From Sphingomonas sp. LY29 (lineage in GTDB: Bacteria > Pseudomonadota > Alphaproteobacteria > Sphingomonadales > Sphingomonadaceae), in NCBI RefSeq assembly GCF_035593985.1, contig NZ_CP141587.1:124001-188000 (forward strand): DNA of 64,000 bases, given 5' to 3'. The notes beneath the pieces were generated by a model. That model did not search any database. It worked only from the letters and a program-made list of their open reading frames with translations, and was not told the DNA's origin. Both the position numbers and the translations under genes were made by a program. This document shows, in pieces, positions 1-64,000 of the stretch; position 1 is the stretch's first letter, and each line of letters opens with the position of its first letter.

Positions 1-1
1 G

Positions 2-304
2 CTGACCCGGCACGGCTATCACGTCCTGACCGCGACCAACGGCGAAGAAGCGCTAGAGATCGTCGAGCGGGGCGACGAGATCGCATTGTTGATTTCCGAC
101 GTCGTCATGCCGCTAATGGATGGGCCGACGATGGTGCGGGAGGCTCGCAAGTCGCGCCCCGAGGTGCCGATCCTATTCATGTCGGGCTATGCCGAGGAGC
201 AGCTTCGCAATTCGATCGACATCGAGAATGTGGCGTTCCTTCCCAAGCCGTTTTCGGTCCAGGAATTGGCCGAGGCCGTCCGCCGCGCGCTCAACCAGAA
301 ATAA
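2..304 (+). CDS. cckA: CckA hybrid histidine kinase, C-terminal receiver domain (5' truncated by window)
   Basis: The open frame enters from the left edge and encodes about 100 residues of a response-regulator receiver domain. The phospho-acceptor Asp is in LLISDVVMPLMDGP, the switch region is FMSGYAEE and the conserved Lys is in FLPKPFS. DVVMP, SGYAEE and the LPKPFS ending are characteristic of the receiver at the C-terminus of CckA, the membrane kinase/phosphatase that starts the CckA-ChpT-CtrA relay. The same window carries chpT (10086) and divL (51710), which supports the call. The kinase core lies outside the window, so another hybrid kinase with a CckA-like receiver cannot be excluded. 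Confidence 0.72.
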   Translation: MTRHGYHVLTATNGEEALEIVERGDEIALLISDVVMPLMDGPTMVREARKSRPEVPILFMSGYAEEQLRNSIDIENVAFLPKPFSVQELAEAVRRALNQK

Positions 305-341
305 GTCTTTCCTATGCCGTAACGGATGCTATTGCCGCGCG

Positions 342-701
342 ATGATGTCGGGCAAGCGTTCCATCTTGATCGTCGAAGACGAGCCGCTGATCGCGATGAT
401 GCTGGAAGATTTCATCTTCTCGCTGGGCCACGATGTCAGCGCCAATTGCGACACGGTCGAGAGCGCGCTGGGCGAAGTGGGGAAGGGCGGTTTCGATCTC
501 GCCATCCTCGACGTTAATCTGAAGGGAGAAAGCGTGTGGCCTGTCGCGACCGCGCTTCGTGAACTGGGTAAGCCGTTCGTCCTAGCTAGCGGCGGCCATG
601 TCGATCCGCCACCTAGCGAATTCGAAAATGTGCCGATGATCGAGAAACCCTACACCATCGATCGCGTCTCCCCGATCATTGAAAAGGCACTCGCGGGCTA
701 A
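342..701 (+). CDS. Stand-alone response regulator receiver protein
   Basis: This is a 119-residue single-domain receiver with no output domain. It has the acidic pair in VEDEP (about residues 11-13), the phospho-acceptor Asp57 in [11 protein letters not shown] and a Lys in IEKPYT. The start at the first of two adjacent ATGs fits a domain that begins almost at once. It follows cckA by 37 bases on the same strand and may be co-transcribed with it. It belongs to the compact receiver group (ILDVNL pattern) common in alphaproteobacteria, and its partner kinase cannot be read from sequence. The weakly conserved switch region (VLASGG) suggests a phosphate sink or an atypical regulator, but that is inference. 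Confidence 0.8.
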
Positions 702-717
702 GCCTCGCCTCCTCACA

Positions 718-732
718 GTTCTGCTCTTGTTC
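718..732 (+). promoter_or_regulatory. LexA (SOS) box upstream of recA
   Basis: GTTC at 718-721 and GTTC at 729-732 are separated by exactly seven bases. This matches the alphaproteobacterial LexA direct-repeat operator GTTC-N7-GTTC. It lies about 75 bases before the recA start, where a LexA site is expected. A further inverted GAAC at 738-741 may be chance. Confidence 0.85.
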
Positions 733-807
733 TTATGGAACAAACAAGGTACGCACCGCTTTCGAACACGTCGCCGGACCGCGACGATTGACGGAAGGAT
801 GATGGGC

Positions 808-1875
<1,068 letters not shown>

Positions 1876-1899
1876 GCGTCGCCGCCCACAAGAAGTGAA

Positions 1900-1927
1900 G
1901 GGGACGCGTGATGCGCGTCCCCTTTTT
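1900..1927 (+). terminator. Rho-independent terminator after recA
   Basis: GGGGACGCG (1900-1908) pairs perfectly with CGCGTCCCC (1914-1922) across a five-base loop and is followed by five T. The T-run reaches the last codon of the converging MFS gene, so it closes recA. Confidence 0.9.
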
Positions 1928-3177
1928 CATGCGCGGAGTACGGGGGGCTCGATCGGTCCGAAAAAGCGTCCGCGCTCGATGATCAGGACCGCGATCAACG
2001 CGACGATCGAGCAAGCTGCCATTCCGGCTAGGAACGGGATCTGCGTTCCATCGAAGCTTTGGCCGATGACGAACCCGATTGCGGCGCCGCCGATCGTCTG
2101 GATCGTGCCCTGCACTGACGAGGCGGTGCCGGCGAACTTGGCCATGTTGGTCATCGCCAGCGTGCCGAAATTCGACGAGGTGAAGGCGAAGCTTCCCATC
2201 GCAAGCGCTTGCAGGACGACGAACATCCACAATGTCTCGCCCATCGTCACCGCAATAAGCAGATGGCCAACCGAGGCGATGACGAAGGCAATCAGCCCGG
2301 CATGCCCGACCCGGCGCAGTCCGAAGCGGCCGACCAACCGCGAGTTGAGCCAAGAGCCGAACGCCATGGGCGCCGCGACCGCGGCGAAGACGGCGCCGAT
2401 CGCTGCAGGTGCCTGGAACGTGTCGAACACGATCTGCTGGATCGAGGCGATGTAGCCCGTCAGCCCCCCGAACACTGCCGTCAGCCCGAGCGTGTAGCCC
2501 AGCGAAAGCCGCTCGCGCAGTGACGCCCCGACCGCGGTGCCGATCGTCCGCCACTCCAGCAGCCTGCGGTTGTCGGGGTGCAGCGTCTCGGACAGCCGGG
2601 CGTAGCTCCATAGCCACATGATCAGTGCGTAGACGGCGAGGACGATGAAGATCAGTCGCCAACTTCCAACCAGCAGGATCAGTTGCCCGACGCTGGGGGC
2701 CAGCATCGGGATGAGCATGAAGACCATGAAGACAAGGCTCATTACCCGCGCCATCTGCTCGCCTTCGAACAGGTCGCGGACCATCGCGGTGACAAGGACG
2801 CGGGTAACGGCGGCGGAGGCGCCCATGCCGAACCGCGCCGCGACGAGGATGGTAAAGTCGCTGGCGAAGCCGCACAGCGCCGCGAAGACGCCGTATAGGA
2901 TGACGCCCAGCGCAAGGATCGGCTTGCGCCCGAAGCGATCCGCCAACGGACCCCACAGCAATTGGGTCGAGCCGAAGCCCGCCATGTAAAGGACAACGAC
3001 AAGCTGGCGTCGGTTTTCGTCGGTGACGCCAAGCGATTCGCCGATTGCGGGCAGCGCGGGAAGCATGGCGTCGATCGCGAAAGCGTTGAGCGCCATCAAG
3101 CCGGCCAGAAGGGCGACGGTCTCCCGGGCGCCGATCCGGCGTTGGCCGGCGCGCGACTTGGGCATTTCGAAGGGCAT
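1927..3177 (-). CDS. Bcr/CflA-type MFS drug exporter
   Basis: This is a 416-residue inner-membrane transporter of the major facilitator superfamily with about twelve hydrophobic segments. After a short basic N-terminus it carries the Bcr/CflA-type start (AFAIDAMLPALPAIGESLGV) and the loop 2-3 motif GPLADRFGRKP. It also has an antiporter-type segment near PMLAPSVGQLI. The family exports drugs such as bicyclomycin and chloramphenicol by proton antiport, and the substrate here is not predictable. It converges on recA and diverges from the M24 peptidase. A second in-frame ATG at residue 5 is a possible start. Confidence 0.88.
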   Translation of the reverse strand: MPFEMPKSRAGQRRIGARETVALLAGLMALNAFAIDAMLPALPAIGESLGVTDENRRQLVVVLYMAGFGSTQLLWGPLADRFGRKPILALGVILYGVFAALCGFASDFTILVAARFGMGASAAVTRVLVTAMVRDLFEGEQMARVMSLVFMVFMLIPMLAPSVGQLILLVGSWRLIFIVLAVYALIMWLWSYARLSETLHPDNRRLLEWRTIGTAVGASLRERLSLGYTLGLTAVFGGLTGYIASIQQIVFDTFQAPAAIGAVFAAVAAPMAFGSWLNSRLVGRFGLRRVGHAGLIAFVIASVGHLLIAVTMGETLWMFVVLQALAMGSFAFTSSNFGTLAMTNMAKFAGTASSVQGTIQTIGGAAIGFVIGQSFDGTQIPFLAGMAACSIVALIAVLIIERGRFFGPIEPPVLRA

Positions 3178-3248
3178 TAGACCTCGCTGGCGAATGTTGC
3201 TCGCACGTGCAACAAGTGAAGGTGCCTTTTGTCTCCGGGAGAGTAAAA

Positions 3249-4502
3249 TTGCTGTCGATCAGTCGCCGCCGCTGGATCCAGGGCTCGATGGCACTGGCCG
3301 CTTCGGCCGCAGCACCGGCCCTGAAGGCGCAGCCGTCGACGTCGCGGGCGCTGCCTGCGCCAATCGGTAAGGCGGAGCGGATGGCGCGCCTAGCCAAGGC
3401 GCGTCGCCTCATGGAGCGAGAGGGGCTTGGCTCAATCATCATCGAGCCGGGCGCCAGCCTCGATTACTTCACGGGTGTCCGCTGGAGCCGATCCGAGCGC
3501 CTGACCGCCGCGGTGATCCCGGTATCCGGTCCCCCGCTGATCGTGACCCCTTTTTTCGAGAAGCCCTCGGTCGCTGAAAGTCTTCAGGTCGATGCGGACA
3601 TCCGCACGTGGGACGAGCATGAGGAACCGCTACGCACGGTCGCGGGCATCCTTCATGAAACGAAGGTCGCGGGCCAGCCGATCGGGATCGAGGAGACCAA
3701 TCGCTTCTTCATCGTCGACCGGCTGAAGCAGCAATATCCCAAGGCGGTCACACGCAACGCCAACGGCGTCGTTCGCGGGTGCCGGATGATCAAGTCACCG
3801 GCCGAACTCGCGTTGATGCAGGAAGCGTCCGACATCACGCTCGATGCCATTCGTGAGATGCACGGCAAGCTGAAGTCGGGGATGACTCCGGACGACATTT
3901 CCACCCTGCTCGAGCAGGCGATGGTCAGCCGCGGTGGAAGCAGCCCGTGGGCGCTGGTCTTGATCGGGGAGGCAGCGGCCTATCCGCATGGCAGCGGAAA
4001 GCCGCAGGTCTTGCGCCCGGGCGAAATTTTGCTGGTCGATACAGGCTGCGCCGTGCGCGGATATCAGGCCGACATCTCACGCACCTTCGTGTTCGGGGCG
4101 GCGCCGACTGCCGATCAGCGGCGCGTGTGGGAACAGGTCGCGCAAGGCCAGAAGATTGCGATGCAGGCCGCGCGCATCGGTGTCACCGCGGGCAGCGTCG
4201 ATGACGCTGTTCGCGCCGCTTATACGCGCTGGGGCTATGGCCCGGACTACAAGCTTCCCGGCCTGTCCCACCGCACCGGGCATGGGATCGGGATGGAGGG
4301 TCACGAACCGATCAATCTCGTCCGCGGCGAGGCGACCACGCTTGCTCCGGGCATGTGCTTTTCGAACGAGCCGGGGATCTACATTCCGGGCAAATTTGGG
4401 GTCCGGCTCGAAGACTGCTTCCACATGACGGCCGCCGGACCCAAGTGGTTCAGTGTGCCGCCTGCCTCGATCGACGACCCGTTCGGACGCTCCGGCGCTT
4501 GA
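3249..4502 (+). CDS. Tat-exported M24 family metallopeptidase (Xaa-Pro aminopeptidase type)
   Basis: This is a 417-residue pita-bread peptidase that removes an N-terminal residue next to proline. An N-terminal creatinase-like domain is followed by the catalytic domain. Candidate dinuclear metal ligands are visible: Asp in LVDTGC, Asp in YQADISRTF, His in GHGIGMEGHE, Glu in SNEPGIY and Glu in RLEDCF. Start TTG 3249 has GGAGAG five bases upstream and gives MLSISRRRWIQGSMALAA, a twin-arginine signal ending near LKAQ, so the enzyme is probably exported folded. A GTG at 3207 would give a longer N-terminus but leaves the Tat motif internal. The Tat call is inference from SRRRW-I-Q plus the hydrophobic stretch. 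Confidence 0.88.
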   Translation: MLSISRRRWIQGSMALAASAAAPALKAQPSTSRALPAPIGKAERMARLAKARRLMEREGLGSIIIEPGASLDYFTGVRWSRSERLTAAVIPVSGPPLIVTPFFEKPSVAESLQVDADIRTWDEHEEPLRTVAGILHETKVAGQPIGIEETNRFFIVDRLKQQYPKAVTRNANGVVRGCRMIKSPAELALMQEASDITLDAIREMHGKLKSGMTPDDISTLLEQAMVSRGGSSPWALVLIGEAAAYPHGSGKPQVLRPGEILLVDTGCAVRGYQADISRTFVFGAAPTADQRRVWEQVAQGQKIAMQAARIGVTAGSVDDAVRAAYTRWGYGPDYKLPGLSHRTGHGIGMEGHEPINLVRGEATTLAPGMCFSNEPGIYIPGKFGVRLEDCFHMTAAGPKWFSVPPASIDDPFGRSGA

Positions 4503-4555
4503 CGCGCCGCCTCCGCACCGCAACACACGGCGGCGAATAACGAGGGGACGACCGA

Positions 4556-5878
4556 ATGACGAAGACCGAGCGCAAGGGCATCGCGCTGCAATGGCAGATG
4601 CTGATCGGCTTCCTCGTCGGATTGATCGCAGGCCTGATCGCCAATGCCGCGGGCGGCGGCGACGCGCCGTGGGTCGATGCGATCACCACCTACGTAACCG
4701 GGCCGATCGGCCAGATCTTCCTTCGCCTGCTGTTCATGCTCGTCATTCCCTTGCTCTTCTCGGCGCTCGTCGTCGGAATTGCGGAGATGGGTGACGTCCG
4801 GTCGCTGAAGCGCGTTGGGCTGAAAACCCTGTTCTTCACGGTCGCGGTGTCCGGGATCGCGGTGGTGATGGCGCTGTTCTTCACCAACCTAATCCAGCCC
4901 GGTGCGGGCGTCGACCAGGCACTGGCGGCGCAGCTACTTGCCGATGCGCGTGAAGGGGCGGGCGCGATCCTCAGCGGTCAGTCGGAGAAGCCGCAGGGTG
5001 TCAACGCGGTGCTGGCGATCATCCCCAACAACGTCGTCGCGGCGGCCGCGGACAACGACATCCTTGCGGTCATGTTCTTCGCGCTGATCTTTGGCATCGG
5101 CCTGTTGATCACCGACAGCCGCCCCGCGCAGGCGCTTCAGTCGGCGATCGAAGGCATCTTCCATGTCGCGATGACGCTGATCTCGATCATCATCAAGTTC
5201 GCGCCGATCGCCATCGCCTGCTTCATGTTCAACCTGTCGGCGGTGTTCGGATGGGAATTGCTGCTGCGGCTCGGCGCGTATGTCGGGGTCGTCCTGCTTG
5301 CGCTCGGCACACAGATGTTCGTCGTCTATCCGCTGGTGATCAAGTTCGCCGGCAAGATGTCGCCGCTGTTCTTCTTCCGGCAAAGCCAGGAAGCAATGGT
5401 CATGGCGTTCTCGACGGCCTCGTCGAACGCGACGCTGCCGACCGCGCTTCGGGTGGCCGAAACGAAGCTGAACCTGCCGCCGCGCGTGGCGCGCTTTGTG
5501 CTGACGATCGGCGCGACCGCCAACCAGAACGGGACCGCCATCTTCGAAGGCGTCACCGTGCTGTTCCTCGCGCAATTCTTCGGGGTCGAGCTGAGCCTTG
5601 CGCAACAAGCGCTCGTCTTGTTGGTCTGCATCCTCGGCGGCATCGGTACCGCGGGCGTTCCCGCCGGATCGCTACCAGTCGTGGCGTTGATCCTGGGCAT
5701 GATCGGGGTGCCGCCTGAAGGAATCGGCCTCGTGCTCGGCGTCGACCGCTTCCTCGACATGTGCCGAACGACGCTCAACGTCACGGGTGACCTCGCCTGC
5801 GCGACCGTGGTCAGCCGCGGTGAGGAGGATGTCCCGGCGACGATCGCGACCGCACCGGAAAGCGCGGCCGCGATCTGA
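4556..5878 (+). CDS. Dicarboxylate/amino acid:cation symporter (DAACS, SLC1 type)
   Basis: This is a 440-residue membrane protein of the GltP/DctA fold. The re-entrant hairpin serine motif appears as FSTASSNATLPTALRVAE, and the substrate/sodium-binding segment as GATANQNGTAIFEGV (NMDGT-like, here NQNGT). A GIGTAGVPAGS segment for hairpin 2 and VDRFLDMCRTTLNVTGD in the last helix, with the Asp and Arg that read the amino-acid or acid substrate, complete the signature. The family imports C4-dicarboxylates, glutamate or aspartate with Na+ or H+. GAGGGG about 9 bases upstream supports ATG 4556. The gene stands alone between the M24 peptidase and the EF-G paralogue. Confidence 0.92.
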   Translation: MTKTERKGIALQWQMLIGFLVGLIAGLIANAAGGGDAPWVDAITTYVTGPIGQIFLRLLFMLVIPLLFSALVVGIAEMGDVRSLKRVGLKTLFFTVAVSGIAVVMALFFTNLIQPGAGVDQALAAQLLADAREGAGAILSGQSEKPQGVNAVLAIIPNNVVAAAADNDILAVMFFALIFGIGLLITDSRPAQALQSAIEGIFHVAMTLISIIIKFAPIAIACFMFNLSAVFGWELLLRLGAYVGVVLLALGTQMFVVYPLVIKFAGKMSPLFFFRQSQEAMVMAFSTASSNATLPTALRVAETKLNLPPRVARFVLTIGATANQNGTAIFEGVTVLFLAQFFGVELSLAQQALVLLVCILGGIGTAGVPAGSLPVVALILGMIGVPPEGIGLVLGVDRFLDMCRTTLNVTGDLACATVVSRGEEDVPATIATAPESAAAI

Positions 5879-5881
5879 TCG

Positions 5882-7921
5882 TCAGGCGGGCTCGGCGACC
5901 TGCTGCTTGCAGATCTTGTCCGCCAGCGTACCGTTGAGTTCGGCGAGATGGTCGAACGCCGCCTCGTAGCTGGCGAGGCCTTGGCTCAGCGAGCGTAGCT
6001 CGGCTTCAAGGCCGTCGAGCTCATTTTCCGGAACGAGCGCCTCGATCCGGTCCCAACCCGTCCACCCGTCGCGCGGGGCTAGCCCCAGCATTTGGCCGCG
6101 ACGGCTTGCCACCGCCGACGAGACGCGACTGGTGGAAGAGGCGGGCGTGACCAGCACGAGCTTGTGCACCGGTTCGAGCAGATGCGCGGCGGCCACGGCC
6201 AAGGCGTCCTGCATCGCCATCCGTCCGGCGAGACGAAAGGCCAGCTCACTGGAGTCGACGCTGTGATAGCTGCCGTCGGTCAGCGTGACGGCCACGTCGA
6301 CGACGGGGAAGCCGAGCGGTCCCTTGACCATCGCGTCGCGAACGCCTTGCTCGACCGCCGGGATCCACTGCTTGGGCACCGCGCCGCCGGAGATGTGCTC
6401 GCCGAACTTGAAACCGGCGCCGCGCGACAGCGGCCGGATTTCGATGACGACGTCTCCGAACTGTCCGTGTCCACCGGACTGCTTCTTGTGCCGTCCGCGC
6501 TGCGTAACGGGGCGACGGATCGATTCGCGATAGCCAATCGACGGTTGGCGGTGCGCAACCTCGACCCCGTATCGGCGCTTTAGCTTGGCCAGGCTGGTGC
6601 GAAGGTGCTCTTCGTTGACCCCGCGCAGTCGCATCTCGTGCGCCGACTCGTCCTGCTCTAGGCTTAGGCTTGGATCTTCCTCGAGGAGGCGGCCAAGCGC
6701 GCCCGACAGCTTGACGTCGTCCTTGCGGTCGGCCGGTTCGATTGCGAGCGTGCAATTGCGGGCGGGGAGGTCGAGCTCGAGCGGCGGGGGCAGGGGTCCT
6801 GCGCCAAGCCATTCGCCGGAATGAACCGCATCGACCTTGGCGACCGCGATCAGATCTCCATCGTTCGCTTCCGTGACCTTCGACGTTCGCTCGCCCTGCA
6901 CCGAGAATAATGCGCCGAGCCGACCAGAGGCATCCGACGCGGTTCGGTAGTCGGTCCCCTCGCGGATCGAGCCACCAAGCGCGCGGGCCAGGGCGAGGCG
7001 ACCCACCGATCCACCGTGCGATATCTTGAAGGCATATAAGGAGGGTGCTTCGACACCTAGTCGCAGCGCCGTGTCTCGGGGTCCCGGGGCTTCGTGGCGA
7101 AGGGCCTTGAGCAGCCGCCTGACCCCCCACCCATTCTGCGCCGACCCGAAGAGCACGGACACGCCGAGATTGTCACTGGTCTCCCGCTTTAGGTCGGCGA
7201 AGATCGCGGCAGGCTCTGGGACTTGGTCGTTCAAAAGCTGCTCGAGCAATTGATCATCATGGTCGGCCAATTGCTCGAGAAGATGGGTTCGCGCCTCCGC
7301 TTCGCGGGCGGCGACGTCGCCGGGGATGTCGATCGGTTGCGACGGCTTCCCGGGCACATAGTGATAGGCGCGTTCGAGCGCGACATCGACGAAACCGGTG
7401 ACCTTGTCATTCTCCCGGATTGGAATTTGGCGTCCGATCAGCGGCGACACGCTCATCGGCTGCAAGGCTTCCAGCAGGTCACGGATCCGCCCGTGGGCTT
7501 GATCGATCCGGTTGACGAAGATGATGTGAGGAATGCCCTGCTCGTCGAGCATCCTCAGTGCGGGGGCCGCGAGCGCCGCGCGGGTCGGGTCGGGGTCGAC
7601 GACGACAATGGCGAGGTCGGCCACCGCAACGCCGCGCGCAGCGTCGGAAGCAAAACCGATCGAGCCGGGAGCATCGATGATGGCGAAATGTTCGCCGAGA
7701 TAATCGAAGTGGAGGACGTTGGTTTCGGTGGACCCGCCGCGCTGGCGGGCTTCGGCGCTGGAATCACCGATGCTGGTCCCGGCGGCGACCGAGCCTTGCC
7801 GGTCGATCGTTCCGCTGGCGAAGAGCAGCGCTTCCGCCAGGCTGGTCTTTCCGGCGCCGGCCGGTCCGACCAGCGCGATGACCCTCGTGCCTTGGGTGTT
7901 CTCCGATGCTGTCTTGGGCAT
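5882..7921 (-). CDS. Elongation factor G-like translational GTPase (EF-G paralogue)
   Basis: This is a 679-residue protein with EF-G domain order: GTPase, domain II, domains III-V. The G motifs are unusual. G1 reads GPAGAGKTS instead of AHIDAGKTT, G3 reads DAPGS instead of DTPGH, and G4 reads NRID instead of NKxD. Domain IV is intact (GGHGQFGDV; later VDVAVTLTDGSYHSVDSSE). It starts at ATG 7921, with GGAGGATAGTCGC directly upstream. Alphaproteobacteria often carry such an EF-G-like protein besides the essential fusA in the str operon. Whether it translocates ribosomes, recycles them or protects them is not known from sequence. It sits downstream of rpoH behind a terminator, so it likely has its own promoter. 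Confidence 0.85.
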   Translation of the reverse strand: MPKTASENTQGTRVIALVGPAGAGKTSLAEALLFASGTIDRQGSVAAGTSIGDSSAEARQRGGSTETNVLHFDYLGEHFAIIDAPGSIGFASDAARGVAVADLAIVVVDPDPTRAALAAPALRMLDEQGIPHIIFVNRIDQAHGRIRDLLEALQPMSVSPLIGRQIPIRENDKVTGFVDVALERAYHYVPGKPSQPIDIPGDVAAREAEARTHLLEQLADHDDQLLEQLLNDQVPEPAAIFADLKRETSDNLGVSVLFGSAQNGWGVRRLLKALRHEAPGPRDTALRLGVEAPSLYAFKISHGGSVGRLALARALGGSIREGTDYRTASDASGRLGALFSVQGERTSKVTEANDGDLIAVAKVDAVHSGEWLGAGPLPPPLELDLPARNCTLAIEPADRKDDVKLSGALGRLLEEDPSLSLEQDESAHEMRLRGVNEEHLRTSLAKLKRRYGVEVAHRQPSIGYRESIRRPVTQRGRHKKQSGGHGQFGDVVIEIRPLSRGAGFKFGEHISGGAVPKQWIPAVEQGVRDAMVKGPLGFPVVDVAVTLTDGSYHSVDSSELAFRLAGRMAMQDALAVAAAHLLEPVHKLVLVTPASSTSRVSSAVASRRGQMLGLAPRDGWTGWDRIEALVPENELDGLEAELRSLSQGLASYEAAFDHLAELNGTLADKICKQQVAEPA

Positions 7922-8011
7922 GCGACTATCCTCCTCCGTGGTGGCGAAGGCGCCGAGTCGCAGGCAGCGGCCAGGCGCTGTGCAAGATCGGAGGGTCGGA
8001 CTCACTGACCC

Positions 8012-8053
8012 CAAAAGCAAGAGGCGCCCGCACGGTCCGTCCGTGCGAGCGCC
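8012..8053 (-). terminator. Terminator downstream of rpoH
   Basis: On the minus strand a hairpin of two arms, GGCGC and CGCACGG (one C/A mismatch between them) around a five-base loop (8023-8053), is followed by a TCTTGCTTTT tract. It separates rpoH from the EF-G-like gene. Confidence 0.75.
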
Positions 8054-8075
8054 CCGTTGATCGGTTCAGTGCGGA

Positions 8076-9002
8076 TCAGGCGGCGGGCAGGAGCCGCTGC
8101 TCACCGGCAAGACGGATCAGCGCCGACTGAAGCTTCTCGAACGCGCGCACCTCAATCTGGCGAATGCGTTCGCGGCTGACGCCATAGACTTGGCTCAGAT
8201 CCTCAAGCGTCTTAGGCTCTTCGCTCAGGCGCCGCTCGGTCAGGATGAACTTCTCGCGATCGTTCAGGCTGCCCATCGCTTCGACCAGAAGATCGTGGCG
8301 AACCTGGCGCTCCTCGTCATCGGCGATCAATTCATCCTGAAGCGGACCGTTGTCGACCAGGAAGTCCTGCCATTGGCCTTCGCCATCGGTGTCGCGAAGC
8401 GGGGCATTGAGGCTGGTGTCGCCGCCCATGCCCATGCGGCGGTTCATCGAGATGACTTCCGCCTCGGTCACGCCGAGATCGGTCGCGATTTTCGTCACCG
8501 CTTCGGGCTTCAAGTCGCCTTCCTCGAACGCGTCGATCTGGTTCTTCATCCGGCGGAGATTGAAGAACAGCTTCTTCTGCGCCGCGGTGGTACCCATTTT
8601 CACGAGGCTCCACGAGCGCAGGATGAATTCCTGGATCGAGGCGCGAATCCACCACATGGCGTAGGTCGCGAGGCGGAAGCCGCGATCGGGCTCGAATTTC
8701 TTCACGCCCTGCATCAGGCCGATGTTGCCTTCGGAAATCAGCTCGCTGACCGGCAGGCCATAGCCGCGATAGCCCATGGCAATTTTGGCCACGAGGCGCA
8801 GGTGGGAGTTGACCAGACGCGCGGCCGCGTCGGTATCGCCCTGCTCACGCCAACGGGTGGCGAGCATGAATTCCTCTTCCGGCGCCAAGATCGGAAATTT
8901 CTTGATTTCGGAAAGATAGCGGTTGAGTCCGGCCTCGCCCCCCGCTGCGGGGATCGACATTGCCTTGGTACCCTTGGCCGCCTTCGCATTCGCCATCGTC
9001 AT
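8076..9002 (-). CDS. rpoH: RNA polymerase sigma-32 factor RpoH
   Basis: This is the heat-shock sigma factor, 308 residues. Region 2 includes EGNIGLMQGVKKFEPDRG and ATYAMWWIRASIQEFILRSW. The diagnostic RpoH box is present as QKKLFFNLRRMK between regions 2 and 3, which separates it from RpoD and RpoS. Region 4.2 ends with LSQVYGVSRERIRQIEVRAFEKL. Start ATG 9002 has GGGAG five bases upstream. It follows rluD by 45 bases on the same strand, a gene order I recall in other alphaproteobacteria including Caulobacter. It may be transcribed both from upstream of rluD and from a promoter in the short gap. Many alphaproteobacteria hold two rpoH genes; only one is visible here. Confidence 0.97.
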   Translation of the reverse strand: MTMANAKAAKGTKAMSIPAAGGEAGLNRYLSEIKKFPILAPEEEFMLATRWREQGDTDAAARLVNSHLRLVAKIAMGYRGYGLPVSELISEGNIGLMQGVKKFEPDRGFRLATYAMWWIRASIQEFILRSWSLVKMGTTAAQKKLFFNLRRMKNQIDAFEEGDLKPEAVTKIATDLGVTEAEVISMNRRMGMGGDTSLNAPLRDTDGEGQWQDFLVDNGPLQDELIADDEERQVRHDLLVEAMGSLNDREKFILTERRLSEEPKTLEDLSQVYGVSRERIRQIEVRAFEKLQSALIRLAGEQRLLPAA

Positions 9003-9047
9003 TTCACTCCCTGAGCATGGGATCGACGTCCCATACCGATTTAAAAC

Positions 9048-10001
9048 TTATACACCAAGCGCGCTGAACAGTTCCTGCATGTCCGACGGAAGGGCGCTGT
9101 CGAACGACAAACGGGCCTTTGAGACAGGATGGACGAAGCCAAGGTGGGCAGCATGCAACGCCTGCCGGTGAAATCCCAGGCTCTTCAATAACTCGCGATG
9201 GGCCTTCCGGGTCCGTCCGTAAACCGGATCGCCGACCAGCGGGTGGCCAATCGACGCCATGTGCACGCGCACCTGGTGCGTCCGCCCCGTCTCAAGCCGA
9301 CATTCGACCAGCGCCGCTTCGCGCAAGGGTTTGAGGCGCCGCCAGTGGGTGACGGCCCGCTTGCCTCGGTCCGCCGTGACGATCGCAACTTTCTTGCGAT
9401 CGTGCGGCGAGCGGGCGAGCGGTGCGTCGACCGAGCCCTCGGCAAGGCGCGGAACGTCGGAAACGATGGCCAGATAACGGCGGTCGATCGAGTGGTCGGC
9501 GAACTGGCGGGCAAGGCCCTCATGCGCCACGTCATGCTTGGCCACGACCAAGAGGCCCGACGTGTCCTTGTCGATGCGATGCACGATACCGGGGCGGGCG
9601 ACCCCGCCGATGCCGCTCAGGCTGCCGCCGCAGTGGTGCAGCAGGGCGTTGACTAAGGTGCCGTCGCGATTGCCCGCGGCGGGATGGACGACCAAGCCAG
9701 GAGGCTTGTCGACCACCAGCAGATGCTCATCCTCATAAGCGATCACCAACGCGATATCCTGCGCCTCGTTGTGCGCGGGCGCGGGATCGGGGACTGCCAG
9801 CAGATATTCTTCGTCGCCGCGCACCTTGATCGCCGGATCGCGAACCGCGGTTCCCGACCGGGTCAAGGCGCCGGATTTGGTCAGCACCTTCAACCGCTCG
9901 CGCGACATGGCTGGCAATTGCGCGGCGAGCGCCCGATCGAGGCGCCAGCCGGCGTGACTGCTGTCGAGTGCAACCTCGATGATGTGATGCCCCCCGGCCA
10001 T
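9048..10001 (-). CDS. rluD: 23S rRNA pseudouridine synthase RluD
   Basis: The enzyme converts uridines in helix 69 of 23S rRNA (1911/1915/1917 in E. coli) to pseudouridine. The 317-residue product has an N-terminal S4 RNA-binding domain (WRLDRALAAQLPAMSRERLK) followed by the RluA-type catalytic domain. Its catalytic Asp is in the signature HRIDKDTSGLLVVAK. The helper segment LETGRTHQVRVHMASIGHPLVGDPVYG is intact. ATG 10001 begins the family-typical N-terminus; no clear Shine-Dalgarno site precedes it. It is the first gene of the rluD-rpoH pair and diverges from chpT. RluC-type paralogues are similar, but the rpoH linkage favours RluD. Confidence 0.93.
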   Translation of the reverse strand: MAGGHHIIEVALDSSHAGWRLDRALAAQLPAMSRERLKVLTKSGALTRSGTAVRDPAIKVRGDEEYLLAVPDPAPAHNEAQDIALVIAYEDEHLLVVDKPPGLVVHPAAGNRDGTLVNALLHHCGGSLSGIGGVARPGIVHRIDKDTSGLLVVAKHDVAHEGLARQFADHSIDRRYLAIVSDVPRLAEGSVDAPLARSPHDRKKVAIVTADRGKRAVTHWRRLKPLREAALVECRLETGRTHQVRVHMASIGHPLVGDPVYGRTRKAHRELLKSLGFHRQALHAAHLGFVHPVSKARLSFDSALPSDMQELFSALGV

Positions 10002-10085
10002 TATCGAACATTTGGGAAGGCGCCGCGGCGGTTTCAATGGCCCGCATGTTGCCACTCGCGGTCCACTCGCGCACTACTCCGGCCC

Positions 10086-10724
10086 ATGAACGCAATCGAC
10101 CTTGCGAGCCTGATGTGCTCCCGCCTGTGCCACGACCTGCTGTCGCCCGTCGGGGCATTGAACAACGGCATCGAGCTGCTCGCCGACGAGCAGGACCCCG
10201 AGATGCGCGAGCGATGCATGGAATTGCTCGCCGACAGCGCTCGTGTGACGGCGAACAAGCTGAAATTCTTCAGGCTGGCGTTCGGCGCGGGCGGGGGGTT
10301 CGGTGACGAAATCGACACCGCCGAGGCGCGTGCGGCGGTCGACGGGCTCTACGGCGCGGAAAAGCGGATCGAGCTTGGCTGGATGATCGACGGCGGCAAA
10401 TTGCCGAAGGGCGCGGTCAAGTTGCTGCTCAATCTTGCGATGATCGCGGGCGATGCGCTTGTTCGCGGCGGTCGGCTCGATGTGGGAGCCGAGCGGCGCG
10501 ACGGCGCTTTGGAGATGGTCATTCGCGCTGAGGGGACGCGCATCCTGCTCGATCCCAAGATTCGCGAAACGATCGCGACGGGAGCCAGCGGTGGTCAGGT
10601 CGAGGCCCGGGCCGCCGGGGCCTGGCTTGCCCACAACCTCGCCGCCGAAGCGGGGGGCACGATCCGGCTCAGCGATCCGGCCGATGAAGTCCTTCTGATC
10701 GGGGTCACGCTGCCCGGCCTCTAG
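10086..10724 (+). CDS. chpT: Histidine phosphotransferase ChpT
   Basis: ChpT moves phosphate from the CckA receiver to CtrA and CpdR. This 212-residue protein is built like a histidine-kinase dimerisation domain plus a degenerate ATPase fold. The phosphorylated residue is His16 in SRLCHDLLSPVGALNNGIEL, the signature of the ChpT family. The C-terminal half lacks the G boxes needed to bind ATP, as expected for a pure phosphotransferase. It lies directly before cheA with a CtrA-like box between the genes, and diverges from rluD. The start at ATG 10086 puts the His helix at the expected distance from the N-terminus. Confidence 0.92.
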   Translation: MNAIDLASLMCSRLCHDLLSPVGALNNGIELLADEQDPEMRERCMELLADSARVTANKLKFFRLAFGAGGGFGDEIDTAEARAAVDGLYGAEKRIELGWMIDGGKLPKGAVKLLLNLAMIAGDALVRGGRLDVGAERRDGALEMVIRAEGTRILLDPKIRETIATGASGGQVEARAAGAWLAHNLAAEAGGTIRLSDPADEVLLIGVTLPGL

Positions 10725-10726
10725 GG

Positions 10727-10742
10727 CTAACGCCGTCTTAAC
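10727..10742 (+). promoter_or_regulatory. Candidate CtrA-binding site between chpT and cheA
   Basis: CTAA at 10727-10730 and TTAAC at 10738-10742 are spaced by seven bases. This differs at one position from the consensus TTAA-N7-TTAAC bound by phosphorylated CtrA. It lies three bases after the chpT stop and about 55 bases before cheA, a fitting promoter position for the chemotaxis genes. The match is by eye and not statistically tested. Confidence 0.5.
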
Positions 10743-10761
10743 ACCTCGGGTGCATAGCAGC

Positions 10762-10781
10762 CCCACGAACACATTCGTGGG
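10762..10781 (+). repeat. Perfect 8-bp inverted repeat before cheA
   Basis: CCCACGAA (10762-10769) and TTCGTGGG (10774-10781) form a perfect stem with a CACA loop, 14 bases before the cheA start. There is no T-run, so it is not a classical terminator. It could be an operator or an RNA hairpin affecting cheA translation. Confidence 0.6.
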
Positions 10782-10795
10782 ACGATGGCGCACCG

Positions 10796-13132
10796 ATGGA
10801 CGACCTGATTGCCGACTTCGTGGCGGAATGCCGGGAAATGCTCGATTCACTGGGCGGAGAGATTGTGGCGTGGGAGGCACAGCCCGATGACCGGGCGCGT
10901 CTCGATAGCATTTTTCGCTTCGTCCACACGGTGAAGGGAAATTGCGGCTTCTTCGACTTTCCGCGCCTTGAGGCGCTGAGCCATGCAGCCGAGGATGCGC
11001 TTGCCGACTGCCGCGCCGGACGCCGCCAACCCGACCCGGCACTGGTTAGCGCGGTTCTCGCGGTGATCGACCGGATCGGCGACATGGTCGGGGCGATCGA
11101 TGCCGGTGAGGACTTTCCTGACGGTGACGACAAACCCCTCATCGACGCGCTCGCGCCGGGCGCGGAGACCAGTAGCGTCAAGACGGCTGCCGGCACTGAG
11201 GTAATGAAGGGGCAGACCGCCGCGCCGCGCACGATCCGCCTGTCGGTGGAATTGCTCGACCGGGTGATGTCGGGCGTGAGCGACATGGTGCTGGCCCGCA
11301 ACGAGCTGGCCCGGCGCCTGCGCGAATCGACCGGCGACGTGGCCGTCGATGGAGCGTTCGAGCGGCTGTCGGGAATCATTGCCGAGATGCGCGATGCGAT
11401 TACCCGGACGCGGATGCAGCGCATCGAGAATCTTTTCTCCGCGCTTCCCCGGATGGTCCGCGACCTGTCGTCCGAACTGGGCAAGCATCTGCTGGTCGAC
11501 GTCGACGGCGGCGATGTCGAACTCGATCGCGAAATGATCGAGATGATCCGCGATCCGCTGACGCACATCATCCGCAACGCGGTCGATCACGGCATCGAGA
11601 AGCCGGTTGATCGTCTGAAGGCGGGCAAGCGCGAGATCGGCATCCTGTCGGTGTCTGCGCGTCAGTCGGGTAACCAGATCCTGATCGACATCGTCGACGA
11701 CGGACGCGGCATCGACGGGCAGAAGCTGGTCGACAAGGCGGTCGAAAACGGCCTGATCGACCGCGAAGAAGGCGCGCGGATGAGCCGCGCCGAGCAACTC
11801 GCGCTGATTTTTGAGGCCGGCCTGTCCACCGCTCGCGAAGTTACTTCGATCTCGGGCCGCGGTGTCGGCATGGACGTGGTGCGCTCGAACGTCGAGCGGA
11901 TCGGCGGCGTGGTCGAGATCGATTCGGTGCCGGGCAAGGGCACTCGCATGACGCTCCGCGTTCCGCTGACCCTGACCATCATTCCCGCGCTGACGGTGTC
12001 GATAGGCAATCAGCATTTTGCCATTCCGCGGTCCGCGATCGAAGAGATCGTCCGCGCCAATGGCGAAAGCGTGACGCTCGAGCGGATCGGCGGAGCGGGG
12101 GTTGCCACCATCCGTGGTCGCCGAGTGCCTGAGGTGGCGCTTGCCGACGTCCTCGGCCTGTCGAGCGAATTGACCGACGACCAACGCACGATGGTCGTGC
12201 TTCGGCCGTCCGGTGGAGATGTCTACGCGCTCGCGGTCGATCGCATTCACGATCACGAGGAATTGGTGGTGAAGCCCGCGGCGCCCGCCGTCATGGCGAC
12301 CGGTCTTTACGCGGGCACGACCCTGGCTGACGACGGAAGCCCGATCCTTCTGTTCGATCCCGCGGGACTTGCGCAGGCCGGCGGTATTCACCTCGAAGCC
12401 ATCGATCGCGGCGCACGGATTGCCGATGCACCCGCCCCCACGCAGGACCGCGACGTGCCGGTCATGCTGTTCCGTGGTCTGGACGGTGGCCGCCGGGCGC
12501 TTCGTCTCGGCATCGTCGACCGGATCGAGGAAGTCCCGGCAAGCGCGATCCGCGAAGGCGCGGGACGTCTCCGCGTGCAGCTCGGCGAGGCCATCCTTCC
12601 TCTGGCCGGTGTCGACGGGCACGAGCTGCCGACTGACAAGGTCCGCCTGTTCCGCCTGAACGACGGCTTCCACGAGATCGGCTTTGCCTTCCGCGAGGTC
12701 ATCGACCTGATGACGATCGACCGGAACGTCATTCCGGCCGACGTGCCTGGCGCGATCAGCGGTGTGACCCTGATCGGTGGCGAGCCTGCCGAGCTGATCG
12801 ATGCGCACTGGCTGTTCGCCGAGCATCTGGGTTCTACCGCGACTCCGGCTGCTCAACAGGTCTGCCGCATACCGGCCGGCGATGCGTGGATGCAGAACAT
12901 GCTTCGCCCAATCGTCGAGGCCGCAGGCTACCTCGTCATCGGTGAAGACGACGAACTTGCCGCCGACCTGACGATCATCGCCGACGGCGAACAGGTCGCC
13001 GAAGGGGCAGGACGAGTGTTGCGTCTTGCGACCGACCGCTCGGCTGCCGACGGGCGCGACCTCGTCTATCGCTACGATCGCGGGGGATTGCTGATGGCCC
13101 TAAAGGCCAATGGATCGGGGGTAGGACGATGA
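10796..13132 (+). CDS. cheA: Chemotaxis histidine kinase CheA (extended form)
   Basis: CheA autophosphorylates under receptor control and passes phosphate to CheY and CheB. Domains of the 778-residue protein: Hpt (about 1-105, His44 in HTVKGNCGFF), dimerisation (about 140-220), ATPase (about 230-390; N box IIRNAVDHGIEKP, G1 DDGRGID, G2 SGRGVGMDVV, GKGTRM) and a CheW-like domain (about 395-530). It then continues well beyond a standard CheA with a second CheW-like segment (about 550-670). A final 90 residues resemble a degenerate receiver without a clear phospho-acceptor Asp. The P2 region is very short (MKGQTAAP linker). It overlaps cheW by four bases (ATGA). Confidence 0.93.
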   Translation: MDDLIADFVAECREMLDSLGGEIVAWEAQPDDRARLDSIFRFVHTVKGNCGFFDFPRLEALSHAAEDALADCRAGRRQPDPALVSAVLAVIDRIGDMVGAIDAGEDFPDGDDKPLIDALAPGAETSSVKTAAGTEVMKGQTAAPRTIRLSVELLDRVMSGVSDMVLARNELARRLRESTGDVAVDGAFERLSGIIAEMRDAITRTRMQRIENLFSALPRMVRDLSSELGKHLLVDVDGGDVELDREMIEMIRDPLTHIIRNAVDHGIEKPVDRLKAGKREIGILSVSARQSGNQILIDIVDDGRGIDGQKLVDKAVENGLIDREEGARMSRAEQLALIFEAGLSTAREVTSISGRGVGMDVVRSNVERIGGVVEIDSVPGKGTRMTLRVPLTLTIIPALTVSIGNQHFAIPRSAIEEIVRANGESVTLERIGGAGVATIRGRRVPEVALADVLGLSSELTDDQRTMVVLRPSGGDVYALAVDRIHDHEELVVKPAAPAVMATGLYAGTTLADDGSPILLFDPAGLAQAGGIHLEAIDRGARIADAPAPTQDRDVPVMLFRGLDGGRRALRLGIVDRIEEVPASAIREGAGRLRVQLGEAILPLAGVDGHELPTDKVRLFRLNDGFHEIGFAFREVIDLMTIDRNVIPADVPGAISGVTLIGGEPAELIDAHWLFAEHLGSTATPAAQQVCRIPAGDAWMQNMLRPIVEAAGYLVIGEDDELAADLTIIADGEQVAEGAGRVLRLATDRSAADGRDLVYRYDRGGLLMALKANGSGVGR

Positions 13133-13575
13133 ACGACCTTCTTCTCGTCGTGTCGATTGCCGACACGCGTGTCGCCTTTCCGGCGGCCGGCGTCGAAAGC
13201 GTTGTCGAGCTCGAGGCGCTGATCCCGGTGCCGCGCGCGCCAAGCCATGTCGCCGGCCTTTCCGCCCTGCGAAGCCGTGTTCTCACCGTGATCGATTGCA
13301 GGCGGTCACTTGGACTTGGACAGACCTGTCTTGACGATGGCCTGATCCACGAGGCGGCGGTCGTGGAGGTCGATGGGCATCATTACGCCCTGACTGTCGA
13401 TGTCGTCGAAGACGTAGTGGAAACCCTGTCGGAGCCTTCGTCGATGCGCGTTGCGATGGGCCCGGGCTGGGAACGGGTTTCCAAGGGCGTAGTCGAAACC
13501 GAACAGGGTCCGCTGCTGCTGATCGACGTCGCCGCCCTTATTGCAGGTCCCGGGGTCGAGCAGCGCGCTGCTTAA
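13129..13575 (+). CDS. cheW: Chemotaxis coupling protein CheW
   Basis: This 148-residue CheW-domain protein links receptors to CheA. It has the two-barrel pattern with RVAFPAAGVESVVELEALIPVPRAPSH-type start strands and the VIDCRRSLGL turn after HVAGLSALRSRVLTV. The start codon overlaps the cheA stop (ATGA), indicating translational coupling. The sequence is rather divergent, with an acidic middle stretch (VDVVEDVVETLSEPS). It is the only dedicated CheW in the window. Confidence 0.87.
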   Translation: MNDLLLVVSIADTRVAFPAAGVESVVELEALIPVPRAPSHVAGLSALRSRVLTVIDCRRSLGLGQTCLDDGLIHEAAVVEVDGHHYALTVDVVEDVVETLSEPSSMRVAMGPGWERVSKGVVETEQGPLLLIDVAALIAGPGVEQRAA

Positions 13576-13632
13576 GGCCTTCGTTACTCTTCGTCTTTAG
13601 AACTCAGACCGAACACAACGGGAAAGCGTTTC

Positions 13633-13998
13633 ATGAAAACCTGCCTAATCGTCGACGACAGCAAGGTCATTCGCAAGGTCGCGCGTCATATCCTCGAGAC
13701 GCTGGAGTTCCAGGTCGATGAGGCTGGCGACGGTCGCGAGGCGCTCGAACGCTGCGAAAGCCGGATGCCCGACGTCGTCCTGCTCGACTGGAACATGCCG
13801 GTGATGAGCGGGATGGAATTCCTCAAGCTCCTTCGCCAGCGCGGTCATTCGGACCAGCCCAAGGTCGTGTTCTGCACGACCGAGAACGACATGGCGCACA
13901 TCCGCGCGGCGCTGGAAGCGGGGGCCGACGAATATGTCATGAAGCCGTTCGATCGCGAGACGCTCCACATCAAGCTCCAGCTCGTCGGCGTGGCCTGA
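13633..13998 (+). CDS. cheY: Chemotaxis response regulator CheY
   Basis: This is a 121-residue single receiver domain with all key residues: VDDS acidic pair (8-9), Asp52 in VLLDWNMPVMSG, Thr in FCTTEN and Lys in YVMKPFDRE. It lies 57 bases after cheW and 10 bases before cheB, within the che cluster. Phosphorylated CheY binds the flagellar switch. Some sphingomonads use several single receivers, so this may act as the main output or as a phosphate sink. A purine-rich site (GGGAAAG) precedes the ATG. Confidence 0.9.
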   Translation: MKTCLIVDDSKVIRKVARHILETLEFQVDEAGDGREALERCESRMPDVVLLDWNMPVMSGMEFLKLLRQRGHSDQPKVVFCTTENDMAHIRAALEAGADEYVMKPFDRETLHIKLQLVGVA

Positions 13999-14008
13999 GG
14001 CCAGCCCC

Positions 14009-15124
14009 ATGAACATCCAGTCCGCGCGTTCGCGGAACAGTAGCGTCCCGTCATCCCGACCGTCGCTTTCGCGGCGCATCCGGCTGATGATCGTCGACGA
14101 TTCAATGGTTGCGCGCGCGGTGCTCGGCCGGATGATCGAGAGCGACCCTACCTTCGACATCGTTGCGGTCGCTGGCACGGCCGAACACGCCATCGAGGCG
14201 CTTGGCCAGGTCATGGTCGATATCGTCCTGCTCGACCTCGAAATGCCGGGATTGGGCGGCTTGCGTTCGATCCCCGGGATCCTCGAAGCGGCGAAGGGGG
14301 CGAAGGTCCTGATCGTCTCGTCGCTCGCCGAGGAAGGGGCCGAGGCGACGCTTGCCGCGCTGGCCCTCGGCGCCGCCGACGCGCTTCCGAAACCCGGCAC
14401 GGGCCGCTTCAACGGCACCTTTTCCGACGTCTTGCTCGGCAAGCTTCGTGAGCTTGGATTTGCCGAGCGCAAGACTCGCGACGTCTTCGCTCCGGGCAAG
14501 GTCGATGCAGCGTCGCTTCGTGCAGCGGTCGACGAACCGCTCGAACTGTTGGCGATCGGCGCATCGACGGGCGGCATTCCCGCGCTTGGCACCCTGTTCG
14601 CCGGCATGCCGAAAAAGATCGGCGTTCCGATCCTGCTCACCCAGCATTTGCCCCCAGCCTTCATGACGGTGTTCGCACGGCAGATGGCCGTCGCATCGGG
14701 GCGCGACTGTGTCGTGGCCGAGGATGGTATGCCGCTGGTGGCCGACCGAATTCATGTCGCCCCGGGCGATGCGCATCTGATTGTCGACCAGATCGGCAGC
14801 GCGCCGGTAATCCGCCTGTTGAAAACACGCGCAGCGAGCGGGTGCATGCCGTCGGTCGACCCGATGTTCGCGTCGGCGGGCAACGTCTTCGGCAAGGGCG
14901 CGCTTGGTGTCGTTCTGACCGGCATGGGCCGCGATGGCGTCGAGGGCGCACTTCATCTCGTCAACGCCGGCGGTGCAGTCATTGCGCAGGATCAGGCGAG
15001 CTGCGCCGTCTGGGGCATGCCGCGTGCTGTTACCGAGGCGGGCCTGGCCTGCGCGGTACTTCCGCCAGACAAGATCGCCCGCCGGATCGCTGGCCGCGTG
15101 TCAGAAGCTTCCTCGTGCAGGTAA
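14009..15124 (+). CDS. cheB: Chemotaxis protein-glutamate methylesterase/glutamine deamidase CheB
   Basis: CheB removes methyl groups from receptors during adaptation. The 371-residue protein has an Arg/Ser-rich extension of about 24 residues, a receiver domain (Asp76 in IVLLDLEMPG) and the esterase domain. The catalytic triad is recognisable: Ser in IGASTGGIPAL (about 186), His in TQHLPPAFM (about 213) and Asp in TGMGRDGVEG (about 309). Its stop overlaps the GTG start of cheR. The polar N-terminal extension before the receiver is uncommon, and the real start could be the internal ATG at MIVDDS. Confidence 0.93.
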   Translation: MNIQSARSRNSSVPSSRPSLSRRIRLMIVDDSMVARAVLGRMIESDPTFDIVAVAGTAEHAIEALGQVMVDIVLLDLEMPGLGGLRSIPGILEAAKGAKVLIVSSLAEEGAEATLAALALGAADALPKPGTGRFNGTFSDVLLGKLRELGFAERKTRDVFAPGKVDAASLRAAVDEPLELLAIGASTGGIPALGTLFAGMPKKIGVPILLTQHLPPAFMTVFARQMAVASGRDCVVAEDGMPLVADRIHVAPGDAHLIVDQIGSAPVIRLLKTRAASGCMPSVDPMFASAGNVFGKGALGVVLTGMGRDGVEGALHLVNAGGAVIAQDQASCAVWGMPRAVTEAGLACAVLPPDKIARRIAGRVSEASSCR

Positions 15125-15966
15125 GCGACAGCTCCAGCCGCATTCTCGCAGGCCTGCTTGAGGCCCGGACTGGTCAGCAGCTGACGATGAGCCGTCGCTG
15201 GCGAATTGAAACCGCGCTGTCCGCGCTGCTTCGCGAACGCCAGATTCCGACTCTCGACGAGCTGATCACGATCCTTGTGATGGGTCGCGACCCCAATCTT
15301 GCGACGCAGGTGGTGGAGGCGTTGCTGAACAACGAGACCTATTTCTTCCGCGACCGATCGCCATTCGACCTGGTCGCCAAGTCGGCGCTTCCCAAGCTGG
15401 CCAAGGCCCGCGAAGCGAGCCGTCGTCTGCGGATCTGGTCGGCTGGCTGTTCGACCGGGCAGGAAGCTTATTCCCTCGCGATGATGTTCGCCGAAGATCC
15501 GATCCGCTGGCGCGGCTGGACGATCGACATCGTCGGCAGCGACGTCAGCGAAAGCGCGGTGCGTCGCGCACGCGACGGGGTCTACACCCAGTTCGAAGTC
15601 CAGCGCGGCCTTGGCATCACGCAGATGATCCGCTGGTTCGAAGAGGTCGAAGGCGGCTGGCGCGCGATCGAGCCATTACGCCGGCACGTCCGCTTCCAGG
15701 TTCACAATTTGCTCGAACCCGCGCCGCATCCGGGTCAGTTCGACCTCGTTCTTTGCCGCAACGTCTTGCTGTACCTGAATGCCGATCGCCGGGCACAGGT
15801 GTTCGACCGGATCGCAGGCGCGATGGCGCCCGACGGGCTGCTGATGCTCGGGGCGGGCGAGACAGTCATCGGCCAGACTCGGCGACTGGAGGCGAGCACC
15901 GAGATGCGCGGCCTTTACGGTCTGGTCGAGAATGCTTCGGGCGGGCAGCGCGCGTTGGGGGCTTGA
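15115..15966 (+). CDS. cheR: Chemotaxis protein methyltransferase CheR
   Basis: CheR methylates receptor glutamates using S-adenosylmethionine. The 283-residue product has the all-helical N-domain (GLLEARTGQQL, NNETYFFRD) and the Rossmann methyltransferase core with SAM loop IWSAGCSTGQEAYSLAM. Further conserved parts are GSDVSESAVRRAR and FDLVLCRNVLLYL. GTG 15115 is chosen because it overlaps the end of cheB by ten bases and gives the normal length; no strong ribosome site is visible. It is the last chemotaxis gene; no receptor gene is in the window. Confidence 0.92.
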   Translation: MQVSDSSSRILAGLLEARTGQQLTMSRRWRIETALSALLRERQIPTLDELITILVMGRDPNLATQVVEALLNNETYFFRDRSPFDLVAKSALPKLAKAREASRRLRIWSAGCSTGQEAYSLAMMFAEDPIRWRGWTIDIVGSDVSESAVRRARDGVYTQFEVQRGLGITQMIRWFEEVEGGWRAIEPLRRHVRFQVHNLLEPAPHPGQFDLVLCRNVLLYLNADRRAQVFDRIAGAMAPDGLLMLGAGETVIGQTRRLEASTEMRGLYGLVENASGGQRALGA

Positions 15967-15982
15967 CCGCGACCCCTGCGTC

Positions 15983-16678
15983 ATGCGCCATGCCCGCATG
16001 GACGTGACGCGGCTTCCTTCCCCTAATCATGATGAGCGCCTGCTGCCCGTCTCGATGATTGTGCTCCATTATACGGGCATGCCAGATGCCCAGAGCGCCA
16101 TCGATCGTCTTGGCAGCCCGGACGCGAAAGTATCCGCCCATTATGTCGTCCAGGAGGACGGCGCGATCCTGCAGATGGTCGATGAGGACCGACGCGCCTG
16201 GCATGCTGGCAAAAGCTATTGGCGCGGATTTACCGACGTCAATTCGGCGAGCGTCGGGATCGAAATCGTCAATCCGGGCCATGAGTTCGGCTATCGGCCG
16301 TTTCCGGACGAGCAGATCGCGGCGCTGATTCCTCTCGTCGCGGACATCAAGGAGCGCCACGGAATCGGCCGCGGCAACGTCGTCGGCCACTCGGACATCG
16401 CACCGAGCCGGAAGGAGGATCCCGGCGAACTCTTCCCTTGGCATGCACTGGCGCGGCGACGACTCGCACTGCCAAGCCCGAGCCGCGACCTGATGGACCC
16501 CTATTGGACTGACGCCGGCTTCCTGCTGGCGCTGGAACGGTTCGGTTACGACGTCACCGACAGCCTGAAGGCCGTGATCGCGTTCCAGCGGCGCTTTCGT
16601 CCGGAGCTGATCGACGGCATCGTCGACGGCGAGTGCCGGGCCAAGCTGCTCGCGCTCTTGCTGCCCCGCCCGCAATAG
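15983..16678 (+). CDS. N-acetylmuramoyl-L-alanine amidase (Amidase_2/AmpD family)
   Basis: This 231-residue zinc amidase cleaves the bond between MurNAc and the stem peptide. The zinc site is formed by His in VLHYTGM and His in VVGHSDIAPSRKEDPGELFPW. WHAGKSYWRG and SVGIEIVNPGHEFGY are the substrate-cleft segments of the AmpD/AmiD family. A C-terminal peptidoglycan-binding fold (WTDAGFLLALERFGY to GECRAKLLALL) follows, as in AmiD. No signal peptide is visible, which would favour cytoplasmic recycling of anhydro-muropeptides (AmpD role), in line with AmgK/MurU at 54-56 kb. ATG 15983 is the first plausible start and 15998 is an alternative. Confidence 0.88.
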   Translation: MRHARMDVTRLPSPNHDERLLPVSMIVLHYTGMPDAQSAIDRLGSPDAKVSAHYVVQEDGAILQMVDEDRRAWHAGKSYWRGFTDVNSASVGIEIVNPGHEFGYRPFPDEQIAALIPLVADIKERHGIGRGNVVGHSDIAPSRKEDPGELFPWHALARRRLALPSPSRDLMDPYWTDAGFLLALERFGYDVTDSLKAVIAFQRRFRPELIDGIVDGECRAKLLALLLPRPQ

Positions 16679-16692
16679 ACCATATCGCGGCG

Positions 16693-17070
16693 GCCAGGGG
16701 ACCGGGCGACCGCGGCCGTCCGCAAGGATGGGCGAGGAAAGTCCGGGCTCCACGGAACGACGGTGCCGGGTAACGCCCGGCGGACCTCGCGCTTGTCGAG
16801 GGGTTCAGGGAAAGTGCCACAGAAAGCATACCGCCCGTCTTCGGACGGGTAAGGGCGAAAGGGTGCGGCAAGAGCGCACCGCGCGGCCGGCAACGGGCGC
16901 GGCACGGTAAACCCCACCGGGTGCAAGACCGAATAGGGGTGGCACATGGGCCTGTTCCGGCTCGCCACCCGGGTTGGTTGCTTGAGCGGCGCGGTGACGC
17001 GTCGCCTAGAGGAATGGTCGCCCAGGCGTCGAAAGGCGCTGGACAGAACCCGGCTTACAGGTCCCCTGGC
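16693..17070 (+). ncRNA. rnpB: RNase P RNA (type A)
   Basis: This is the catalytic RNA that trims tRNA 5' leaders. Helix P1 is visible as an 11-bp pairing, GCCAGGGGACC (16693-16703) with GGTCCCCTGGC (17060-17070). Universally conserved blocks are in order: GAGGAAAGTCCGGGCTCC near the 5' end (16733-16750), GGCAACGGG and GGTAAACCCCACC in the middle, AGAGGAATGGTCGCC (17008 onwards), and ACAGAACCCGGCTTACAG near the 3' end. The length of about 378 bases fits alphaproteobacterial type A RNAs. The flanking genes are unrelated. No clear terminator follows, and the 3' end is set by P1. Confidence 0.96.
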
Positions 17071-17126
17071 ACATTCGCCCGTCGCTGCGCTCGCAATGAC
17101 GGCACCGACCGATTAGACAGGACACG

Positions 17127-17669
17127 ATGGCCAAGCCGACCCGATCCGATGACTGGGGATTTCCCCGCTGGCGCTCTTACGGCACCAAGGGCCGCGAAGC
17201 GGCGCGTGTCCGGCTGTGCGACCGCGAGGGCTGCAACGAGACCGGAGACCGGCCCGCCCCGAAGGCGCCCAACAGCCCCGAGCGCTGGATGTTCTGCCAG
17301 GCGCACGCGGCCGAATATAACAAGGGCTGGAATTACTTCGCGGGACTAAGCGCGGAAGAGGCCGCGAAACGCGCGGCCGATGAGGAAAGCGGCGCATCCG
17401 CCTTTCGCCAGAGCGCGCATTACCAGTGGGCAGGATCGGGAGACGGCAGCCGGTCGCGCGACGAAATGCGCGCGCTCGATGCGCTGGAAGTCGATCCCGA
17501 TGCCGACTTCGCGGCGATCAAGGCCGCCTATCGTCGTCTCGCCAAGGAATTTCACCCCGACGTCAACCGGGACGACGAGGCCGCGGCCACGCGGTTCCAG
17601 CAGGTCCAGGCCGCCTACGAAGTGCTTCGCCGCTCCGAAGAGCGTCGAGCCGCGACGGCTACGGATTGA
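17127..17669 (+). CDS. J-domain protein with N-terminal Cys-rich segment
   Basis: This 180-residue protein has its J domain at the C-terminus (about 113-178; ALDALEVDPDADFAAIKAAY, then the HPD tripeptide in EFHPDVNRDD), the reverse of classical DnaJ. The first 70 residues hold CDREGCNETG and WMFCQAHAAEYNKGWNYFAG, which could bind one metal ion (three Cys and one His). J domains stimulate Hsp70 ATPase; the N-terminal part presumably chooses the client. I recognise this layout as a conserved alphaproteobacterial DnaJ-like protein of unknown client. Its 3' end overlaps the converging thioesterase gene by 11 bases. Confidence 0.85.
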   Translation: MAKPTRSDDWGFPRWRSYGTKGREAARVRLCDREGCNETGDRPAPKAPNSPERWMFCQAHAAEYNKGWNYFAGLSAEEAAKRAADEESGASAFRQSAHYQWAGSGDGSRSRDEMRALDALEVDPDADFAAIKAAYRRLAKEFHPDVNRDDEAAATRFQQVQAAYEVLRRSEERRAATATD

Positions 17670-18114
17670 GCATGAACGTGCCGGTCGCCTGCGCGATCGG
17701 CCGGCTCTCGTCGCCGCCGTGCGCCATCCCTCGGACGAAGGCGACCTGGCGCGTCAGCTTGTAGCATTCGCAGCGCGCGATCACCGTTTCGCCACGCAGA
17801 GCCGGGCGGAGATAGTCCAGCCTGAGGTCGATGGTGACGATCGGCTGAAAGCGACCGAGCGCGATCCACACCGATGCACCGCCGCAGGTGTCGAGCAAAC
17901 TGACGATGGCCCCCGACGCGAGAATGCCTTGCTCGGGAATGCCGACCAGTTCTTCGCGCCACGGCAGCGCCAATTCGATCCACTGATCCTCCGCAGCGCG
18001 GAACTCGAAGCCGACTGCGCGGCCGTGCCCAACCTCGCGAACCAGCGCGAAGAACCGCGCCGGGTCGAACCGGCCATCGACATTGGCGTGGGCGCGGTCG
18101 GGCGTCGCGGTCAC
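17659..18114 (-). CDS. Hotdog-fold thioesterase (PaaI/4HBT family)
   Basis: This 151-residue protein has the single hotdog domain pattern. The central helix is ILASGAIVSLLDTCGGASVWIAL, with an acidic residue (Asp) at the usual catalytic place, followed by strands TIDLRLDYLRPA and VIARCECYKLTRQVAFVRG. Such enzymes hydrolyse acyl-CoA thioesters, often aromatic ones; the substrate is unknown. Start GTG 18114 overlaps the stop of the upstream SufE-like gene (GTGA), so the two are co-translated. Confidence 0.82.
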   Translation of the reverse strand: MTATPDRAHANVDGRFDPARFFALVREVGHGRAVGFEFRAAEDQWIELALPWREELVGIPEQGILASGAIVSLLDTCGGASVWIALGRFQPIVTIDLRLDYLRPALRGETVIARCECYKLTRQVAFVRGMAHGGDESRPIAQATGTFMLNP

Positions 18115-18542
18115 GCGGCGAGCCGGGCGGCGGTCTCACGGACGAGCGCGATCATGTTGGGGATTCCCTGAGTCCGGTTCGACGACAGCTCGCGGCTAAG
18201 GTCGAACGGCGACAGCAGCGCGGCAATATCGGTGGTCGCCACCTCGGCGGCAGGCTTGTCCTGCACCGCCGTCAGCACAAGCGCCACGACTCCCTTGGTA
18301 ATCGCGGCGTTGCTGTCGGCAAGGAAATGAAGGCGCCCGTCCGGCGTGGTGGTCGGGTAGACCCAAACCGACGCCGAACATCCGCGAACCTTGGTCGCGT
18401 CGGTCTTCAGCGCGTCGGGCATGGGTTCGAGCTTGCGACCCAGATCGATCAGCAGTCGATAGCGGTCGTCGCCGTCGAGAAATTCATACTCGTCGGCAAG
18501 GTCGGCGAGCGAGGGAAGGGAAGGAGCGGGTGCATCGGTCAT
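18111..18542 (-). CDS. sufE: SufE family sulfur-acceptor protein
   Basis: SufE takes persulfide sulfur from the cysteine desulfurase SufS for Fe-S cluster assembly. The 143-residue product keeps the family core: LADEYEFLDGDDRYRLLIDLG near the N-terminus, then the active-site Cys in KVRGCSASVWVYP, and LSPFDLSRELSSNRTQGIPNM towards the end. It lies away from any suf operon, next to the thioesterase gene with a four-base overlap. A housekeeping SufE and a CsdE-like paralogue cannot be separated on sequence alone. Confidence 0.9.
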   Translation of the reverse strand: MTDAPAPSLPSLADLADEYEFLDGDDRYRLLIDLGRKLEPMPDALKTDATKVRGCSASVWVYPTTTPDGRLHFLADSNAAITKGVVALVLTAVQDKPAAEVATTDIAALLSPFDLSRELSSNRTQGIPNMIALVRETAARLAA

Positions 18543-18579
18543 CGCGGCACCGCCTAGCGCGCCGCGCCGCGCCCGTCAC

Positions 18580-18825
18580 CTAGCGGTCGCGAAGCTGCTC
18601 GATCTGGCGCGACAGCGTGTCTTCCTTTTCGACCGCGATACGCTCGAGAACGTGGATGCGCTCCTTCAACTGGCGGACCTCGTCCTTGAGCCGAGCGCTC
18701 TCGGCGCTATCCTCCCGTTGGACGGGCGCGGACGATTGGTTCTGAAGATATTTGTAGCGGCTCTTCATCACCATCGCGAACATGACGATCGCGACGATCG
18801 CAACCGGGATCCATCCACCATTCAC
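18580..18825 (-). CDS. Small PspB-like membrane protein, last gene of psp operon
   Basis: This is an 81-residue protein with one N-terminal membrane helix (GWIPVAIVAIVMFAMVMKSRYKY), then a polar linker and a coiled coil. The coiled coil ends in LKERIHVLERIAVEKEDTL and QIEQLRDR. This tail matches the PspB signature (MRERIQALESILDAE in E. coli PspB). The start overlaps the previous gene by four bases. It probably sits in the inner membrane with the coiled coil in the cytoplasm and takes part in the phage-shock response. It is not canonical PspB because that gene lies at 19861, so the exact role is unknown. Confidence 0.75.
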   Translation of the reverse strand: MNGGWIPVAIVAIVMFAMVMKSRYKYLQNQSSAPVQREDSAESARLKDEVRQLKERIHVLERIAVEKEDTLSRQIEQLRDR

Positions 18826-19121
18826 TGGACCTTGTCTCCTTGCGTCACTCGGGGCGTGCGAAGCGCTTCGATCTGTGCCGCGGTCTCCATACCCTTGTCG
18901 GTGACGATTTGCTCCAGGATTCGTACGCGCTGCTCAAGCCGCTCGGTGTGCGCTGCGTATTGAGCGGCCTTTTCGGCGGTCTGGTTGCCCAGCAACTCGA
19001 GTTCGCGCTCGCGAAATTTGAGGCGGCGTTTGTACATGTCACCGATGATCCCGAAGATGACGGGGATTCCGACGACAATCATGAAGAAGCCCAGGACGAA
19101 GAAGCCGGTGCTGCCGTCCAT
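18822..19121 (-). CDS. Small PspB-like membrane protein, psp operon
   Basis: This is a 99-residue protein with an N-terminal membrane segment (FFVLGFFMIVVGIPVIFGIIGDM). A charged coiled coil follows (YKRRLKFRERELELL, then AQYAAHTERLEQRVRIL). The signature block EQIVTDKGMETAAQIEALR parallels those in its neighbours and in PspC's tail. It starts one base inside the end of the gene at 19121 and overlaps the next gene by four bases, so the set is co-translated. By position and pattern it is a PspB paralogue or a partner in the membrane Psp complex. No enzymatic motif is seen. Confidence 0.75.
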   Translation of the reverse strand: MDGSTGFFVLGFFMIVVGIPVIFGIIGDMYKRRLKFRERELELLGNQTAEKAAQYAAHTERLEQRVRILEQIVTDKGMETAAQIEALRTPRVTQGDKVQ

Positions 19122-19456
19122 CAGGCGTTCCCTTCCTTGTCGAACGCCAGGCGGTCGATTTCCTGCGCCAATAGCGACGGGCGATCCGTGACGATCCGCT
19201 CGATCGTCTCCATGCGGTCCTTGATCGATCCAATCTCGGCGCGAAGCTGCGCATTCTCGCTCGTCAGCAATTTAATCCGCTCGGCCGCTTCCTGGTCGGT
19301 CTTGGGGTGAAGTGCCTGCCCCCAGGCCCCGTCGAGCGGATAACCGTTCTTGATGCGAAGCCAGGTGGTGATCACCCAGCCGAAGACGCCGGCAACGACG
19401 ATGACGGAGATCATCGGGAAAGATTCGGTAGGGAAGGTGAACTTGTCGGGTTCCAT
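19121..19456 (-). CDS. Small PspB-like membrane protein, psp operon
   Basis: This is a 111-residue protein. After about 13 polar residues comes one membrane helix (MISVIVVAGVFGWVITTWL). A linker (NGYPLDGAWGQALHPKTDQE) follows, then a coiled coil with IKDRMETIERIVTDRPSLL and AQEIDRLAFD. The ERIVTD core and the Q/E-I-x-x-L ending repeat in its neighbours. It lies 15 bases after pspC. It is likely an additional inner-membrane sensor or adaptor of the Psp response; I know no experimental name for it. Confidence 0.75.
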   Translation of the reverse strand: MEPDKFTFPTESFPMISVIVVAGVFGWVITTWLRIKNGYPLDGAWGQALHPKTDQEAAERIKLLTSENAQLRAEIGSIKDRMETIERIVTDRPSLLAQEIDRLAFDKEGNA

Positions 19457-19471
19457 CGCTCGACCCCTCGT

Positions 19472-19861
19472 TTAGCGAAGTTGCTCGATCTCGCGCGCGA
19501 GACTGCGGTTCTCGGTGGTGACGAAATATTCGACGTCCGCGAGGCGGCGATCGATCTCGCGCATCCGGCTGCGGATCTCCGCGGCCGAGCGCGAAGGGGA
19601 GGCGCGAACGCCCTGCCAGAATTTCTGCTGGTCGCGGTCGCCCTCGGCCAGTTCGAGCGGCTTGTTCGGCGCCACCACCGCAGTGATAAAGTAGAGCGGC
19701 AGCGTCATGCCGCCCGACAGCAGGACCGATGCGAAGAACATGATGCGCGTCAGCGTCACGTCCATGCCGGCATAGTCGGCGATGCCCGCGCAGACCCCGA
19801 ACAACTTGCCGTTGCGGCGGTCTTTGTAAAAGCGGGTGCGGAACGGAGGCTGGGTGGACAT
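19472..19861 (-). CDS. pspC: Phage shock protein C with added C-terminal coiled coil
   Basis: PspC is an inner-membrane stress sensor that works with PspB to relieve PspA inhibition of PspF. The 129-residue product starts with the PspC domain (FYKDRRNGKLFGVCAGIADY, then MDVTLTRIMFFAS and a second hydrophobic segment). After about residue 75 a coiled-coil tail follows with MREIDRRLADVEYFVTT and SLAREIEQLR, echoing the PspB-like signature of the neighbours. Its start shares one base with the pspB stop (TAATG). The fold call is firm; the tail's function is inference. Confidence 0.93.
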   Translation of the reverse strand: MSTQPPFRTRFYKDRRNGKLFGVCAGIADYAGMDVTLTRIMFFASVLLSGGMTLPLYFITAVVAPNKPLELAEGDRDQQKFWQGVRASPSRSAAEIRSRMREIDRRLADVEYFVTTENRSLAREIEQLR

Positions 19862-20139
19862 TAGCGGTCACTCCCCGAGAGCATGCGGCTGCGAAGCGCG
19901 TTGAGTTCGTCGTCCGCGCCTGGAAGGCAGGACTGACGCCAGTTGGGGTTTTCGGCGCTCATGATGCGCTCGATCGTGCACATCCGGTCGTCGAGGCGCC
20001 GCGAAAGCTCGTAAAGGTCATCGAGCAGTTTCTCGTCGGACCCGGTCAGCGTTTTCGCCGTCTTCCACTTGGTGATGTAGTGAAACAGGATGATCGGGAA
20101 GGCGATGAAAATGCCTACGATCGCAACAACGTCTTCCAT
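19861..20139 (-). CDS. pspB: Phage shock protein B
   Basis: This 92-residue protein has an N-terminal membrane helix (VVAIVGIFIAFPIILFHYI) and a cytoplasmic coiled coil. Its diagnostic segment RMCTIERIMSAENPNWRQ is close to E. coli PspB (DAEHPNWRDR). An extension of about 22 residues follows (LPGADDELNALRSRM). PspB and PspC form the membrane receptor of the phage-shock response. The gene abuts pspA with no gap and overlaps pspC by one base. Confidence 0.9.
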   Translation of the reverse strand: MEDVVAIVGIFIAFPIILFHYITKWKTAKTLTGSDEKLLDDLYELSRRLDDRMCTIERIMSAENPNWRQSCLPGADDELNALRSRMLSGSDR

Positions 20140-20808
20140 TTACGCCCCCTTAGATTTCATTGCGGCCTTCATGGCCTCCAGTTCGGCATCGACCTTCTCA
20201 TTGGCGCGAAGGTCGGAGATTTCTTCCTCGAGGCTGCGCGGCCCGGTCATGCCGAGCGCATCCGCACGGCCCTCGGCAAAGTCGGCGCGCCGTTCAAGCA
20301 GTTCGAACTTTGAAAAGGCATCGTCGGTCCGCCCGCCGTGCAGCAATTCGCTGGTGCGGGCGCGCGTGACGGCGCTTTCGATCCGCGACGCGATCTGGTT
20401 CTGTCGCGACCGCGCTTCACGAAGCTTCCCCTGCAGCTTGGCGATGTCGATCTCGTAGGTCTTGAGCGTTTCCTCGATCGTGCCGAGTTCGGCGCGAAGG
20501 CCTTCGGCCATGTCGGCCGCCTTCTGCCGTTCGATCAGCGCCGCCTTGGCGAGATCCTCGCGGTCTTTCGACAGCGCGAGTTCGGCCTTTTCGGTCCAGC
20601 TTTCCTGCAGCTGATCGAGCCGACCCAGCGCGCGACGCATTTCCTTGCCGTCGGCGATCGAGCGCGCGGCGGAGGCGCGAACCTCGACCAGCGTTTCTTC
20701 CATTTCGAGAATGATCATGCGGATCATCCGCGCCGGATCTTCGGCACGGTCGAGCAGCTCGGTCATGTTGGCTGCGAAAATGTCCCGAGTTCGGGAAAAG
20801 ATACCCAT
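20140..20808 (-). CDS. pspA: Phage shock protein A
   Basis: PspA is an ESCRT-III-like peripheral membrane protein that protects membranes under stress and holds PspF inactive in resting cells. The 222-residue product is almost entirely helical coiled coil. It starts with GIFSRTRDIFAANMTELLDRAEDPARMIRMII, a PspA hallmark, and contains the family motif in ALIERQKAADMAEGLRAEL. The end, GPRSLEEEISDLRANEKVDAELEAMKAAM, is also typical. ATG 20808 has GGAG eight bases upstream and follows a sigma-54 promoter. It is the first gene of a six-gene unit. Confidence 0.96.
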   Translation of the reverse strand: MGIFSRTRDIFAANMTELLDRAEDPARMIRMIILEMEETLVEVRASAARSIADGKEMRRALGRLDQLQESWTEKAELALSKDREDLAKAALIERQKAADMAEGLRAELGTIEETLKTYEIDIAKLQGKLREARSRQNQIASRIESAVTRARTSELLHGGRTDDAFSKFELLERRADFAEGRADALGMTGPRSLEEEISDLRANEKVDAELEAMKAAMKSKGA

Positions 20809-20847
20809 TGAGCACTCCAGATTGATGGCCCTGTTGGAATTTACAGA

Positions 20848-20864
20848 AGCAGGGATCGTGCCAA
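20848..20864 (-). promoter_or_regulatory. Sigma-54 promoter of the psp operon
   Basis: Read on the minus strand, TTGGCACGATCCCTGCT matches the -24/-12 consensus YTGGCACGrNNNTTGCW at all informative positions but one. GG and GC have correct spacing. It lies about 40 bases before the pspA start, and the divergent gene encodes the sigma-54 activator PspF. Confidence 0.85.
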
Positions 20865-20965
20865 AAATTCGATAGCGTCAGATATCCCGCATTTCCCGCC
20901 ATTTTCGACGAACGGCGGAGCGATAATAGTTGCCAGATGGTGGGATTTGCCACCACATGTTGGGC

Positions 20966-22027
20966 ATGGAGCGCACCACTCAATTCGTCGGCCAAAGCCT
21001 TGCCTTTCTCGACGCCGTCGAGCGGGCGAGCAGGGCCGCTCCGCTCAATCGCCCGGTGCTGGTGATTGGCGAGCGTGGCACCGGCAAGGAACTGATCGCG
21101 GAGCGCCTTCATCACCTGTCGCAGCGCTGGGCGGGGCCGCTGGTGACGATGAACTGCGCCGCCTTGCCCGAGAATCTGATCGAAGCCGAATTGTTCGGGC
21201 ATGAGGCGGGCAGCTTCACCGGCGCCGCGAAAACCCGACACGGCCGGTTCGAGGAGGCCGACGGCGGCACCCTCTTCCTCGACGAACTCGCGACCCTTTC
21301 GTCACCGGCACAGGACCGCCTGCTTCGCGCGGTCGAATATGGCGAAGTCACCCGCATCGGCGCGTCGAAGCCGATCCAGGTCGACGTTCGCATCGTCGCT
21401 GCGACGAATGAGCACCTTCCGCGGCTCGTCGAAGAGGGCCGCTTCCGCGCCGATCTTTTGGATCGATTGTCGTTCGAAGTCGTCACTCTTCCCCCGCTCA
21501 GGGTGCGAAAGGGGGACATTGTCCTTCTTGCCGAGCATTTCGGTAGGCGCATGGCGGTCGAGCTCGAATGGTCCAACTGGCCCGGCTTCTCTGCCCAGGC
21601 ACAGGACGCGATGGAGAATTATCGCTGGCCGGGGAATGTCCGCGAGCTTCGCAACGCGGTCGAACGCGCCGTCTATCGGCACGAGAATCCCGAGCGCGAG
21701 ATCGAGCAGCTTCAGTTTGATCCATTCAGTTCGCCATGGGCGCTGACCGAAGCGCCGGAAGCTGGCGGTTCGCAAGCGCCGGTATCGACGCCGTCACCGT
21801 CAGCTGCCGCAGTTTCAGAGGAAGGGCCTCCGGTCCCCGCCTCGGGCACGACAACTACCGACGACTTCCGGGCCGCTGTCTCGAATTATGAGAAGGCGCT
21901 GCTGGAGGACGCGTTGTCGCGCAATCGCTTCAACCAGCGCGCGACCGCCGCTGCGCTCGGACTGAGTTACGACCAGCTTCGCCACGCCCTGAAGCGGCAC
22001 AAGTTGCTCGATGCAGGCGGTGCGTGA
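20966..22027 (+). CDS. pspF: Sigma-54-dependent activator PspF
   Basis: PspF is the AAA+ enhancer-binding protein that switches on the psp operon. The 353-residue product lacks an N-terminal sensor domain, as E. coli PspF does. It has Walker A GERGTGKEL, the sigma-54 contact loop as GSFTGA (GAFTGA in most), Walker B GGTLFLDELATL, the arginine segment RFRADLLDRL and WPGNVRELRN. A Pro/Ser/Thr-rich linker of about 35 residues leads to the DNA-binding helix-turn-helix (NQRATAAALGLSYDQLRHALKRH). It diverges from pspA. ATG 20966 gives the family start; 20957 is an alternative and neither has a clear ribosome site. Confidence 0.94.
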   Translation: MERTTQFVGQSLAFLDAVERASRAAPLNRPVLVIGERGTGKELIAERLHHLSQRWAGPLVTMNCAALPENLIEAELFGHEAGSFTGAAKTRHGRFEEADGGTLFLDELATLSSPAQDRLLRAVEYGEVTRIGASKPIQVDVRIVAATNEHLPRLVEEGRFRADLLDRLSFEVVTLPPLRVRKGDIVLLAEHFGRRMAVELEWSNWPGFSAQAQDAMENYRWPGNVRELRNAVERAVYRHENPEREIEQLQFDPFSSPWALTEAPEAGGSQAPVSTPSPSAAAVSEEGPPVPASGTTTTDDFRAAVSNYEKALLEDALSRNRFNQRATAAALGLSYDQLRHALKRHKLLDAGGA

Positions 22028-22108
22028 GCGCCGCCTTCGTTGACTTGCAACAGGCGACGCCTAGGGGCGTTAAATCAACGAACATCCACGCCATCAAGGA
22101 GCGACGCC

Positions 22109-22717
22109 ATGGCCTTTTCCGTCCCCGACCTACCTTATGATTATGGTGCGCTTGCCCCGACGATCGATGAAGCGACGATGAAGCTGCATCATGACAAGCA
22201 CCACCAGGCTTATGTCGACAAGCTCAACGACGCGGTGAAGGCCGATTCCTCGCTCGAGGGGAAGGACCTGGAAGATATTCTCGCGTCGATTTCGTCGCAG
22301 CCGGCCGCGGTCCGCAACAACGGTGGTGGTCACTGGAACCACAGCTTTTTCTGGGAAACGATGAAGCCGGGCGGCGGACAGCCATCGGGCGCACTTGCGG
22401 AAGCGATCGACAAGACCTTTGGCTCGCTCGACGCGATGAAGGAAAAGTTCAACGCTGCGGGCGTCGGCCAGTTCGGTTCGGGGTGGGTCTGGCTCGTCGC
22501 GGGCGAGGGCGGTGCCCTGGAAATCGTCGCGACGCCGAACCAGGACAATCCGCTAATGGATGTCGTTTCCTCGAACGGTACGCCGATCTTGGGCAACGAC
22601 GTGTGGGAACACGCCTACTACCTCACCTACAACAATCGCCGTCCCGACTATCTCAAGGCGTGGTGGGACGTGGTGAATTGGGACAAGGCCAGCGAGCGGT
22701 ACGACGCCGCCAAGTAA
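22109..22717 (+). CDS. Superoxide dismutase, Fe/Mn family (Mn-type metal signature)
   Basis: It converts superoxide to oxygen and hydrogen peroxide. The 202-residue product has the four metal ligands His27 ([11 protein letters not shown]), His78 (HWNHSFFW), Asp164 and His168 (DVWEHAY). Residue 74 is Gly and residue 145 is Gln in PNQDNPLM. That is the arrangement of Mn-type enzymes, while Fe-type enzymes carry Gln at the first site. Many sphingomonad proteins of this kind are nevertheless labelled sodB, and cambialistic use is possible. AAGGAG seven bases before ATG 22109 fixes the start. It converges on the ABC permease gene with three bases between. Confidence 0.94.
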
Positions 22718-22720
22718 GGC

Positions 22721-23482
22721 CTAGCTCTTCAGGCGATATCCCGTCCTGAAGATCCAGACGATGGCGGCGAGCGGCAACAGGATCGCCGCCGCCATCACGG
22801 CCACGCTGGCCGCCAGTGGTACGTCGGCGTGACTGAAGAAGGTCCAGCGGAACCCCGACACGAGATAAAGGATCGGGTTGAGGTGGGTGACCGTCTTCCA
22901 CGGCTCCCCGATCGCCTCGATCGAATAGAAGACCCCGCCGAGAAAGGTCAGGGGCGTGACGACGAGCAGCGGGATCACCTGCAACTGCTCGAAATTCTTC
23001 GCCCAGATGCCGATTGCAAAGCCCAGCAAGCAGAAACCGGCCGAAATCGCGATGAGCGACAGCAGCATCAGGATTGGATGGTCGATGCGCACGTCGACTA
23101 GCAATGCGGCGGTGGCGAGCGTCACGAGGGCAAGGACGACGCTCTTCGTCACGGCGGCACCAACATAAGCGAGCGTCGTCTCCAGCGGCGAAATCGGGGC
23201 TGAAAGCGTTTCGTAGATCGTGCCCGTAAACTTTGGAAAGAAAATGCCAAAACTGGCATTGAAGATCGACTGGGTCAGGATCGACAGCATGATCAGGCCC
23301 GGCACGATGAAGCTACCGTAGCCGACGCCGCCCATTGACGTCATCCGGCCGCCGATCGCGGTCCCGAACACGAGGAAATAGAGCGAGGTCGTGATGACCG
23401 GCGCGACCAGGCTTTGCCACAGGGTGCGACGCGCTCGCGCCATCTCGAACGCGTAGATTGCGCCAACGCCGTTCAAATTCAT
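22721..23482 (-). CDS. ABC-2 type transporter permease
   Basis: This is a 253-residue inner-membrane protein with six hydrophobic segments and the ABC-2 permease pattern, including [19 protein letters not shown] before the third segment and a C-terminal [16 protein letters not shown]. The start overlaps the ATPase gene by four bases, so the two form one exporter. The family exports drugs, polysaccharides or lipids; YadH-like half-transporters are the nearest relatives I recognise. It is the last gene of a six-gene overlapping chain that begins with dapF. Confidence 0.9.
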
Positions 23483-24420
23483 GCCGCATCCTCCGAACTG
23501 CCGTGGACCAGCGACACGAAGATATCCTCGAGGCTGGACTGCTGCGTCGACAGGTCCTTGTAGCCGACGCCAAGCTCGTCGAGCTTGCGCATCAGGCCGC
23601 TGATCCCGGTCTGGTCGGCGTGGCTGTCGAAGCGGTAGCAGAGCGTGTGGCCGTCATCTTCGAGCGCCGGCTGCCACGTTTCCAGTCCGGCCGGCAACGC
23701 CGGCAGGGCGGGATCGAGTGCGATCTTGAGCGTCTTCTTGCCCATCTGCTTCATCAGGGCCGACGTGTCGCCAAGCGCGACCAGTTCGCCCTTGCGGATG
23801 ACGCCCACGCGGTCGGCCATTTCCTCGGCTTCTTCGATGTAGTGGGTCGTCAGGATGATCGTCGTCCCGTCGGCGCGAAGCTTGCGCACCAATTCCCACA
23901 TGTCGCGGCGAAGTTCGACGTCGACGCCCGCGGTGGGCTCATCGAGAAACAGGATCGCCGGCTCGTGGCTGAGCGCTTTGGCGATCATCACCCGGCGTTT
24001 CATGCCGCCCGACAATTCCATCATCCGCGCTTTGCGCTTGTCCCACAGTGTGAGGCGGCGAAGGATATCCTCGATCTTGGCGTCGTCGCGCGGCTTGCCG
24101 AACAGGCCGCGCGAAAAGCGGACGGTGTCCCACACGGTTTCGAACGCGTCGGTGGTCAGTTCCTGCGGTACCAGGCCGATCATCGAGCGCGCTGCGCGGT
24201 AATCGGTCTGATTGTCGTGGCCGCCAATGTGGATCGTGCCGCCCGTGGGCGTGACAATCCCGCAGACGATCGAGATCAAGGTCGTCTTTCCCGCGCCGTT
24301 GGGCCCTAGCAGAGCAAGGATTTCCCCGCGCCGGATGTCGAGGTCGACACCCTTGAGCGCTTGCACGCCCCCGGCGTAGCTCTTGGTCAGACCCTCGATG
24401 CGGATGACAGGTTCGTTCAA
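23479..24420 (-). CDS. ABC transporter ATP-binding protein
   Basis: This 313-residue ATPase partners with the permease at 22721. Walker A is GPNGAGKTT, the signature is LSGGMKRR, Walker B is [12 protein letters not shown], and the H-loop His is in [13 protein letters not shown]-terminal extension of about 80 residues is typical of CcmA/YadG-type ATPases. No ATG fits. TTG 24420 overlaps the yciB stop by four bases and puts the protein start ([15 protein letters not shown]) at the usual distance from Walker A. Confidence 0.92.
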
Positions 24421-25040
24421 TCGATTGGTCCCGGTTCGGCGGCAGCCTTCTCTTCGGTCGTCAGACCGTGGCGGATCAGCATTGGCACGTTGGCGAAGGC
24501 GAAGAGCAGGGTGGCGGGAATGGCGCCCCACAGCTTGAAACCAATCCAGAAGTCGGTGGTCGAATTGCGCCACACGATCTCGTTGACGACGGCCATGACC
24601 GCGAAGAAGATCGCCCAGTTGCGCGTCAGCTTGCGCCAACCGTCCTCGTCGAGGCCGGGATAGGCGCTGCCAAGCACGGATTTCAGCAGCGATCGCCCGG
24701 TGAGCAAACCGAATGTTAGCAGGGCAGCGACGAGGCCGTAATAGATGGTCGGCTTGACCTTGATGAAGGTCTCGTTGTGAAGCCAGATCGTCAGCCCGCC
24801 GAGCACGACCACCATCACGCCCGAGAATAGGAGCAGGGGCGAGATGTGTTTGAACCGCACTGCCGAATAGACGAGCGCGGCCATCATCGCCGCCATGAAG
24901 GCGCCAGTCGCCACAAACACCTTGATCGGGCCGGGGACGGGGGCGAGGAAGTTGACGACGAAGAAGACCAGCAGCGGTCCGATATCGATCAGCAGGCGCG
25001 ACATGCCGCCGGGTTCCTGCTTGGCGGGAGTCTCGCTCAC
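24417..25040 (-). CDS. yciB: YciB/IspZ family inner-membrane septation protein
   Basis: This 207-residue protein has about five or six membrane segments and the YciB core: [14 protein letters not shown] near the N-terminus, [20 protein letters not shown] in the middle, then [20 protein letters not shown] and [11 protein letters not shown]. The family affects septum and envelope synthesis; the mechanism is unclear. It overlaps ftsY and the ABC ATPase gene by four bases each, which places it in the dapF-mtaB-ftsY chain. Confidence 0.9.
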
Positions 25041-25951
25041 TGGCCGAGCCCCGCGATGGCGCGGGCGACGGCGCGGGGGTCGAACGGGCGCAGGTCGTCG
25101 ACGCCTTCGCCGACGCCGATCGCATGGATCGGCAGACCGAAACGTTCGGCCGCTGCCACGAGGACGCCGCCGCGCGCCGTCCCGTCGAGCTTGGTCATGA
25201 TAAGGCCGGTCACCCCAGCACTCTCCTTGAACACTTCAATCTGGTTGAGGCCATTCTGGCCCGTCGTCGCATCGAGCACCAACAGGATGTCGTGCGGCGA
25301 CTCCGGATTGATCCGCCCTAGGACGCGCCGGACCTTCGACAGTTCCTCCATCAGGTGCGCCTTGTTCTGAAGCCGACCCGCGGTATCGACGATCAGCGCG
25401 TCGATACCGGTGGCGGTGGCTTGCTTGACGGCGTCGAAGACGATCCCGGCAGCGTCGCCGCCTTCCTTGCCTGACATGACCGGCGCGCCGATGCGTGTTC
25501 CCCAGATCTTGAGTTGCTCGATCGCCGCGGCGCGAAAGGTGTCGCCCGCCGCCAGCATGACGCCATAGTCCTGCTCTTTCAGCAGGTGACCGATCTTGCC
25601 GATGGTCGTGGTCTTCCCCGATCCGTTGACGCCGATCACCAAGATGACATGCGGCCGCGGGAAGCCCCAGATGTCGAGCGGGCGTGCCACCGGCGCGAGG
25701 ATCTTCTCAATCTCTTCGGCCAGGATCGTGCGCAGCCCGCGTTCGTCGAGTTGCTCGAACCGGCGCGCGGCGATGGCATTGCGAATCCGCTTCGACGCTT
25801 CGGGGCCGAGGTCGGAGGCGATCAGCGCCTCTTCGATGTCGTCGAGGGTCGAGGTATCTAGCGCCGCCTTGGTCGCGAGTCCGCCGATATTCTCTCCCAA
25901 ACGATCCGCGGTCTTCTTGAAGCCGCCTGTCAGGCGGTCGATCCAACTCAT
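25037..25951 (-). CDS. ftsY: Signal recognition particle receptor FtsY
   Basis: FtsY receives ribosome-Ffh complexes at the membrane. The 304-residue product has the N domain (about 1-85) and the G domain: G1 [13 protein letters not shown], the insertion-box region [12 protein letters not shown]3 [10 protein letters not shown]4 [10 protein letters not shown], and a closing [13 protein letters not shown]. The long acidic A domain found in E. coli is absent, as is usual in alphaproteobacteria. Its partner ffh is at 28687. Four-base overlaps join it to mtaB and yciB. Confidence 0.97.
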
Positions 25952-27144
25952 TCAAATTCCCCGATTAGTAAGTCTTCGGTTCGGCCAGTGATTTTGGCCA
26001 TGCCAAGGTCGCCGCGCCTCGAGCCTTCGATGCGCACTGGGGCAAAACCGTCGCTATGCCCCTTGGCACCATTCTCGATCAGCACGGTCTGGCGAGTCCC
26101 GATGAGGCTGTCGAGCCAGTCCGAACGGCGGCGGGCGGCAGTTTCACGAAGCTGGGCGGCGCGGGCCTTGATCAGGCCGCGATCAAGTTGCGGCATCCGG
26201 GCGGCGGGGGTGTTGGGGCGCGGCGAAAATGGGAAGACGTGGGCCGTGACGATCTCGCAATCGTCGATCAGCGCGCGGGTGTTTGCGGCGGCTTCTTCGC
26301 TTTCGGTCGGAAAGCCCGCGATCAGGTCGGCGCCGATCGTCACGTCCGAGCGGGCAGCCTTCAGCCGCTCGATCGTCGCCACCGCCTGAGCACGGCTGTG
26401 CCGACGCTTCATCCGCTTCAGGATCAAGTCGTCGCCGGCCTGAAGCGACAGGTGGAAATGCGGAAGCATCCGCTGCTCACCGGCCACGAGCTCAAGCAAC
26501 GCATCGTCGATTTCGATACTGTCGAGCGAGGAAAGCCGGAGACGACGAAGCGCTGGCAGGTCGCGGAGCAGTAGCTGGCACAACAGCCCCAGCGACGGCT
26601 CGTAGCTTGTGATGTCGACGCCCGTCAGCACGATCTCGCGAGCGCCCGCGTCGAGTTCGCGTTGCACGGCCGACCGCACAGCCTCGTAAGGAAGCGAGCG
26701 CGACGGCCCACGTGCCTGCCAGATCGAGCAGAAGGTGCAACGGTGGTCGCAGCCGGTCTGGATCGCAACAAAGCTTCGGACGCGCTGCAGGAAACCCGCG
26801 GCCACGATGGGGGCGGGTGCAGTCATGACGTCGGACACGAGCGAGGGCGCGTCTCTGTGGAACGATGCAGCCAGATATTTGTCGGCGTTGCCGATCACCC
26901 GATCGACCTCGGGCATGGCCGCGAAGGTATCTGCGTCGAGCTGTACCGCGCACCCGGTCACGAAGATCCGCTTATCGGGCCGTTCGCGGTGGGCGCGGCG
27001 GATCGCCTGGCGTGTCTGGCGGACAGCCTCGTTGGTCACGGCGCAGCTGTTGACGATGATCGTGTCGTCGCCCGCCAGCGCGCGCATCGTCTCGCTCTCG
27101 GCGAAATTCAGCCGGCAGCCGAGCGTGATCGTCTCCGCGCCCAT
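25948..27144 (-). CDS. mtaB: tRNA t6A37 methylthiotransferase MtaB
   Basis: This radical-SAM enzyme converts t6A37 to ms2t6A37 in tRNAs that read ANN codons. The 398-residue protein has the N-terminal methylthiotransferase domain with Cys10, Cys34 and Cys65 for the auxiliary Fe-S cluster. The radical-SAM cluster motif is CDHRCTFC (Cys132, 136, 139), and a short TRAM-like end follows. GVDITSYEPSLG is typical of MtaB, not of MiaB or RimO. It overlaps dapF by one base and ftsY by four. Confidence 0.94.
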   Translation of the reverse strand: MGAETITLGCRLNFAESETMRALAGDDTIIVNSCAVTNEAVRQTRQAIRRAHRERPDKRIFVTGCAVQLDADTFAAMPEVDRVIGNADKYLAASFHRDAPSLVSDVMTAPAPIVAAGFLQRVRSFVAIQTGCDHRCTFCSIWQARGPSRSLPYEAVRSAVQRELDAGAREIVLTGVDITSYEPSLGLLCQLLLRDLPALRRLRLSSLDSIEIDDALLELVAGEQRMLPHFHLSLQAGDDLILKRMKRRHSRAQAVATIERLKAARSDVTIGADLIAGFPTESEEAAANTRALIDDCEIVTAHVFPFSPRPNTPAARMPQLDRGLIKARAAQLRETAARRRSDWLDSLIGTRQTVLIENGAKGHSDGFAPVRIEGSRRGDLGMAKITGRTEDLLIGEFE

Positions 27145-27944
27145 CAGGCAAGCGCCTCAAGGTCGATCTCGCCCGCGAAAACGTGCGTCGCTTCGCCGCG
27201 CATGCGGATTGGCGTTCCCGGCGCCCAAGCGATCGTCAGCGAACCGCCCTTCATCGTCACGCGCACGGGCGACATCGCTTTCTTCTGTCGGATTGCGGCG
27301 ACTGCGGTCGCGCACGCACCCGTTCCGCAGGCCATTGTCAGGCCCGCGCCGCGTTCCCAGGTTCGAAGGAGAATGCCGTCGGCGACGATTTGCGCCACGT
27401 TGACGTTGATCCGCTCCGGGAAAGCGGGATCATGCTCGATCGACGGCCCGATTTCGACGAGCGCAGCCTCGTCGATTTCTTTGACGAAGAAAACCAGATG
27501 CGGATTGCCGACGTTGACCGCCATCGGCGCTTCGAGGTCGCCCCAGCTAAGGGGAAGAGCGGCCGTGTCCATTGGATCGGCGAGCGGGATCGCGTCCCAG
27601 TCGAAGCGTGGCTCGGCCATCGATACTTCGACATCGCTTCCCTCGATCGAGCCGTCAAGAATGCGCCCCTCGGCCTCGATCGTGGCCGCCCCCGTCAGCG
27701 CGACGACACAGCGCGTGGCGTTGCCGCAGGCCTCTGCGGGGGACCCGTCCGCGTTCCAGATCGACATACGCAACGCCGCGACGTCGCTCGGCTCGAGCAG
27801 GACCAATTGATCGAAGCCGATCCCGGTGTGGCGATCGCCAAGGGCCTTGGCGAGAGTGGGCGTGACCGTCACCGGATCGAGGCGGCCGTCGATCACAACG
27901 AAATCGTTGCCCAGTCCATGCATCTTGTGGAATTGCCGCGTCAC
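27144..27944 (-). CDS. dapF: Diaminopimelate epimerase
   Basis: DapF interconverts LL- and meso-diaminopimelate for lysine and peptidoglycan synthesis. The 266-residue product has the two catalytic cysteines: Cys73 in AEACGNATRC and Cys206 in MACGTGACATA. The start region KMHGLGNDFVVIDGR is classical. GTG 27944 is selected because it gives the family-typical N-terminus; no strong ribosome site is present. It opens a six-gene overlapping chain on the minus strand and diverges from the DUF924 gene with only 25 bases between start codons. Confidence 0.96.
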   Translation of the reverse strand: MTRQFHKMHGLGNDFVVIDGRLDPVTVTPTLAKALGDRHTGIGFDQLVLLEPSDVAALRMSIWNADGSPAEACGNATRCVVALTGAATIEAEGRILDGSIEGSDVEVSMAEPRFDWDAIPLADPMDTAALPLSWGDLEAPMAVNVGNPHLVFFVKEIDEAALVEIGPSIEHDPAFPERINVNVAQIVADGILLRTWERGAGLTMACGTGACATAVAAIRQKKAMSPVRVTMKGGSLTIAWAPGTPIRMRGEATHVFAGEIDLEALA

Positions 27945-27969
27945 GTTCGGCGACTTAGGGAGGCGGGCG

Positions 27970-28542
27970 ATGACTGTCCACCTTGCCCCCGACACCCGCC
28001 CCGCCGACGCGGCCCCTGCCGTGCTGCGCTTCTGGTTCGACGAGGTGGGGCAGGAGCGATGGTTCGTGAAGGACCCCGTGCTGGATGCGGAGATCCGGAA
28101 GCGGTTCGGCGCGCTCAGCGATCACTTGGCGACGAGCGACTTGAACGGGTGGAGCGACACGCCTGAAACGCTGCTGGCGGCAGTCATTCTTATCGACCAA
28201 TTTTCGCGCAACATTCATCGCGGGTCACCGAAGGCGTTTCGAGGCGATGCAGCGGCACGTCGTCTCACCATGGCGGCATTCGAACGGGGCTGGGACCGCA
28301 GCATGACCGACGACCAGCGACAGTTCCTGCTGATGCCGTTGATGCATAGTGAGGACATCGCCGCCCAGCGCCGCTCGGTGGACGAGTTCCGTCGGCTTGG
28401 GCGGGGCGAGCAAATCGATTTCGCGCACCGCCACCTCGACCAGATCGAGCGGTTCGGCCGCTTTCCCGGTCGCAATGAGGCGCTCGGCCGTCGGTCGACG
28501 GAGGCGGAGCAACGCGCGCTCGACGATGGCGCCGCCTTCTGA
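27970..28542 (+). CDS. DUF924 family protein
   Basis: This 190-residue protein of the DUF924 family has VLRFWFDE near the N-terminus, ILIDQFSRNIHRG in the centre and LMPLMHSEDIAAQ later. The fold is expected to be all-helical and TPR-like. The function is unknown. GGGAGG six bases before ATG 27970 fixes the start, which lies inside the short region shared with the divergent dapF. Nothing in the neighbourhood points to a role. Confidence 0.88.
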   Translation: MTVHLAPDTRPADAAPAVLRFWFDEVGQERWFVKDPVLDAEIRKRFGALSDHLATSDLNGWSDTPETLLAAVILIDQFSRNIHRGSPKAFRGDAAARRLTMAAFERGWDRSMTDDQRQFLLMPLMHSEDIAAQRRSVDEFRRLGRGEQIDFAHRHLDQIERFGRFPGRNEALGRRSTEAEQRALDDGAAF

Positions 28543-28686
28543 ATCTTGACCTCGCGCCGCCCACGGCGTAGGGCGCATTCGTCTTCACGGACACACATTG
28601 ATGGGCGCGTCTACGGATGCACGCTGGCCGGCGATGGTTCGCCCGCCGGCGTTTCATGCGTTTTTGCTCCGCATCGGGAGATTTTG

Positions 28687-30165
28687 ATGTTCGAGTCCCT
28701 CAGCGATCGCCTTGGCGGCGTCTTCGACAAGCTTCGCGGCCGCGGCGCCTTGTCGGAAGACGACGTGCGTTCGGCGATGCGCGAAGTGCGCGTGGCGCTG
28801 CTGGAAGCCGACGTCGCCCTGCCGGTCGCGCGCGACTTTGTCGAAAAGGTCACGGAAAAGGCGGTCGGGCAGGACGTGATCCGGTCGATCACGCCGGGGC
28901 AGATGGTCGTCAAGATCGTCAATGACGCGCTGGTCGAGATGCTTGGCGGCGAAGGCAGCGACGGGCAGGGGGCCGAACTGCACCTCGACGTCAATCCGCC
29001 GGCCGTGGTGATGATGGTCGGGCTTCAGGGGTCGGGCAAGACCACGACGACCGCGAAGCTCGCTAAGCGGCTGACCTCGCGCGACCGCAAGAAGGTGCTG
29101 ATGGCGTCGCTCGACGTCGCACGCCCTGCGGCGCAGGAGCAGCTCGCGGTCCTCGGTCGCCAAGCGGGCGTCGACACGCTGCCGATCGTCGCCGGCCAGT
29201 CGCCGGTGCAGATCGCCGAGCGAGCGCTGCAGTCGGCCAAGCTGCAGGGCTATGACGTCGTCATGCTCGACACCGCGGGTCGTCTGCATGTCGACGATGC
29301 GCTGATGGCGGAGATGAAGGCGGTCGCGACCGCCTCGCGCCCGGTCGAGACGCTGCTGGTCGTCGACAGCCTGACCGGTCAGGACGCGGTCAACGTTGCC
29401 AAGGGCTTCGCGGGTCAGGTCGAGATTTCCGGCGTTGTGCTGACGCGGATGGACGGCGACGCCCGCGGCGGCGCGGCGCTCAGCATGCGCGCGGTCACCG
29501 GCAAGCCGATCAAGTTTGCCGGCACGGGCGAAGGCCTCGACGCGATCGAAGCGTTTCACCCGAGCCGCGTTGCTGGCCGCATCCTCGGCATGGGCGACGT
29601 CGTCAGCCTGGTCGAGCGCGCGGCCGAGACGGTCAAGGTCGAGGACGCGGAAAGGCTCGCGGCCAAGATGGCCAAGGGCAAATTCGACCTCGATGATCTT
29701 CGCATGCAAATCCAGCAGATGCAGCGCATGGGCGGGCTCGGCGCGCTCGCGTCGATGATGCCGGGTATGAAGGCGATGAAGGGCGCGGCCAACGTCGACG
29801 ACAAGGCGCTGGTCCGGCTCGAGGCGATGATGTCGTCGATGACCGCCAAGGAGCGGGCCAAGCCCGAACTGATCAACGCCAAGCGCAAGATCCGCGTGGC
29901 GAAGGGCAGCGGGACCACCGTTCAGGAGGTCAACAAGCTGCTCAAGATGCACCAGGAAATGGCCAACGCCATGAAGAAGCTCAAGAAGATGGGCGGCTTC
30001 GGAAAGCTGGCGGCGATGTTCTCGGGCGGCGGGATGGAAAAGGCGCTGGGCGATCTGTCGCAGGGCGGTCTGCCCGGCAACAAGATGCCGCAAATCCCTG
30101 GGCTTCCCGGCGGAGCGGCACCGTTCAACCTGCCGCCCGGCTTCAACAAATTCACAAAGAAATAA
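28687..30165 (+). CDS. ffh: Signal recognition particle protein Ffh
   Basis: Ffh binds signal sequences and, with 4.5S RNA, delivers ribosomes to FtsY. The 492-residue product has the N domain (MFESLSDRLGGVFDKLRGRG), the G domain (G1 GLQGSGKTTTTAK, G3 DTAGRLHVDD, G4 TRMDGDARGG) and a Met-rich M domain (QMQRMGGLGALASMMPGM, then LKMHQEMANAMKKLKKMGG). GGGAG five bases before ATG 28687 fixes the start. It begins the conserved ffh-rpsP-rimM-trmD-rplS order. No 4.5S RNA gene was recognised in the window. Confidence 0.98.
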   Translation: MFESLSDRLGGVFDKLRGRGALSEDDVRSAMREVRVALLEADVALPVARDFVEKVTEKAVGQDVIRSITPGQMVVKIVNDALVEMLGGEGSDGQGAELHLDVNPPAVVMMVGLQGSGKTTTTAKLAKRLTSRDRKKVLMASLDVARPAAQEQLAVLGRQAGVDTLPIVAGQSPVQIAERALQSAKLQGYDVVMLDTAGRLHVDDALMAEMKAVATASRPVETLLVVDSLTGQDAVNVAKGFAGQVEISGVVLTRMDGDARGGAALSMRAVTGKPIKFAGTGEGLDAIEAFHPSRVAGRILGMGDVVSLVERAAETVKVEDAERLAAKMAKGKFDLDDLRMQIQQMQRMGGLGALASMMPGMKAMKGAANVDDKALVRLEAMMSSMTAKERAKPELINAKRKIRVAKGSGTTVQEVNKLLKMHQEMANAMKKLKKMGGFGKLAAMFSGGGMEKALGDLSQGGLPGNKMPQIPGLPGGAAPFNLPPGFNKFTKK

Positions 30166-30190
30166 ACGAACTCACTGAAAGGAATAGATT

Positions 30191-30712
30191 ATGGCAGTTG
30201 CAATTCGTCTGGCCCGTGGCGGCTCCAAGAAGCGTCCCTATTACCGCGTCGTTGTCGCCGACAGCCGCAATTCGCGCGACGGTCGCTTCATCGAAAAGGT
30301 CGGCACCTACAATCCGCTGCTCGCCAAGGATTCGCCCGAGCGCGTCAAGCTCGACGCCGATCGCATTTCGCATTGGCTGAGCGTCGGCGCGCAGCCGTCG
30401 GACCGTGTCGCCCGCTTCCTCGATGCCGCCGGCATCAAGGAGCGCGCTGCTCGCAACAATCCGAAGAAGGCCGAACCGGGCGAGAAGGCCAAGGAGCGCG
30501 CCGAGGAGCGTGCGACCAAGCAGGCCGAAGCCGAGGAAGCCCGCAAGGCCGCTGAAGCCGCTCCGGTCGAAGAAGCCGCCGCTGAAGAGCCGGCCGCCGA
30601 AGAAGCCAACGAAGCAACCCCGAACACCGACGCGGGCGACGATGTCGCTGCCGTCAGCGGTGAGAGCGACCAGTCGCCGGCCGAGGGCGAAGCCGAAGCT
30701 AAGGCCGAATAA
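30191..30712 (+). CDS. rpsP: Ribosomal protein bS16 with long acidic/alanine tail
   Basis: bS16 is a 30S assembly protein of usually 80-90 residues. The first 80 residues here ([43 protein letters not shown]) are canonical. A further 90 residues rich in Ala, Glu and Lys follow, first basic ([19 protein letters not shown]), then acidic ([12 protein letters not shown]). Extended tails are known in alphaproteobacteria and are probably disordered and surface-exposed; a role is not established. GAAAGGA precedes ATG 30191. It is 26 bases after ffh and two bases before rimM. Confidence 0.97.
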
Positions 30713-30714
30713 TC

Positions 30715-31212
30715 ATGTCAGCTTCGGCGACCGACAAACGCGTGGCGTTGGCTGCGGTCGCCGGAGCGCATGGCATCAAGGGCGAGGTTCGCCTGAAGCT
30801 GTTTGCGGACAGCGTCGAGAGCCTCGCCCGCCATTCGACCGTCTCGCTGGGTGGGGAGCCGCGTCGGCTGCTTTCCGCCAAGCTTGGCGGCAAGACGGTC
30901 ATCGCCCGCTTCGAAGGCGTGGCCGACCGCACCGCAGCCGAAGCGCTTCGCGGCCAATTGGTCGAAGTCGATCGCGCTGCGCTTCCCCCGCTGGAAGACG
31001 GCGAATATTATCACGCTGACCTGATCGGGCTTCCCTGCGTCGATGGAGACGGCGCAACGTTGGGCACGGTGGCGGGGATCGAGGATTTCGGTGCTGGCGA
31101 TCTGCTCGAAGTCGAGAAGCCGGACGGTAAGCGATCGCTGATCCCGTTCCGCGAACCGATCGCGGTGCTTGAAGAAAGCCGCGTCGTCCTCGACCCCGAC
31201 TTTCTCGCCTAG
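30715..31212 (+). CDS. rimM: Ribosome maturation factor RimM
   Basis: RimM binds uS19 and helps 30S maturation. The 165-residue protein has the RimM N-terminal barrel (VAGAHGIKGEVRLKLFADS, GVADRTAAEALRGQLVEVDR) and the PRC-barrel domain (EYYHADLIGLPCVDGDG, then LIPFREPIAV). The gene starts two bases after rpsP. Unusually, trmD does not follow at once: an oxidoreductase gene on the opposite strand overlaps the rimM stop by four bases. Confidence 0.96.
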   Translation: MSASATDKRVALAAVAGAHGIKGEVRLKLFADSVESLARHSTVSLGGEPRRLLSAKLGGKTVIARFEGVADRTAAEALRGQLVEVDRAALPPLEDGEYYHADLIGLPCVDGDGATLGTVAGIEDFGAGDLLEVEKPDGKRSLIPFREPIAVLEESRVVLDPDFLA

Positions 31213-32135
31213 GACGCTTCCCTCACAAGCGGCTGCTTCTGCGCCAGATCGTTACGGATCGTCGTCGCGGCCACGCCGCCTTCGCCCATCGCATGGCTGA
31301 TCTGATCGAGGCCCAGGACCACGTCGCCCGCGGCGTAGACGCCCTCGATCCCGGTCCGCTGGTGCGAATCCACCTTGATGCAGGCATCGCCCGCAAGGCT
31401 CGCACCCAGCATTTCAGCAAGTTGAGTGTGCGTGTCGCTCCCAAGCGCGGGGTAGACGCTGGCGAAGTCATGACGCCCCGATGGTGTGACCAGGATGATC
31501 GTCTCGTCGCCAGGCTCGATCGCTTCAACCGGACCGTCGACGATGGTGATTCCCAGCCCCGTCAGTTCGGATCGATCATGCTCGCTCAATTCATGCGGGC
31601 CGTCCGGCGCAATGATCGTCAGATCGTCGGTGTAGCTTCGCAGGAAGCGGGCTTCGGCGGCGCCATTTTCATGCGTACCGATCACCCCGACCTTCTTGTC
31701 GGTCACCTCATAGCCGTCGCAGATCGGGCAGTATCGGATCAGCCCGCGAGCCATGGCGTCGTCATGAAGTTCCGGGTCCATCGGGGGGCGGCGATTGGTG
31801 ACGCCCGTCGCCAGCAGGATCGATCGAGCGGTCACCGGCCCGGCCCCCCATTCGGCGGTGAACGAGCCATCGTCATTCTTTTCGATCCGGGTCACCTGAC
31901 CGTCCTCGATCCGCGTGCCGTAAAGACGCGCCTGTTCCTTCATCCGGTCGAGCAGGTCCTTGCCGTTGATGCCTTCGGGGTAGCCAGCATGGTTGTGGCT
32001 CATCGGGATCCACGCCGCCCGGCTTTTGCCGCCATCGACGACCATGATGTCGAGATGAAAGCGCGAGAGGTAGATGGCCGCGGTCAGCCCCGCAGGGCCT
32101 CCGCCGATGACGAGGCAGTCGAGGGGCTTGTCCAT
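31209..32135 (-). CDS. Thioredoxin reductase-like FAD/NAD(P) oxidoreductase
   Basis: This 308-residue flavoprotein has the two-dinucleotide-fold layout of thioredoxin reductases: FAD site [18 protein letters not shown], central ATGVTNRRP and the second FAD site [17 protein letters not shown] CxxC pair occurs in [10 protein letters not shown], where thioredoxin reductase has CATCDG. The NAD(P) region reads [15 protein letters not shown] rather than the usual GGGDSA. It may reduce thioredoxin or another disulfide partner; bacillithiol-type and ferredoxin reductases are alternatives. It is inserted on the opposite strand between rimM and trmD. The start at ATG 32135 removes an unrelated upstream extension. 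Confidence 0.87.
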
Positions 32136-32191
32136 TCGCCCCCAATGCCGGGCATGGCGTGGCGGTTCCGCTTGGGCTAACGGCGCCAGCA

Positions 32192-32914
32192 ATGAGTTTC
32201 CGCGCGACCGTCCTGACCCTGTATCCGGAGATGTTCCCGGGACCGCTCGGCACGAGCCTGGCCGGGCGTGCATTGGGGGAGGGCGTCTGGAGCCTCGATA
32301 CCCGCAATCTTCGTGACCACGCGATCGACAAGCATCGTACCGTCGACGACACGCCCGCGGGCGGCGGGGCGGGCATGGTGCTTCGCTGCGACGTGCTCGC
32401 CGCGGCGATCGATAGCGTTGCCGACGGTCGCCCCGTGCTGGCCATGACCCCACGCGGAGCGCCGCTTAGCCAACAGCGGGTCCGGCAACTGGCGGCGGGT
32501 GAGGGGGCGATCGTTCTGTGCGGCCGGTTCGAAGGCTTCGACGAGCGCATCTTCGAGGCGCGCGCGGTCGAGCCGGTCAGCATCGGCGACTACATCCTGT
32601 CCGGTGGAGAACTGGGCGCGATGGTGCTGCTCGACGCTTGCATTCGACTGCTCCCCGGCGTAATGGGCGCGGCCTCCAGTGGAGAGGAGGAGAGCTTCGA
32701 AGAAGGTCTCCTGGAATATCCGCACTATACCCGACCCGCCATATGGGAAGGACGCACGATCCCCGAAGTGCTGCGATCGGGGGATCATGCGAAGATCGCT
32801 GCGTGGCGAAAGCAACGCTCGATCGACGATACACGGCTACGGCGGCCGGACCTGATCGAGCGCCATGGGGGTGCTCGGGAGGCGTCGCCCTCTGGTGCGC
32901 AGCGTGAAAAATAG
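32192..32914 (+). CDS. trmD: tRNA (guanine-N1)-methyltransferase TrmD
   Basis: TrmD makes m1G37, which prevents +1 frameshifting. The 240-residue SPOUT enzyme has [17 protein letters not shown] at the start, [17 protein letters not shown], the trefoil-knot SAM site in [12 protein letters not shown] and [15 protein letters not shown], and the C-terminal [21 protein letters not shown]. It should share a transcript with rimM, but the intervening gene runs the other way. It needs its own promoter in the 56 bases from 32136 to 32191 or read-through from rimM. rplS follows 14 bases later. Confidence 0.97.
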
Positions 32915-32928
32915 GGTTTGATCCAGTC

Positions 32929-33324
32929 ATGAACCTCATCCAGACGCTCGAGGCCGAACAGGTCGCCGAGCTCTCCAAGCTCCGCCCGATCCCCGAATTC
33001 CGTCCCGGCGACACGCTGAAGGTCGGCGTGAAGGTCACCGAAGGCGAGCGCAGCCGCGTTCAGATGTACGAAGGCGTGTGCATCGCCCGTGCGAACAAGG
33101 GCGTGAATTCGAACTTCACCGTCCGCAAAATCAGCTTCGGCGAAGGCGTCGAGCGCGTGTTCCCGCTCTACTCGCCCGCGCTGGCTTCGATCGAAGTCGT
33201 TCGTCGCGGCGCGGTCCGTCGCGCAAAGCTCTATTATCTGCGCGGTCGCCGCGGCAAATCGGCACGTATCGCCGAACGTCGCGACACGCGTCCCGCCAAG
33301 GGCACCGAGAAGAGCGACAGCTAA
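32929..33324 (+). CDS. rplS: Ribosomal protein bL19
   Basis: bL19 sits at the 30S/50S interface. The 131-residue product has the canonical [40 protein letters not shown] and [21 protein letters not shown] blocks. A basic tail of about 15 residues longer than E. coli's follows. A terminator comes directly after at 33358, closing the ffh operon. Confidence 0.98.
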
Positions 33325-33357
33325 GCTTTACCAATCCGCCGCAAGGCGCGATGAAGG

Positions 33358-33388
33358 GGGCGTCCGGTTCGATCCGGGCGCCCTTTTT
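33358..33388 (+). terminator. Rho-independent terminator after rplS
   Basis: GGGCGTCCGG (33358-33367) pairs with CCGGGCGCCC (33374-33383), with one G-T pair and a six-base loop, followed by TTTTT. Confidence 0.88.
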
Positions 33389-33409
33389 CGTTGCCGGAAG
33401 GTCCTGTCT

Positions 33410-35653
33410 TTGCGTGCTCGTTCCCTGCTCCTCGCCTCCTTCGCTCTCATGATGATCCCGACGTCCGCGATCGCTCAGACCGCTCCCGCCACGGTCGGCA
33501 CGACGCCGTTGACGCTGGAGCGCGTGTTCGCCAGCCCGTCACTCGCCGGCTCACCGCCGCGCTCGCTTGCCCTCTCTCCCGACGGGAAGTTGGTGACCTT
33601 GCTGCGGGGCCGTGCCGACGAGCTCGAGCGTCTCGATCTGTGGGCAATCGATCCGGCGACGGGTCAGGCGCGGATGCTGGTCGACAGCAAGAAGTTCGCG
33701 ACCGGGGCGACGCTGAGCGAAGCCGAGCGGATGCAGCGCGAACGCGCGCGGATCGCCAATTTGCGCGGCATCGTGCGTTACGAATGGTCTAGCGACGGCA
33801 AGTCGATCCTCGTTCCGCTCGAAGGCGACATCTATCTTGCCAGCCTCAATGGCGAAGTGCGCCGCCTGACCAAGACCAAGGGCTCTGAACTCGACGCGCG
33901 GGTCAGCGAAAAGGGCGGCTTCGTGTCGTTCGTCCGCGACAACGAGCTGCACGTGCTCAACCTCGCGACTGGCAAGGATGTCCGCATCACTAAAGGCGCT
34001 AGCGAGACCGTGAGCTGGGGCCTCGCCGAGTTCATCGCGCAGGAGGAGCTTGGCCGCACGCGCGGTTACTGGTGGTCGCCGGATGACAAGCGGATCGCGG
34101 TCGCCCGCGTCGACGAGAGCGGAGTCGAGGTCGCGACCCGCGCTGCGATCGGCGCCGACAAGACGACCACCTTCCAGCAGCGCTATCCGCGCGCCGGGAC
34201 CGACAATGCCAAAGTCGACCTCTATTTGATGAACCCGGACGGCAGCGGGATGATCAAGGCCGACCTCGGGACCAACGCCGATTATTATCTTGCGCGGGTC
34301 AACTGGCTTCCCGACGCGAGTGCGCTCGTGGTCCAGCGCCTCAGCCGCGACCAGAAGACGCTCGATTATCTCAAAATCGATCCGCGGACGGGCAAGTCGT
34401 CGCTGCTGATGAGCGACAAGGCCGAGAATTGGATCAACCTCCACGACGACTTCAAGCCGCTCAAGGACGGCTCCTTCCTGTTCTCGTCGGAGCGCTCGGG
34501 CTTTAATCATCTCTACCGGATGGCCGACGGCCGTGTGACGCAGTTGACCGATGGTCCTTGGGTCACCGGCGGGCTGGTCGGGGTCGACGAGCAGAGCGGC
34601 AAGCTGTTCTTCAGCGCCAATCGCGGCAACCCGATCGAATATCAGCTTCATTCGCTCGACTACCGGACCGCCAGCGCCCAGCCGCAACTGCTGACCCGGC
34701 CGGGAACGAACAACGGCGCGGTGATGGACAAGACCGGCAAGCTTGCGTTGGTCAGCACCAGCTATCCGGGGCAGCCGCAACAGGTGTGGCTAGCCGACGG
34801 CAGCGGCAAGCGCCTGGCGTGGATCCATGAGAATCGCGTCACTGGCGACCATCCCTATGCGCCGTTCGCGGGGCTCGACGCCAAGCCGACCTATGGCAAG
34901 CTGCTGGCCGCCGATGGCCGCACGCAGCTCGACTATCGCCTGATCATGCCGCGCCTTGCTCGCGGCCAGCGTGCGCCGGTGCTGATGACGGTGTATGGTG
35001 GCCCGCAGTCGCAGGACGTGATGAACGGCTATGTTTCGCCGCTCGATCAATATCTCGTGCAGCAGGGCTGGGCGTTGTTCCGGGTCAACAATCGCGGCCA
35101 AGAGGGGCGTGGCACCGCATTCCAAAAGCCGGTCTATCGTGCACTTGGAGGCGTCGAGGTGCAGGATCAGCTTGCCGGCCTCGCATGGCTGAAGAAGCAG
35201 CCGGGCGTTCAGGCCGACAAGGTTGCCGTCTATGGGCACAGCTATGGCGGCTACATGGTGCTCAAGCTGCTCGAAGCGGCTCCCAATGCATTTGCGGCGG
35301 GCGTGGCCGGTGCCCCGGTCACGCGCTGGGACCTCTACGACACACACTACACCGAGAAATATGCCGGCGACCCGCGTCAGCTTCGCGCAGCCTACGACAA
35401 GTCGGACGCGCTTCGCGAAAGCGGCAAGATCGCCGACCCGCTGATGCTCATCCACGGCATGAGCGACGACAATGTCCTGTTTCAGCATTCGACCGAACTG
35501 ATGGCGCGGATGCAGGAGGCGAAGGTGCCGTTCGAAACGATGGTCTATCCGGGACTTGGCCACAGCATTTCGGGCACTAACATCTCGGTCCACCAGTGGA
35601 ACACGATCCTCAATTTCCTGAAGCGGAACGAGGTCGCGCCCACCAAGCGCTAA
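33410..35653 (+). CDS. Secreted dipeptidyl peptidase IV (S9B family)
   Basis: It removes X-Pro dipeptides from peptides, probably in the periplasm. The 747-residue precursor has a Sec signal (RSLLLASFALMMIPTSAIAQ), an eight-bladed propeller domain with the DPP-IV double-Glu motif in AEFIAQEELGRTRGYWW, and the hydrolase domain. The catalytic Ser611 is in YGHSYGGYM, Asp in HGMSDDNVLF and His in GLGHSISG. Start TTG 33410 has GGAAGG eight bases upstream. Together with the M2 peptidase (39353) and the M24 enzyme (3249) it suggests a peptide-degrading lifestyle, which is common among sphingomonads. Confidence 0.93.
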   Translation: MRARSLLLASFALMMIPTSAIAQTAPATVGTTPLTLERVFASPSLAGSPPRSLALSPDGKLVTLLRGRADELERLDLWAIDPATGQARMLVDSKKFATGATLSEAERMQRERARIANLRGIVRYEWSSDGKSILVPLEGDIYLASLNGEVRRLTKTKGSELDARVSEKGGFVSFVRDNELHVLNLATGKDVRITKGASETVSWGLAEFIAQEELGRTRGYWWSPDDKRIAVARVDESGVEVATRAAIGADKTTTFQQRYPRAGTDNAKVDLYLMNPDGSGMIKADLGTNADYYLARVNWLPDASALVVQRLSRDQKTLDYLKIDPRTGKSSLLMSDKAENWINLHDDFKPLKDGSFLFSSERSGFNHLYRMADGRVTQLTDGPWVTGGLVGVDEQSGKLFFSANRGNPIEYQLHSLDYRTASAQPQLLTRPGTNNGAVMDKTGKLALVSTSYPGQPQQVWLADGSGKRLAWIHENRVTGDHPYAPFAGLDAKPTYGKLLAADGRTQLDYRLIMPRLARGQRAPVLMTVYGGPQSQDVMNGYVSPLDQYLVQQGWALFRVNNRGQEGRGTAFQKPVYRALGGVEVQDQLAGLAWLKKQPGVQADKVAVYGHSYGGYMVLKLLEAAPNAFAAGVAGAPVTRWDLYDTHYTEKYAGDPRQLRAAYDKSDALRESGKIADPLMLIHGMSDDNVLFQHSTELMARMQEAKVPFETMVYPGLGHSISGTNISVHQWNTILNFLKRNEVAPTKR

Positions 35654-35677
35654 TCGGCGCGAAGTGCTGGACTAAGC

Positions 35678-35704
35678 GCGGTGCCGATCCCATATCGGCG
35701 CCGC
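35678..35704 (+). repeat. 11-bp hairpin upstream of asd
   Basis: The arms 35678-35688 and 35694-35704 pair over 11 positions (one G-T) around a CCCAT loop. No T-run follows. It ends about 10 bases before the GGAGA ribosome site of asd. It may stabilise the 3' end of the DPP-IV transcript or influence asd expression. Confidence 0.6.
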
Positions 35705-35730
35705 ACCCCGCATCGTCTCGGAGAATTTGA

Positions 35731-36759
35731 ATGGGCTATCGTATCGTCGTGGTCGGCGCGACCGGAAATGTGGGGCGCGAAATCCTCAATGTCCTCGCGG
35801 AACGGCAGTTTCCCGCCGACGAAGTCGCCGCGGTCGCAAGTCCGCGTTCGACCGGCGACATCATCGACTTCGGCGACAGCGGCAAGGAACTGAAGGTCCA
35901 GAACATCGAGCATTTCGATTTCGAGGGCTGGGACATGGCGCTCTTCGCCGCCGGGTCCGAGGTCAGCCGCGTCCACGCGCCGCGCGCGGCGGCATCGGGT
36001 TGCACGGTCATCGACAATAGCTCGCTCTACCGGATGGATCCCGACGTTCCGCTGATCGTGCCGGAGGTCAATCCGGACGCAATCGCCGGCTATCGCGCGA
36101 AAAACATCATCGCCAATCCCAACTGCTCGACCGCGCAGATGGTCGTCGCGCTGAAGCCGCTCCACGACGTCGCGCGGATCAAGCGCGTGGTGGTGTCGAC
36201 CTATCAGTCGGTCTCCGGCGCGGGGAAGGCGGGGATGGACGAGTTGTTCGAGCAAAGCCGCAACATCTTCGTCGGCGACAGCAACGAGGCGAAGAAATTC
36301 ACCAAGCAGATTGCGTTCAACGTCATTCCGCACATCGACAGCTTCCTCGACGACGGGTCGACCAAGGAAGAATGGAAGATGGTTGTCGAGACGAAGAAGA
36401 TCCTCGATCCCAAGATCAAGGTAACCGCGACCTGCGTTCGCGTGCCGGTGTTCGTCGGCCATTCAGAAAGCGTGAACATCGAATTCGAGGACGAGATCAC
36501 CGCCGAGCAGGCGCAGAACATCCTGCGCGAGGCGCCGGGCGTGATGCTGGTCGATAAGCGCGAGGACGGCGGTTATGTCACGCCGGTCGAATGCGTCGGC
36601 GACTATGCGACCTTCGTCAGCCGCGTCCGCGAGGATTCGACGGTCGAAAATGGCCTCAGCATGTGGGTCGTCAGCGACAATCTGCGCAAGGGCGCCGCGC
36701 TCAACGCGGTACAGATCGCCGAACTGCTTGGCCGCCGCCACTTGCAGAAGGCCGCCTGA
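35731..36759 (+). CDS. asd: Aspartate-semialdehyde dehydrogenase
   Basis: Asd reduces aspartyl phosphate to aspartate semialdehyde, the branch point to lysine/DAP, threonine and methionine. The 342-residue product has the NADP site VVVGATGNVGREILNVL, the active-site Cys in IANPNCSTAQMV, and the substrate segment QSVSGAGKAGMDEL. The catalytic His is in the CVRVPVFVGHSE stretch. It belongs to the Gram-positive-like/alphaproteobacterial Asd branch judging by NPNCST and overall length. GGAGA precedes ATG 35731. Confidence 0.97.
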   Translation: MGYRIVVVGATGNVGREILNVLAERQFPADEVAAVASPRSTGDIIDFGDSGKELKVQNIEHFDFEGWDMALFAAGSEVSRVHAPRAAASGCTVIDNSSLYRMDPDVPLIVPEVNPDAIAGYRAKNIIANPNCSTAQMVVALKPLHDVARIKRVVVSTYQSVSGAGKAGMDELFEQSRNIFVGDSNEAKKFTKQIAFNVIPHIDSFLDDGSTKEEWKMVVETKKILDPKIKVTATCVRVPVFVGHSESVNIEFEDEITAEQAQNILREAPGVMLVDKREDGGYVTPVECVGDYATFVSRVREDSTVENGLSMWVVSDNLRKGAALNAVQIAELLGRRHLQKAA

Positions 36760-36795
36760 CCGCTAGCATCGGCTGATCCTTCGAGGAGAAGTTCG

Positions 36796-37284
36796 ATGCG
36801 TGGTTCGTTGATGATGACGCCGATCCTGGCGGTCGCTCTGGCGGCTTGCCAGTCGCAGGAGGCAGCGAAGGCACCGGCCGCCCCGCCAAGTCAGACCGAT
36901 GCCGAAAAGGTCGTCGCCGACGCCGAGGCGGGGTGGAGCAGCGGTCAGGTCGAGCGGGTTATGGCGAACTATGCCAATGGCGCGGTGGTGTTCGATTCGA
37001 GCACACTCGCCCCGACGACCGATCGCAATGCCCAGACGCGCGCGAACGCCGCCTTTCTGACGATGAAGCCCGCCGATTTCCGAGTCGAACCTCGGCATGT
37101 GCAGGCGCTCGATGACGACACGATCGTCGCATCGGGCGTGCTTGCCTTTACCGCGCAGGTCGGCGCGACCCGCCAGCTTGTCCGCACGCGCTACAGCCAG
37201 GTCTATCAGAAACAGGCCGACGGCCGCTGGCTGATCGTTCACGAGCATATGTCTGCACCCCCCGCCGGAACCGCGATGCCGTGA
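36796..37284 (+). CDS. Lipoprotein with NTF2/DUF4440-like domain
   Basis: This 162-residue protein has a lipoprotein signal ending in the lipobox LAAC (Cys at about 18) and an Ala/Pro-rich linker. A SnoaL/NTF2-like domain follows: DAEAGWSSGQVERVMANYANGAVVF at the start, and RTRYSQVYQKQADGRWLIVHEHMSAP at the end, typical of the DUF4440 group. These domains bind small hydrophobic ligands or serve as scaffolds; no catalytic residue is evident. GAGGAG precedes ATG 36796. It overlaps the GFA gene by four bases. Confidence 0.8.
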   Translation: MRGSLMMTPILAVALAACQSQEAAKAPAAPPSQTDAEKVVADAEAGWSSGQVERVMANYANGAVVFDSSTLAPTTDRNAQTRANAAFLTMKPADFRVEPRHVQALDDDTIVASGVLAFTAQVGATRQLVRTRYSQVYQKQADGRWLIVHEHMSAPPAGTAMP

Positions 37285-37730
37285 GCGAGGCAGTGACCAT
37301 GGCGGGAGGTTGCGCCTGCGGTGCGGTCCGGTTCGAGGCTGAGATCGCCGACGAGGACGCCTACCTCTGTCACTGCCGGATGTGTCAGCGGGCGACGGGC
37401 TCGGTCTCGATCGCCTTCAAGAATTTGGCGCAAAAGGACATGCGCTGGCTGTCGGGTCCCGATTGGTACGACAGCTCACCGATCGCCAGGCGCCCCTATT
37501 GCGCCAAGTGCGGAACGTCCCTCGGTTTCCAGTTCAAGGAGGGGCCCAACCTCGACCTGACCGTTGCCGCCTTCGACGACCCGTCGCGATTCAAGCCGAC
37601 GTCGCACTTTGGCGCGGAGAGCATTCATCGGAACTGGCTTGACACCAAAGTGCTCCCCGAAACGCGCACCGACCAACATCAGAAGCTGGTCGATAAGTGG
37701 GAGGCAGCGGTCGGGAAAATGCCTGAGTAA
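37281..37730 (+). CDS. GFA/CENP-V family zinc protein
   Basis: This 149-residue protein has the GFA fold with zinc-binding cysteines in GGCACGAVRFE, YLCHCRMCQRATGS and YCAKCGTSLGFQ. The family was named for glutathione-dependent formaldehyde activation, but most members have no proven activity. GTG 37281 overlaps the upstream stop (GTGA). ATG 37299, preceded by GAGG, is an equally good start and would remove six residues. Confidence 0.88.
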   Translation: MSEAVTMAGGCACGAVRFEAEIADEDAYLCHCRMCQRATGSVSIAFKNLAQKDMRWLSGPDWYDSSPIARRPYCAKCGTSLGFQFKEGPNLDLTVAAFDDPSRFKPTSHFGAESIHRNWLDTKVLPETRTDQHQKLVDKWEAAVGKMPE

Positions 37731-37744
37731 ATACGGGGAGACTT

Positions 37745-37772
37745 TGTCCGCTTTCGACCCATCGCGGACATT
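37745..37772 (+). repeat. Short dispersed repeat, copy 1
   Basis: This 28-bp element has ends TGTCCGC and GCGGACA that are inverted repeats of each other (37745-37751 and 37764-37770). A related copy in the same orientation begins at 38348; 22 of 28 positions agree. The pair brackets one gene. I recall similar TGTCCGC-tttcgaccc elements scattered in sphingomonad genomes, but cannot verify this here. Confidence 0.6.
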
Positions 37773-37796
37773 CGCTCTTTGCGAGAGTGTAAACTC

Positions 37797-38345
37797 ATGT
37801 CTGAGTGCGATGATCATGTACTTTGGAGTGGTCGGCCTGCTCAGGGCTTAGCGTGGCGGCCGCAAGACTTTGGCCACACTGCAACCTACACTCTTGTGGG
37901 CGCAGTCGTGCTTTTCATGAGCATAAAAGGCGAGCATTGGTTCTTCTTTGCGCTCTCACTTGCTGTGCTAGCCTATGTCTTGGTGGGGCGATTCTACCAC
38001 GATGCCGCTCTGCGAAAGCGCATCAGCTACATTCTGACAAAACGCGGTTTGGAAGTTTGGCGAGATGGAACGGCAAGACCCGAATGTCTTATTGACTTCC
38101 ATCGACTGAACAATCTCCAGCCCCTCTTCATCACAAACTTGGGCCGAGGCACCGTTGAACTTCCGCCCGGAGGTTGGGCGAGGCAGCCGGAATGGTTTGA
38201 CCGTTGGGATAGCATGGTGCCAGCCATGTATCCGTGCCGAAGACTCGAATTGCTCGATGACGTGCTACCAACACTGGAGACCATCCGCAGGGAAGCCTCC
38301 CTCACGAGAATTGGGCACCTGGAGCCATCACTCTCACCGACGTAG
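37797..38345 (+). CDS. Bacterial PH-domain membrane protein, lower GC than neighbours
   Basis: This 182-residue protein opens with DDHVLWSGRPAQG, the usual lead-in of bacterial PH-domain membrane proteins. Two adjacent hydrophobic stretches follow (TYTLVGAVVLFMSI and WFFFALSLAVLAYVLVGRF), then a soluble part with ISYILTKRGLEVWRDG. The function is unknown. Base composition and codon choice are visibly less GC-rich than the flanks, and the gene lies between two copies of a short repeat, so recent transfer or a spared island is possible. ATG 37797 follows GAGAG. Confidence 0.7.
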   Translation: MSECDDHVLWSGRPAQGLAWRPQDFGHTATYTLVGAVVLFMSIKGEHWFFFALSLAVLAYVLVGRFYHDAALRKRISYILTKRGLEVWRDGTARPECLIDFHRLNNLQPLFITNLGRGTVELPPGGWARQPEWFDRWDSMVPAMYPCRRLELLDDVLPTLETIRREASLTRIGHLEPSLSPT

Positions 38346-38347
38346 TG

Positions 38348-38375
38348 CGTCTGCTTTCCACCCTCAGCGGACATT
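38348..38375 (+). repeat. Short dispersed repeat, copy 2
   Basis: The element begins two bases after the stop of the PH-domain gene. It matches copy 1 (37745) in the central CTTTC and the GCGGACATT end, with six differences. The inverted-repeat ends are less perfect (GTCTGC and GCGGAC). Confidence 0.5.
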
Positions 38376-38523
38376 GCAATACCGGACGTTGACTGACATT
38401 CGCTCACGATATGTGGAGCGCGATTGACACAGAATCAGTTTGGCAGAGGCAAGTGCGCCCCGGCATGATTGGCGTCATTGCTTGCACATTCGTCGCTAGT
38501 CAGGTTCGAGAAGATTGCCGATC

Positions 38524-39282
38524 ATGATTGACGTTCCTATCCATCACTGGACCGCGTCGGACGGCGTTCGCCTGGCTTGGCGCGAGGTTGGGAGCGGGCG
38601 GCCGGTGATCCTTCTGCACGGTCTGTTCAGCGACGCTGTCACCAACTGGATCAAGTTTGGCGCCGCCGAGGCGATTGCGGCGCGCGGTAGGCGGGTGATC
38701 ATGCCCGACCTTCGTGCGCATGGGGCCAGCGAAAAGCCGCAGGAGGTCGAGGCTTACCCGCGCGGCGTGCTCGCCCGCGACGCTCGCGAACTGATCGCCC
38801 ACCTCGGCATCGACGACTATGACCTCGGCGGCTTTTCGCTCGGCGCGCGCACGACGGTGCAGGTGATCGGGGAGGGGGCCAAGCCTGCCAGTGCCGTTCT
38901 CGCCGGGATGGGGATCGAGGGGCTTCAGGACTGGAACCGCCGACAGGCTTTTTTCCACGAAGCCATCGCGCAGTTCGACATTGCGACGCGCGGCGACCGC
39001 TGGTGGATGGCGATCCAGTTCATGAAGACGATGAAGGTCGATCGTGTCGCCGCCGGCCACCTGCTGCGGACGTTTGAGGATGCCAATCCGGCGTGGATCG
39101 ACGCCTTCACCATGAGGACGATGGTCCTGTGCGGGTCGGAGGATGACGACAACGGCTCGGCCCCCGAACTTGCCGAACGCCTGCCCAACGCCGAGTATGT
39201 CGCCATCCCGGGCACGCACATGTCGAGCGTGACCAAGCCCGAATTCGGCGCGGCGTTGGCGAGCTTCCTTGCCGTGTCTTGA
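38524..39282 (+). CDS. Alpha/beta hydrolase
   Basis: This 252-residue hydrolase has the canonical order: oxyanion strand VILLHGLFSD, PDLRAHGASEKP, nucleophile elbow GGFSLGAR (Ser), an acid near LCGSEDDDN and His in PGTHMSSV. It has no signal peptide, so it is cytoplasmic. The substrate is not predictable; esterases and lactonases share these motifs. The start is set at ATG 38524 behind GAGAAG; TTG 38515 is possible. The 170 bases upstream hold the end of the repeat-flanked island and no other gene. Confidence 0.85.
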   Translation: MIDVPIHHWTASDGVRLAWREVGSGRPVILLHGLFSDAVTNWIKFGAAEAIAARGRRVIMPDLRAHGASEKPQEVEAYPRGVLARDARELIAHLGIDDYDLGGFSLGARTTVQVIGEGAKPASAVLAGMGIEGLQDWNRRQAFFHEAIAQFDIATRGDRWWMAIQFMKTMKVDRVAAGHLLRTFEDANPAWIDAFTMRTMVLCGSEDDDNGSAPELAERLPNAEYVAIPGTHMSSVTKPEFGAALASFLAVS

Positions 39283-39352
39283 CCTTTTTTGGCGCTCGGC
39301 CCAATTCCTGCAGCCACGCGATCAGACCAAGTTTTCTCAAGGAGTTTCCGTC

Positions 39353-41221
39353 TTGAACCGTCTTGCTTTCTCCGCCTCGTTTCTTGCGCTCGCATTGGCC
39401 GGTTGCGCGACCACGGGTGCTCCCGACACCGTTGCTGTTGCCACGCCCGAGACGGCCGCGCCGGCCGAAGAGAGCACCGCGCTGACCGCGGCCGCTGCCG
39501 ATGCGTTCGTTGCTGCGGCGGAAAAGGATCTGTTCGACTATTCGGTCGAGGCGAGCCGCATCAATTGGGAAAATGCGACCAACATCACCGACGCGACCGA
39601 CGCCGCGGCGGCCAAGATCAACGCGGTCGGCACCGAAAAGAGCGTCAAATATGCGCTTGAGGCCGCCAAATATGCGCAGGTCGAAGGGCTGAGCTACGAC
39701 ACCAAGCGCAAGCTCGACATCCTGCGCACCGGAATCGTGCTTCCGGCGCCGACGACGCCGGGCGCCGCGACCGAACTCAACACGATCGCGACCAAGCTGC
39801 AGTCAGACTACGGCAAGGGCAAGGGAACGCTGAACGGCAAGCCGATCAATGGCAGCGACATCGAAGCCGAGATGGGCAACGTCAAGCGGACGCCCAAGGA
39901 GCTGGCCGAGATGTGGACCAGCTGGCACGACAATGTCGGGGCGCCGATGAAGAACGACTATGTGCGCATGGTCGGGATCGCCAACGGCGGCGCCAAGGAA
40001 TTGGGCTTCAACGACGTCGGCGCGATGTGGCGTTCTGGCTACGACATGCCGCCCGAGCAGTTCGCGCAGGAAACAGAACGGCTGTGGCAGGAAGTGAAGC
40101 CGCTCTACATGTCGCTGCACACGTACGTGCGGAACAAGCTGAACAAGAAGTACGGCAGTTCGGTCCAGCCCGCGAACGGCCCGATCCGCGCCGACCTGCT
40201 CGGCAACATGTGGGCGCAGGAGTGGGGAAATATCTATCCGCTCGTTGCCCCAGCCGGTTCCGGCAATCTGGGCTTCGACATCACCGACCTTCTCGCCGCG
40301 AAGAAGTATGACGAGCTGAAGATGGTCAAGACCGGGGAAAACTTCTTCTCCTCGCTCGGCTTCGCGCCGCTGCCGCAGACCTTCTACGAACGTTCGATGT
40401 TCCTAAAGCCGGCTGACCGCGAAGTCGTCTGCCACGCGTCGGCCTGGAACCTCGACAACAAGGACGACGTCCGCATCAAGATGTGCATCAAGCGCAACGC
40501 GGACGATTTTGTGACGATCCATCACGAACTCGGCCACAATTATTACCAGCGGGCCTACAACCAGCAGCCCTATCTCTACCTGAACGGCGCCAATGACGGC
40601 TTCCACGAAGCGATCGGCGACGCCGTCGCACTGTCGATCACGCCGGAATATCTGGTCCAGGTCGGGCTGCTCGACCGGTCGCGCGTTCCCAGCGCCGACA
40701 AGGACGTCGGGCTGCTTCTCCGCCAAGCCATGGACAAGGTCGCCTTCCTGCCGTTCGGCCTGATGGTCGACCGCTACCGCTGGGGCATCTTCGACGGCAC
40801 GATCGCGCCGGCCGACTACAACACCGCGTGGACCAAGATGCGCCTGGACTATCAGGGCATCACGCCGCCGACCGCTCGCGATCCCAATGGCTTCGACGCC
40901 GGTGGCAAGTTCCACATTCCGGGCAACACGCCGTACACCCGCTACTTCCTCGCGCGGATCCTGCAGTTCCAATTCTACAAGGCGGCGTGCGACGCGGCCG
41001 GGTGGAAGGGGCCGCTTCACCGCTGCAGCTTCTACGGCAACAAGGAAGTCGGAACGCGCTTGAATGCGATGCTCGAAATGGGCGCGTCCAAGCCGTGGCC
41101 CGACGCGCTCGAGGCGTTCACCGGCACTCGCCAGATGTCGGGCGCAGCGATGGCCGAGTATTTCGCTCCGCTGAAAGCCTGGCTGGACGAGCAGAACAAG
41201 GGCCAGACGCAAGGCTGGTAA
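39353..41221 (+). CDS. M2 family (ACE-like) zinc peptidase, lipoprotein
   Basis: This is a 622-residue angiotensin-converting-enzyme-like peptidyl-dipeptidase. The zinc motif is HHELGH (His391-Glu-Leu-Gly-His395), the third ligand Glu is in GFHEAIGDAV, and the chloride/substrate region includes WGIFDGTI and YTRYFLARILQFQFYKA. The signal ends in lipobox LAGC, followed by a Thr/Ala/Pro-rich linker, so it is probably lipid-anchored on the outer or inner membrane facing the periplasm. TTG 39353 with AAGGAG eight bases upstream is the start. Bacterial M2 enzymes cleave dipeptides from peptide C-termini. A terminator follows. Confidence 0.94.
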   Translation: MNRLAFSASFLALALAGCATTGAPDTVAVATPETAAPAEESTALTAAAADAFVAAAEKDLFDYSVEASRINWENATNITDATDAAAAKINAVGTEKSVKYALEAAKYAQVEGLSYDTKRKLDILRTGIVLPAPTTPGAATELNTIATKLQSDYGKGKGTLNGKPINGSDIEAEMGNVKRTPKELAEMWTSWHDNVGAPMKNDYVRMVGIANGGAKELGFNDVGAMWRSGYDMPPEQFAQETERLWQEVKPLYMSLHTYVRNKLNKKYGSSVQPANGPIRADLLGNMWAQEWGNIYPLVAPAGSGNLGFDITDLLAAKKYDELKMVKTGENFFSSLGFAPLPQTFYERSMFLKPADREVVCHASAWNLDNKDDVRIKMCIKRNADDFVTIHHELGHNYYQRAYNQQPYLYLNGANDGFHEAIGDAVALSITPEYLVQVGLLDRSRVPSADKDVGLLLRQAMDKVAFLPFGLMVDRYRWGIFDGTIAPADYNTAWTKMRLDYQGITPPTARDPNGFDAGGKFHIPGNTPYTRYFLARILQFQFYKAACDAAGWKGPLHRCSFYGNKEVGTRLNAMLEMGASKPWPDALEAFTGTRQMSGAAMAEYFAPLKAWLDEQNKGQTQGW

Positions 41222-41232
41222 GCCTTCGCCCA

Positions 41233-41274
41233 TAAAAAAGGGGAGCGGCGCCATGGCACCGCTCCCCTTCTTTT
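41233..41274 (+). terminator. Bidirectional terminator between the M2 peptidase and the minus-strand gene
   Basis: GGGGAGCGG (41240-41248) pairs with CCGCTCCCC (41259-41267). An A-run lies before it and a T-rich TTCTTTT after it, so it can end transcription on both strands. Confidence 0.85.
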
Positions 41275-41293
41275 CATTCAGGACTGGGGTCGA

Positions 41294-41704
41294 TCAGTAT
41301 GCGATCGCGCCGGCCTTCAGTTGGTCCTCGACGACAGGATCGGCGGGGATGCTGGTCTTCTTGCCGGTTTCCTTCAGCGACAGCGCCTCGGCTGCAAAAT
41401 CGCTCTGGTCCTTGTCGGTCGCCGTGAAGCGATCCTTCACTTCGCGCAGCTTGTCGCCGGCGTCCGACAGGCCGCCCTTGATCTTCGCCGACAGTTCCTC
41501 GGCGGTCTCGTTGATCGACTTGTCGCGGCGCGAAAAGAAGAACGCGCCTGCGGCTGCCGCTGCGACGGCGGTCACCGCTCCGGTTGCGATGGCGGCGCTG
41601 GCGTAGGGGCGATCGCGAACCGTACGTCCGGCGCGGGCCGCGATGTTGTCGCTGGCCCTCTTCTTGGGGGCCGAGCGGGTTTTGGTCGTCTTGGTGGTCG
41701 CCAT
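41294..41704 (-). CDS. Small basic membrane-anchored protein of unknown function
   Basis: This 136-residue protein has a Lys/Thr/Arg-rich N-terminus (TTKTTKTRSAPKKRAS) and one hydrophobic segment (ASAAIATGAVTAVAAAAAGAFFF) followed by SRRD. An amphipathic half follows (ETAEELSAKIKGGLSDAGDKLREVKDRF). It resembles DUF883/ElaB-like proteins in layout, but I do not recognise a clear family. GAGGAG precedes ATG 41704. It converges on the M2 gene across a shared terminator and follows the peroxiredoxin on the other side. Confidence 0.72.
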   Translation of the reverse strand: MATTKTTKTRSAPKKRASDNIAARAGRTVRDRPYASAAIATGAVTAVAAAAAGAFFFSRRDKSINETAEELSAKIKGGLSDAGDKLREVKDRFTATDKDQSDFAAEALSLKETGKKTSIPADPVVEDQLKAGAIAY

Positions 41705-41782
41705 GCTTCTACTCCTCACAATGATGGTGTGAGGGCGTAACGCACGGCGGGCCATGAAGACCCGCCGCAGGTCGCAATAAGC

Positions 41783-42262
41783 TTACAGTTGGCCGAGAAG
41801 CGTCTCGGCGCTCGACGCCGAATATTCGCCCGGGGCTTCGACGTTCAGTTGCTCCACCACGCCGTCGTTGACGATCATCGAGTAGCGTTGGCTGCGCTTG
41901 CCCATGCCGAACTTCGACGCGTCCATCGACAGGCCGATCGCCTCGGCGAATTCGCCATTGCCGTCGGCCAGCATCGTGATCGCTTCCGAACCGGCATCCT
42001 TGTTCCACGCGCCCATGACGAACGGGTCGTTAATCGAGGTTCCGACGATCTCGTCGACACCCTTCGCCTTCAGTTCTTCCGCCTTCTCGACAAAGCTGGG
42101 CAGGTGACGCGCCGAGCAGGTCGGGGTGTAAGCGCCGGGGACGGCGAACAGGGCGACCTTCTTGCCCTTAAAGAATTCGCCGGTCTGGACCGGGATCGGG
42201 CCCTCGGCCGTGGCGAGGGTGAGGGGGACGTCGGGCAGGCGCTCTCCGACCTGGATGGTCAT
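41783..42262 (-). CDS. Peroxiredoxin (Prx5 type)
   Basis: This 159-residue thiol peroxidase has the Prx5/AhpC-TSA start IQVGERLPDVPL and the peroxidatic Cys49 in PGAYTPTCSARHLP. Additional Prx5-type motifs are GTSINDPFVMGAW and ASKFGMGKRSQRY. No second Cys is present near the C-terminus, so it is likely a one-Cys enzyme reduced by glutaredoxin or glutathione. AAGGAG precedes ATG 42262. It diverges from the yqgE/algH gene with 97 bases between. Confidence 0.93.
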   Translation of the reverse strand: MTIQVGERLPDVPLTLATAEGPIPVQTGEFFKGKKVALFAVPGAYTPTCSARHLPSFVEKAEELKAKGVDEIVGTSINDPFVMGAWNKDAGSEAITMLADGNGEFAEAIGLSMDASKFGMGKRSQRYSMIVNDGVVEQLNVEAPGEYSASSAETLLGQL

Positions 42263-42359
42263 GGCAATTTCTCCTTGAGAATGGTGAGCCGCGAGATAGG
42301 CGCGACCTGCTGCACTCACAAGGCTTGCGCCTGCATCGGCCGCCGCGCATTTTGCAGGC

Positions 42360-42920
42360 ATGACCGATCCGCGCTTCCTGTCAGGTAAGTTGCTGCTGGC
42401 GATGCCGGGCATCGGCGATCCGCGCTTCGAGCGGGCGGTGATCGCGATGTGCGCGCATGACGAGCATGGCGCGATCGGGATCGGCATCGGGCACCAGCGC
42501 GCCGATATCGGCGTGCGGGAGCTTTTGCAGCAGCTCGACATCGATCCCGGCGATGCTCCCGATGGTTCCGTCCTTCATGGTGGCCCGGTCGAGCCTGGAC
42601 GTGGGTTCGTGCTCCACAGCGAAGACTGGGGCGGGCAGGACACGATCAAGGTGGCCGGGCTCGGCGCCATGACCGGCACGATCGACGTCCTCAGGGCGAT
42701 ATCGGAAGGCAAGGGGCCGAGCCGCTACCTCATCGCGTTGGGCTACGCGGGATGGGACGGCGGCCAACTCGATGCGGAGATGGCGCGTCCAGGCTGGTTT
42801 GCGGCGACGGGCCGCGAGGAAATCCTGTTCGAGACGGCGGTGGGCGACCGGTGGGAAGCAAGTTTTCGCGCCGACGGCATTGACCCGCGGTTGCTCGACG
42901 CAACCGCCGGCGAAGCGTGA
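42360..42920 (+). CDS. YqgE/AlgH family protein
   Basis: This 186-residue protein of the UPF0301 family has LSGKLLLAMPGIGDPRFERAV at the start, GGPVEPGRGFVLHS in the middle and ALGYAGWDGGQLDAEMARPGW towards the end. It is conserved in Proteobacteria. AlgH was tied to alginate control in Pseudomonas, but the biochemical role is unknown. The stop codon is part of the palindromic operator candidate (42920-42939) before ahcY. Confidence 0.93.
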   Translation: MTDPRFLSGKLLLAMPGIGDPRFERAVIAMCAHDEHGAIGIGIGHQRADIGVRELLQQLDIDPGDAPDGSVLHGGPVEPGRGFVLHSEDWGGQDTIKVAGLGAMTGTIDVLRAISEGKGPSRYLIALGYAGWDGGQLDAEMARPGWFAATGREEILFETAVGDRWEASFRADGIDPRLLDATAGEA

Positions 42921-42939
42921 TATAAAGATATCCTTATAT
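42920..42939 (+). promoter_or_regulatory. Candidate ArsR-type (SahR-like) operator upstream of ahcY
   Basis: ATATAAAGATATCCTTATAT is a 20-bp palindrome with one mismatched pair and a central GATATC, in a window where such AT-rich runs are rare. It lies 86 bases before ahcY. From memory, SahR, an ArsR-family repressor sensing S-adenosylhomocysteine, controls ahcY through AT-rich palindromes in several Proteobacteria. No such regulator gene is in the window. Confidence 0.5.
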
Positions 42940-42962
42940 TTGCTTTTCGGCGCTCGCGCGGG

Positions 42963-43005
42963 TAGGGGCGGCGCAGATATTCCCGCGGCACGAATGCCGC
43001 CCCTA
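42963..43005 (+). promoter_or_regulatory. Leader hairpin upstream of ahcY
   Basis: TAGGGGCGGC (42963-42972... one base offset possible) pairs perfectly with GCCGCCCCTA (42996-43005) over ten bases, with a 23-base apical part that includes GATATTCCCGCGG. It ends eight bases before the GGAG ribosome site. There is no T-run. It could be an RNA regulatory element; I could not match it to a known SAH or SAM riboswitch. Confidence 0.45.
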
Positions 43006-43025
43006 TACGCACTGGAGACTGCTTC

Positions 43026-44450
43026 GTGGCCACTTCCGCCGATACGATGACGCGCGATTACTTCGTGAAGGACATCAGCCTTGCCGATTTCGGCCGCAAG
43101 GAAATCGAAATCGCCGAGACCGAAATGCCGGGCCTGATGGCGCTTCGCGAGGAGTTCGGCGCGGCGCAGCCGCTCAAGGGCGCGCGCATCGTCGGCTCGC
43201 TTCACATGACGATCCAGACCGCAGTGCTCATCGAAACGCTGACCGCGCTCGGCGCGACGGTTCGTTGGGCCTCGTGCAACATTTATTCGACTCAGGACCA
43301 TGCCGCCGCCGCGATTGCCAAGTCGGGAGTGCCGGTCTTCGCGGTGAAGGGCGAGACGCTCGAAGAATATTGGGACTATGTCGTTCGCATCTTCGATTGG
43401 TCGACCGAAGCCGACCCGAACCAGACCTGCAACCTGATCCTCGACGACGGTGGCGATGCCACGATGTTTGCACTGTGGGGCGCGCGCGTCGAAGCGGGCG
43501 AGACGCTGTTCACGCCGCAGAACGAGGAAGAAGAGGTGTTCGCGGCGACGCTGACCCGCTTCCTCAAGGAGCGTCCGGGCTACCTCACCGCGACCGTCGC
43601 CAACATCAAGGGCGTCAGCGAAGAGACCACCACCGGCGTCCATCGCCTGTATGAGCTGTCGAAGTCGGGCAAGCTTCCTTTCCCGGCGATCAACGTCAAC
43701 GACAGCGTGACCAAATCGAAGTTCGACAACCTGTACGGCTGCAAGGAAAGCCTGGTCGACGCGATCCGTCGCGGCACCGATGTCATGCTCGCCGGCAAGG
43801 TCGCCTGCGTCGCGGGATTCGGCGACGTCGGCAAGGGTTCGGCGGCCTCGCTCCGCAACGGCGGTGCCCGCGTCCTGGTGACCGAAGTCGATCCGATCTG
43901 CGCACTTCAGGCGGCGATGGAAGGCTATGAAGTCGTCACGATGGAAGAGGCCGCCAAGCGCGCCGACATCTTCGTCACCGCGACCGGCAACATGGACGTC
44001 ATCACCGTCGACCACATGCGCGCGATGAAGAACATGGCGATCGTCTGCAACATCGGCCACTTCGACAGCGAGATCCAGATCGGCGCGCTGAGCAACATGA
44101 AGTGGACCGAAATCAAGCCGCAGGTCGACGAAGTCGAATTTGCCGACGGCAAGAAGCTGATCATCCTGTCGAAGGGCCGCCTGGTCAACCTCGGTAACGC
44201 CACCGGCCACCCGAGCTTCGTGATGTCGGCCAGCTTCACCAATCAGACGCTGGCGCAGATCGAACTGTGGACCAAGTCTGAGGCGTACAAGAACGACGTC
44301 TACGTCCTGCCGAAGCACCTCGACGAAAAGGTCGCTGCGCTTCACCTCGACAAGCTGGGCGTGCAGCTGACCAAGCTTAGCGACAAGCAGGCGTCTTACA
44401 TCGGTGTGACTCCGGAAGGCCCGTTCAAGCCCGAGCACTACCGCTACTGA
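43026..44450 (+). CDS. ahcY: Adenosylhomocysteinase
   Basis: AhcY hydrolyses S-adenosylhomocysteine to adenosine and homocysteine in the methyl cycle. The 474-residue product has the substrate region [16 protein letters not shown], the catalytic segment [15 protein letters not shown], the NAD site [14 protein letters not shown], and C-terminal [21 protein letters not shown] with the dimer-exchange Lys and Tyr. The extra internal segment (about 40 residues, residues 150-190) is typical of bacterial/plant long forms. GTG 43026 follows GGAG eight bases upstream. Confidence 0.98.
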
Positions 44451-44476
44451 TCGCTTCAAAGCGCTGAGAGAAATGA

Positions 44477-44506
44477 CCATCGCGGCGCATCGCCGCGGTG
44501 GTTTTT
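44477..44506 (+). terminator. Rho-independent terminator after ahcY
   Basis: CCATCGCGGC (44477-44486) pairs with GCCGCGGTGG (44492-44501), one T-G pair, five-base loop, followed by TTTTT. Confidence 0.88.
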
Positions 44507-44850
44507 CTTTGCGTGTCGCGCCGGTCCGCGCTCGGGAGAGGGAAGGGCTGTGCGGCTTGGAGCTGCACCCTGCGCACGGCTAGTTCGCGTTTGGCTGATC
44601 AAACCCAACGACAGACAAGCAGCCAAGCCTCGCTCTCAAACTTCCTCCGCGATGTGGGATCGACAATGAGCGCTGCAAGGCGGTGAGAACGAGAGCCGTT
44701 ACGGAAGAGCGTGTCGATGACCGTTGTCGGGTTGCTGGGTTCGCTCCAGCCGCAAGTGAGGGATCGCCTGTAGTCCTTCGGATGGCTGCCGTCTTTACAG
44801 CCTCGACCGGCTTTTCCAGCGAATTAGATCGCCCATATTCGCCGGCCATG
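44507..44850. other. About 345 bases without a convincing gene
   Basis: The stretch between the terminators of ahcY and the TonB receptor has more even base composition than its surroundings. A minus-strand open frame of about 90 codons (ending near 44580) begins near 44849 with ATG in MAGEYGRSNS. It has poor codon bias and no recognisable domain, and its upstream part lies in the receptor terminator. I see no tRNA or repeat. Confidence 0.4.
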
Positions 44851-44882
44851 AAAAAGGGGCCGGGAGCAAAGCTCCCGACCCC
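44851..44882 (-). terminator. Terminator of the minus-strand TonB receptor gene
   Basis: On the minus strand GGGG, one mismatch, then CGGGAGC form a stem (arms 44871-44882 and 44856-44867) with a TTT loop, followed by TTTTT. It lies 25 bases after the receptor stop. Confidence 0.88.
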
Positions 44883-44906
44883 CAATTCGATCGTACTCTC
44901 GCGCGT

Positions 44907-47900
44907 TTAAAAACGAGCGCGGAAGCCGGCGTAGTAGCTGCGGCCGCGGAACGAGTAGATCGCGCTGCCGGCGCCAGTCGCCGTGGTTGCACCCTTCGGA
45001 ACGCCCTTGTCGAACACGTTGTCCACGCCAACGTAGAACTTGTAGGCGTTGCCACGTCCATCCTTCGCGATGTCGAAGTCGGCACGCAGATCGTGATACG
45101 ACACTGCCTTGAACTTGCGATCCGGGAACGCATCGACGTCGGTGGCAGGCAGTCCGTTGATTTCGAACAGCGAGGCGTAGGTGTTGAAGTACATCGGGCC
45201 GATGTACCGCGCACGGTAGCCAAGCGTGACCGGTCCCAGGCCGAAGTCGAAGTCCCAGCGGAACTCGTCCTCCGGATCGCCGAGCTGACCCAGAACGCGA
45301 GTTTCGAAGTCGGGGTTGGTCGGGTCCTGGAAATTGCTGATCTCGAAGTTGTGCGTGTAGATCAGGTTGGTGTTGAAATCGATCGGGCCGAAGTCACGAC
45401 GATAGGCGAAGTTGACGTCGATACCGCGACGCTTGCGCTCAGCGAAGTTCAGCGGCGCATTGATGAGCGAGTTGCCCAGAATGCGACCCGGGACTTCACC
45501 CAGCGGTCCGGGGCCAGTGCCACGATAACGCTCGAACTGCCCGCAGAAGATGTTGTTCAGCGAGGCCGAGTCGTAGCACTGGTTCACGATCGTCTGAGGA
45601 GCGACGGTCGCAATGATGCCCTTCACGGTGATGTCGTAATAGTCGACCGACAGGCTCATCCCCGGAATGAATCGGGGCTGGAAGACGCCGCCGACCGTGT
45701 ACGAGTCCGACTTTTCCACATCGAGCGACGGGTTTGAACCGCTGACGATGGGAAGCGACTGAGTCGCGTCGGTCAGGTTCGCAAGCAACGGCCCGAGATC
45801 GGCGGCGCAGTTGGCGGCGCGAACCGGGTTACCTGCACGAGCCGTGGGGTTGCACGGATCGACGAAGCCGTTCGAGAAGTTCGGCACCAGCGGGAAGCCG
45901 GTTTCCGACACGTTCGGCGCACGCACCGCGCGGCTGTAGTTTGCACGGAAGCGCAGGTCGCGGAACGGAGCGTAATCCACGCCGGCGTTGTACGAGAAGA
46001 CGCGGCCGACCGAACCCTGATACTTCGCGACGCGGCCTGCACCACTGAGCGTGAGCTCGTGGAACAGCGGAACGTCCTTGATGATCGGGATACGAAGTTC
46101 GCCGAAGGCTTCTTTCACCTTGAAGGCGTCCGGCTTGAACGCCGGGATCGAAACGCCGTTCGAGAAACCTTCGGTCGTGAACGGGTCCTGCTCATAGGAA
46201 GCATTTTCACGACGATATTCGGCACCAAGCGCGAAGCTGATCGGACCGCCGGGCAGTTCGAAGAGCTGGCTCGAATCGCCGGACATGAAGCCCGACAAGA
46301 CGAGCTGATCGAGCGAGGACTTCGCGGTGAAAGTGCGACCGAAGTAGGCGACCGAGGCACTGTTATCGGCCGATCCGAACGGATTGTACGGAACGCAGGC
46401 GGCAATATCCGCGGCCAGGCGAGCGCTCTGCGCTGCCTGATATGCGGCCTGCCTCGCAGCATCGCCCGGACCGAAGCCGACCAGCTTGACCGCCGAAGCC
46501 GGATCGAACTGCGAACGGCACTGGATCTGGCCGGTGACCGGGTTACGGCCAGCGTCGAGCGCAAGCGCAAAACGCTGACGATCGATGTAGCCGCTGGCGC
46601 TGATGTCTTCCTTGAACTTACCGTAGTTCGCGGAGATTTCGTAGCTCCAGTCGGTGTTGAACGTGCCGCGGAGACCGCCGACGAAGCGATACGTATCGCG
46701 CTGGAACTTCTCGTCGCGAAGACCGACGTCGAGCAGGTTACGAGCGATAACGAAGCGATAGCTGCCGTTGGCGATATTGGCGCGATCGGTTGCGGTCAGG
46801 TTGCCGGCTGCAGGGCAGGTAACCTGAAGATCCGAGCGGCAACCAGAAGCCGAGATCAGGTTCGCCAGCGTGATGCGATCGGCCGGGTTCAGGAACGGGT
46901 TGTCCAACCGCTGACGCTCGCGGAAGTCGACCGTGCCGCCAGTTCCCTGGACGAACGACGGACCGGCGTTGTTGCCGAGCGCGTTCACGCGGTTCCACTT
47001 GCCTTCGAAGAAGACTTCAGCCGCCTGGCTGAATTCGAACTGGCTGAGGATGTTGAAGTTGTAGCGTTCGGTGAACGGAAGAACCGAGACGGTCTTTCCT
47101 TCACGACCGGACTGGCCGTTCGTGCCGACGATGCCGCTGTTGATGCCGGTGCCGAAGCGCGCGCCGGTCTGCTGCGTCAGGCGTCCATCCCCAGTGAAGA
47201 TGTAAGTGCAGCTGAACGGCGCACCCAGGCTGTTGGTCCCACCGTTGTTCGGCGTCGTGGCATTGCCGCAAGCACCGCTTTCAAAACCCGGCGTCGCGGG
47301 GTCGTTCGACCGCTGGTTGATCGGGATGAGACCGCGATAATCGATCGTCGTGCTGCCAAGGCCCCGGAAGAAGGCACGATCGGGGAAGCCGTCGCCACCA
47401 TTGACGATTCCGGCACCGCCGTCTGAATCGACGGGAGCGAAGTTGTCGTTGCTGCGGAAGGCCGGAACGTCCGACGCGAACACGCGGTCGGCGCGGGCAT
47501 ATTCGCCGTGAAGCGTTACGTTGCCGCGTCCGTCGGCGAAGTTCTTGCCGTACATGGCCGAAACATACTGGTTCCCGCCGAAGCCCTCTTCGGCGATGCC
47601 GGCCTGGCCGCGAAGCTGAAGGCCTTCGTAATCACGACGCAGGACGAAGTTGACGACGCCCGCGATCGCGTCCGAGCCATAGATGGCCGAGTTACCGCCG
47701 GTCACGATGTCGACGCGCTCGATGAGGTCGTTCGGGATCGTGTTGATGTCGGGCGACACGGCGTTGTTCAGAATGTCGGCGGCGACGTGACGACGGCCAT
47801 TGACCAGGACCAGCGTGCGCTGGGTGCCGAGGCCGCGAAGATCGAGCAGGTTGAGACCGGCGATGCCGATGCCGAGACCCGGGTTCTGCTGCGCAAAGGT

Positions 47901-48227
47901 GCTGCGGAGCTGCGGCAGGTCGTTCAGCGTGTCGCCGACGTTGGTCTGGCCCTGCTGGAAGAAGGTCTCGCCGCCGATCGACGTGATCGGAACGGTCGAT
48001 TCGAGGTTCGGGCGACGAATGCGCGAGCCGGTGACGACGACGGCCTGGCAGTTCTGTGCGTTCGGATCGGTCAGGCAGGGGTCGTTCTCCCCCGACTGAA
48101 TTTCGACCTCGGTCGTCAGCGTGGCGGGCGGATCGGTGTCACCGGTCGTGTCCTGGGCGAACGCAGGCTGTGCGATCGCCATGGTGCCAAACAACGCGGT
48201 GGCACCGAGCAAAAATTCTTTTTTCAT
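44907..48227 (-). CDS. TonB-dependent outer-membrane receptor
   Basis: This 1106-residue precursor has a Sec signal (KKEFLLGATALFGTMAIAQPAFA) and a short acidic region with a Cys pair (DPCLTDPNAQNCQ). The plug domain starts at VVVTGSRIRRPNLEST and includes LVNGRRHVAADILNN and IERVDIVTGGNSAIYGSDAIAGVVNFV. A long 22-strand barrel ends in the aromatic YYAGFRARF. Such receptors import large ligands such as siderophores, glycans or peptides using TonB energy. The ligand is unknown. It is divergent from a second receptor at 48508. Confidence 0.95.
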   Translation of the reverse strand: MKKEFLLGATALFGTMAIAQPAFAQDTTGDTDPPATLTTEVEIQSGENDPCLTDPNAQNCQAVVVTGSRIRRPNLESTVPITSIGGETFFQQGQTNVGDTLNDLPQLRSTFAQQNPGLGIGIAGLNLLDLRGLGTQRTLVLVNGRRHVAADILNNAVSPDINTIPNDLIERVDIVTGGNSAIYGSDAIAGVVNFVLRRDYEGLQLRGQAGIAEEGFGGNQYVSAMYGKNFADGRGNVTLHGEYARADRVFASDVPAFRSNDNFAPVDSDGGAGIVNGGDGFPDRAFFRGLGSTTIDYRGLIPINQRSNDPATPGFESGACGNATTPNNGGTNSLGAPFSCTYIFTGDGRLTQQTGARFGTGINSGIVGTNGQSGREGKTVSVLPFTERYNFNILSQFEFSQAAEVFFEGKWNRVNALGNNAGPSFVQGTGGTVDFRERQRLDNPFLNPADRITLANLISASGCRSDLQVTCPAAGNLTATDRANIANGSYRFVIARNLLDVGLRDEKFQRDTYRFVGGLRGTFNTDWSYEISANYGKFKEDISASGYIDRQRFALALDAGRNPVTGQIQCRSQFDPASAVKLVGFGPGDAARQAAYQAAQSARLAADIAACVPYNPFGSADNSASVAYFGRTFTAKSSLDQLVLSGFMSGDSSQLFELPGGPISFALGAEYRRENASYEQDPFTTEGFSNGVSIPAFKPDAFKVKEAFGELRIPIIKDVPLFHELTLSGAGRVAKYQGSVGRVFSYNAGVDYAPFRDLRFRANYSRAVRAPNVSETGFPLVPNFSNGFVDPCNPTARAGNPVRAANCAADLGPLLANLTDATQSLPIVSGSNPSLDVEKSDSYTVGGVFQPRFIPGMSLSVDYYDITVKGIIATVAPQTIVNQCYDSASLNNIFCGQFERYRGTGPGPLGEVPGRILGNSLINAPLNFAERKRRGIDVNFAYRRDFGPIDFNTNLIYTHNFEISNFQDPTNPDFETRVLGQLGDPEDEFRWDFDFGLGPVTLGYRARYIGPMYFNTYASLFEINGLPATDVDAFPDRKFKAVSYHDLRADFDIAKDGRGNAYKFYVGVDNVFDKGVPKGATTATGAGSAIYSFRGRSYYAGFRARF

Positions 48228-48507
48228 TAAATCCCCCTGAGCGAATATCGATTCGCAGCATGCCAAAATGCGGCACGGGTTCAATGGTGCAGCGGGCTGG
48301 AACAGACATTTCTATGGCAATGTATCTGAATCGTCACACCTAGGCGGACGGGGGAAGGGCCCAATCGAACTAAGTCGGCATCCCGACAAATGTGTCATTG
48401 TCGTCACACATATCGGAAAACACTGGGCGTAGGGATGTAAACGGTTTCACTCGAGCCATTAACCCTCCAATGAATCGCTTCGCCTCCCAAATTTATAAGG
48501 GTTTCCA
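48228..48507. promoter_or_regulatory. Divergent promoter region between two TonB receptors
   Basis: These 280 bases are AT-richer than the genes. They hold a small palindrome GCGAAT-ATCG-ATTCGC (48241-48256), a separated inverted pair ATGTGT...ACACAT near 48390-48412, and a LacI-type operator at 48436. No open frame of note is present. Confidence 0.6.
48436..48449 (+). promoter_or_regulatory. Candidate LacI/GalR-family operator
   Basis: TGTAAACGGTTTCA fits the LacI-family pattern TGWAANCGNTNNCA, with the central CG dyad and mirrored outer TG/CA. It lies 58 bases before the second receptor start. Sphingomonad TonB receptors for sugars are often under LacI-type control. The regulator gene is not in the window. 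Confidence 0.5.
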
Positions 48508-51500
48508 ATGCGATTCAGTACGCCGTTTGCTTTGTCGACTTCCGCGTTCGCTCTTGCCGTAAGTCTTGCCACGCCCGCCTTCGCGCAGACCGCGCCGGCC
48601 GCTCCCCAGGAAGAGGACGCCTGCGCGACCGTCGCCAATCCGGAAGAAAAGGCCGCGTGCCTCGCCGCCGAGAACCAGACGCCGGCTGAGGCCGCTGCGC
48701 CCTCGACCGCTGGCGAAGTCGTCGTAACTGGCAGCCGCATTCGTCGCGACGAGTTCACGACAGCCGAACCGCTGACCGTCATCACCGCCGAAGAAATCAC
48801 CCAGGCTGGTTTCAACAGCGCAACCGACGCCCTTCAGAGCGCAGCGGTCACGCAGGGTTCGGGCCAGATCAACAACGCGTACGGCGGCTTCGTCACCGAC
48901 GGCGGCACCGGCGCGAACACGCTCGGCCTGCGCGGCCTCGGGCCGGCACGCACGCTGATCCTGCTTAACGGCCGTCGCCTCGCTCCGGGCGGAACGCGCG
49001 GTTCGGTCCTCGCGGCCGATCTGAACGTCCTGCCGACTGCCATCGTCGACCGCATCGAAGTGCTGAAGGCTGGCGCGTCGTCGGTTTACGGTTCGGACGC
49101 CATCGCGGGCGTCGTGAACATCATCACCGACCGCAAGATGACGGGCCTGTCGGTCGACATGCAGGTCAACGTCCCCAAGGTTGGCGCTGGCGTCGACAAG
49201 CGTATCGCCACTTCCTTTGGCGTTCAGGCCGACCGCCTGAGCCTGATCGGTTCGCTCGAATATCGCAAGCGCGACGCTCTTGCGCGCAACGACGTGCGTT
49301 TCTTCGACTGCCCGGTTGGCGGCTTCCTCGACGGTGAGGGTTCGGACTTCGGTTCGGCCGACGGCGTCGGCTTCGACGGAACGTCTTGCTTCACGCTCGA
49401 CAACGGCGGCGTCACCATCAACACGCTTGGCATTCCGACGCGCGACGGCATCGGTCGTACCAGCGGTCTGCCGGGTCGTTTCAACCGCTTCGTTCCGGCA
49501 CCGGGCCAGACGACCGGTCCGTTCCCGGGTTACCTCGGCGTCGGCACCTATGACCGCGACACCTTCGATCCCGAGCAGGAGAAGGAGCCCCTGATCACCG
49601 GTGCGGAAATCTACACCGGTTATCTCTCGGGCACCTACGACGCCGGTTTCCTCGGCAACTCCGAAATCTACGGCGAGCTTCTCGTAACCCGTCGTAAATC
49701 GGAATCGCCGCTGTATCGCCAGCTCTCGCTCGACTATCTGCGTGGTAGCCCGCTGCTTCCGGCGAACATCCGTAACGGCCTGTTTGCCAACCCGACCCCG
49801 ACGTCGAGCGGACAGCAGATCGCGGCGCGTGCGTTCATTGGTTACGGTCTCACCGACAGCAGCCAGACGGTCGACTATGCCCGTGCATCGGGCGGCATCC
49901 GCGGCGACTTCTTCTTCGACGGTTGGCGCTACGACGCCTATGTCGGAAAGTCGTGGAACGATGGCACGTACGAGATTGAATCGTTCCTGACGGATCGCCT
50001 CGCGAACTCGTTGAACGTCGTCCAGAACGCCGACGGCACCTTCCGCTGCGCCAGCCAGGCGTCGAACCCGACGTGCGTCGCAGCTCCGGCCCTCACGGCG
50101 GCGGTCATTGGTGGTGAGCTTCCCGAAGCCTACCGCGACTACATCGTCGACAATACGATTGGTAAGACCAAGTTCCGCGAAACGACCTTCGCGTTCGGCG
50201 TCGACGGCCCGCTGTTCAAGATGCCAGGCGGCGACGTCCAGCTGGCTCTTGGCGCGGAGTATCGCAAGCAGAGCATCAACGATCAGCCGGACCAGAACTC
50301 GATCAACGGCAACCTGTTCGGCCTCACCGCCGGCACACCGACGGTCGGTTCGGACAACGTCAAGGAAATCTACGGCGAAGTGTTCGTCCCGATCCTTGCG
50401 GATCGTCCGTTCTTCTATCGTCTGAACGCCAATGCGTCGGTGCGCTACACGGACTACAAGTCCTACGGCGGCGACACGACGTACAAGGTTGCGGGCGAAT
50501 GGGAGCCCATCCGCGGCCTCGGTTTCCGCGGCAGCTATGGCACGTCCTACCGTGCTCCGGCTCTTGCGGAGCAGTTCCTTGGCGCCACCAGCGGGTTCCT
50601 CGGATCGGACAGCGATCCCTGCAGCGCGCTTCCGGATCCGTCGGAGCAGTCGCCTAACGAGCAGATCACGGCTGCCAACTGCGCGTCGATCGGTCTCCCG
50701 GCCGACTTCGAGCAGCGCAGCGGCATCACGGTGTTCCGCGTTGGCGGTGCCGAAGCTGGCCTGAAGGCAGAAACTTCGAAGAACTGGTCGGTCGGTGCGG
50801 TTCTCCGTCCTCGCCTGCCTGCTTCGTTCGGCCAGCTGTCGCTTTCGCTCGACTACTTCAACATCAAGGTCGAAAACGGTGTTTCGGATCTTGCTGGCGG
50901 GACGATCTTGAGCCGTTGCTATTCGGATCCGAATTTCGATCCGAACGCAGGGTTCTGCCGCTTCGTGACCCGCGACGCCAACCAGGCGCTGTCGGTTACC
51001 AGCAGCTTCGTGAACCTGTCGGAAGACATCGTGAAGGGCTATGAGTTCAACGGCCGTTACGCCAAGGATCTCTTCGGCGGACGCTTCGTGCTCAACGCCA
51101 ATGTGACGAAGTACACCGAGCAGTCGAGCCGCCTGTTCCCTGAAGAGTTCCTGACGGATGCCAACGGCATCGTGACGGCGCCTGAATGGGTCGGCAACTT
51201 CGACGGCACCTTCGCCACGAAGCACGTCACCTTCCGCTACGGTGTCGATTGGATCGGCGGCGACCGCAAAGATACCTACGAGTATTTCGCGTTCGACAAC
51301 TTGACCGGTGAATCCGATCCCGACCTGGTTCAGGCCTATCGCGATGCTTATTATCTCGAGACGCCGAACTACTTCCTGCACAATGCGTCGGTTCAGTTCG
51401 ACATCGACCGCTACGAGTTGACGCTCGGCGTGCGGAACCTGTTCGACAAGGCTCCGCCGCGGATCACGGCAATCGGGTTCAACACCGTCGGCAACGCGCC

Positions 51501-51564
51501 GCTGTACTCGGGTTACGACTATCGCGGTCGCACGTTCTTCGCGAACGTGAACTTCAAGCTCTAA
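48508..51564 (+). CDS. TonB-dependent outer-membrane receptor
   Basis: This 1018-residue precursor has a signal peptide (STSAFALAVSLATPAFAQ), a linker with two Cys (DACATVANPEEKAACLAAE), and a plug domain starting at VVVTGSRIRRDEFTTAEPL. A barrel follows that ends in FFANVNFKL. The plug includes LRGLGPARTLILLNGRRLAPGG and VLKAGASSVYGSDAIAGVVNII. It is related to the divergent receptor at 44907 but is not a recent copy. AAGGG precedes ATG 48508. The LacI-type site upstream hints at a carbohydrate ligand, which is inference. A terminator follows. Confidence 0.95.
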   Translation: MRFSTPFALSTSAFALAVSLATPAFAQTAPAAPQEEDACATVANPEEKAACLAAENQTPAEAAAPSTAGEVVVTGSRIRRDEFTTAEPLTVITAEEITQAGFNSATDALQSAAVTQGSGQINNAYGGFVTDGGTGANTLGLRGLGPARTLILLNGRRLAPGGTRGSVLAADLNVLPTAIVDRIEVLKAGASSVYGSDAIAGVVNIITDRKMTGLSVDMQVNVPKVGAGVDKRIATSFGVQADRLSLIGSLEYRKRDALARNDVRFFDCPVGGFLDGEGSDFGSADGVGFDGTSCFTLDNGGVTINTLGIPTRDGIGRTSGLPGRFNRFVPAPGQTTGPFPGYLGVGTYDRDTFDPEQEKEPLITGAEIYTGYLSGTYDAGFLGNSEIYGELLVTRRKSESPLYRQLSLDYLRGSPLLPANIRNGLFANPTPTSSGQQIAARAFIGYGLTDSSQTVDYARASGGIRGDFFFDGWRYDAYVGKSWNDGTYEIESFLTDRLANSLNVVQNADGTFRCASQASNPTCVAAPALTAAVIGGELPEAYRDYIVDNTIGKTKFRETTFAFGVDGPLFKMPGGDVQLALGAEYRKQSINDQPDQNSINGNLFGLTAGTPTVGSDNVKEIYGEVFVPILADRPFFYRLNANASVRYTDYKSYGGDTTYKVAGEWEPIRGLGFRGSYGTSYRAPALAEQFLGATSGFLGSDSDPCSALPDPSEQSPNEQITAANCASIGLPADFEQRSGITVFRVGGAEAGLKAETSKNWSVGAVLRPRLPASFGQLSLSLDYFNIKVENGVSDLAGGTILSRCYSDPNFDPNAGFCRFVTRDANQALSVTSSFVNLSEDIVKGYEFNGRYAKDLFGGRFVLNANVTKYTEQSSRLFPEEFLTDANGIVTAPEWVGNFDGTFATKHVTFRYGVDWIGGDRKDTYEYFAFDNLTGESDPDLVQAYRDAYYLETPNYFLHNASVQFDIDRYELTLGVRNLFDKAPPRITAIGFNTVGNAPLYSGYDYRGRTFFANVNFKL

Positions 51565-51585
51565 GCTAGAAGCGACCAACTCCAA

Positions 51586-51614
51586 GGGCTCCGGGAAATC
51601 GGGGCCCTTTTTTT
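51586..51614 (+). terminator. Rho-independent terminator after the TonB receptor
   Basis: GGGCTCCG (51586-51593) pairs with CGGGGCCC (51600-51607), followed by seven T. Confidence 0.88.
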
Positions 51615-51709
51615 GTCCCGGCGATTCTTCGCTCCTCGATCCGAGCCGTGCCTGGCAATGTTTGAGGCCCTCTTCCGCCGCTAGAAGGCGGCCCCTATGA
51701 CAAAGGAAT

Positions 51710-54079
51710 GTGGAGGGCACATTACTCGTGTTGATTGGGGCGAACGCGGCGGCAGCGGTCATCGTCCTTGCGGCATTGTGGCTCGCCGCGGGGGCGGCGT
51801 TGGCGATCTTGGCCACGCGAAGGCTGCGAACAGCTCGCCGCGTGCTTGGCGCCGCCAGGACGATGCGGAGCTTGCTCAGCGCTGCGCCCGGTCGTCCCGT
51901 CATCATCCACGGCGATCGCCGCGTCGAAATGGACGAGGGCGGGATGCGACTGCTCGGCCTGTCCGAGATGCCTCGGGTTTTCGCGGACCTTGGCGGCAAA
52001 GCGGGCTTTAGTGCGGACGATCTGCAAAGCTTGGCCGATGGGATTTCCACCGTCCGCCTAAGTGGTCGAGAGTTTCGCCAATCCTTTCAACTGTCGGGCG
52101 ATGGCGCGTTTATCGAGGTTCGTGCCGAGCTCGCCCCGGCCTCGACGCCGCCGGGGAGCGTCCTTCTCTGGCTGCTGGACGTCAGCGACATGGAAGGTGC
52201 CCGCGGCAGCCTTCAGCACAAGCTTGCACAGAGCGAGGCAGGTCTCAACGCCCTCACACAACTGATTGAAAGCGCGCCATTCCCGATGTGGTATCGCGGG
52301 CCCGATCTCGCCCTCGGCCTGGTCAATTCGGCGTTTGTCGCGGCCGTTGATGCGCGCGATGCCGGGGAGGTCATCGACCGGGCGAGCGAATTGATTGACG
52401 CGGGTGGCGGCGAATCCGCGCGCCATGGAGCCGAAGAGGCACTTCGCACCGGCAAGCCTTATTCACGCACGCAGCCTGCCACCATTGGGCAGGAGCGCCG
52501 GATGCTTCGGCTTGTCGACGTTCCTTTGCCCAATGGCGCGGTGGCCGGTTTCGCGATCGATATTCAAGAGCTTGAGGACGCACGGATCGAGCTCGCCCGA
52601 CACCAGGAATCGCAGCGCGAACTGTCCGACCGGATGACGGCGGGCGCGGCCCAGTTCGATGCCGATCGTCGCCTGTCCTTCTTCAACCAGCCGTTCGCGA
52701 TCATGACTCAGATCGATACCGAATGGCTCGCCGACAAACCCGAGTTTGACCGGTTGCTTGAACGGATGCGCGAGCAGGGCCGGACTCCCGAGGTCCGCGA
52801 TTTTCCGGCCTGGAAGCAGGAACGGCGCAATTGGTTCACTTCGCCCGATGAGGCCATCGAAGAGGATTGGATCCTCGCCAATGGCGACCACCTGCGGATC
52901 GTTGGCCAGCCAATGCCTGACGGCGGCCTTCGCCTCATTTTCGAGGATCGCACCGAGCAGGTCCGTCTTGCGTCGGCTCGCGACACGCTGCTGCGCGTGC
53001 GCGCGGCGACCTTCGACAATCTATTCGAGGTCATCAGCGTCTACGCGTCGGACGGTCGGCTTTACCTGTGGAATCGCCGCTTCAGCGAAGTGTGGAATCT
53101 CGACGAGGACTGGCTCGGCGAACATCCTCGAGTAGACGAACTCGTCCCAGCGATGGCCAAGCGCTTGGTCAATCCGACCGCCGCGGCGCAGGTCCGCGAA
53201 CTCGTACGGTCGGCCACCAGCGGGCGCCAGTCCGGTACGGGGCGTGTCTCGTTGACCGACGGGCGCCATTTCGACTTCGCCGCCGTTCCATTGCCCGACG
53301 GGAATGCGCTTTTCACGATGATCGACGTTACCGACAGTTCGCGCATCGAAGCGGCGCTTCGCGAGCGGGCGACGGGCCTTGAAGAGGCGGATCGGGTGAA
53401 AACCGACTTCGTCGCCAACATGAGCTACGAACTGCGCACGCCGCTGACGTCGATCGGTGGCTTCGCGCAAATGCTTTCAGCCGGTTACGCGGGAAAGCTG
53501 CCTCCGGCCGCGACCGACTATGTCGGAGCGATCCTGGAAGCGGTCGAGCGGTTATCGAAACTCATCAACGACGTTCTCGACCTGACGCAGAGCGACACGC
53601 GCGGCGTGGTTCTGGAGCGCGAGCGGGTCGACATCGCGGGCCTCTGCCGAGCGGCGGCCGAAGCGCTCAGGCCGCGCGCCGAGGAAAAGCAGCAGCAATT
53701 GGACATCCGCATCGACAATGCGGTTGGCAGTGTCATCGGCGATGCCCGCCGACTGCGCGAGGCGGTCGAACATGTGCTTCGGAACGCAGTCACCTACACC
53801 AGCGAGAAGGGGCGGATCATCGTCGAGGCCCAAGGTGATGACCAGCAAGCCATGATCCGCATTTCCGATAATGGCCCGGGCATTGCCGCCGAGGACCAGG
53901 CGCAGGTTTTCGCGCGCTTCCACCGCAACTTCTCTGGCGGCCGTGGCGATGCCGCCTTGGGGCTGGGGCTTCCGCTGACCCAGCAATTCGTCGAGGCTCA
54001 CGGCGGTCGTGTCGAGTTGGTCTCCGCGCCCGACGAGGGGACGCAAGTCACCTTGATCATCCCCCGGGCGCCGCAATGA
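51710..54079 (+). CDS. divL: DivL, tyrosine-bearing sensor pseudokinase of the CtrA pathway
   Basis: DivL binds and modulates CckA and senses DivK. The 789-residue protein has one N-terminal membrane helix, a run of PAS-like domains (about 50-540), a dimerisation helix and an ATPase domain. In the H box the phospho-acceptor His is replaced by Tyr573 (VANMSYELRTPLTS), the hallmark of DivL. The ATPase is otherwise complete (N box HVLRNAVTYTSEKG, G1 DNGPGIA, G2 GLGLPLTQQF). GTG 51710 lies only two bases after AAGGA; GTG 51728 behind GGAGGG is an alternative. It overlaps tsaE by four bases. divL-tsaE linkage matches Caulobacter as I recall it. Confidence 0.93.
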   Translation: MEGTLLVLIGANAAAAVIVLAALWLAAGAALAILATRRLRTARRVLGAARTMRSLLSAAPGRPVIIHGDRRVEMDEGGMRLLGLSEMPRVFADLGGKAGFSADDLQSLADGISTVRLSGREFRQSFQLSGDGAFIEVRAELAPASTPPGSVLLWLLDVSDMEGARGSLQHKLAQSEAGLNALTQLIESAPFPMWYRGPDLALGLVNSAFVAAVDARDAGEVIDRASELIDAGGGESARHGAEEALRTGKPYSRTQPATIGQERRMLRLVDVPLPNGAVAGFAIDIQELEDARIELARHQESQRELSDRMTAGAAQFDADRRLSFFNQPFAIMTQIDTEWLADKPEFDRLLERMREQGRTPEVRDFPAWKQERRNWFTSPDEAIEEDWILANGDHLRIVGQPMPDGGLRLIFEDRTEQVRLASARDTLLRVRAATFDNLFEVISVYASDGRLYLWNRRFSEVWNLDEDWLGEHPRVDELVPAMAKRLVNPTAAAQVRELVRSATSGRQSGTGRVSLTDGRHFDFAAVPLPDGNALFTMIDVTDSSRIEAALRERATGLEEADRVKTDFVANMSYELRTPLTSIGGFAQMLSAGYAGKLPPAATDYVGAILEAVERLSKLINDVLDLTQSDTRGVVLERERVDIAGLCRAAAEALRPRAEEKQQQLDIRIDNAVGSVIGDARRLREAVEHVLRNAVTYTSEKGRIIVEAQGDDQQAMIRISDNGPGIAAEDQAQVFARFHRNFSGGRGDAALGLGLPLTQQFVEAHGGRVELVSAPDEGTQVTLIIPRAPQ

Positions 54080-54510
54080 CCTTGTCCGACGAGGCGGCCA
54101 CGCTCGCGGCCGGAGCAAGGCTTGCCGTAGCGCTGCGAGCCGGCGATGTCGTCACGCTCGACGGCGCGCTTGCCGCGGGAAAGACGACGCTGGTCCGCGG
54201 ACTTCTCGCGGAACTCGGCCATCCGGGCGAAGTGCCCAGTCCGAGTTTTGCGATCGTCCAGCCTTATGATGCCCTCGTTCCCCCCGTCTGGCACGTCGAC
54301 CTTTATCGGATCGAGAATCCCGCCGCGCTCGCGGAGCTCGGGCTCGACGAAATCCGCGAAGATGGCGTGTTGATCGTCGAATGGCCCGACCGGGCAGGGG
54401 CGGACGCATGGCCCGACGCGCTCGCTTTGTCGCTGACGGTGGCTCCTGACGGCGCGCGTGTCTTGACAGCCAAGGTGCCTCCCTCTTGGGAAGGGCGATG
54501 GCCACGATGA
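54076..54510 (+). CDS. tsaE: tRNA threonylcarbamoyladenosine biosynthesis ATPase TsaE
   Basis: TsaE works with TsaB and TsaD to make t6A37 of tRNA. The 144-residue product has Walker A in TLDGALAAGKTTLVRG (Lys36), the SPSFAIVQPYD segment, WHVDLYRIENP with the Walker-B-like Asp, and IVEWPDRAG. The start overlaps divL by four bases. MtaB at 25948 acts on the same t6A base later in the pathway. Confidence 0.95.
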   Translation: MTLSDEAATLAAGARLAVALRAGDVVTLDGALAAGKTTLVRGLLAELGHPGEVPSPSFAIVQPYDALVPPVWHVDLYRIENPAALAELGLDEIREDGVLIVEWPDRAGADAWPDALALSLTVAPDGARVLTAKVPPSWEGRWPR

Positions 54511-55505
54511 TTCCGCCTGATGGCGCCGCTCGATTCCTTGCCGATCATGGCTGGAACGATTGCGATATTCTCCCGCTCGCCGGGGACGCCAGTTTTCGTC
54601 GTTATTTCCGGATTGTCGATCGGCGAGAGGATCGTCAGGCGGTGCTGATGGATGCGCCGCCACCGCACGAGGATCCGCGACCCTTCGTGAGGATGGCGGA
54701 ATGGCTTGCCGAGGTCGGTCTGACCGCGCCGCGAGTGCTGGCGCAGGATCTTGGGCAGGGGCTTCTCCTGCTCAACGATCTTGGCGATGCGCGACTTCGC
54801 GAGACCTTGGACGATGACCCCGATTCGGAAGAGGCGATGTACGAAACGGCGGTCGATGTCCTGGTTCACCTCCATGATCAGCCGCCGCTCGCCGAACTTC
54901 CTGTTCACGGGCTCGAACAATGGATGGAGGAGGTCGGCCTCTTCCTTGATTGGTATGTTCCCGCCGTTGGTCTCCAATCGGTGGATCGCGCGGGATGGGA
55001 CGCGGCATGGAACGCGGTTCTTTCGCCGGTCGCCGACGATGGGCTGGCTCCGGTGACGGTGCTGCGCGACTATCACGCGGAGAATATCATGCTGGTCGAC
55101 GGGAAGGACGGCGTTCACCGCTTCGGCCTGCTCGATTTCCAAGACGCGCTTTCCGGTCACCCAGCGTACGATCTAGTGTCGGTGCTCGAGGACGCACGAC
55201 GCGATGTCGATCCGGCGATCGAGACCAAAATGATCGAGCGATATCGGACCGTGACCAGTGCCGACCAGCGCTTCGACGATGCCTACTGGGCGCTCGCGGC
55301 GCAGCGCAACACGCGGATTCTCGGTGTCTTCTGCAGATTATGGAAGCGCGACGGGAAGGAGCGATACAAGTCGTTCCAGCTACGCATGTGGGGTCTGTTG
55401 GAGCGCGATCTTTCGCACCCGTCGCTCGCGCCGGTGAAAAATTGGTTCGACGCCAACGTGCCTGCGGATAAGCGAAGCGCCTTTTGGCAAGGCGCAAGCG
55501 AATGA
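54498..55505 (+). CDS. amgK: AmgK-type sugar kinase (aminoglycoside phosphotransferase fold)
   Basis: AmgK phosphorylates N-acetylmuramic acid and N-acetylglucosamine at the anomeric position in the peptidoglycan recycling route that bypasses MurA. The 335-residue kinase has an APH fold: GDASFRRYFRI glycine loop, catalytic loop VLRDYHAENIML and metal site LLDFQDALSGHPAYDLVS. The murU gene follows with a four-base overlap, the pair known from Pseudomonas and Caulobacter. ATG 54498 lies 3 bases behind GGGAAGGG; ATG 54507 (ATGA overlap with tsaE) is an alternative start. The substrate is inferred from family and context. Confidence 0.85.
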   Translation: MATMIPPDGAARFLADHGWNDCDILPLAGDASFRRYFRIVDRREDRQAVLMDAPPPHEDPRPFVRMAEWLAEVGLTAPRVLAQDLGQGLLLLNDLGDARLRETLDDDPDSEEAMYETAVDVLVHLHDQPPLAELPVHGLEQWMEEVGLFLDWYVPAVGLQSVDRAGWDAAWNAVLSPVADDGLAPVTVLRDYHAENIMLVDGKDGVHRFGLLDFQDALSGHPAYDLVSVLEDARRDVDPAIETKMIERYRTVTSADQRFDDAYWALAAQRNTRILGVFCRLWKRDGKERYKSFQLRMWGLLERDLSHPSLAPVKNWFDANVPADKRSAFWQGASE

Positions 55506-56263
55506 AGCGCAAGGCGGTCGCCCTGAGCCTTCGTCCCGGGATCGATTCCGACGTGCCGACGACTGCGATGGTCATGGCAGCCGGACTCGGCAAGCGGATG
55601 CGGCCGCTAACTGCCACGCGGCCCAAGCCGCTGGTGGAGGTCGCGGGCAAGCCGCTGATTGACCACGTCCTCGACCGCCTTCGTGCCGCCGGCGTGTCCC
55701 GGATCGTAGTCAACGTCCATTACCTCGCCGACGCGCTGGAAGCGCATCTCGCGTCGCGCGCGACCGACTTCGACGTCTCGATCAGCGACGAACGGGAGTT
55801 GTTGCTGGAGACAGGTGGCGGCCTCGTGCGGGCACTGCCGAAGATCGACTCCGATCCTTTCCTGTCGATCAACAGCGACAATTTCTGGATCGACGGGCCG
55901 GCCGACACCTTCAAATTGCTGGCCGCGCAGTGGGACAGCGAGAAAATGGACGCGCTTCTCTTGCTCGTTCCGCAAGCGCGCGCGGGAAATCATTCGGGGC
56001 AGGGCGACTTCTACATGGACGCGCAGGGCAGGCTCAGTCGCCGAAAGCCGGGACGCGTCGCTCCCTTCGTTTATACCGGCATCCAGATGCTCTCGAAGAA
56101 CCTGCTTCGGGACTCTCCGGACGGGGCCTTTTCGACCAATATCCTGTGGGATCGGGCGATCGAAGAGGGGCGCTGTTTCGGCGCGGTACATCAGGGCCTG
56201 TGGTTCGACGTCGGCTATCCCGGGGCGATCATCGCAACCGAGCACGCGCTTCAGAATGGCTGA
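55502..56263 (+). CDS. murU: MurU-type MurNAc-1-phosphate uridylyltransferase
   Basis: MurU couples UTP to MurNAc-1-phosphate, giving UDP-MurNAc. The 253-residue product has the nucleotidyltransferase signature AMVMAAGLGKRMRPLT, the K-P-L-V-E-V segment and the metal Asp in SINSDNFWIDGP. The C-terminal part holds WFDVGYPGAII. ATG 55502 overlaps amgK (ATGA). It would complete the recycling pathway with AmgK. Glucose-1-phosphate type transferases look similar, but the neighbour decides. It overlaps addB by eight bases. Confidence 0.87.
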   Translation: MKRKAVALSLRPGIDSDVPTTAMVMAAGLGKRMRPLTATRPKPLVEVAGKPLIDHVLDRLRAAGVSRIVVNVHYLADALEAHLASRATDFDVSISDERELLLETGGGLVRALPKIDSDPFLSINSDNFWIDGPADTFKLLAAQWDSEKMDALLLLVPQARAGNHSGQGDFYMDAQGRLSRRKPGRVAPFVYTGIQMLSKNLLRDSPDGAFSTNILWDRAIEEGRCFGAVHQGLWFDVGYPGAIIATEHALQNG

Positions 56264-59174
56264 AGCAGGACTTTGGGATCGCCGACAGTCGGGCGATCCG
56301 CTGGTCTATTCCATCCCGACGCATCGAAGTTTCGCCGATACGCTCGCCCACGGACTGATCCGCGCATACGGGCACGATCGCCTTGGCCTGGCGCGCGGTC
56401 GGATCATCCTGCCCACCAATCGAGCGGTGCGGGCCGTGATGGACGCATTCGTCCGCGCGAGCGGCGGTGGCCTGCTGCTTCCGCGCTTGATCCCGATCGG
56501 GGACTCGGAGCTTGACGAGCGGATCGGCGGCGCGCTCGATCCGATCGACGACAGTGAGGGCCTTCCGCCGGCAATTGACCCGCTCGAGCGGCAGTTGTCG
56601 CTCGCCAGGCTGCTTCGACAGGAGGGTGAAGGGACAGCCGAAGCGATGAGGCTGGCCGAAGATCTCGCGCGAACGATCGATGCGCTGACCGTCGAGGAAA
56701 TTCCGCCCGCGCGTCTCTCGGAAGCGGTCGATGCAACGCCCGATCTGGCGGCGCATTGGCAAGCCGCACTGGCGCGCTTTCAGGGGCTGGTCGAGCGTTG
56801 GCCCGGTTTGCTCGAGGCGCGAGGCCAGATGGACCTTGCCGCTCGCCGCAATCACTTGCTCCGCTCGCTCGCGGATCGCTGGGCGACTAGCCCGCCGGAC
56901 GGTTTCACCCTTGCTGCGGGCATTACGACGAGCGCGCCGGCGGTCGCCGCCTTGCTTTCGCGGATCGCGCGCCTCGAACGCGGCGCACTGCTATTGCCCG
57001 GACTTCCCGGCCCCCGCAGCCTGCCTGACGAGGAATGGGAAGCGCTTGGTCCCGACGAGGACGGCAATGCGGAGCAGAGCCATCCTGCTTTCCACCTGAA
57101 ACGCCTGCTCGACCAGATCGGTGTGGCGCGCGGCGACGTCCGCGAATGGCCTGGCCATGGCCGGGCCTCATCCTCCGCGGCAAGGGGGCGCGCCGTCGTC
57201 AATGCGATGGTAGCGGCTCGTTTCAGCGACAAGTGGACCAGGCTTGCGCCGCCCGACCGCCGCTTGACCGGGATAAGGGTCGCCGAGTTCGGCGATCCCG
57301 CGAGCGAGGCACAAGGCATTGCCATCGCGCTTCGCGAGGCACTCGACACGCCGGGCCAGACTGCAGCACTCGTCACACCCGACCGCGCTCTCGCCAAACG
57401 CGTGTCGGCGCATCTTCGACGTTGGGACATCGAAGCGGACGACAGCGCCGGCCTGATCCTATCCACCACGCCCGCCGGGACCCTTCTACTCGCGATTGCG
57501 TCGGCCATCGTCGACGATTTGGCGCCGGTATCGCTCTTGGCGCTGCTCAAACACCCTTTGGTGGGAGGCGAGGGCGAAGAGCGACGTCTTTGGCTGGACG
57601 CCGTGAGGACGCTCGACCTGTCGCTGCGGGGTCCGCGGCCACCTGGCGGGCTGAACGGCCTCGACGACCATCTGGCTGCGGCGAAAGCAAGCGGCACAAC
57701 CAAGGCGTGGCAATTGGTTCGACCCCTCGTCGAACCGCTCGCGGCGGCCGGCGGCAACACGCTGGCCCAATGGGCGTCGACGCTCCGCACGCTCACCGAC
57801 ACTTTGTGCGGTAACTCAGCGTGGCGCGCAGTCGACGGTCGAGCGGCGGCCGAATGGCTGTCTTCGATCGAAGCGCAGGCGGACGCCGCCGTCTTGCCCC
57901 TTGCGCCGGAAGAGGTCGTCCCGGTAGTTCGCCGGATGCTGGACTCCGTCAGCTTGCGGCGACCCTATGGCGGTCATCCAAGGATCTTCATCTGGGGGTT
58001 GCTCGAAGCGCGGCTCCAGCAGGCGGACCTGATGATCTTAGGCGGATTGAACGAAGGGGTGTGGCCGTCGCTGCCAACGCCCGATCCGTGGTTGCCGCCA
58101 CGAGTGCGCCAAATCCTTGGCGTCCCCGGCCTCGACATGCGGTCGGGCCTCGCCGCGCACGATTTCATGAGCGCCCTCGGCGCGCCGCGCGTCCTTCTGA
58201 CGCGCGCCCGTCGCGATGGTCGCTCGCCGACCGTGGCTTCCCGCCTATGGCTCCGGCTGCAAGCGATGACGGGGGGAGTCACTCGCGACCGGCGTTTGGA
58301 GCGACTGTCGCAGGCGCTCGATTCCAGCACCGAGCTTCGACCAGTCGGTCGCCCGCGCCCGTGCCCGCCGATCGATGCCCGGCCGAAGCGCATCGCGGTC
58401 ACCGACCTCGACCGACTGAACGCCGACCCCTTTGCCTTTTACGCGCGCTCGATCCTGAAACTGTCCGCGAAGGATCCGGTTGACGCCAACCAACATGCGG
58501 CATGGAAAGGCACTGCGGTCCACGAAGTGCTCGAGCGATGGTTTCGCGACGAGAAGGCTGATCCCGCGCGCCTGCCCGCACTTGCCGAGGCGATGCTCGC
58601 GCATGAAGCCATCCATCCGATGTTGCGCGCGCTGTGGTCGCCGCGACTGATGGAGGCGATCCGCTGGATCGCGGACGAGGCGGCGAACGATTGGAACGCA
58701 GGGCGTATTCCGTTGGTGGCGGAGGCAAGGGGTGAAGCGGAGGTCGCTGGGGTCACGCTTTACGGGGTCGCCGATCGCATCGACCGAATGCCCGACGGGA
58801 CGCTCGCCATCGTCGACTACAAGACGGGACAGGCACCAAGCCCCAAGGCGGTGAACGAAGGGTTTGCGCTTCAACTCGGCCTGCTGTCGCTCATCGCGAA
58901 ATACGGCAGTTTTGCCGGCCTATCCGGCAACGTCAGCACTCACGAATATTGGTCGCTGGCCAAGAAGAATAGTCGGTTCGGTTATCGCCGGTCACCCGAT
59001 GCCGCCGACGGTGCGGCCGATTTTATATATCGAGCTTATGCGCATTTCGGCGATGCCGCCGATAAATATCTGTTGGGCGACGAGCCCTTCGTTGCCAAGC
59101 TCAATCCCGCCTACGCCCCTTACGGCGACTATGATCAATTGATGCGTCTAGAGGAATGGTATGGCCGAGACTGA
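56256..59174 (+). CDS. addB: Double-strand break repair protein AddB
   Basis: AddB is the second subunit of the AddAB helicase-nuclease that resects DNA ends for RecA. The 972-residue product has an inactivated helicase-like fold, the segment LMILGGLNEGVWPSLPTPDPWL and a C-terminal RecB-like nuclease domain (FKTG-type motif as IVDYKTGQAP, and KGTAVHEVLERWF). The start overlaps murU by eight bases. addA follows after a 228-base gap that holds a small minus-strand gene. The length is typical for alphaproteobacteria. Confidence 0.95.
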   Translation: MAEAGLWDRRQSGDPLVYSIPTHRSFADTLAHGLIRAYGHDRLGLARGRIILPTNRAVRAVMDAFVRASGGGLLLPRLIPIGDSELDERIGGALDPIDDSEGLPPAIDPLERQLSLARLLRQEGEGTAEAMRLAEDLARTIDALTVEEIPPARLSEAVDATPDLAAHWQAALARFQGLVERWPGLLEARGQMDLAARRNHLLRSLADRWATSPPDGFTLAAGITTSAPAVAALLSRIARLERGALLLPGLPGPRSLPDEEWEALGPDEDGNAEQSHPAFHLKRLLDQIGVARGDVREWPGHGRASSSAARGRAVVNAMVAARFSDKWTRLAPPDRRLTGIRVAEFGDPASEAQGIAIALREALDTPGQTAALVTPDRALAKRVSAHLRRWDIEADDSAGLILSTTPAGTLLLAIASAIVDDLAPVSLLALLKHPLVGGEGEERRLWLDAVRTLDLSLRGPRPPGGLNGLDDHLAAAKASGTTKAWQLVRPLVEPLAAAGGNTLAQWASTLRTLTDTLCGNSAWRAVDGRAAAEWLSSIEAQADAAVLPLAPEEVVPVVRRMLDSVSLRRPYGGHPRIFIWGLLEARLQQADLMILGGLNEGVWPSLPTPDPWLPPRVRQILGVPGLDMRSGLAAHDFMSALGAPRVLLTRARRDGRSPTVASRLWLRLQAMTGGVTRDRRLERLSQALDSSTELRPVGRPRPCPPIDARPKRIAVTDLDRLNADPFAFYARSILKLSAKDPVDANQHAAWKGTAVHEVLERWFRDEKADPARLPALAEAMLAHEAIHPMLRALWSPRLMEAIRWIADEAANDWNAGRIPLVAEARGEAEVAGVTLYGVADRIDRMPDGTLAIVDYKTGQAPSPKAVNEGFALQLGLLSLIAKYGSFAGLSGNVSTHEYWSLAKKNSRFGYRRSPDAADGAADFIYRAYAHFGDAADKYLLGDEPFVAKLNPAYAPYGDYDQLMRLEEWYGRD

Positions 59175-59175
59175 C

Positions 59176-59337
59176 CTAGTCGGATTCGTGTCCGCCGGTC
59201 GATCCGCGGCGCGGCTTCTTTACCTTCGACGCATAGAGCAGGGCGGCGACGATCGCTGCCGATCCGATGCCGACCGCGACGCCGGCCTTGACCAGCTTGG
59301 TGCGTCGTTCGTCTTCCCGCTTGTCGCCCTGATCCAT
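59176..59337 (-). CDS. Small single-pass membrane protein (53 residues)
   Basis: ATG at 59337 on the minus strand opens a 53-codon frame ending in TAG at 59176. It reads MDQGDKREDERRTKLVKAG, then a membrane segment (VAVGIGSAAIVAALLYASKV) and a basic tail KKPRRGSTGGHESD. A GCGAGGA ribosome site lies four bases upstream. It fills the gap between addB and addA, and ends one base after the addB stop on the other strand. Charged N-terminus, helix and basic tail are consistent with a real protein; no family is recognised. Confidence 0.7.
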   Translation of the reverse strand: MDQGDKREDERRTKLVKAGVAVGIGSAAIVAALLYASKVKKPRRGSTGGHESD

Positions 59338-59402
59338 TCGGTCCTCGCTTCGTCAATATTTTCGCCGTCCTATGACGAACGGCTTTCGTTGGAAAGGGTG
59401 CC

Positions 59403-62400
59403 ATGCCGCCCGGCTTGAAGCCTTTCCCGCCCCTGAAGGGTGCGCAGGACGCTGCGTCCGACCCGACGATCCACGCGGCGCTTTCGGCATCGGCGGGGAC
59501 GGGGAAGACGCAGGTTCTGACCGCGCGGGTGATCCGTCTGCTGTTGCGCGGCGTTCCGCCGGAAGCGATCCTGTGCCTGACCTTTACCAAGGCCGGCGCG
59601 GCGGAGATGGCCAACCGGATTGCCGGCCGTCTCGCCCATTGGGTGCGGTTGCCCGATCCGGCGCTGGAAAAGGAATTGTTCGCGCTGGGCGAGGAGCGCG
59701 ACAAGCCGGCGCTCCAGCGCGCCCGCCGCCTGTTCACGCGCGTGCTCGAAGCGCGAGGCGGAGGCTTGCGCATCCAGACGATCCACAGTTTCGCGCAGCA
59801 GTTGCTTGCCTCATTTCCTTCGGAAGCGGGCATCGCGCCGGGCCTCAAGCCGATCGAAGGCCGGGCCGAGCAGGAACTGGCGCGTCAGACGCTGGCATTG
59901 TTGCTCTCCGACGCCGAAGAAAGCGGTCGTCGCGGCCTGCTCAACGACGTTTCGGCGCTTAGCCTGCGATTGGGGGAAGAAGGCGCGCAATCCTATCTAA
60001 TGGATTGCGCCCATGCGCATGAGGCGATGGCCGCGCTCGGCGACCCCTCTACTATCGAGCAACGTTTGTTCGAGCTGATCGGGATGCCTGGAGGCGCGGA
60101 CGACTTCGAAGCCAAACTTGCCGACGATGCGATCGACCGATTGCTGTTCAATCGCCTGGTCCTCGCCAATCGAGCATGGAAAACAGCGACCGGCGACAAG
60201 ATCGTCGCCAACCTCGGTCGCTTCATTGCCGCGAGCCCGTTAGAACGTGCCGATCTGCTTGACGGATTGGGGGCGAACCTCGTCACCGCCAAGGGAGAAA
60301 TCTGCAAGGTAAAGGCCAAGCAGGTCGCGGCGGATCCGGATTATGAGCAGGTCGTGCAACAATTTGCCGATTGGTGGACCGAGCTTCGCTTGCTTCGTTC
60401 TGCGGGGACGCTGGCGAAGACCCAAGCCGCCGGCCTTCGCGCGGGTCAGGCCTTTGCCGCCGCCTATGTACGCGCCAAGCGCGCGGCGGGCGTGGCCGAC
60501 TTCGACGACCTGATCCACTGGACGCAGGCGCTTTTCCAGAAGCTCGGGATGGGCGATTGGGTTCGCTACAAGCTCGACCAGCGGACCGACCACATCCTGG
60601 TCGACGAGGCGCAGGACACCAACCAGGATCAATGGGCCATCGTTGATGCGCTCGCGGGTGAATATTTTACCGGTAATCCAGAGGCCGAGGATCACTGGCG
60701 TACCCTGTTCATGGTCGGCGATTATAAGCAGGCGATCTTCGGTTTTCAGGGCACCAATCCGCGCGAATATGACAAGTATCGCTCGCTCGTCGCAGAGCGT
60801 GCATCCGCCGCGGGCGAGGCGGCAATGGACGCGGACCAAGCGGCACGCGAGTTCCGCGACCTTTCGATCGACGCCAGTTTTCGTTCGTCACCCGCGGTCC
60901 TCGAACTGGTCGATGCCATGATCGGCGACGTCGGTCCTTCGGCGATGGGCCTTCCCAACGCCCCGCCGCCGCATGTCGCTTTCCATTCTTCACGACCGGG
61001 AAGGGTCGAGCTGTGGCCGGCCTTCGAACCCGCGGTTGCGCCCGAAGAGGATACCGCCGACGAAGGATGGATCGATGAGCCGCTCAGGCTTTACGCCGAC
61101 GCGATGGCCGCCACGATCAAGGGTTGGCTCGACGCGCCGCCGATGATGGGATCGACAGGCCGGCCGCTGACCGCTGGCGACATCCTGATCCTGGTACGCA
61201 GCCGGACCGAGTTTGCCTCGCTAATTGTCGCGCGCCTTTATGCGCAGGGCGTCCCTGTCGCCGGGATCGACCGTCTTCACCTGCACAAGCCGCTGGCGGT
61301 CAAGGATCTGCTGTCGGCGATCCGCTTCGTCGTTCAGCCGCTCGATGATTTGAATCTTGCTGGCCTGCTCGTGTCGCCGCTGCTTGGCTGGGATCAGCAA
61401 CAACTTTACGACCTCGCCTTTGACCGTCCGGGACGGCTTTGGGCAGCGCTGTCGTCGCGCCGGGACGAGAAACCCCAGTTCGCCGAAGCGCACCGGACGC
61501 TGTCCGAATGGTTGGCGATGGCCGATTATGTCACGCCGGCGCGCTTTCTGGAGACGATCCTGTCGGGCCCGGTTCAGGGTCGGCATAAGTTGCTTGAACG
61601 GCTCGGCGAGGCGGCGCGCGATCCGATCGAGGAACTGGTTGCCAGCGCAGTACAGTTTGAGGGCGAGGAAATTGCCTCGCTCGACCGCTTCCTAGCGTGG
61701 TTCGACCGCGGCGATGTCGAGGTCAAGCGTGACGCGTCGTCCTCGGGGAACGCGGTTCGAGTGATGACCGTGCACGCAGCCAAGGGTCTCGAAGCGCCCC
61801 TCGTCATACTCGCCGATGCGACCCATGATCCAGCGGCGGTCGGCGGGACTTCGTCGACGATGGAATTTGGAATTCCAGATGTCGGCAACGTTCCCTTGAT
61901 CCGGCCCCGCAAGGACGAGTGCGCGCCCCTGTTTCGCCTTCTCCTCGAAAAGACGAAAAAGGAGGACGAGGAAGAGCATTGGCGCCTTGCCTACGTAGGG
62001 CTGACTCGCGCGGCGGAGCGTCTAGTCATTGCTGGCGTGAAGAAGCGCCGCGACGTGCCGGAGAAGAGTTGGCACCAAGCAAGTGCGCGGGCGATGATGA
62101 GCCTCGGCGCTGCGTCGGAAGAAGTGGCGCCTTGGGGCTCGGCCCTCGTTTGGGAAAATGCCGGTCGCGTCGGGGCAAAGCGGTCGACGGAGAAGACGGC
62201 GCTGATCCCCCTTCAGGTTCCCGACAGCCTGCGCACCCCTGCGCCGATCGAGGCGCGACCACCGCAACCCCTAAGTCCATCGCAAATCGTCGACGATTTG
62301 GAAGCGGCGCCGCCTCCGACGCCGGCGATGCGTGCGGCGGCGCAGCGTGGAACGCTGCTCCACACACTGTTCGAACGTCTCCCTGCGGTCGACCCCGCTG

Positions 62401-62804
62401 AACGCCAAGCACTGGCGCTACGCTGGCTAGCAAAGGCGGGAGTGGCCGAGGAAGCGATGCGGGTCGAGATCGCAGAGGCCGCGTGCAAGGTGATTGCCGA
62501 CCCCGCCTTTGCCGATGTCTTCGGACCTTCGTCGATCGGCGAGGCGCCGTTGGCGGCGACGCTGCCCGATGGCCGCGTTATCGCCGGTACCGTCGACCGA
62601 TTGCTGATCGAAGACGATCGCGTGCAGGTGATCGACTTCAAGACCGGGCGCGCTGTGCCATCGGGACCCGCCGAAATCCCCGCGCAGCATCGTCGGCAGA
62701 TGGAGGCTTATGCCGCCGCGCTGGCCGTGATCTTCCCCGATCGGACGATCGAGACGGCGCTGCTTTACACCAGCGGTCCGCGCCTCATCCCGATCAGCGC
62801 TTGA
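59403..62804 (+). CDS. addA: Double-strand break repair helicase-nuclease AddA
   Basis: This UvrD-like superfamily 1 helicase with a C-terminal RecB nuclease domain is the motor of AddAB. The 1133-residue product has Walker A SASAGTGKTQVLTAR, motif II ILVDEAQDTNQDQW, motif III MVGDYKQAIFGFQGTNP, motif V MTVHAAKGLEAPLVIL and motif VI LAYVGLTRAAERL. The nuclease motif near the end is VIDFKTGRAVPSGP. ATG 59403 starts the protein; it lies 65 bases after the small minus-strand gene. trxA follows. Confidence 0.96.
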   Translation: MPPGLKPFPPLKGAQDAASDPTIHAALSASAGTGKTQVLTARVIRLLLRGVPPEAILCLTFTKAGAAEMANRIAGRLAHWVRLPDPALEKELFALGEERDKPALQRARRLFTRVLEARGGGLRIQTIHSFAQQLLASFPSEAGIAPGLKPIEGRAEQELARQTLALLLSDAEESGRRGLLNDVSALSLRLGEEGAQSYLMDCAHAHEAMAALGDPSTIEQRLFELIGMPGGADDFEAKLADDAIDRLLFNRLVLANRAWKTATGDKIVANLGRFIAASPLERADLLDGLGANLVTAKGEICKVKAKQVAADPDYEQVVQQFADWWTELRLLRSAGTLAKTQAAGLRAGQAFAAAYVRAKRAAGVADFDDLIHWTQALFQKLGMGDWVRYKLDQRTDHILVDEAQDTNQDQWAIVDALAGEYFTGNPEAEDHWRTLFMVGDYKQAIFGFQGTNPREYDKYRSLVAERASAAGEAAMDADQAAREFRDLSIDASFRSSPAVLELVDAMIGDVGPSAMGLPNAPPPHVAFHSSRPGRVELWPAFEPAVAPEEDTADEGWIDEPLRLYADAMAATIKGWLDAPPMMGSTGRPLTAGDILILVRSRTEFASLIVARLYAQGVPVAGIDRLHLHKPLAVKDLLSAIRFVVQPLDDLNLAGLLVSPLLGWDQQQLYDLAFDRPGRLWAALSSRRDEKPQFAEAHRTLSEWLAMADYVTPARFLETILSGPVQGRHKLLERLGEAARDPIEELVASAVQFEGEEIASLDRFLAWFDRGDVEVKRDASSSGNAVRVMTVHAAKGLEAPLVILADATHDPAAVGGTSSTMEFGIPDVGNVPLIRPRKDECAPLFRLLLEKTKKEDEEEHWRLAYVGLTRAAERLVIAGVKKRRDVPEKSWHQASARAMMSLGAASEEVAPWGSALVWENAGRVGAKRSTEKTALIPLQVPDSLRTPAPIEARPPQPLSPSQIVDDLEAAPPPTPAMRAAAQRGTLLHTLFERLPAVDPAERQALALRWLAKAGVAEEAMRVEIAEAACKVIADPAFADVFGPSSIGEAPLAATLPDGRVIAGTVDRLLIEDDRVQVIDFKTGRAVPSGPAEIPAQHRRQMEAYAAALAVIFPDRTIETALLYTSGPRLIPISA

Positions 62805-62857
62805 GCAGACCGGTCGCCACCCCATATGGAGAAGCGAACCGACATCAGGAGTATGCA

Positions 62858-63187
62858 ATGGGTCAGAATACCAAAACCGTCACCGACATGAGCTTCGACG
62901 CCGACGTTCTGTCGTCCGACAAGCCGGTCCTCGTCGACTTTTGGGCGGAATGGTGCGGCCCATGCAAGGCGCTGGCGCCGACGCTCGACGCGATCGCGCA
63001 GGACTTTGACGGACGTTTGACGGTGGCTAAGGCGAACCTCGACGAAGCGGGTGATGCAGCCAACAAGGCCGGCGTCCGCACCATCCCGCTGCTGGTCCTG
63101 TTCGAGGGCGGCAAGGAAAAGGCGCGTTGGACGCGCGGCAACGCGCCGAAAGCGGTGTTGCAGGAATGGCTCGAAGGCCAGCTCTAG
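62858..63187 (+). CDS. trxA: Thioredoxin
   Basis: This 109-residue thioredoxin has the active site WCGPC (Cys33, Cys36), FWAEWCGPCKALAP and the cis-Pro loop VRTIPLLVLFEGG. AGGAG six bases before ATG 62858 sets the start. It lies 53 bases after addA, the same order as in other alphaproteobacteria. The TrxR-like enzyme at 31209 could be a reductase, but that is inference. Confidence 0.97.
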   Translation: MGQNTKTVTDMSFDADVLSSDKPVLVDFWAEWCGPCKALAPTLDAIAQDFDGRLTVAKANLDEAGDAANKAGVRTIPLLVLFEGGKEKARWTRGNAPKAVLQEWLEGQL

Positions 63188-63318
63188 TCTCCTCGTCAGC
63201 CCTGCCGTTCGATTGACGGCGGGGCGGGCGGCTCCTACATCGCGGCCCGTCCACGCCCGCGCGCGATCAAGGGCATCAGCCTTCGCGCGCCGCGACCTTT
63301 TGAGGAATATTTCGCTCC

Positions 63319-64000
63319 ATGCTCGCCTCCCTGGCCAAAAGCATCTTCGGGTCCGCCAACGACCGGTACGTCGCCAAGCTCGGCAAGATCGTCGAGGCGA
63401 TCAACGCCTTCGAGCCCACCATCTCGGCCATGACCGACGACGAGCTTCGTAACCAGACGATGATCTTCCGTCAGCGACTGGCCGACGGCGTAAAGCTGGA
63501 CGACATCCTCCCGGAAGCGTTTGCGACGGTGCGCGAAGCATCGATTCGCACGCTTGGACAACGCCATTACGATGTCCAGATGATCGGCGGCATCGTCCTT
63601 CATCGTGGCGAGATCGCCGAAATGAAGACGGGCGAGGGCAAGACCCTCGTCGCGACGCTCGCAACTTATCTCAACGCTTTGCCCGGCAAGGGCGTCCACG
63701 TCGTAACCGTCAACGATTATCTTGCCCGCCGCGACGCCGAGTGGATGGGGCAGGTCTATCGTTTCCTTGGTCTGGAAACCGGCATCATTGTCCCGAACAT
63801 GGCCGATCACGAGCGGCGCGCGGCCTACCAGGCCGACATCACCTACGCGACGAATAACGAGCTCGGCTTCGACTACCTCCGCGACAACATGAAGTTCTCG
63901 CGCGACCTGATGGTCCAGCGCCCGTTCGGTTACGCCATCGTCGACGAGGTTGATTCGATCCTGATCGACGAAGCCCGTACCCCGCTGATCATTTCCGGAC
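63319..64000 (+). CDS. secA: Preprotein translocase ATPase SecA (N-terminal part)
   Basis: SecA drives secretory proteins through SecYEG. The first 227 residues are visible: an N-terminal helix ([27 protein letters not shown]), the DEAD-like motor with Walker [42 protein letters not shown] and the DEVDS motif ([20 protein letters not shown]). The rest lies beyond the window. GAGGA occurs about 12 bases before ATG 63319. Confidence 0.97.

Follow-up and report, generated by a model that had tools for sequence, protein, structure and literature searches.

A PspC-like tail helix recurs on small membrane proteins encoded behind pspC in psp operons of Sphingomonadaceae

Three small genes follow pspC in the psp operon of Sphingomonas sp. 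LY29, and their products, X, Y and Z (the extras), end in a helical block that recurs at the C-terminus of PspC. Judged by its sequence, the end of this block is PspC-type and is joined to a PspB-like part consisting of membrane helix and helix. We propose, with a probability of roughly 0.58, that X, Y and Z work together with PspB and PspC, serving PspA as docks anchored in the membrane and/or pairing with the PspC tail as coiled-coil partners. The genes and sites lie as follows in the window, i.e. the whole stretch of 64,000 nucleotides that was analysed.

18111..18542, minus strand: sufE-like gene, after the cassette and outside it (PF02657, E 9e-34)
18580..18825, minus strand: extra gene Z of class c, which starts with GTG and codes for 81 aa; its tail block spans 18592-18660 (extras' profile E 3.7e-20, Z being a row of that profile)
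18822..19121, minus strand: extra gene Y of class b, which codes for 99 aa; its tail block spans 18861-18929 (extras' profile E 5.0e-23, Y being a row)
19121..19456, minus strand: extra gene X, class a, 111 aa, with membrane helix, GYPL linker motif and tail block at 19148-19216 (extras' profile E 4.4e-29, X being a row)
19472..19861, minus strand: pspC, 129 aa, with C-terminal tail block (PF04024, E 4e-18; TIGR02978, E 2.1e-33)
19478..19546, minus strand: tail block of PspC, R106-L128, RLADVEYFVTTENRSLAREIEQL (extras' profile over the whole genome, E 1.8e-6; alignment with E. coli PspC)
19861..20139, minus strand: pspB, 92 aa (PF06667, E 2.8e-20)
19939-19986, minus strand: first half of the block in PspB, RMCTIERIMSAENPNW, within pspB
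20140..20808, minus strand: pspA (PF04012, E 4e-36; TIGR02977, E 2.8e-76)
20848..20863, minus strand: sigma-54-type promoter TGGCACGATCCCTGCT, 55 bases upstream of the pspA start
20930..22027, plus strand: pspF, sigma-54 enhancer-binding activator, divergent ORF

The locus displays the features of a sigma-54/PspF-type Psp operon, namely, a divergent pspF, a GG-N10-GC promoter and pspA as the first gene, and rpoN is present in the window genome. It resembles the classical pspF-pspABC operon of E. coli, where PspF is a sigma-54 enhancer-binding protein (PMC6003685), in the divergent pspF, the pspA-pspB-pspC order and the sigma-54-type promoter, whereas pspC is followed here by one-helix extras and in E. 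coli by pspD. A relation of the extras to PspD was rejected, PspD giving no match to their profile. X, Y and Z share one gene run behind the PspF/sigma-54-type promoter and are probably co-transcribed in the cell, in agreement with the first-pass annotation, which had placed these genes in a single operon under a sigma-54 promoter. Of 196 genomes of the order searched with PF06667, 182 have a match, and 100 pspB loci were taken from these, 68 of them in the family; the choice was not random and comprised all 15 of the genus, then picks per genus and family. In 98 of these 100 loci a pspF homologue is encoded on the other strand from pspA, and a sufE-like gene was detected in 79. When the whole pspF-pspA gap was scanned in the 98 loci with pspF, a sigma-54-type site with at least 9 of 11 letters was found in 15/15 loci of the genus, 64/67 of the family and 31/31 of the others, against 61 of 1960 shuffled gaps. 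Downstream of pspF in the window, an iron/manganese superoxide dismutase-like ORF (22040-22717, plus strand) was recognised by eye.

A profile of 87 extras, with X, Y and Z among its rows and PspC excluded, was searched against the whole genome and retrieved X, Y, Z, two zinc-ribbon-like proteins and the PspC tail (E 1.8e-6), the next match standing at E 0.18. The earlier observation that one helical block had been duplicated and spread is borne out. Similarity arising by chance among membrane-plus-coiled-coil proteins that have no common origin is a highly improbable explanation. Heptad-rich helices do weakly match unrelated coiled coils, and some comparisons with PspC tails are no better than reversed decoys: hhalign of classes a, b and c (those of X, Y and Z) against the PspC tails of other families gave 79.0, 11.3 and 14.9%, and for class c the reversed decoy, at 30.7%, exceeded the true alignment. 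However, reversed decoys are far lower where the extras are compared with one another or with PspB of other families; positions R, E, R, I, T, D, I, L and R are near-invariant over the 87 proteins; and, bar the two zinc-ribbon-like proteins, nothing outside the operon does better with the profile than E 0.18. For the extras among themselves, a chance origin is practically refuted. The best Pfam matches of X are generic coiled coils (E 0.006), and weak coiled-coil matches among the 87 extras include ZapB (2/87) and bZIP (1/87). Solved structures were rejected as relatives: the best PDB match of the extras' profile (E 0.03) was judged to represent generic coiled coils and that of the PspB profile, an opsin/cytochrome fusion (E 0.0048), chance, while neither the PspC profile nor, with Foldseek, the X model matched anything in the PDB.

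The first-pass annotation had described four PspB-type proteins sharing the PspB helix. The extras and PspB do share the block's first half and the membrane-helix build, but not the end of the block: classes a, b and c carry a PspC-type end, TD....L..EI..L, which PspB does not have. X, Y and Z are therefore not plain PspB copies, and a description of them as PspB paralogues and nothing else was rejected because of this end and because they miss the curated PspB cut-offs (PF06667 and TIGR02976), Z matching TIGR02976 at E 4.5e-5, under the cut-off. The PspB consensus motifs, HYxTxWK following the membrane helix and a terminal LDxExPxWR, are absent from X, Y and Z, in which PF04024, the PspC domain, also found no match at E up to 1. 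The extras do display the PspB-like build of one N-terminal membrane helix, an inside C-terminus and a following cytoplasmic helix, and those of classes a, b and c align to PspB by hhalign over 58-77 columns that cover membrane helix and helix. Against PspB of other families, hhalign gave 90.5, 95.7 and 92.8% for classes a, b and c, and against PspC tails of their own family 95.0, 73.1 and 86.1%, with reversed decoys at or below 14.3% in both comparisons; class c against PspB of its own family reached 19.8%. PspA gave no hhalign signal as an origin of the block. A profile of other families' PspC tails found PspC and one unrelated place (E 0.197) in the window genome and no extras, and the PspB profile of other families found Z at E 0.056 and Y at E 0.29, alongside an unrelated match at 0.33. 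Furthermore, the extras' profile scores E. coli PspB at E 2.4e-4 and E. coli PspC at E 2.6. Identity between classes a, b, c and e is 48-64% in a 17-residue core, which was chosen by a motif pattern that favours high identity (matched by 71/73 members of class b and all of a, c and e), versus 8-20% in the N-terminal 25-residue stretch, compared by position and unaligned; the core identity of the extras to the PspC of their own family is only 19-26%.

All 68 family pspB loci have one to six extras downstream of pspC, in changing order (one in 3 loci, two in 2, three in 18, four in 27, five in 15 and six in 3), counted only at 35 bits or more. The link to pspA and pspF, which the annotation had proposed to check with a profile, and the presence in close relatives, on which it had made its reading depend, both hold in this survey. 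Another family of the order (f8) has a single extra in 3 of 9 loci, each time beside a second, short, tailless PspC, and no extras were found in 23 loci from five further families. Such a second PspC was seen in L075, L082, L106 and L074 of family f8 and also in L063 and L090; in L075, L082 and L106 the very next gene encodes a one-helix tail protein, as if the parts had been split over two genes. In L077 (family f5), one of the 23 loci with no extras, the gene after pspC is a true PspB duplicate outside the family, ending in LDAEVPGWRE and scoring 48 bits with the PspB profile.

Clustering sorted 290 extras into class a with 100 members (that of X), class b with 73 (that of Y), class c with 66 (that of Z), class d with 25, class e with 7 and some rarer classes. 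These are the classes used here; the profile-based X, Y and Z labels absorb neighbouring paralogues. Class order and copy number vary among loci. Class d, a 75-90-aa one-helix protein at the cassette end in L043 (2204-2446, minus strand), L044 (6705-6977, plus strand) and 23 other loci, ends in RIEIADLKERIRKLEAIASGVDL or a similar sequence, lacks the block's second half and is absent from the window; its counts are low estimates, as unlabelled ORFs at 16-21 bits are of about class d size. The single N-terminal membrane helix earlier assigned to each small protein agrees with the topology predicted for classes a-e, in which the C-terminus is inside for 268 of 271 extras (99 of 100 for PspB). 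The helices that structure prediction was to show appear in the model of X (87-row alignment, pLDDT 87), at residues 10-37, 55-90 and 93-109 with a break at TD, whereas the PspC tail forms an unbroken part of one long C-terminal helix, 89-128, in the PspC model (61 rows, pLDDT 85). The extras are under purifying selection: dN/dS is 0-0.36 in the two closest pairs, one X pair being without differences, and 0.19-0.61 in the more distant pair L035/L119, a statement that leaves out L036/L115 (not colinear; 0.22-0.60, one undefined) and L046/L064 (unequal gene numbers).

Fourteen genomes of the order have no PF06667 match. Three of them belong to the family and have two, three and four matches to the extras' profile (E 1e-4), one of the four, in G186, being that genome's own PspC tail (E 8.7e-7); the other 11, five of which are at least 90% complete, have none at this threshold. 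In G146 and G186 the operon consists of a divergent pspF followed on the other side by pspA, pspC and three extras, and in G053, which has no pspF in 15 kb, of pspA, a tailless 88-aa PspC and two extras. Since extras are kept next to pspA and pspC in these three genomes, pspB can be absent where extras remain and, as the tailless PspC of G053 indicates, the PspC tail is also absent in one case. That it is pspB that is missing where extras are kept agrees with an alternative which we regard as unlikely but serious, namely, that the extras are PspB-like assembly or stability partners whose helices pair with the PspC tail or with each other, so that PspC is stable and, at rest, shielded, while PspA is not contacted. 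The alignment of their membrane-helix-plus-helix build to PspB, the preference of their profile for E. coli PspB over E. coli PspC and the known interaction of PspB and PspC in the membrane (PMC6003685) point the same way. Against it speaks the PspC-type end of classes a, b and c, which PspB lacks, and the extras of G053 persist though PspC there has no tail to pair with.

Docking of PspA is suggested by the alignment of the block with the PspA-binding end of PspC. In E. coli and Yersinia, the C-terminal domain of PspC binds PspA under stress. According to Heidrich and Bruser (2018, PMC6003685), PspA binding requires the Yersinia counterpart of V105 of E. coli PspC, and PspC-dependent signalling requires V105 itself, the latter by their own unpublished confirmation. 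Aligned with the tails of the window PspC, X, Y and Z, the end of E. coli PspC (NC_000913) needs no gaps of its own, and the V105 position falls inside the block, in its (V/A)T(S/D) part. The tail R (98-100%) and E (97-100%) are common to family PspC, other-family PspC and classes a, b and c, and the T occurs in 98% of classes a and b, 100% of other-family PspC, 67% of family PspC and 68% of class c. At the V105 position, PspC has Y (69%) or V (26%) in the family and M (43%) or V (34%) elsewhere, and Z has A; because the residue varies in PspC, it is the place and not the valine that is common. The extras share with the PspA-binding domain of E. coli and Yersinia PspC (PMC6003685) the arrangement R...(M/L)E..(V)T(S/D)....L...(F/I)..L, but carry it on one variable membrane helix and without the PspC domain. 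On the docking reading, X, Y and Z would extend the Psp membrane module, each combining one N-terminal membrane helix with an inside C-terminus, a variable membrane helix and linker, and the common PspC-tail-type C-terminal helix. Alongside PspB and PspC they would form a mixed set of PspA docks, and their differing membrane parts would feed differing membrane disturbances into one output, in which PspA is pulled off PspF and held at the damaged membrane. PspA binding, hetero-oligomers and the sensing of different cues by the extras would all be expected, and the hetero-oligomeric PspA-docking sensor envisaged in the annotation gains from the E. coli PspC alignment and from the three pspB-less genomes with extras. 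Counting against the docking reading are the blank result for the extras with PspC tails of other families, the better score of E. coli PspB than of E. coli PspC with the extras' profile, the low core identity to family PspC, the variable V105 position and the break at TD in the X model.

The block is also found away from psp genes. In the window genome, two further proteins of 128 aa, encoded off the operon (L139, 1291-1677, and L140, 1297-1683, both on the plus strand; G000:C1 near 567429 and 828959), have a CxxC zinc-ribbon-like start and the block at the end, with no membrane helix evident by eye. One matches DUF6487 below the cut-off (E 0.013), the other has lost the second Cys pair, and relatives occur in 5 of 99 family genomes including the window genome (E 1e-10). 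By eye, PilZ-like ORFs seem to lie nearby. In locus L145, one zinc-ribbon-like gene is flanked by two copies, near-identical by eye and about 6 kb apart, of a gene for a 138-177-aa protein (2821-3354 and 9379-9795, both on the plus strand). Beyond the family, a class-wide search of 115 genomes gave matches at 1e-5 only in two of the family, and a phylum-wide search of 299 genomes gave 27, of which 13 belong to the family, 2 to one alphaproteobacterial family and 12 lie outside the class; in each genome these searches scored only some of the candidates (at most 46 and 17, respectively), so that misses are possible. The 19 loci examined, from 13 of the 14 non-family genomes, encode lone or paired one-helix block proteins (L180-L186 and L188-L199) with no psp gene within ~7 kb, and in the six loci scanned the neighbours differ (deaminase, dUTPase, helicase and others). 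L189 and L192 adjoin a MafB19-like/cytidine deaminase gene.

Proteins of the same build away from psp genes in other families imply that the block may have partners other than PspA. Taken further, the block could be a dimerising helix in general use among small membrane proteins with non-Psp roles, and in sphingomonads such genes would merely have moved in behind pspC. The 14 of 299 phylum genomes with such proteins outside the family, their distance from psp genes and the two zinc-ribbon-like proteins all speak for this improbable view; against it, the PspC tail itself resembles the block, the genes stand behind pspC in 68/68 loci and in the three without pspB, and, of the genomes sampled over the class, only those of the family and of one other family match at 1e-5. 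We entertain more tentatively than the docking reading, with the odds against it, a broader idea in which the PspC tail would be a mobile PspA-docking module that sphingomonads have mounted on many membrane helices, and also on one soluble zinc-ribbon-like protein, giving a mixed, multi-input dock array, and in which pspB and even the tail of PspC could be replaced by extras.

The set is a variant of the known Psp system; operons with duplicated PspB, and PspC whose C-terminus has a PspB-like part, have been reported, with AOL22920.1 and ANW39986.1 as examples (Ravi et al. 2024, PMC11237479), so that the earlier statement that no description was known is not quite accurate. Each of the two features receives one sentence there, and these passages mention no classes, family-wide count, PspC-type end on the duplicates, pspB loss or link to the PspA-binding site. 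A limited literature search on PspB and PspC in sphingomonads found no paper. As far as is known from this search and from those passages, the PspC-type end, the classes, the variable family-wide array, the operons that keep extras but have no pspB, and the occurrence of the block in zinc-ribbon-like and orphan proteins are new. A family that repeats a PspC-tail-like helix on varied membrane parts, and in which pspB or the PspC tail is missing in places, supplies natural variants for asking which part senses and which docks. It would also give a place to several thousand database proteins: there were 498 matches for Z, 5392 for Y and 7797 for X, sets that may overlap, and the 360 matches listed are mostly unnamed or called hypothetical. 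Among the best 80 of 316 class a relatives are records named Sphingomonas, Novosphingobium, Sphingobium, Sphingopyxis and Sphingorhabdus, and also Hephaestia, Stakelama, Tsuneonella and Pelagerythrobacter. The PspA ORF is ~280-430 aa long in further genera of the family (L042, L047, L054, L301 and others), which suggests an N-terminal extension or a mis-called start.
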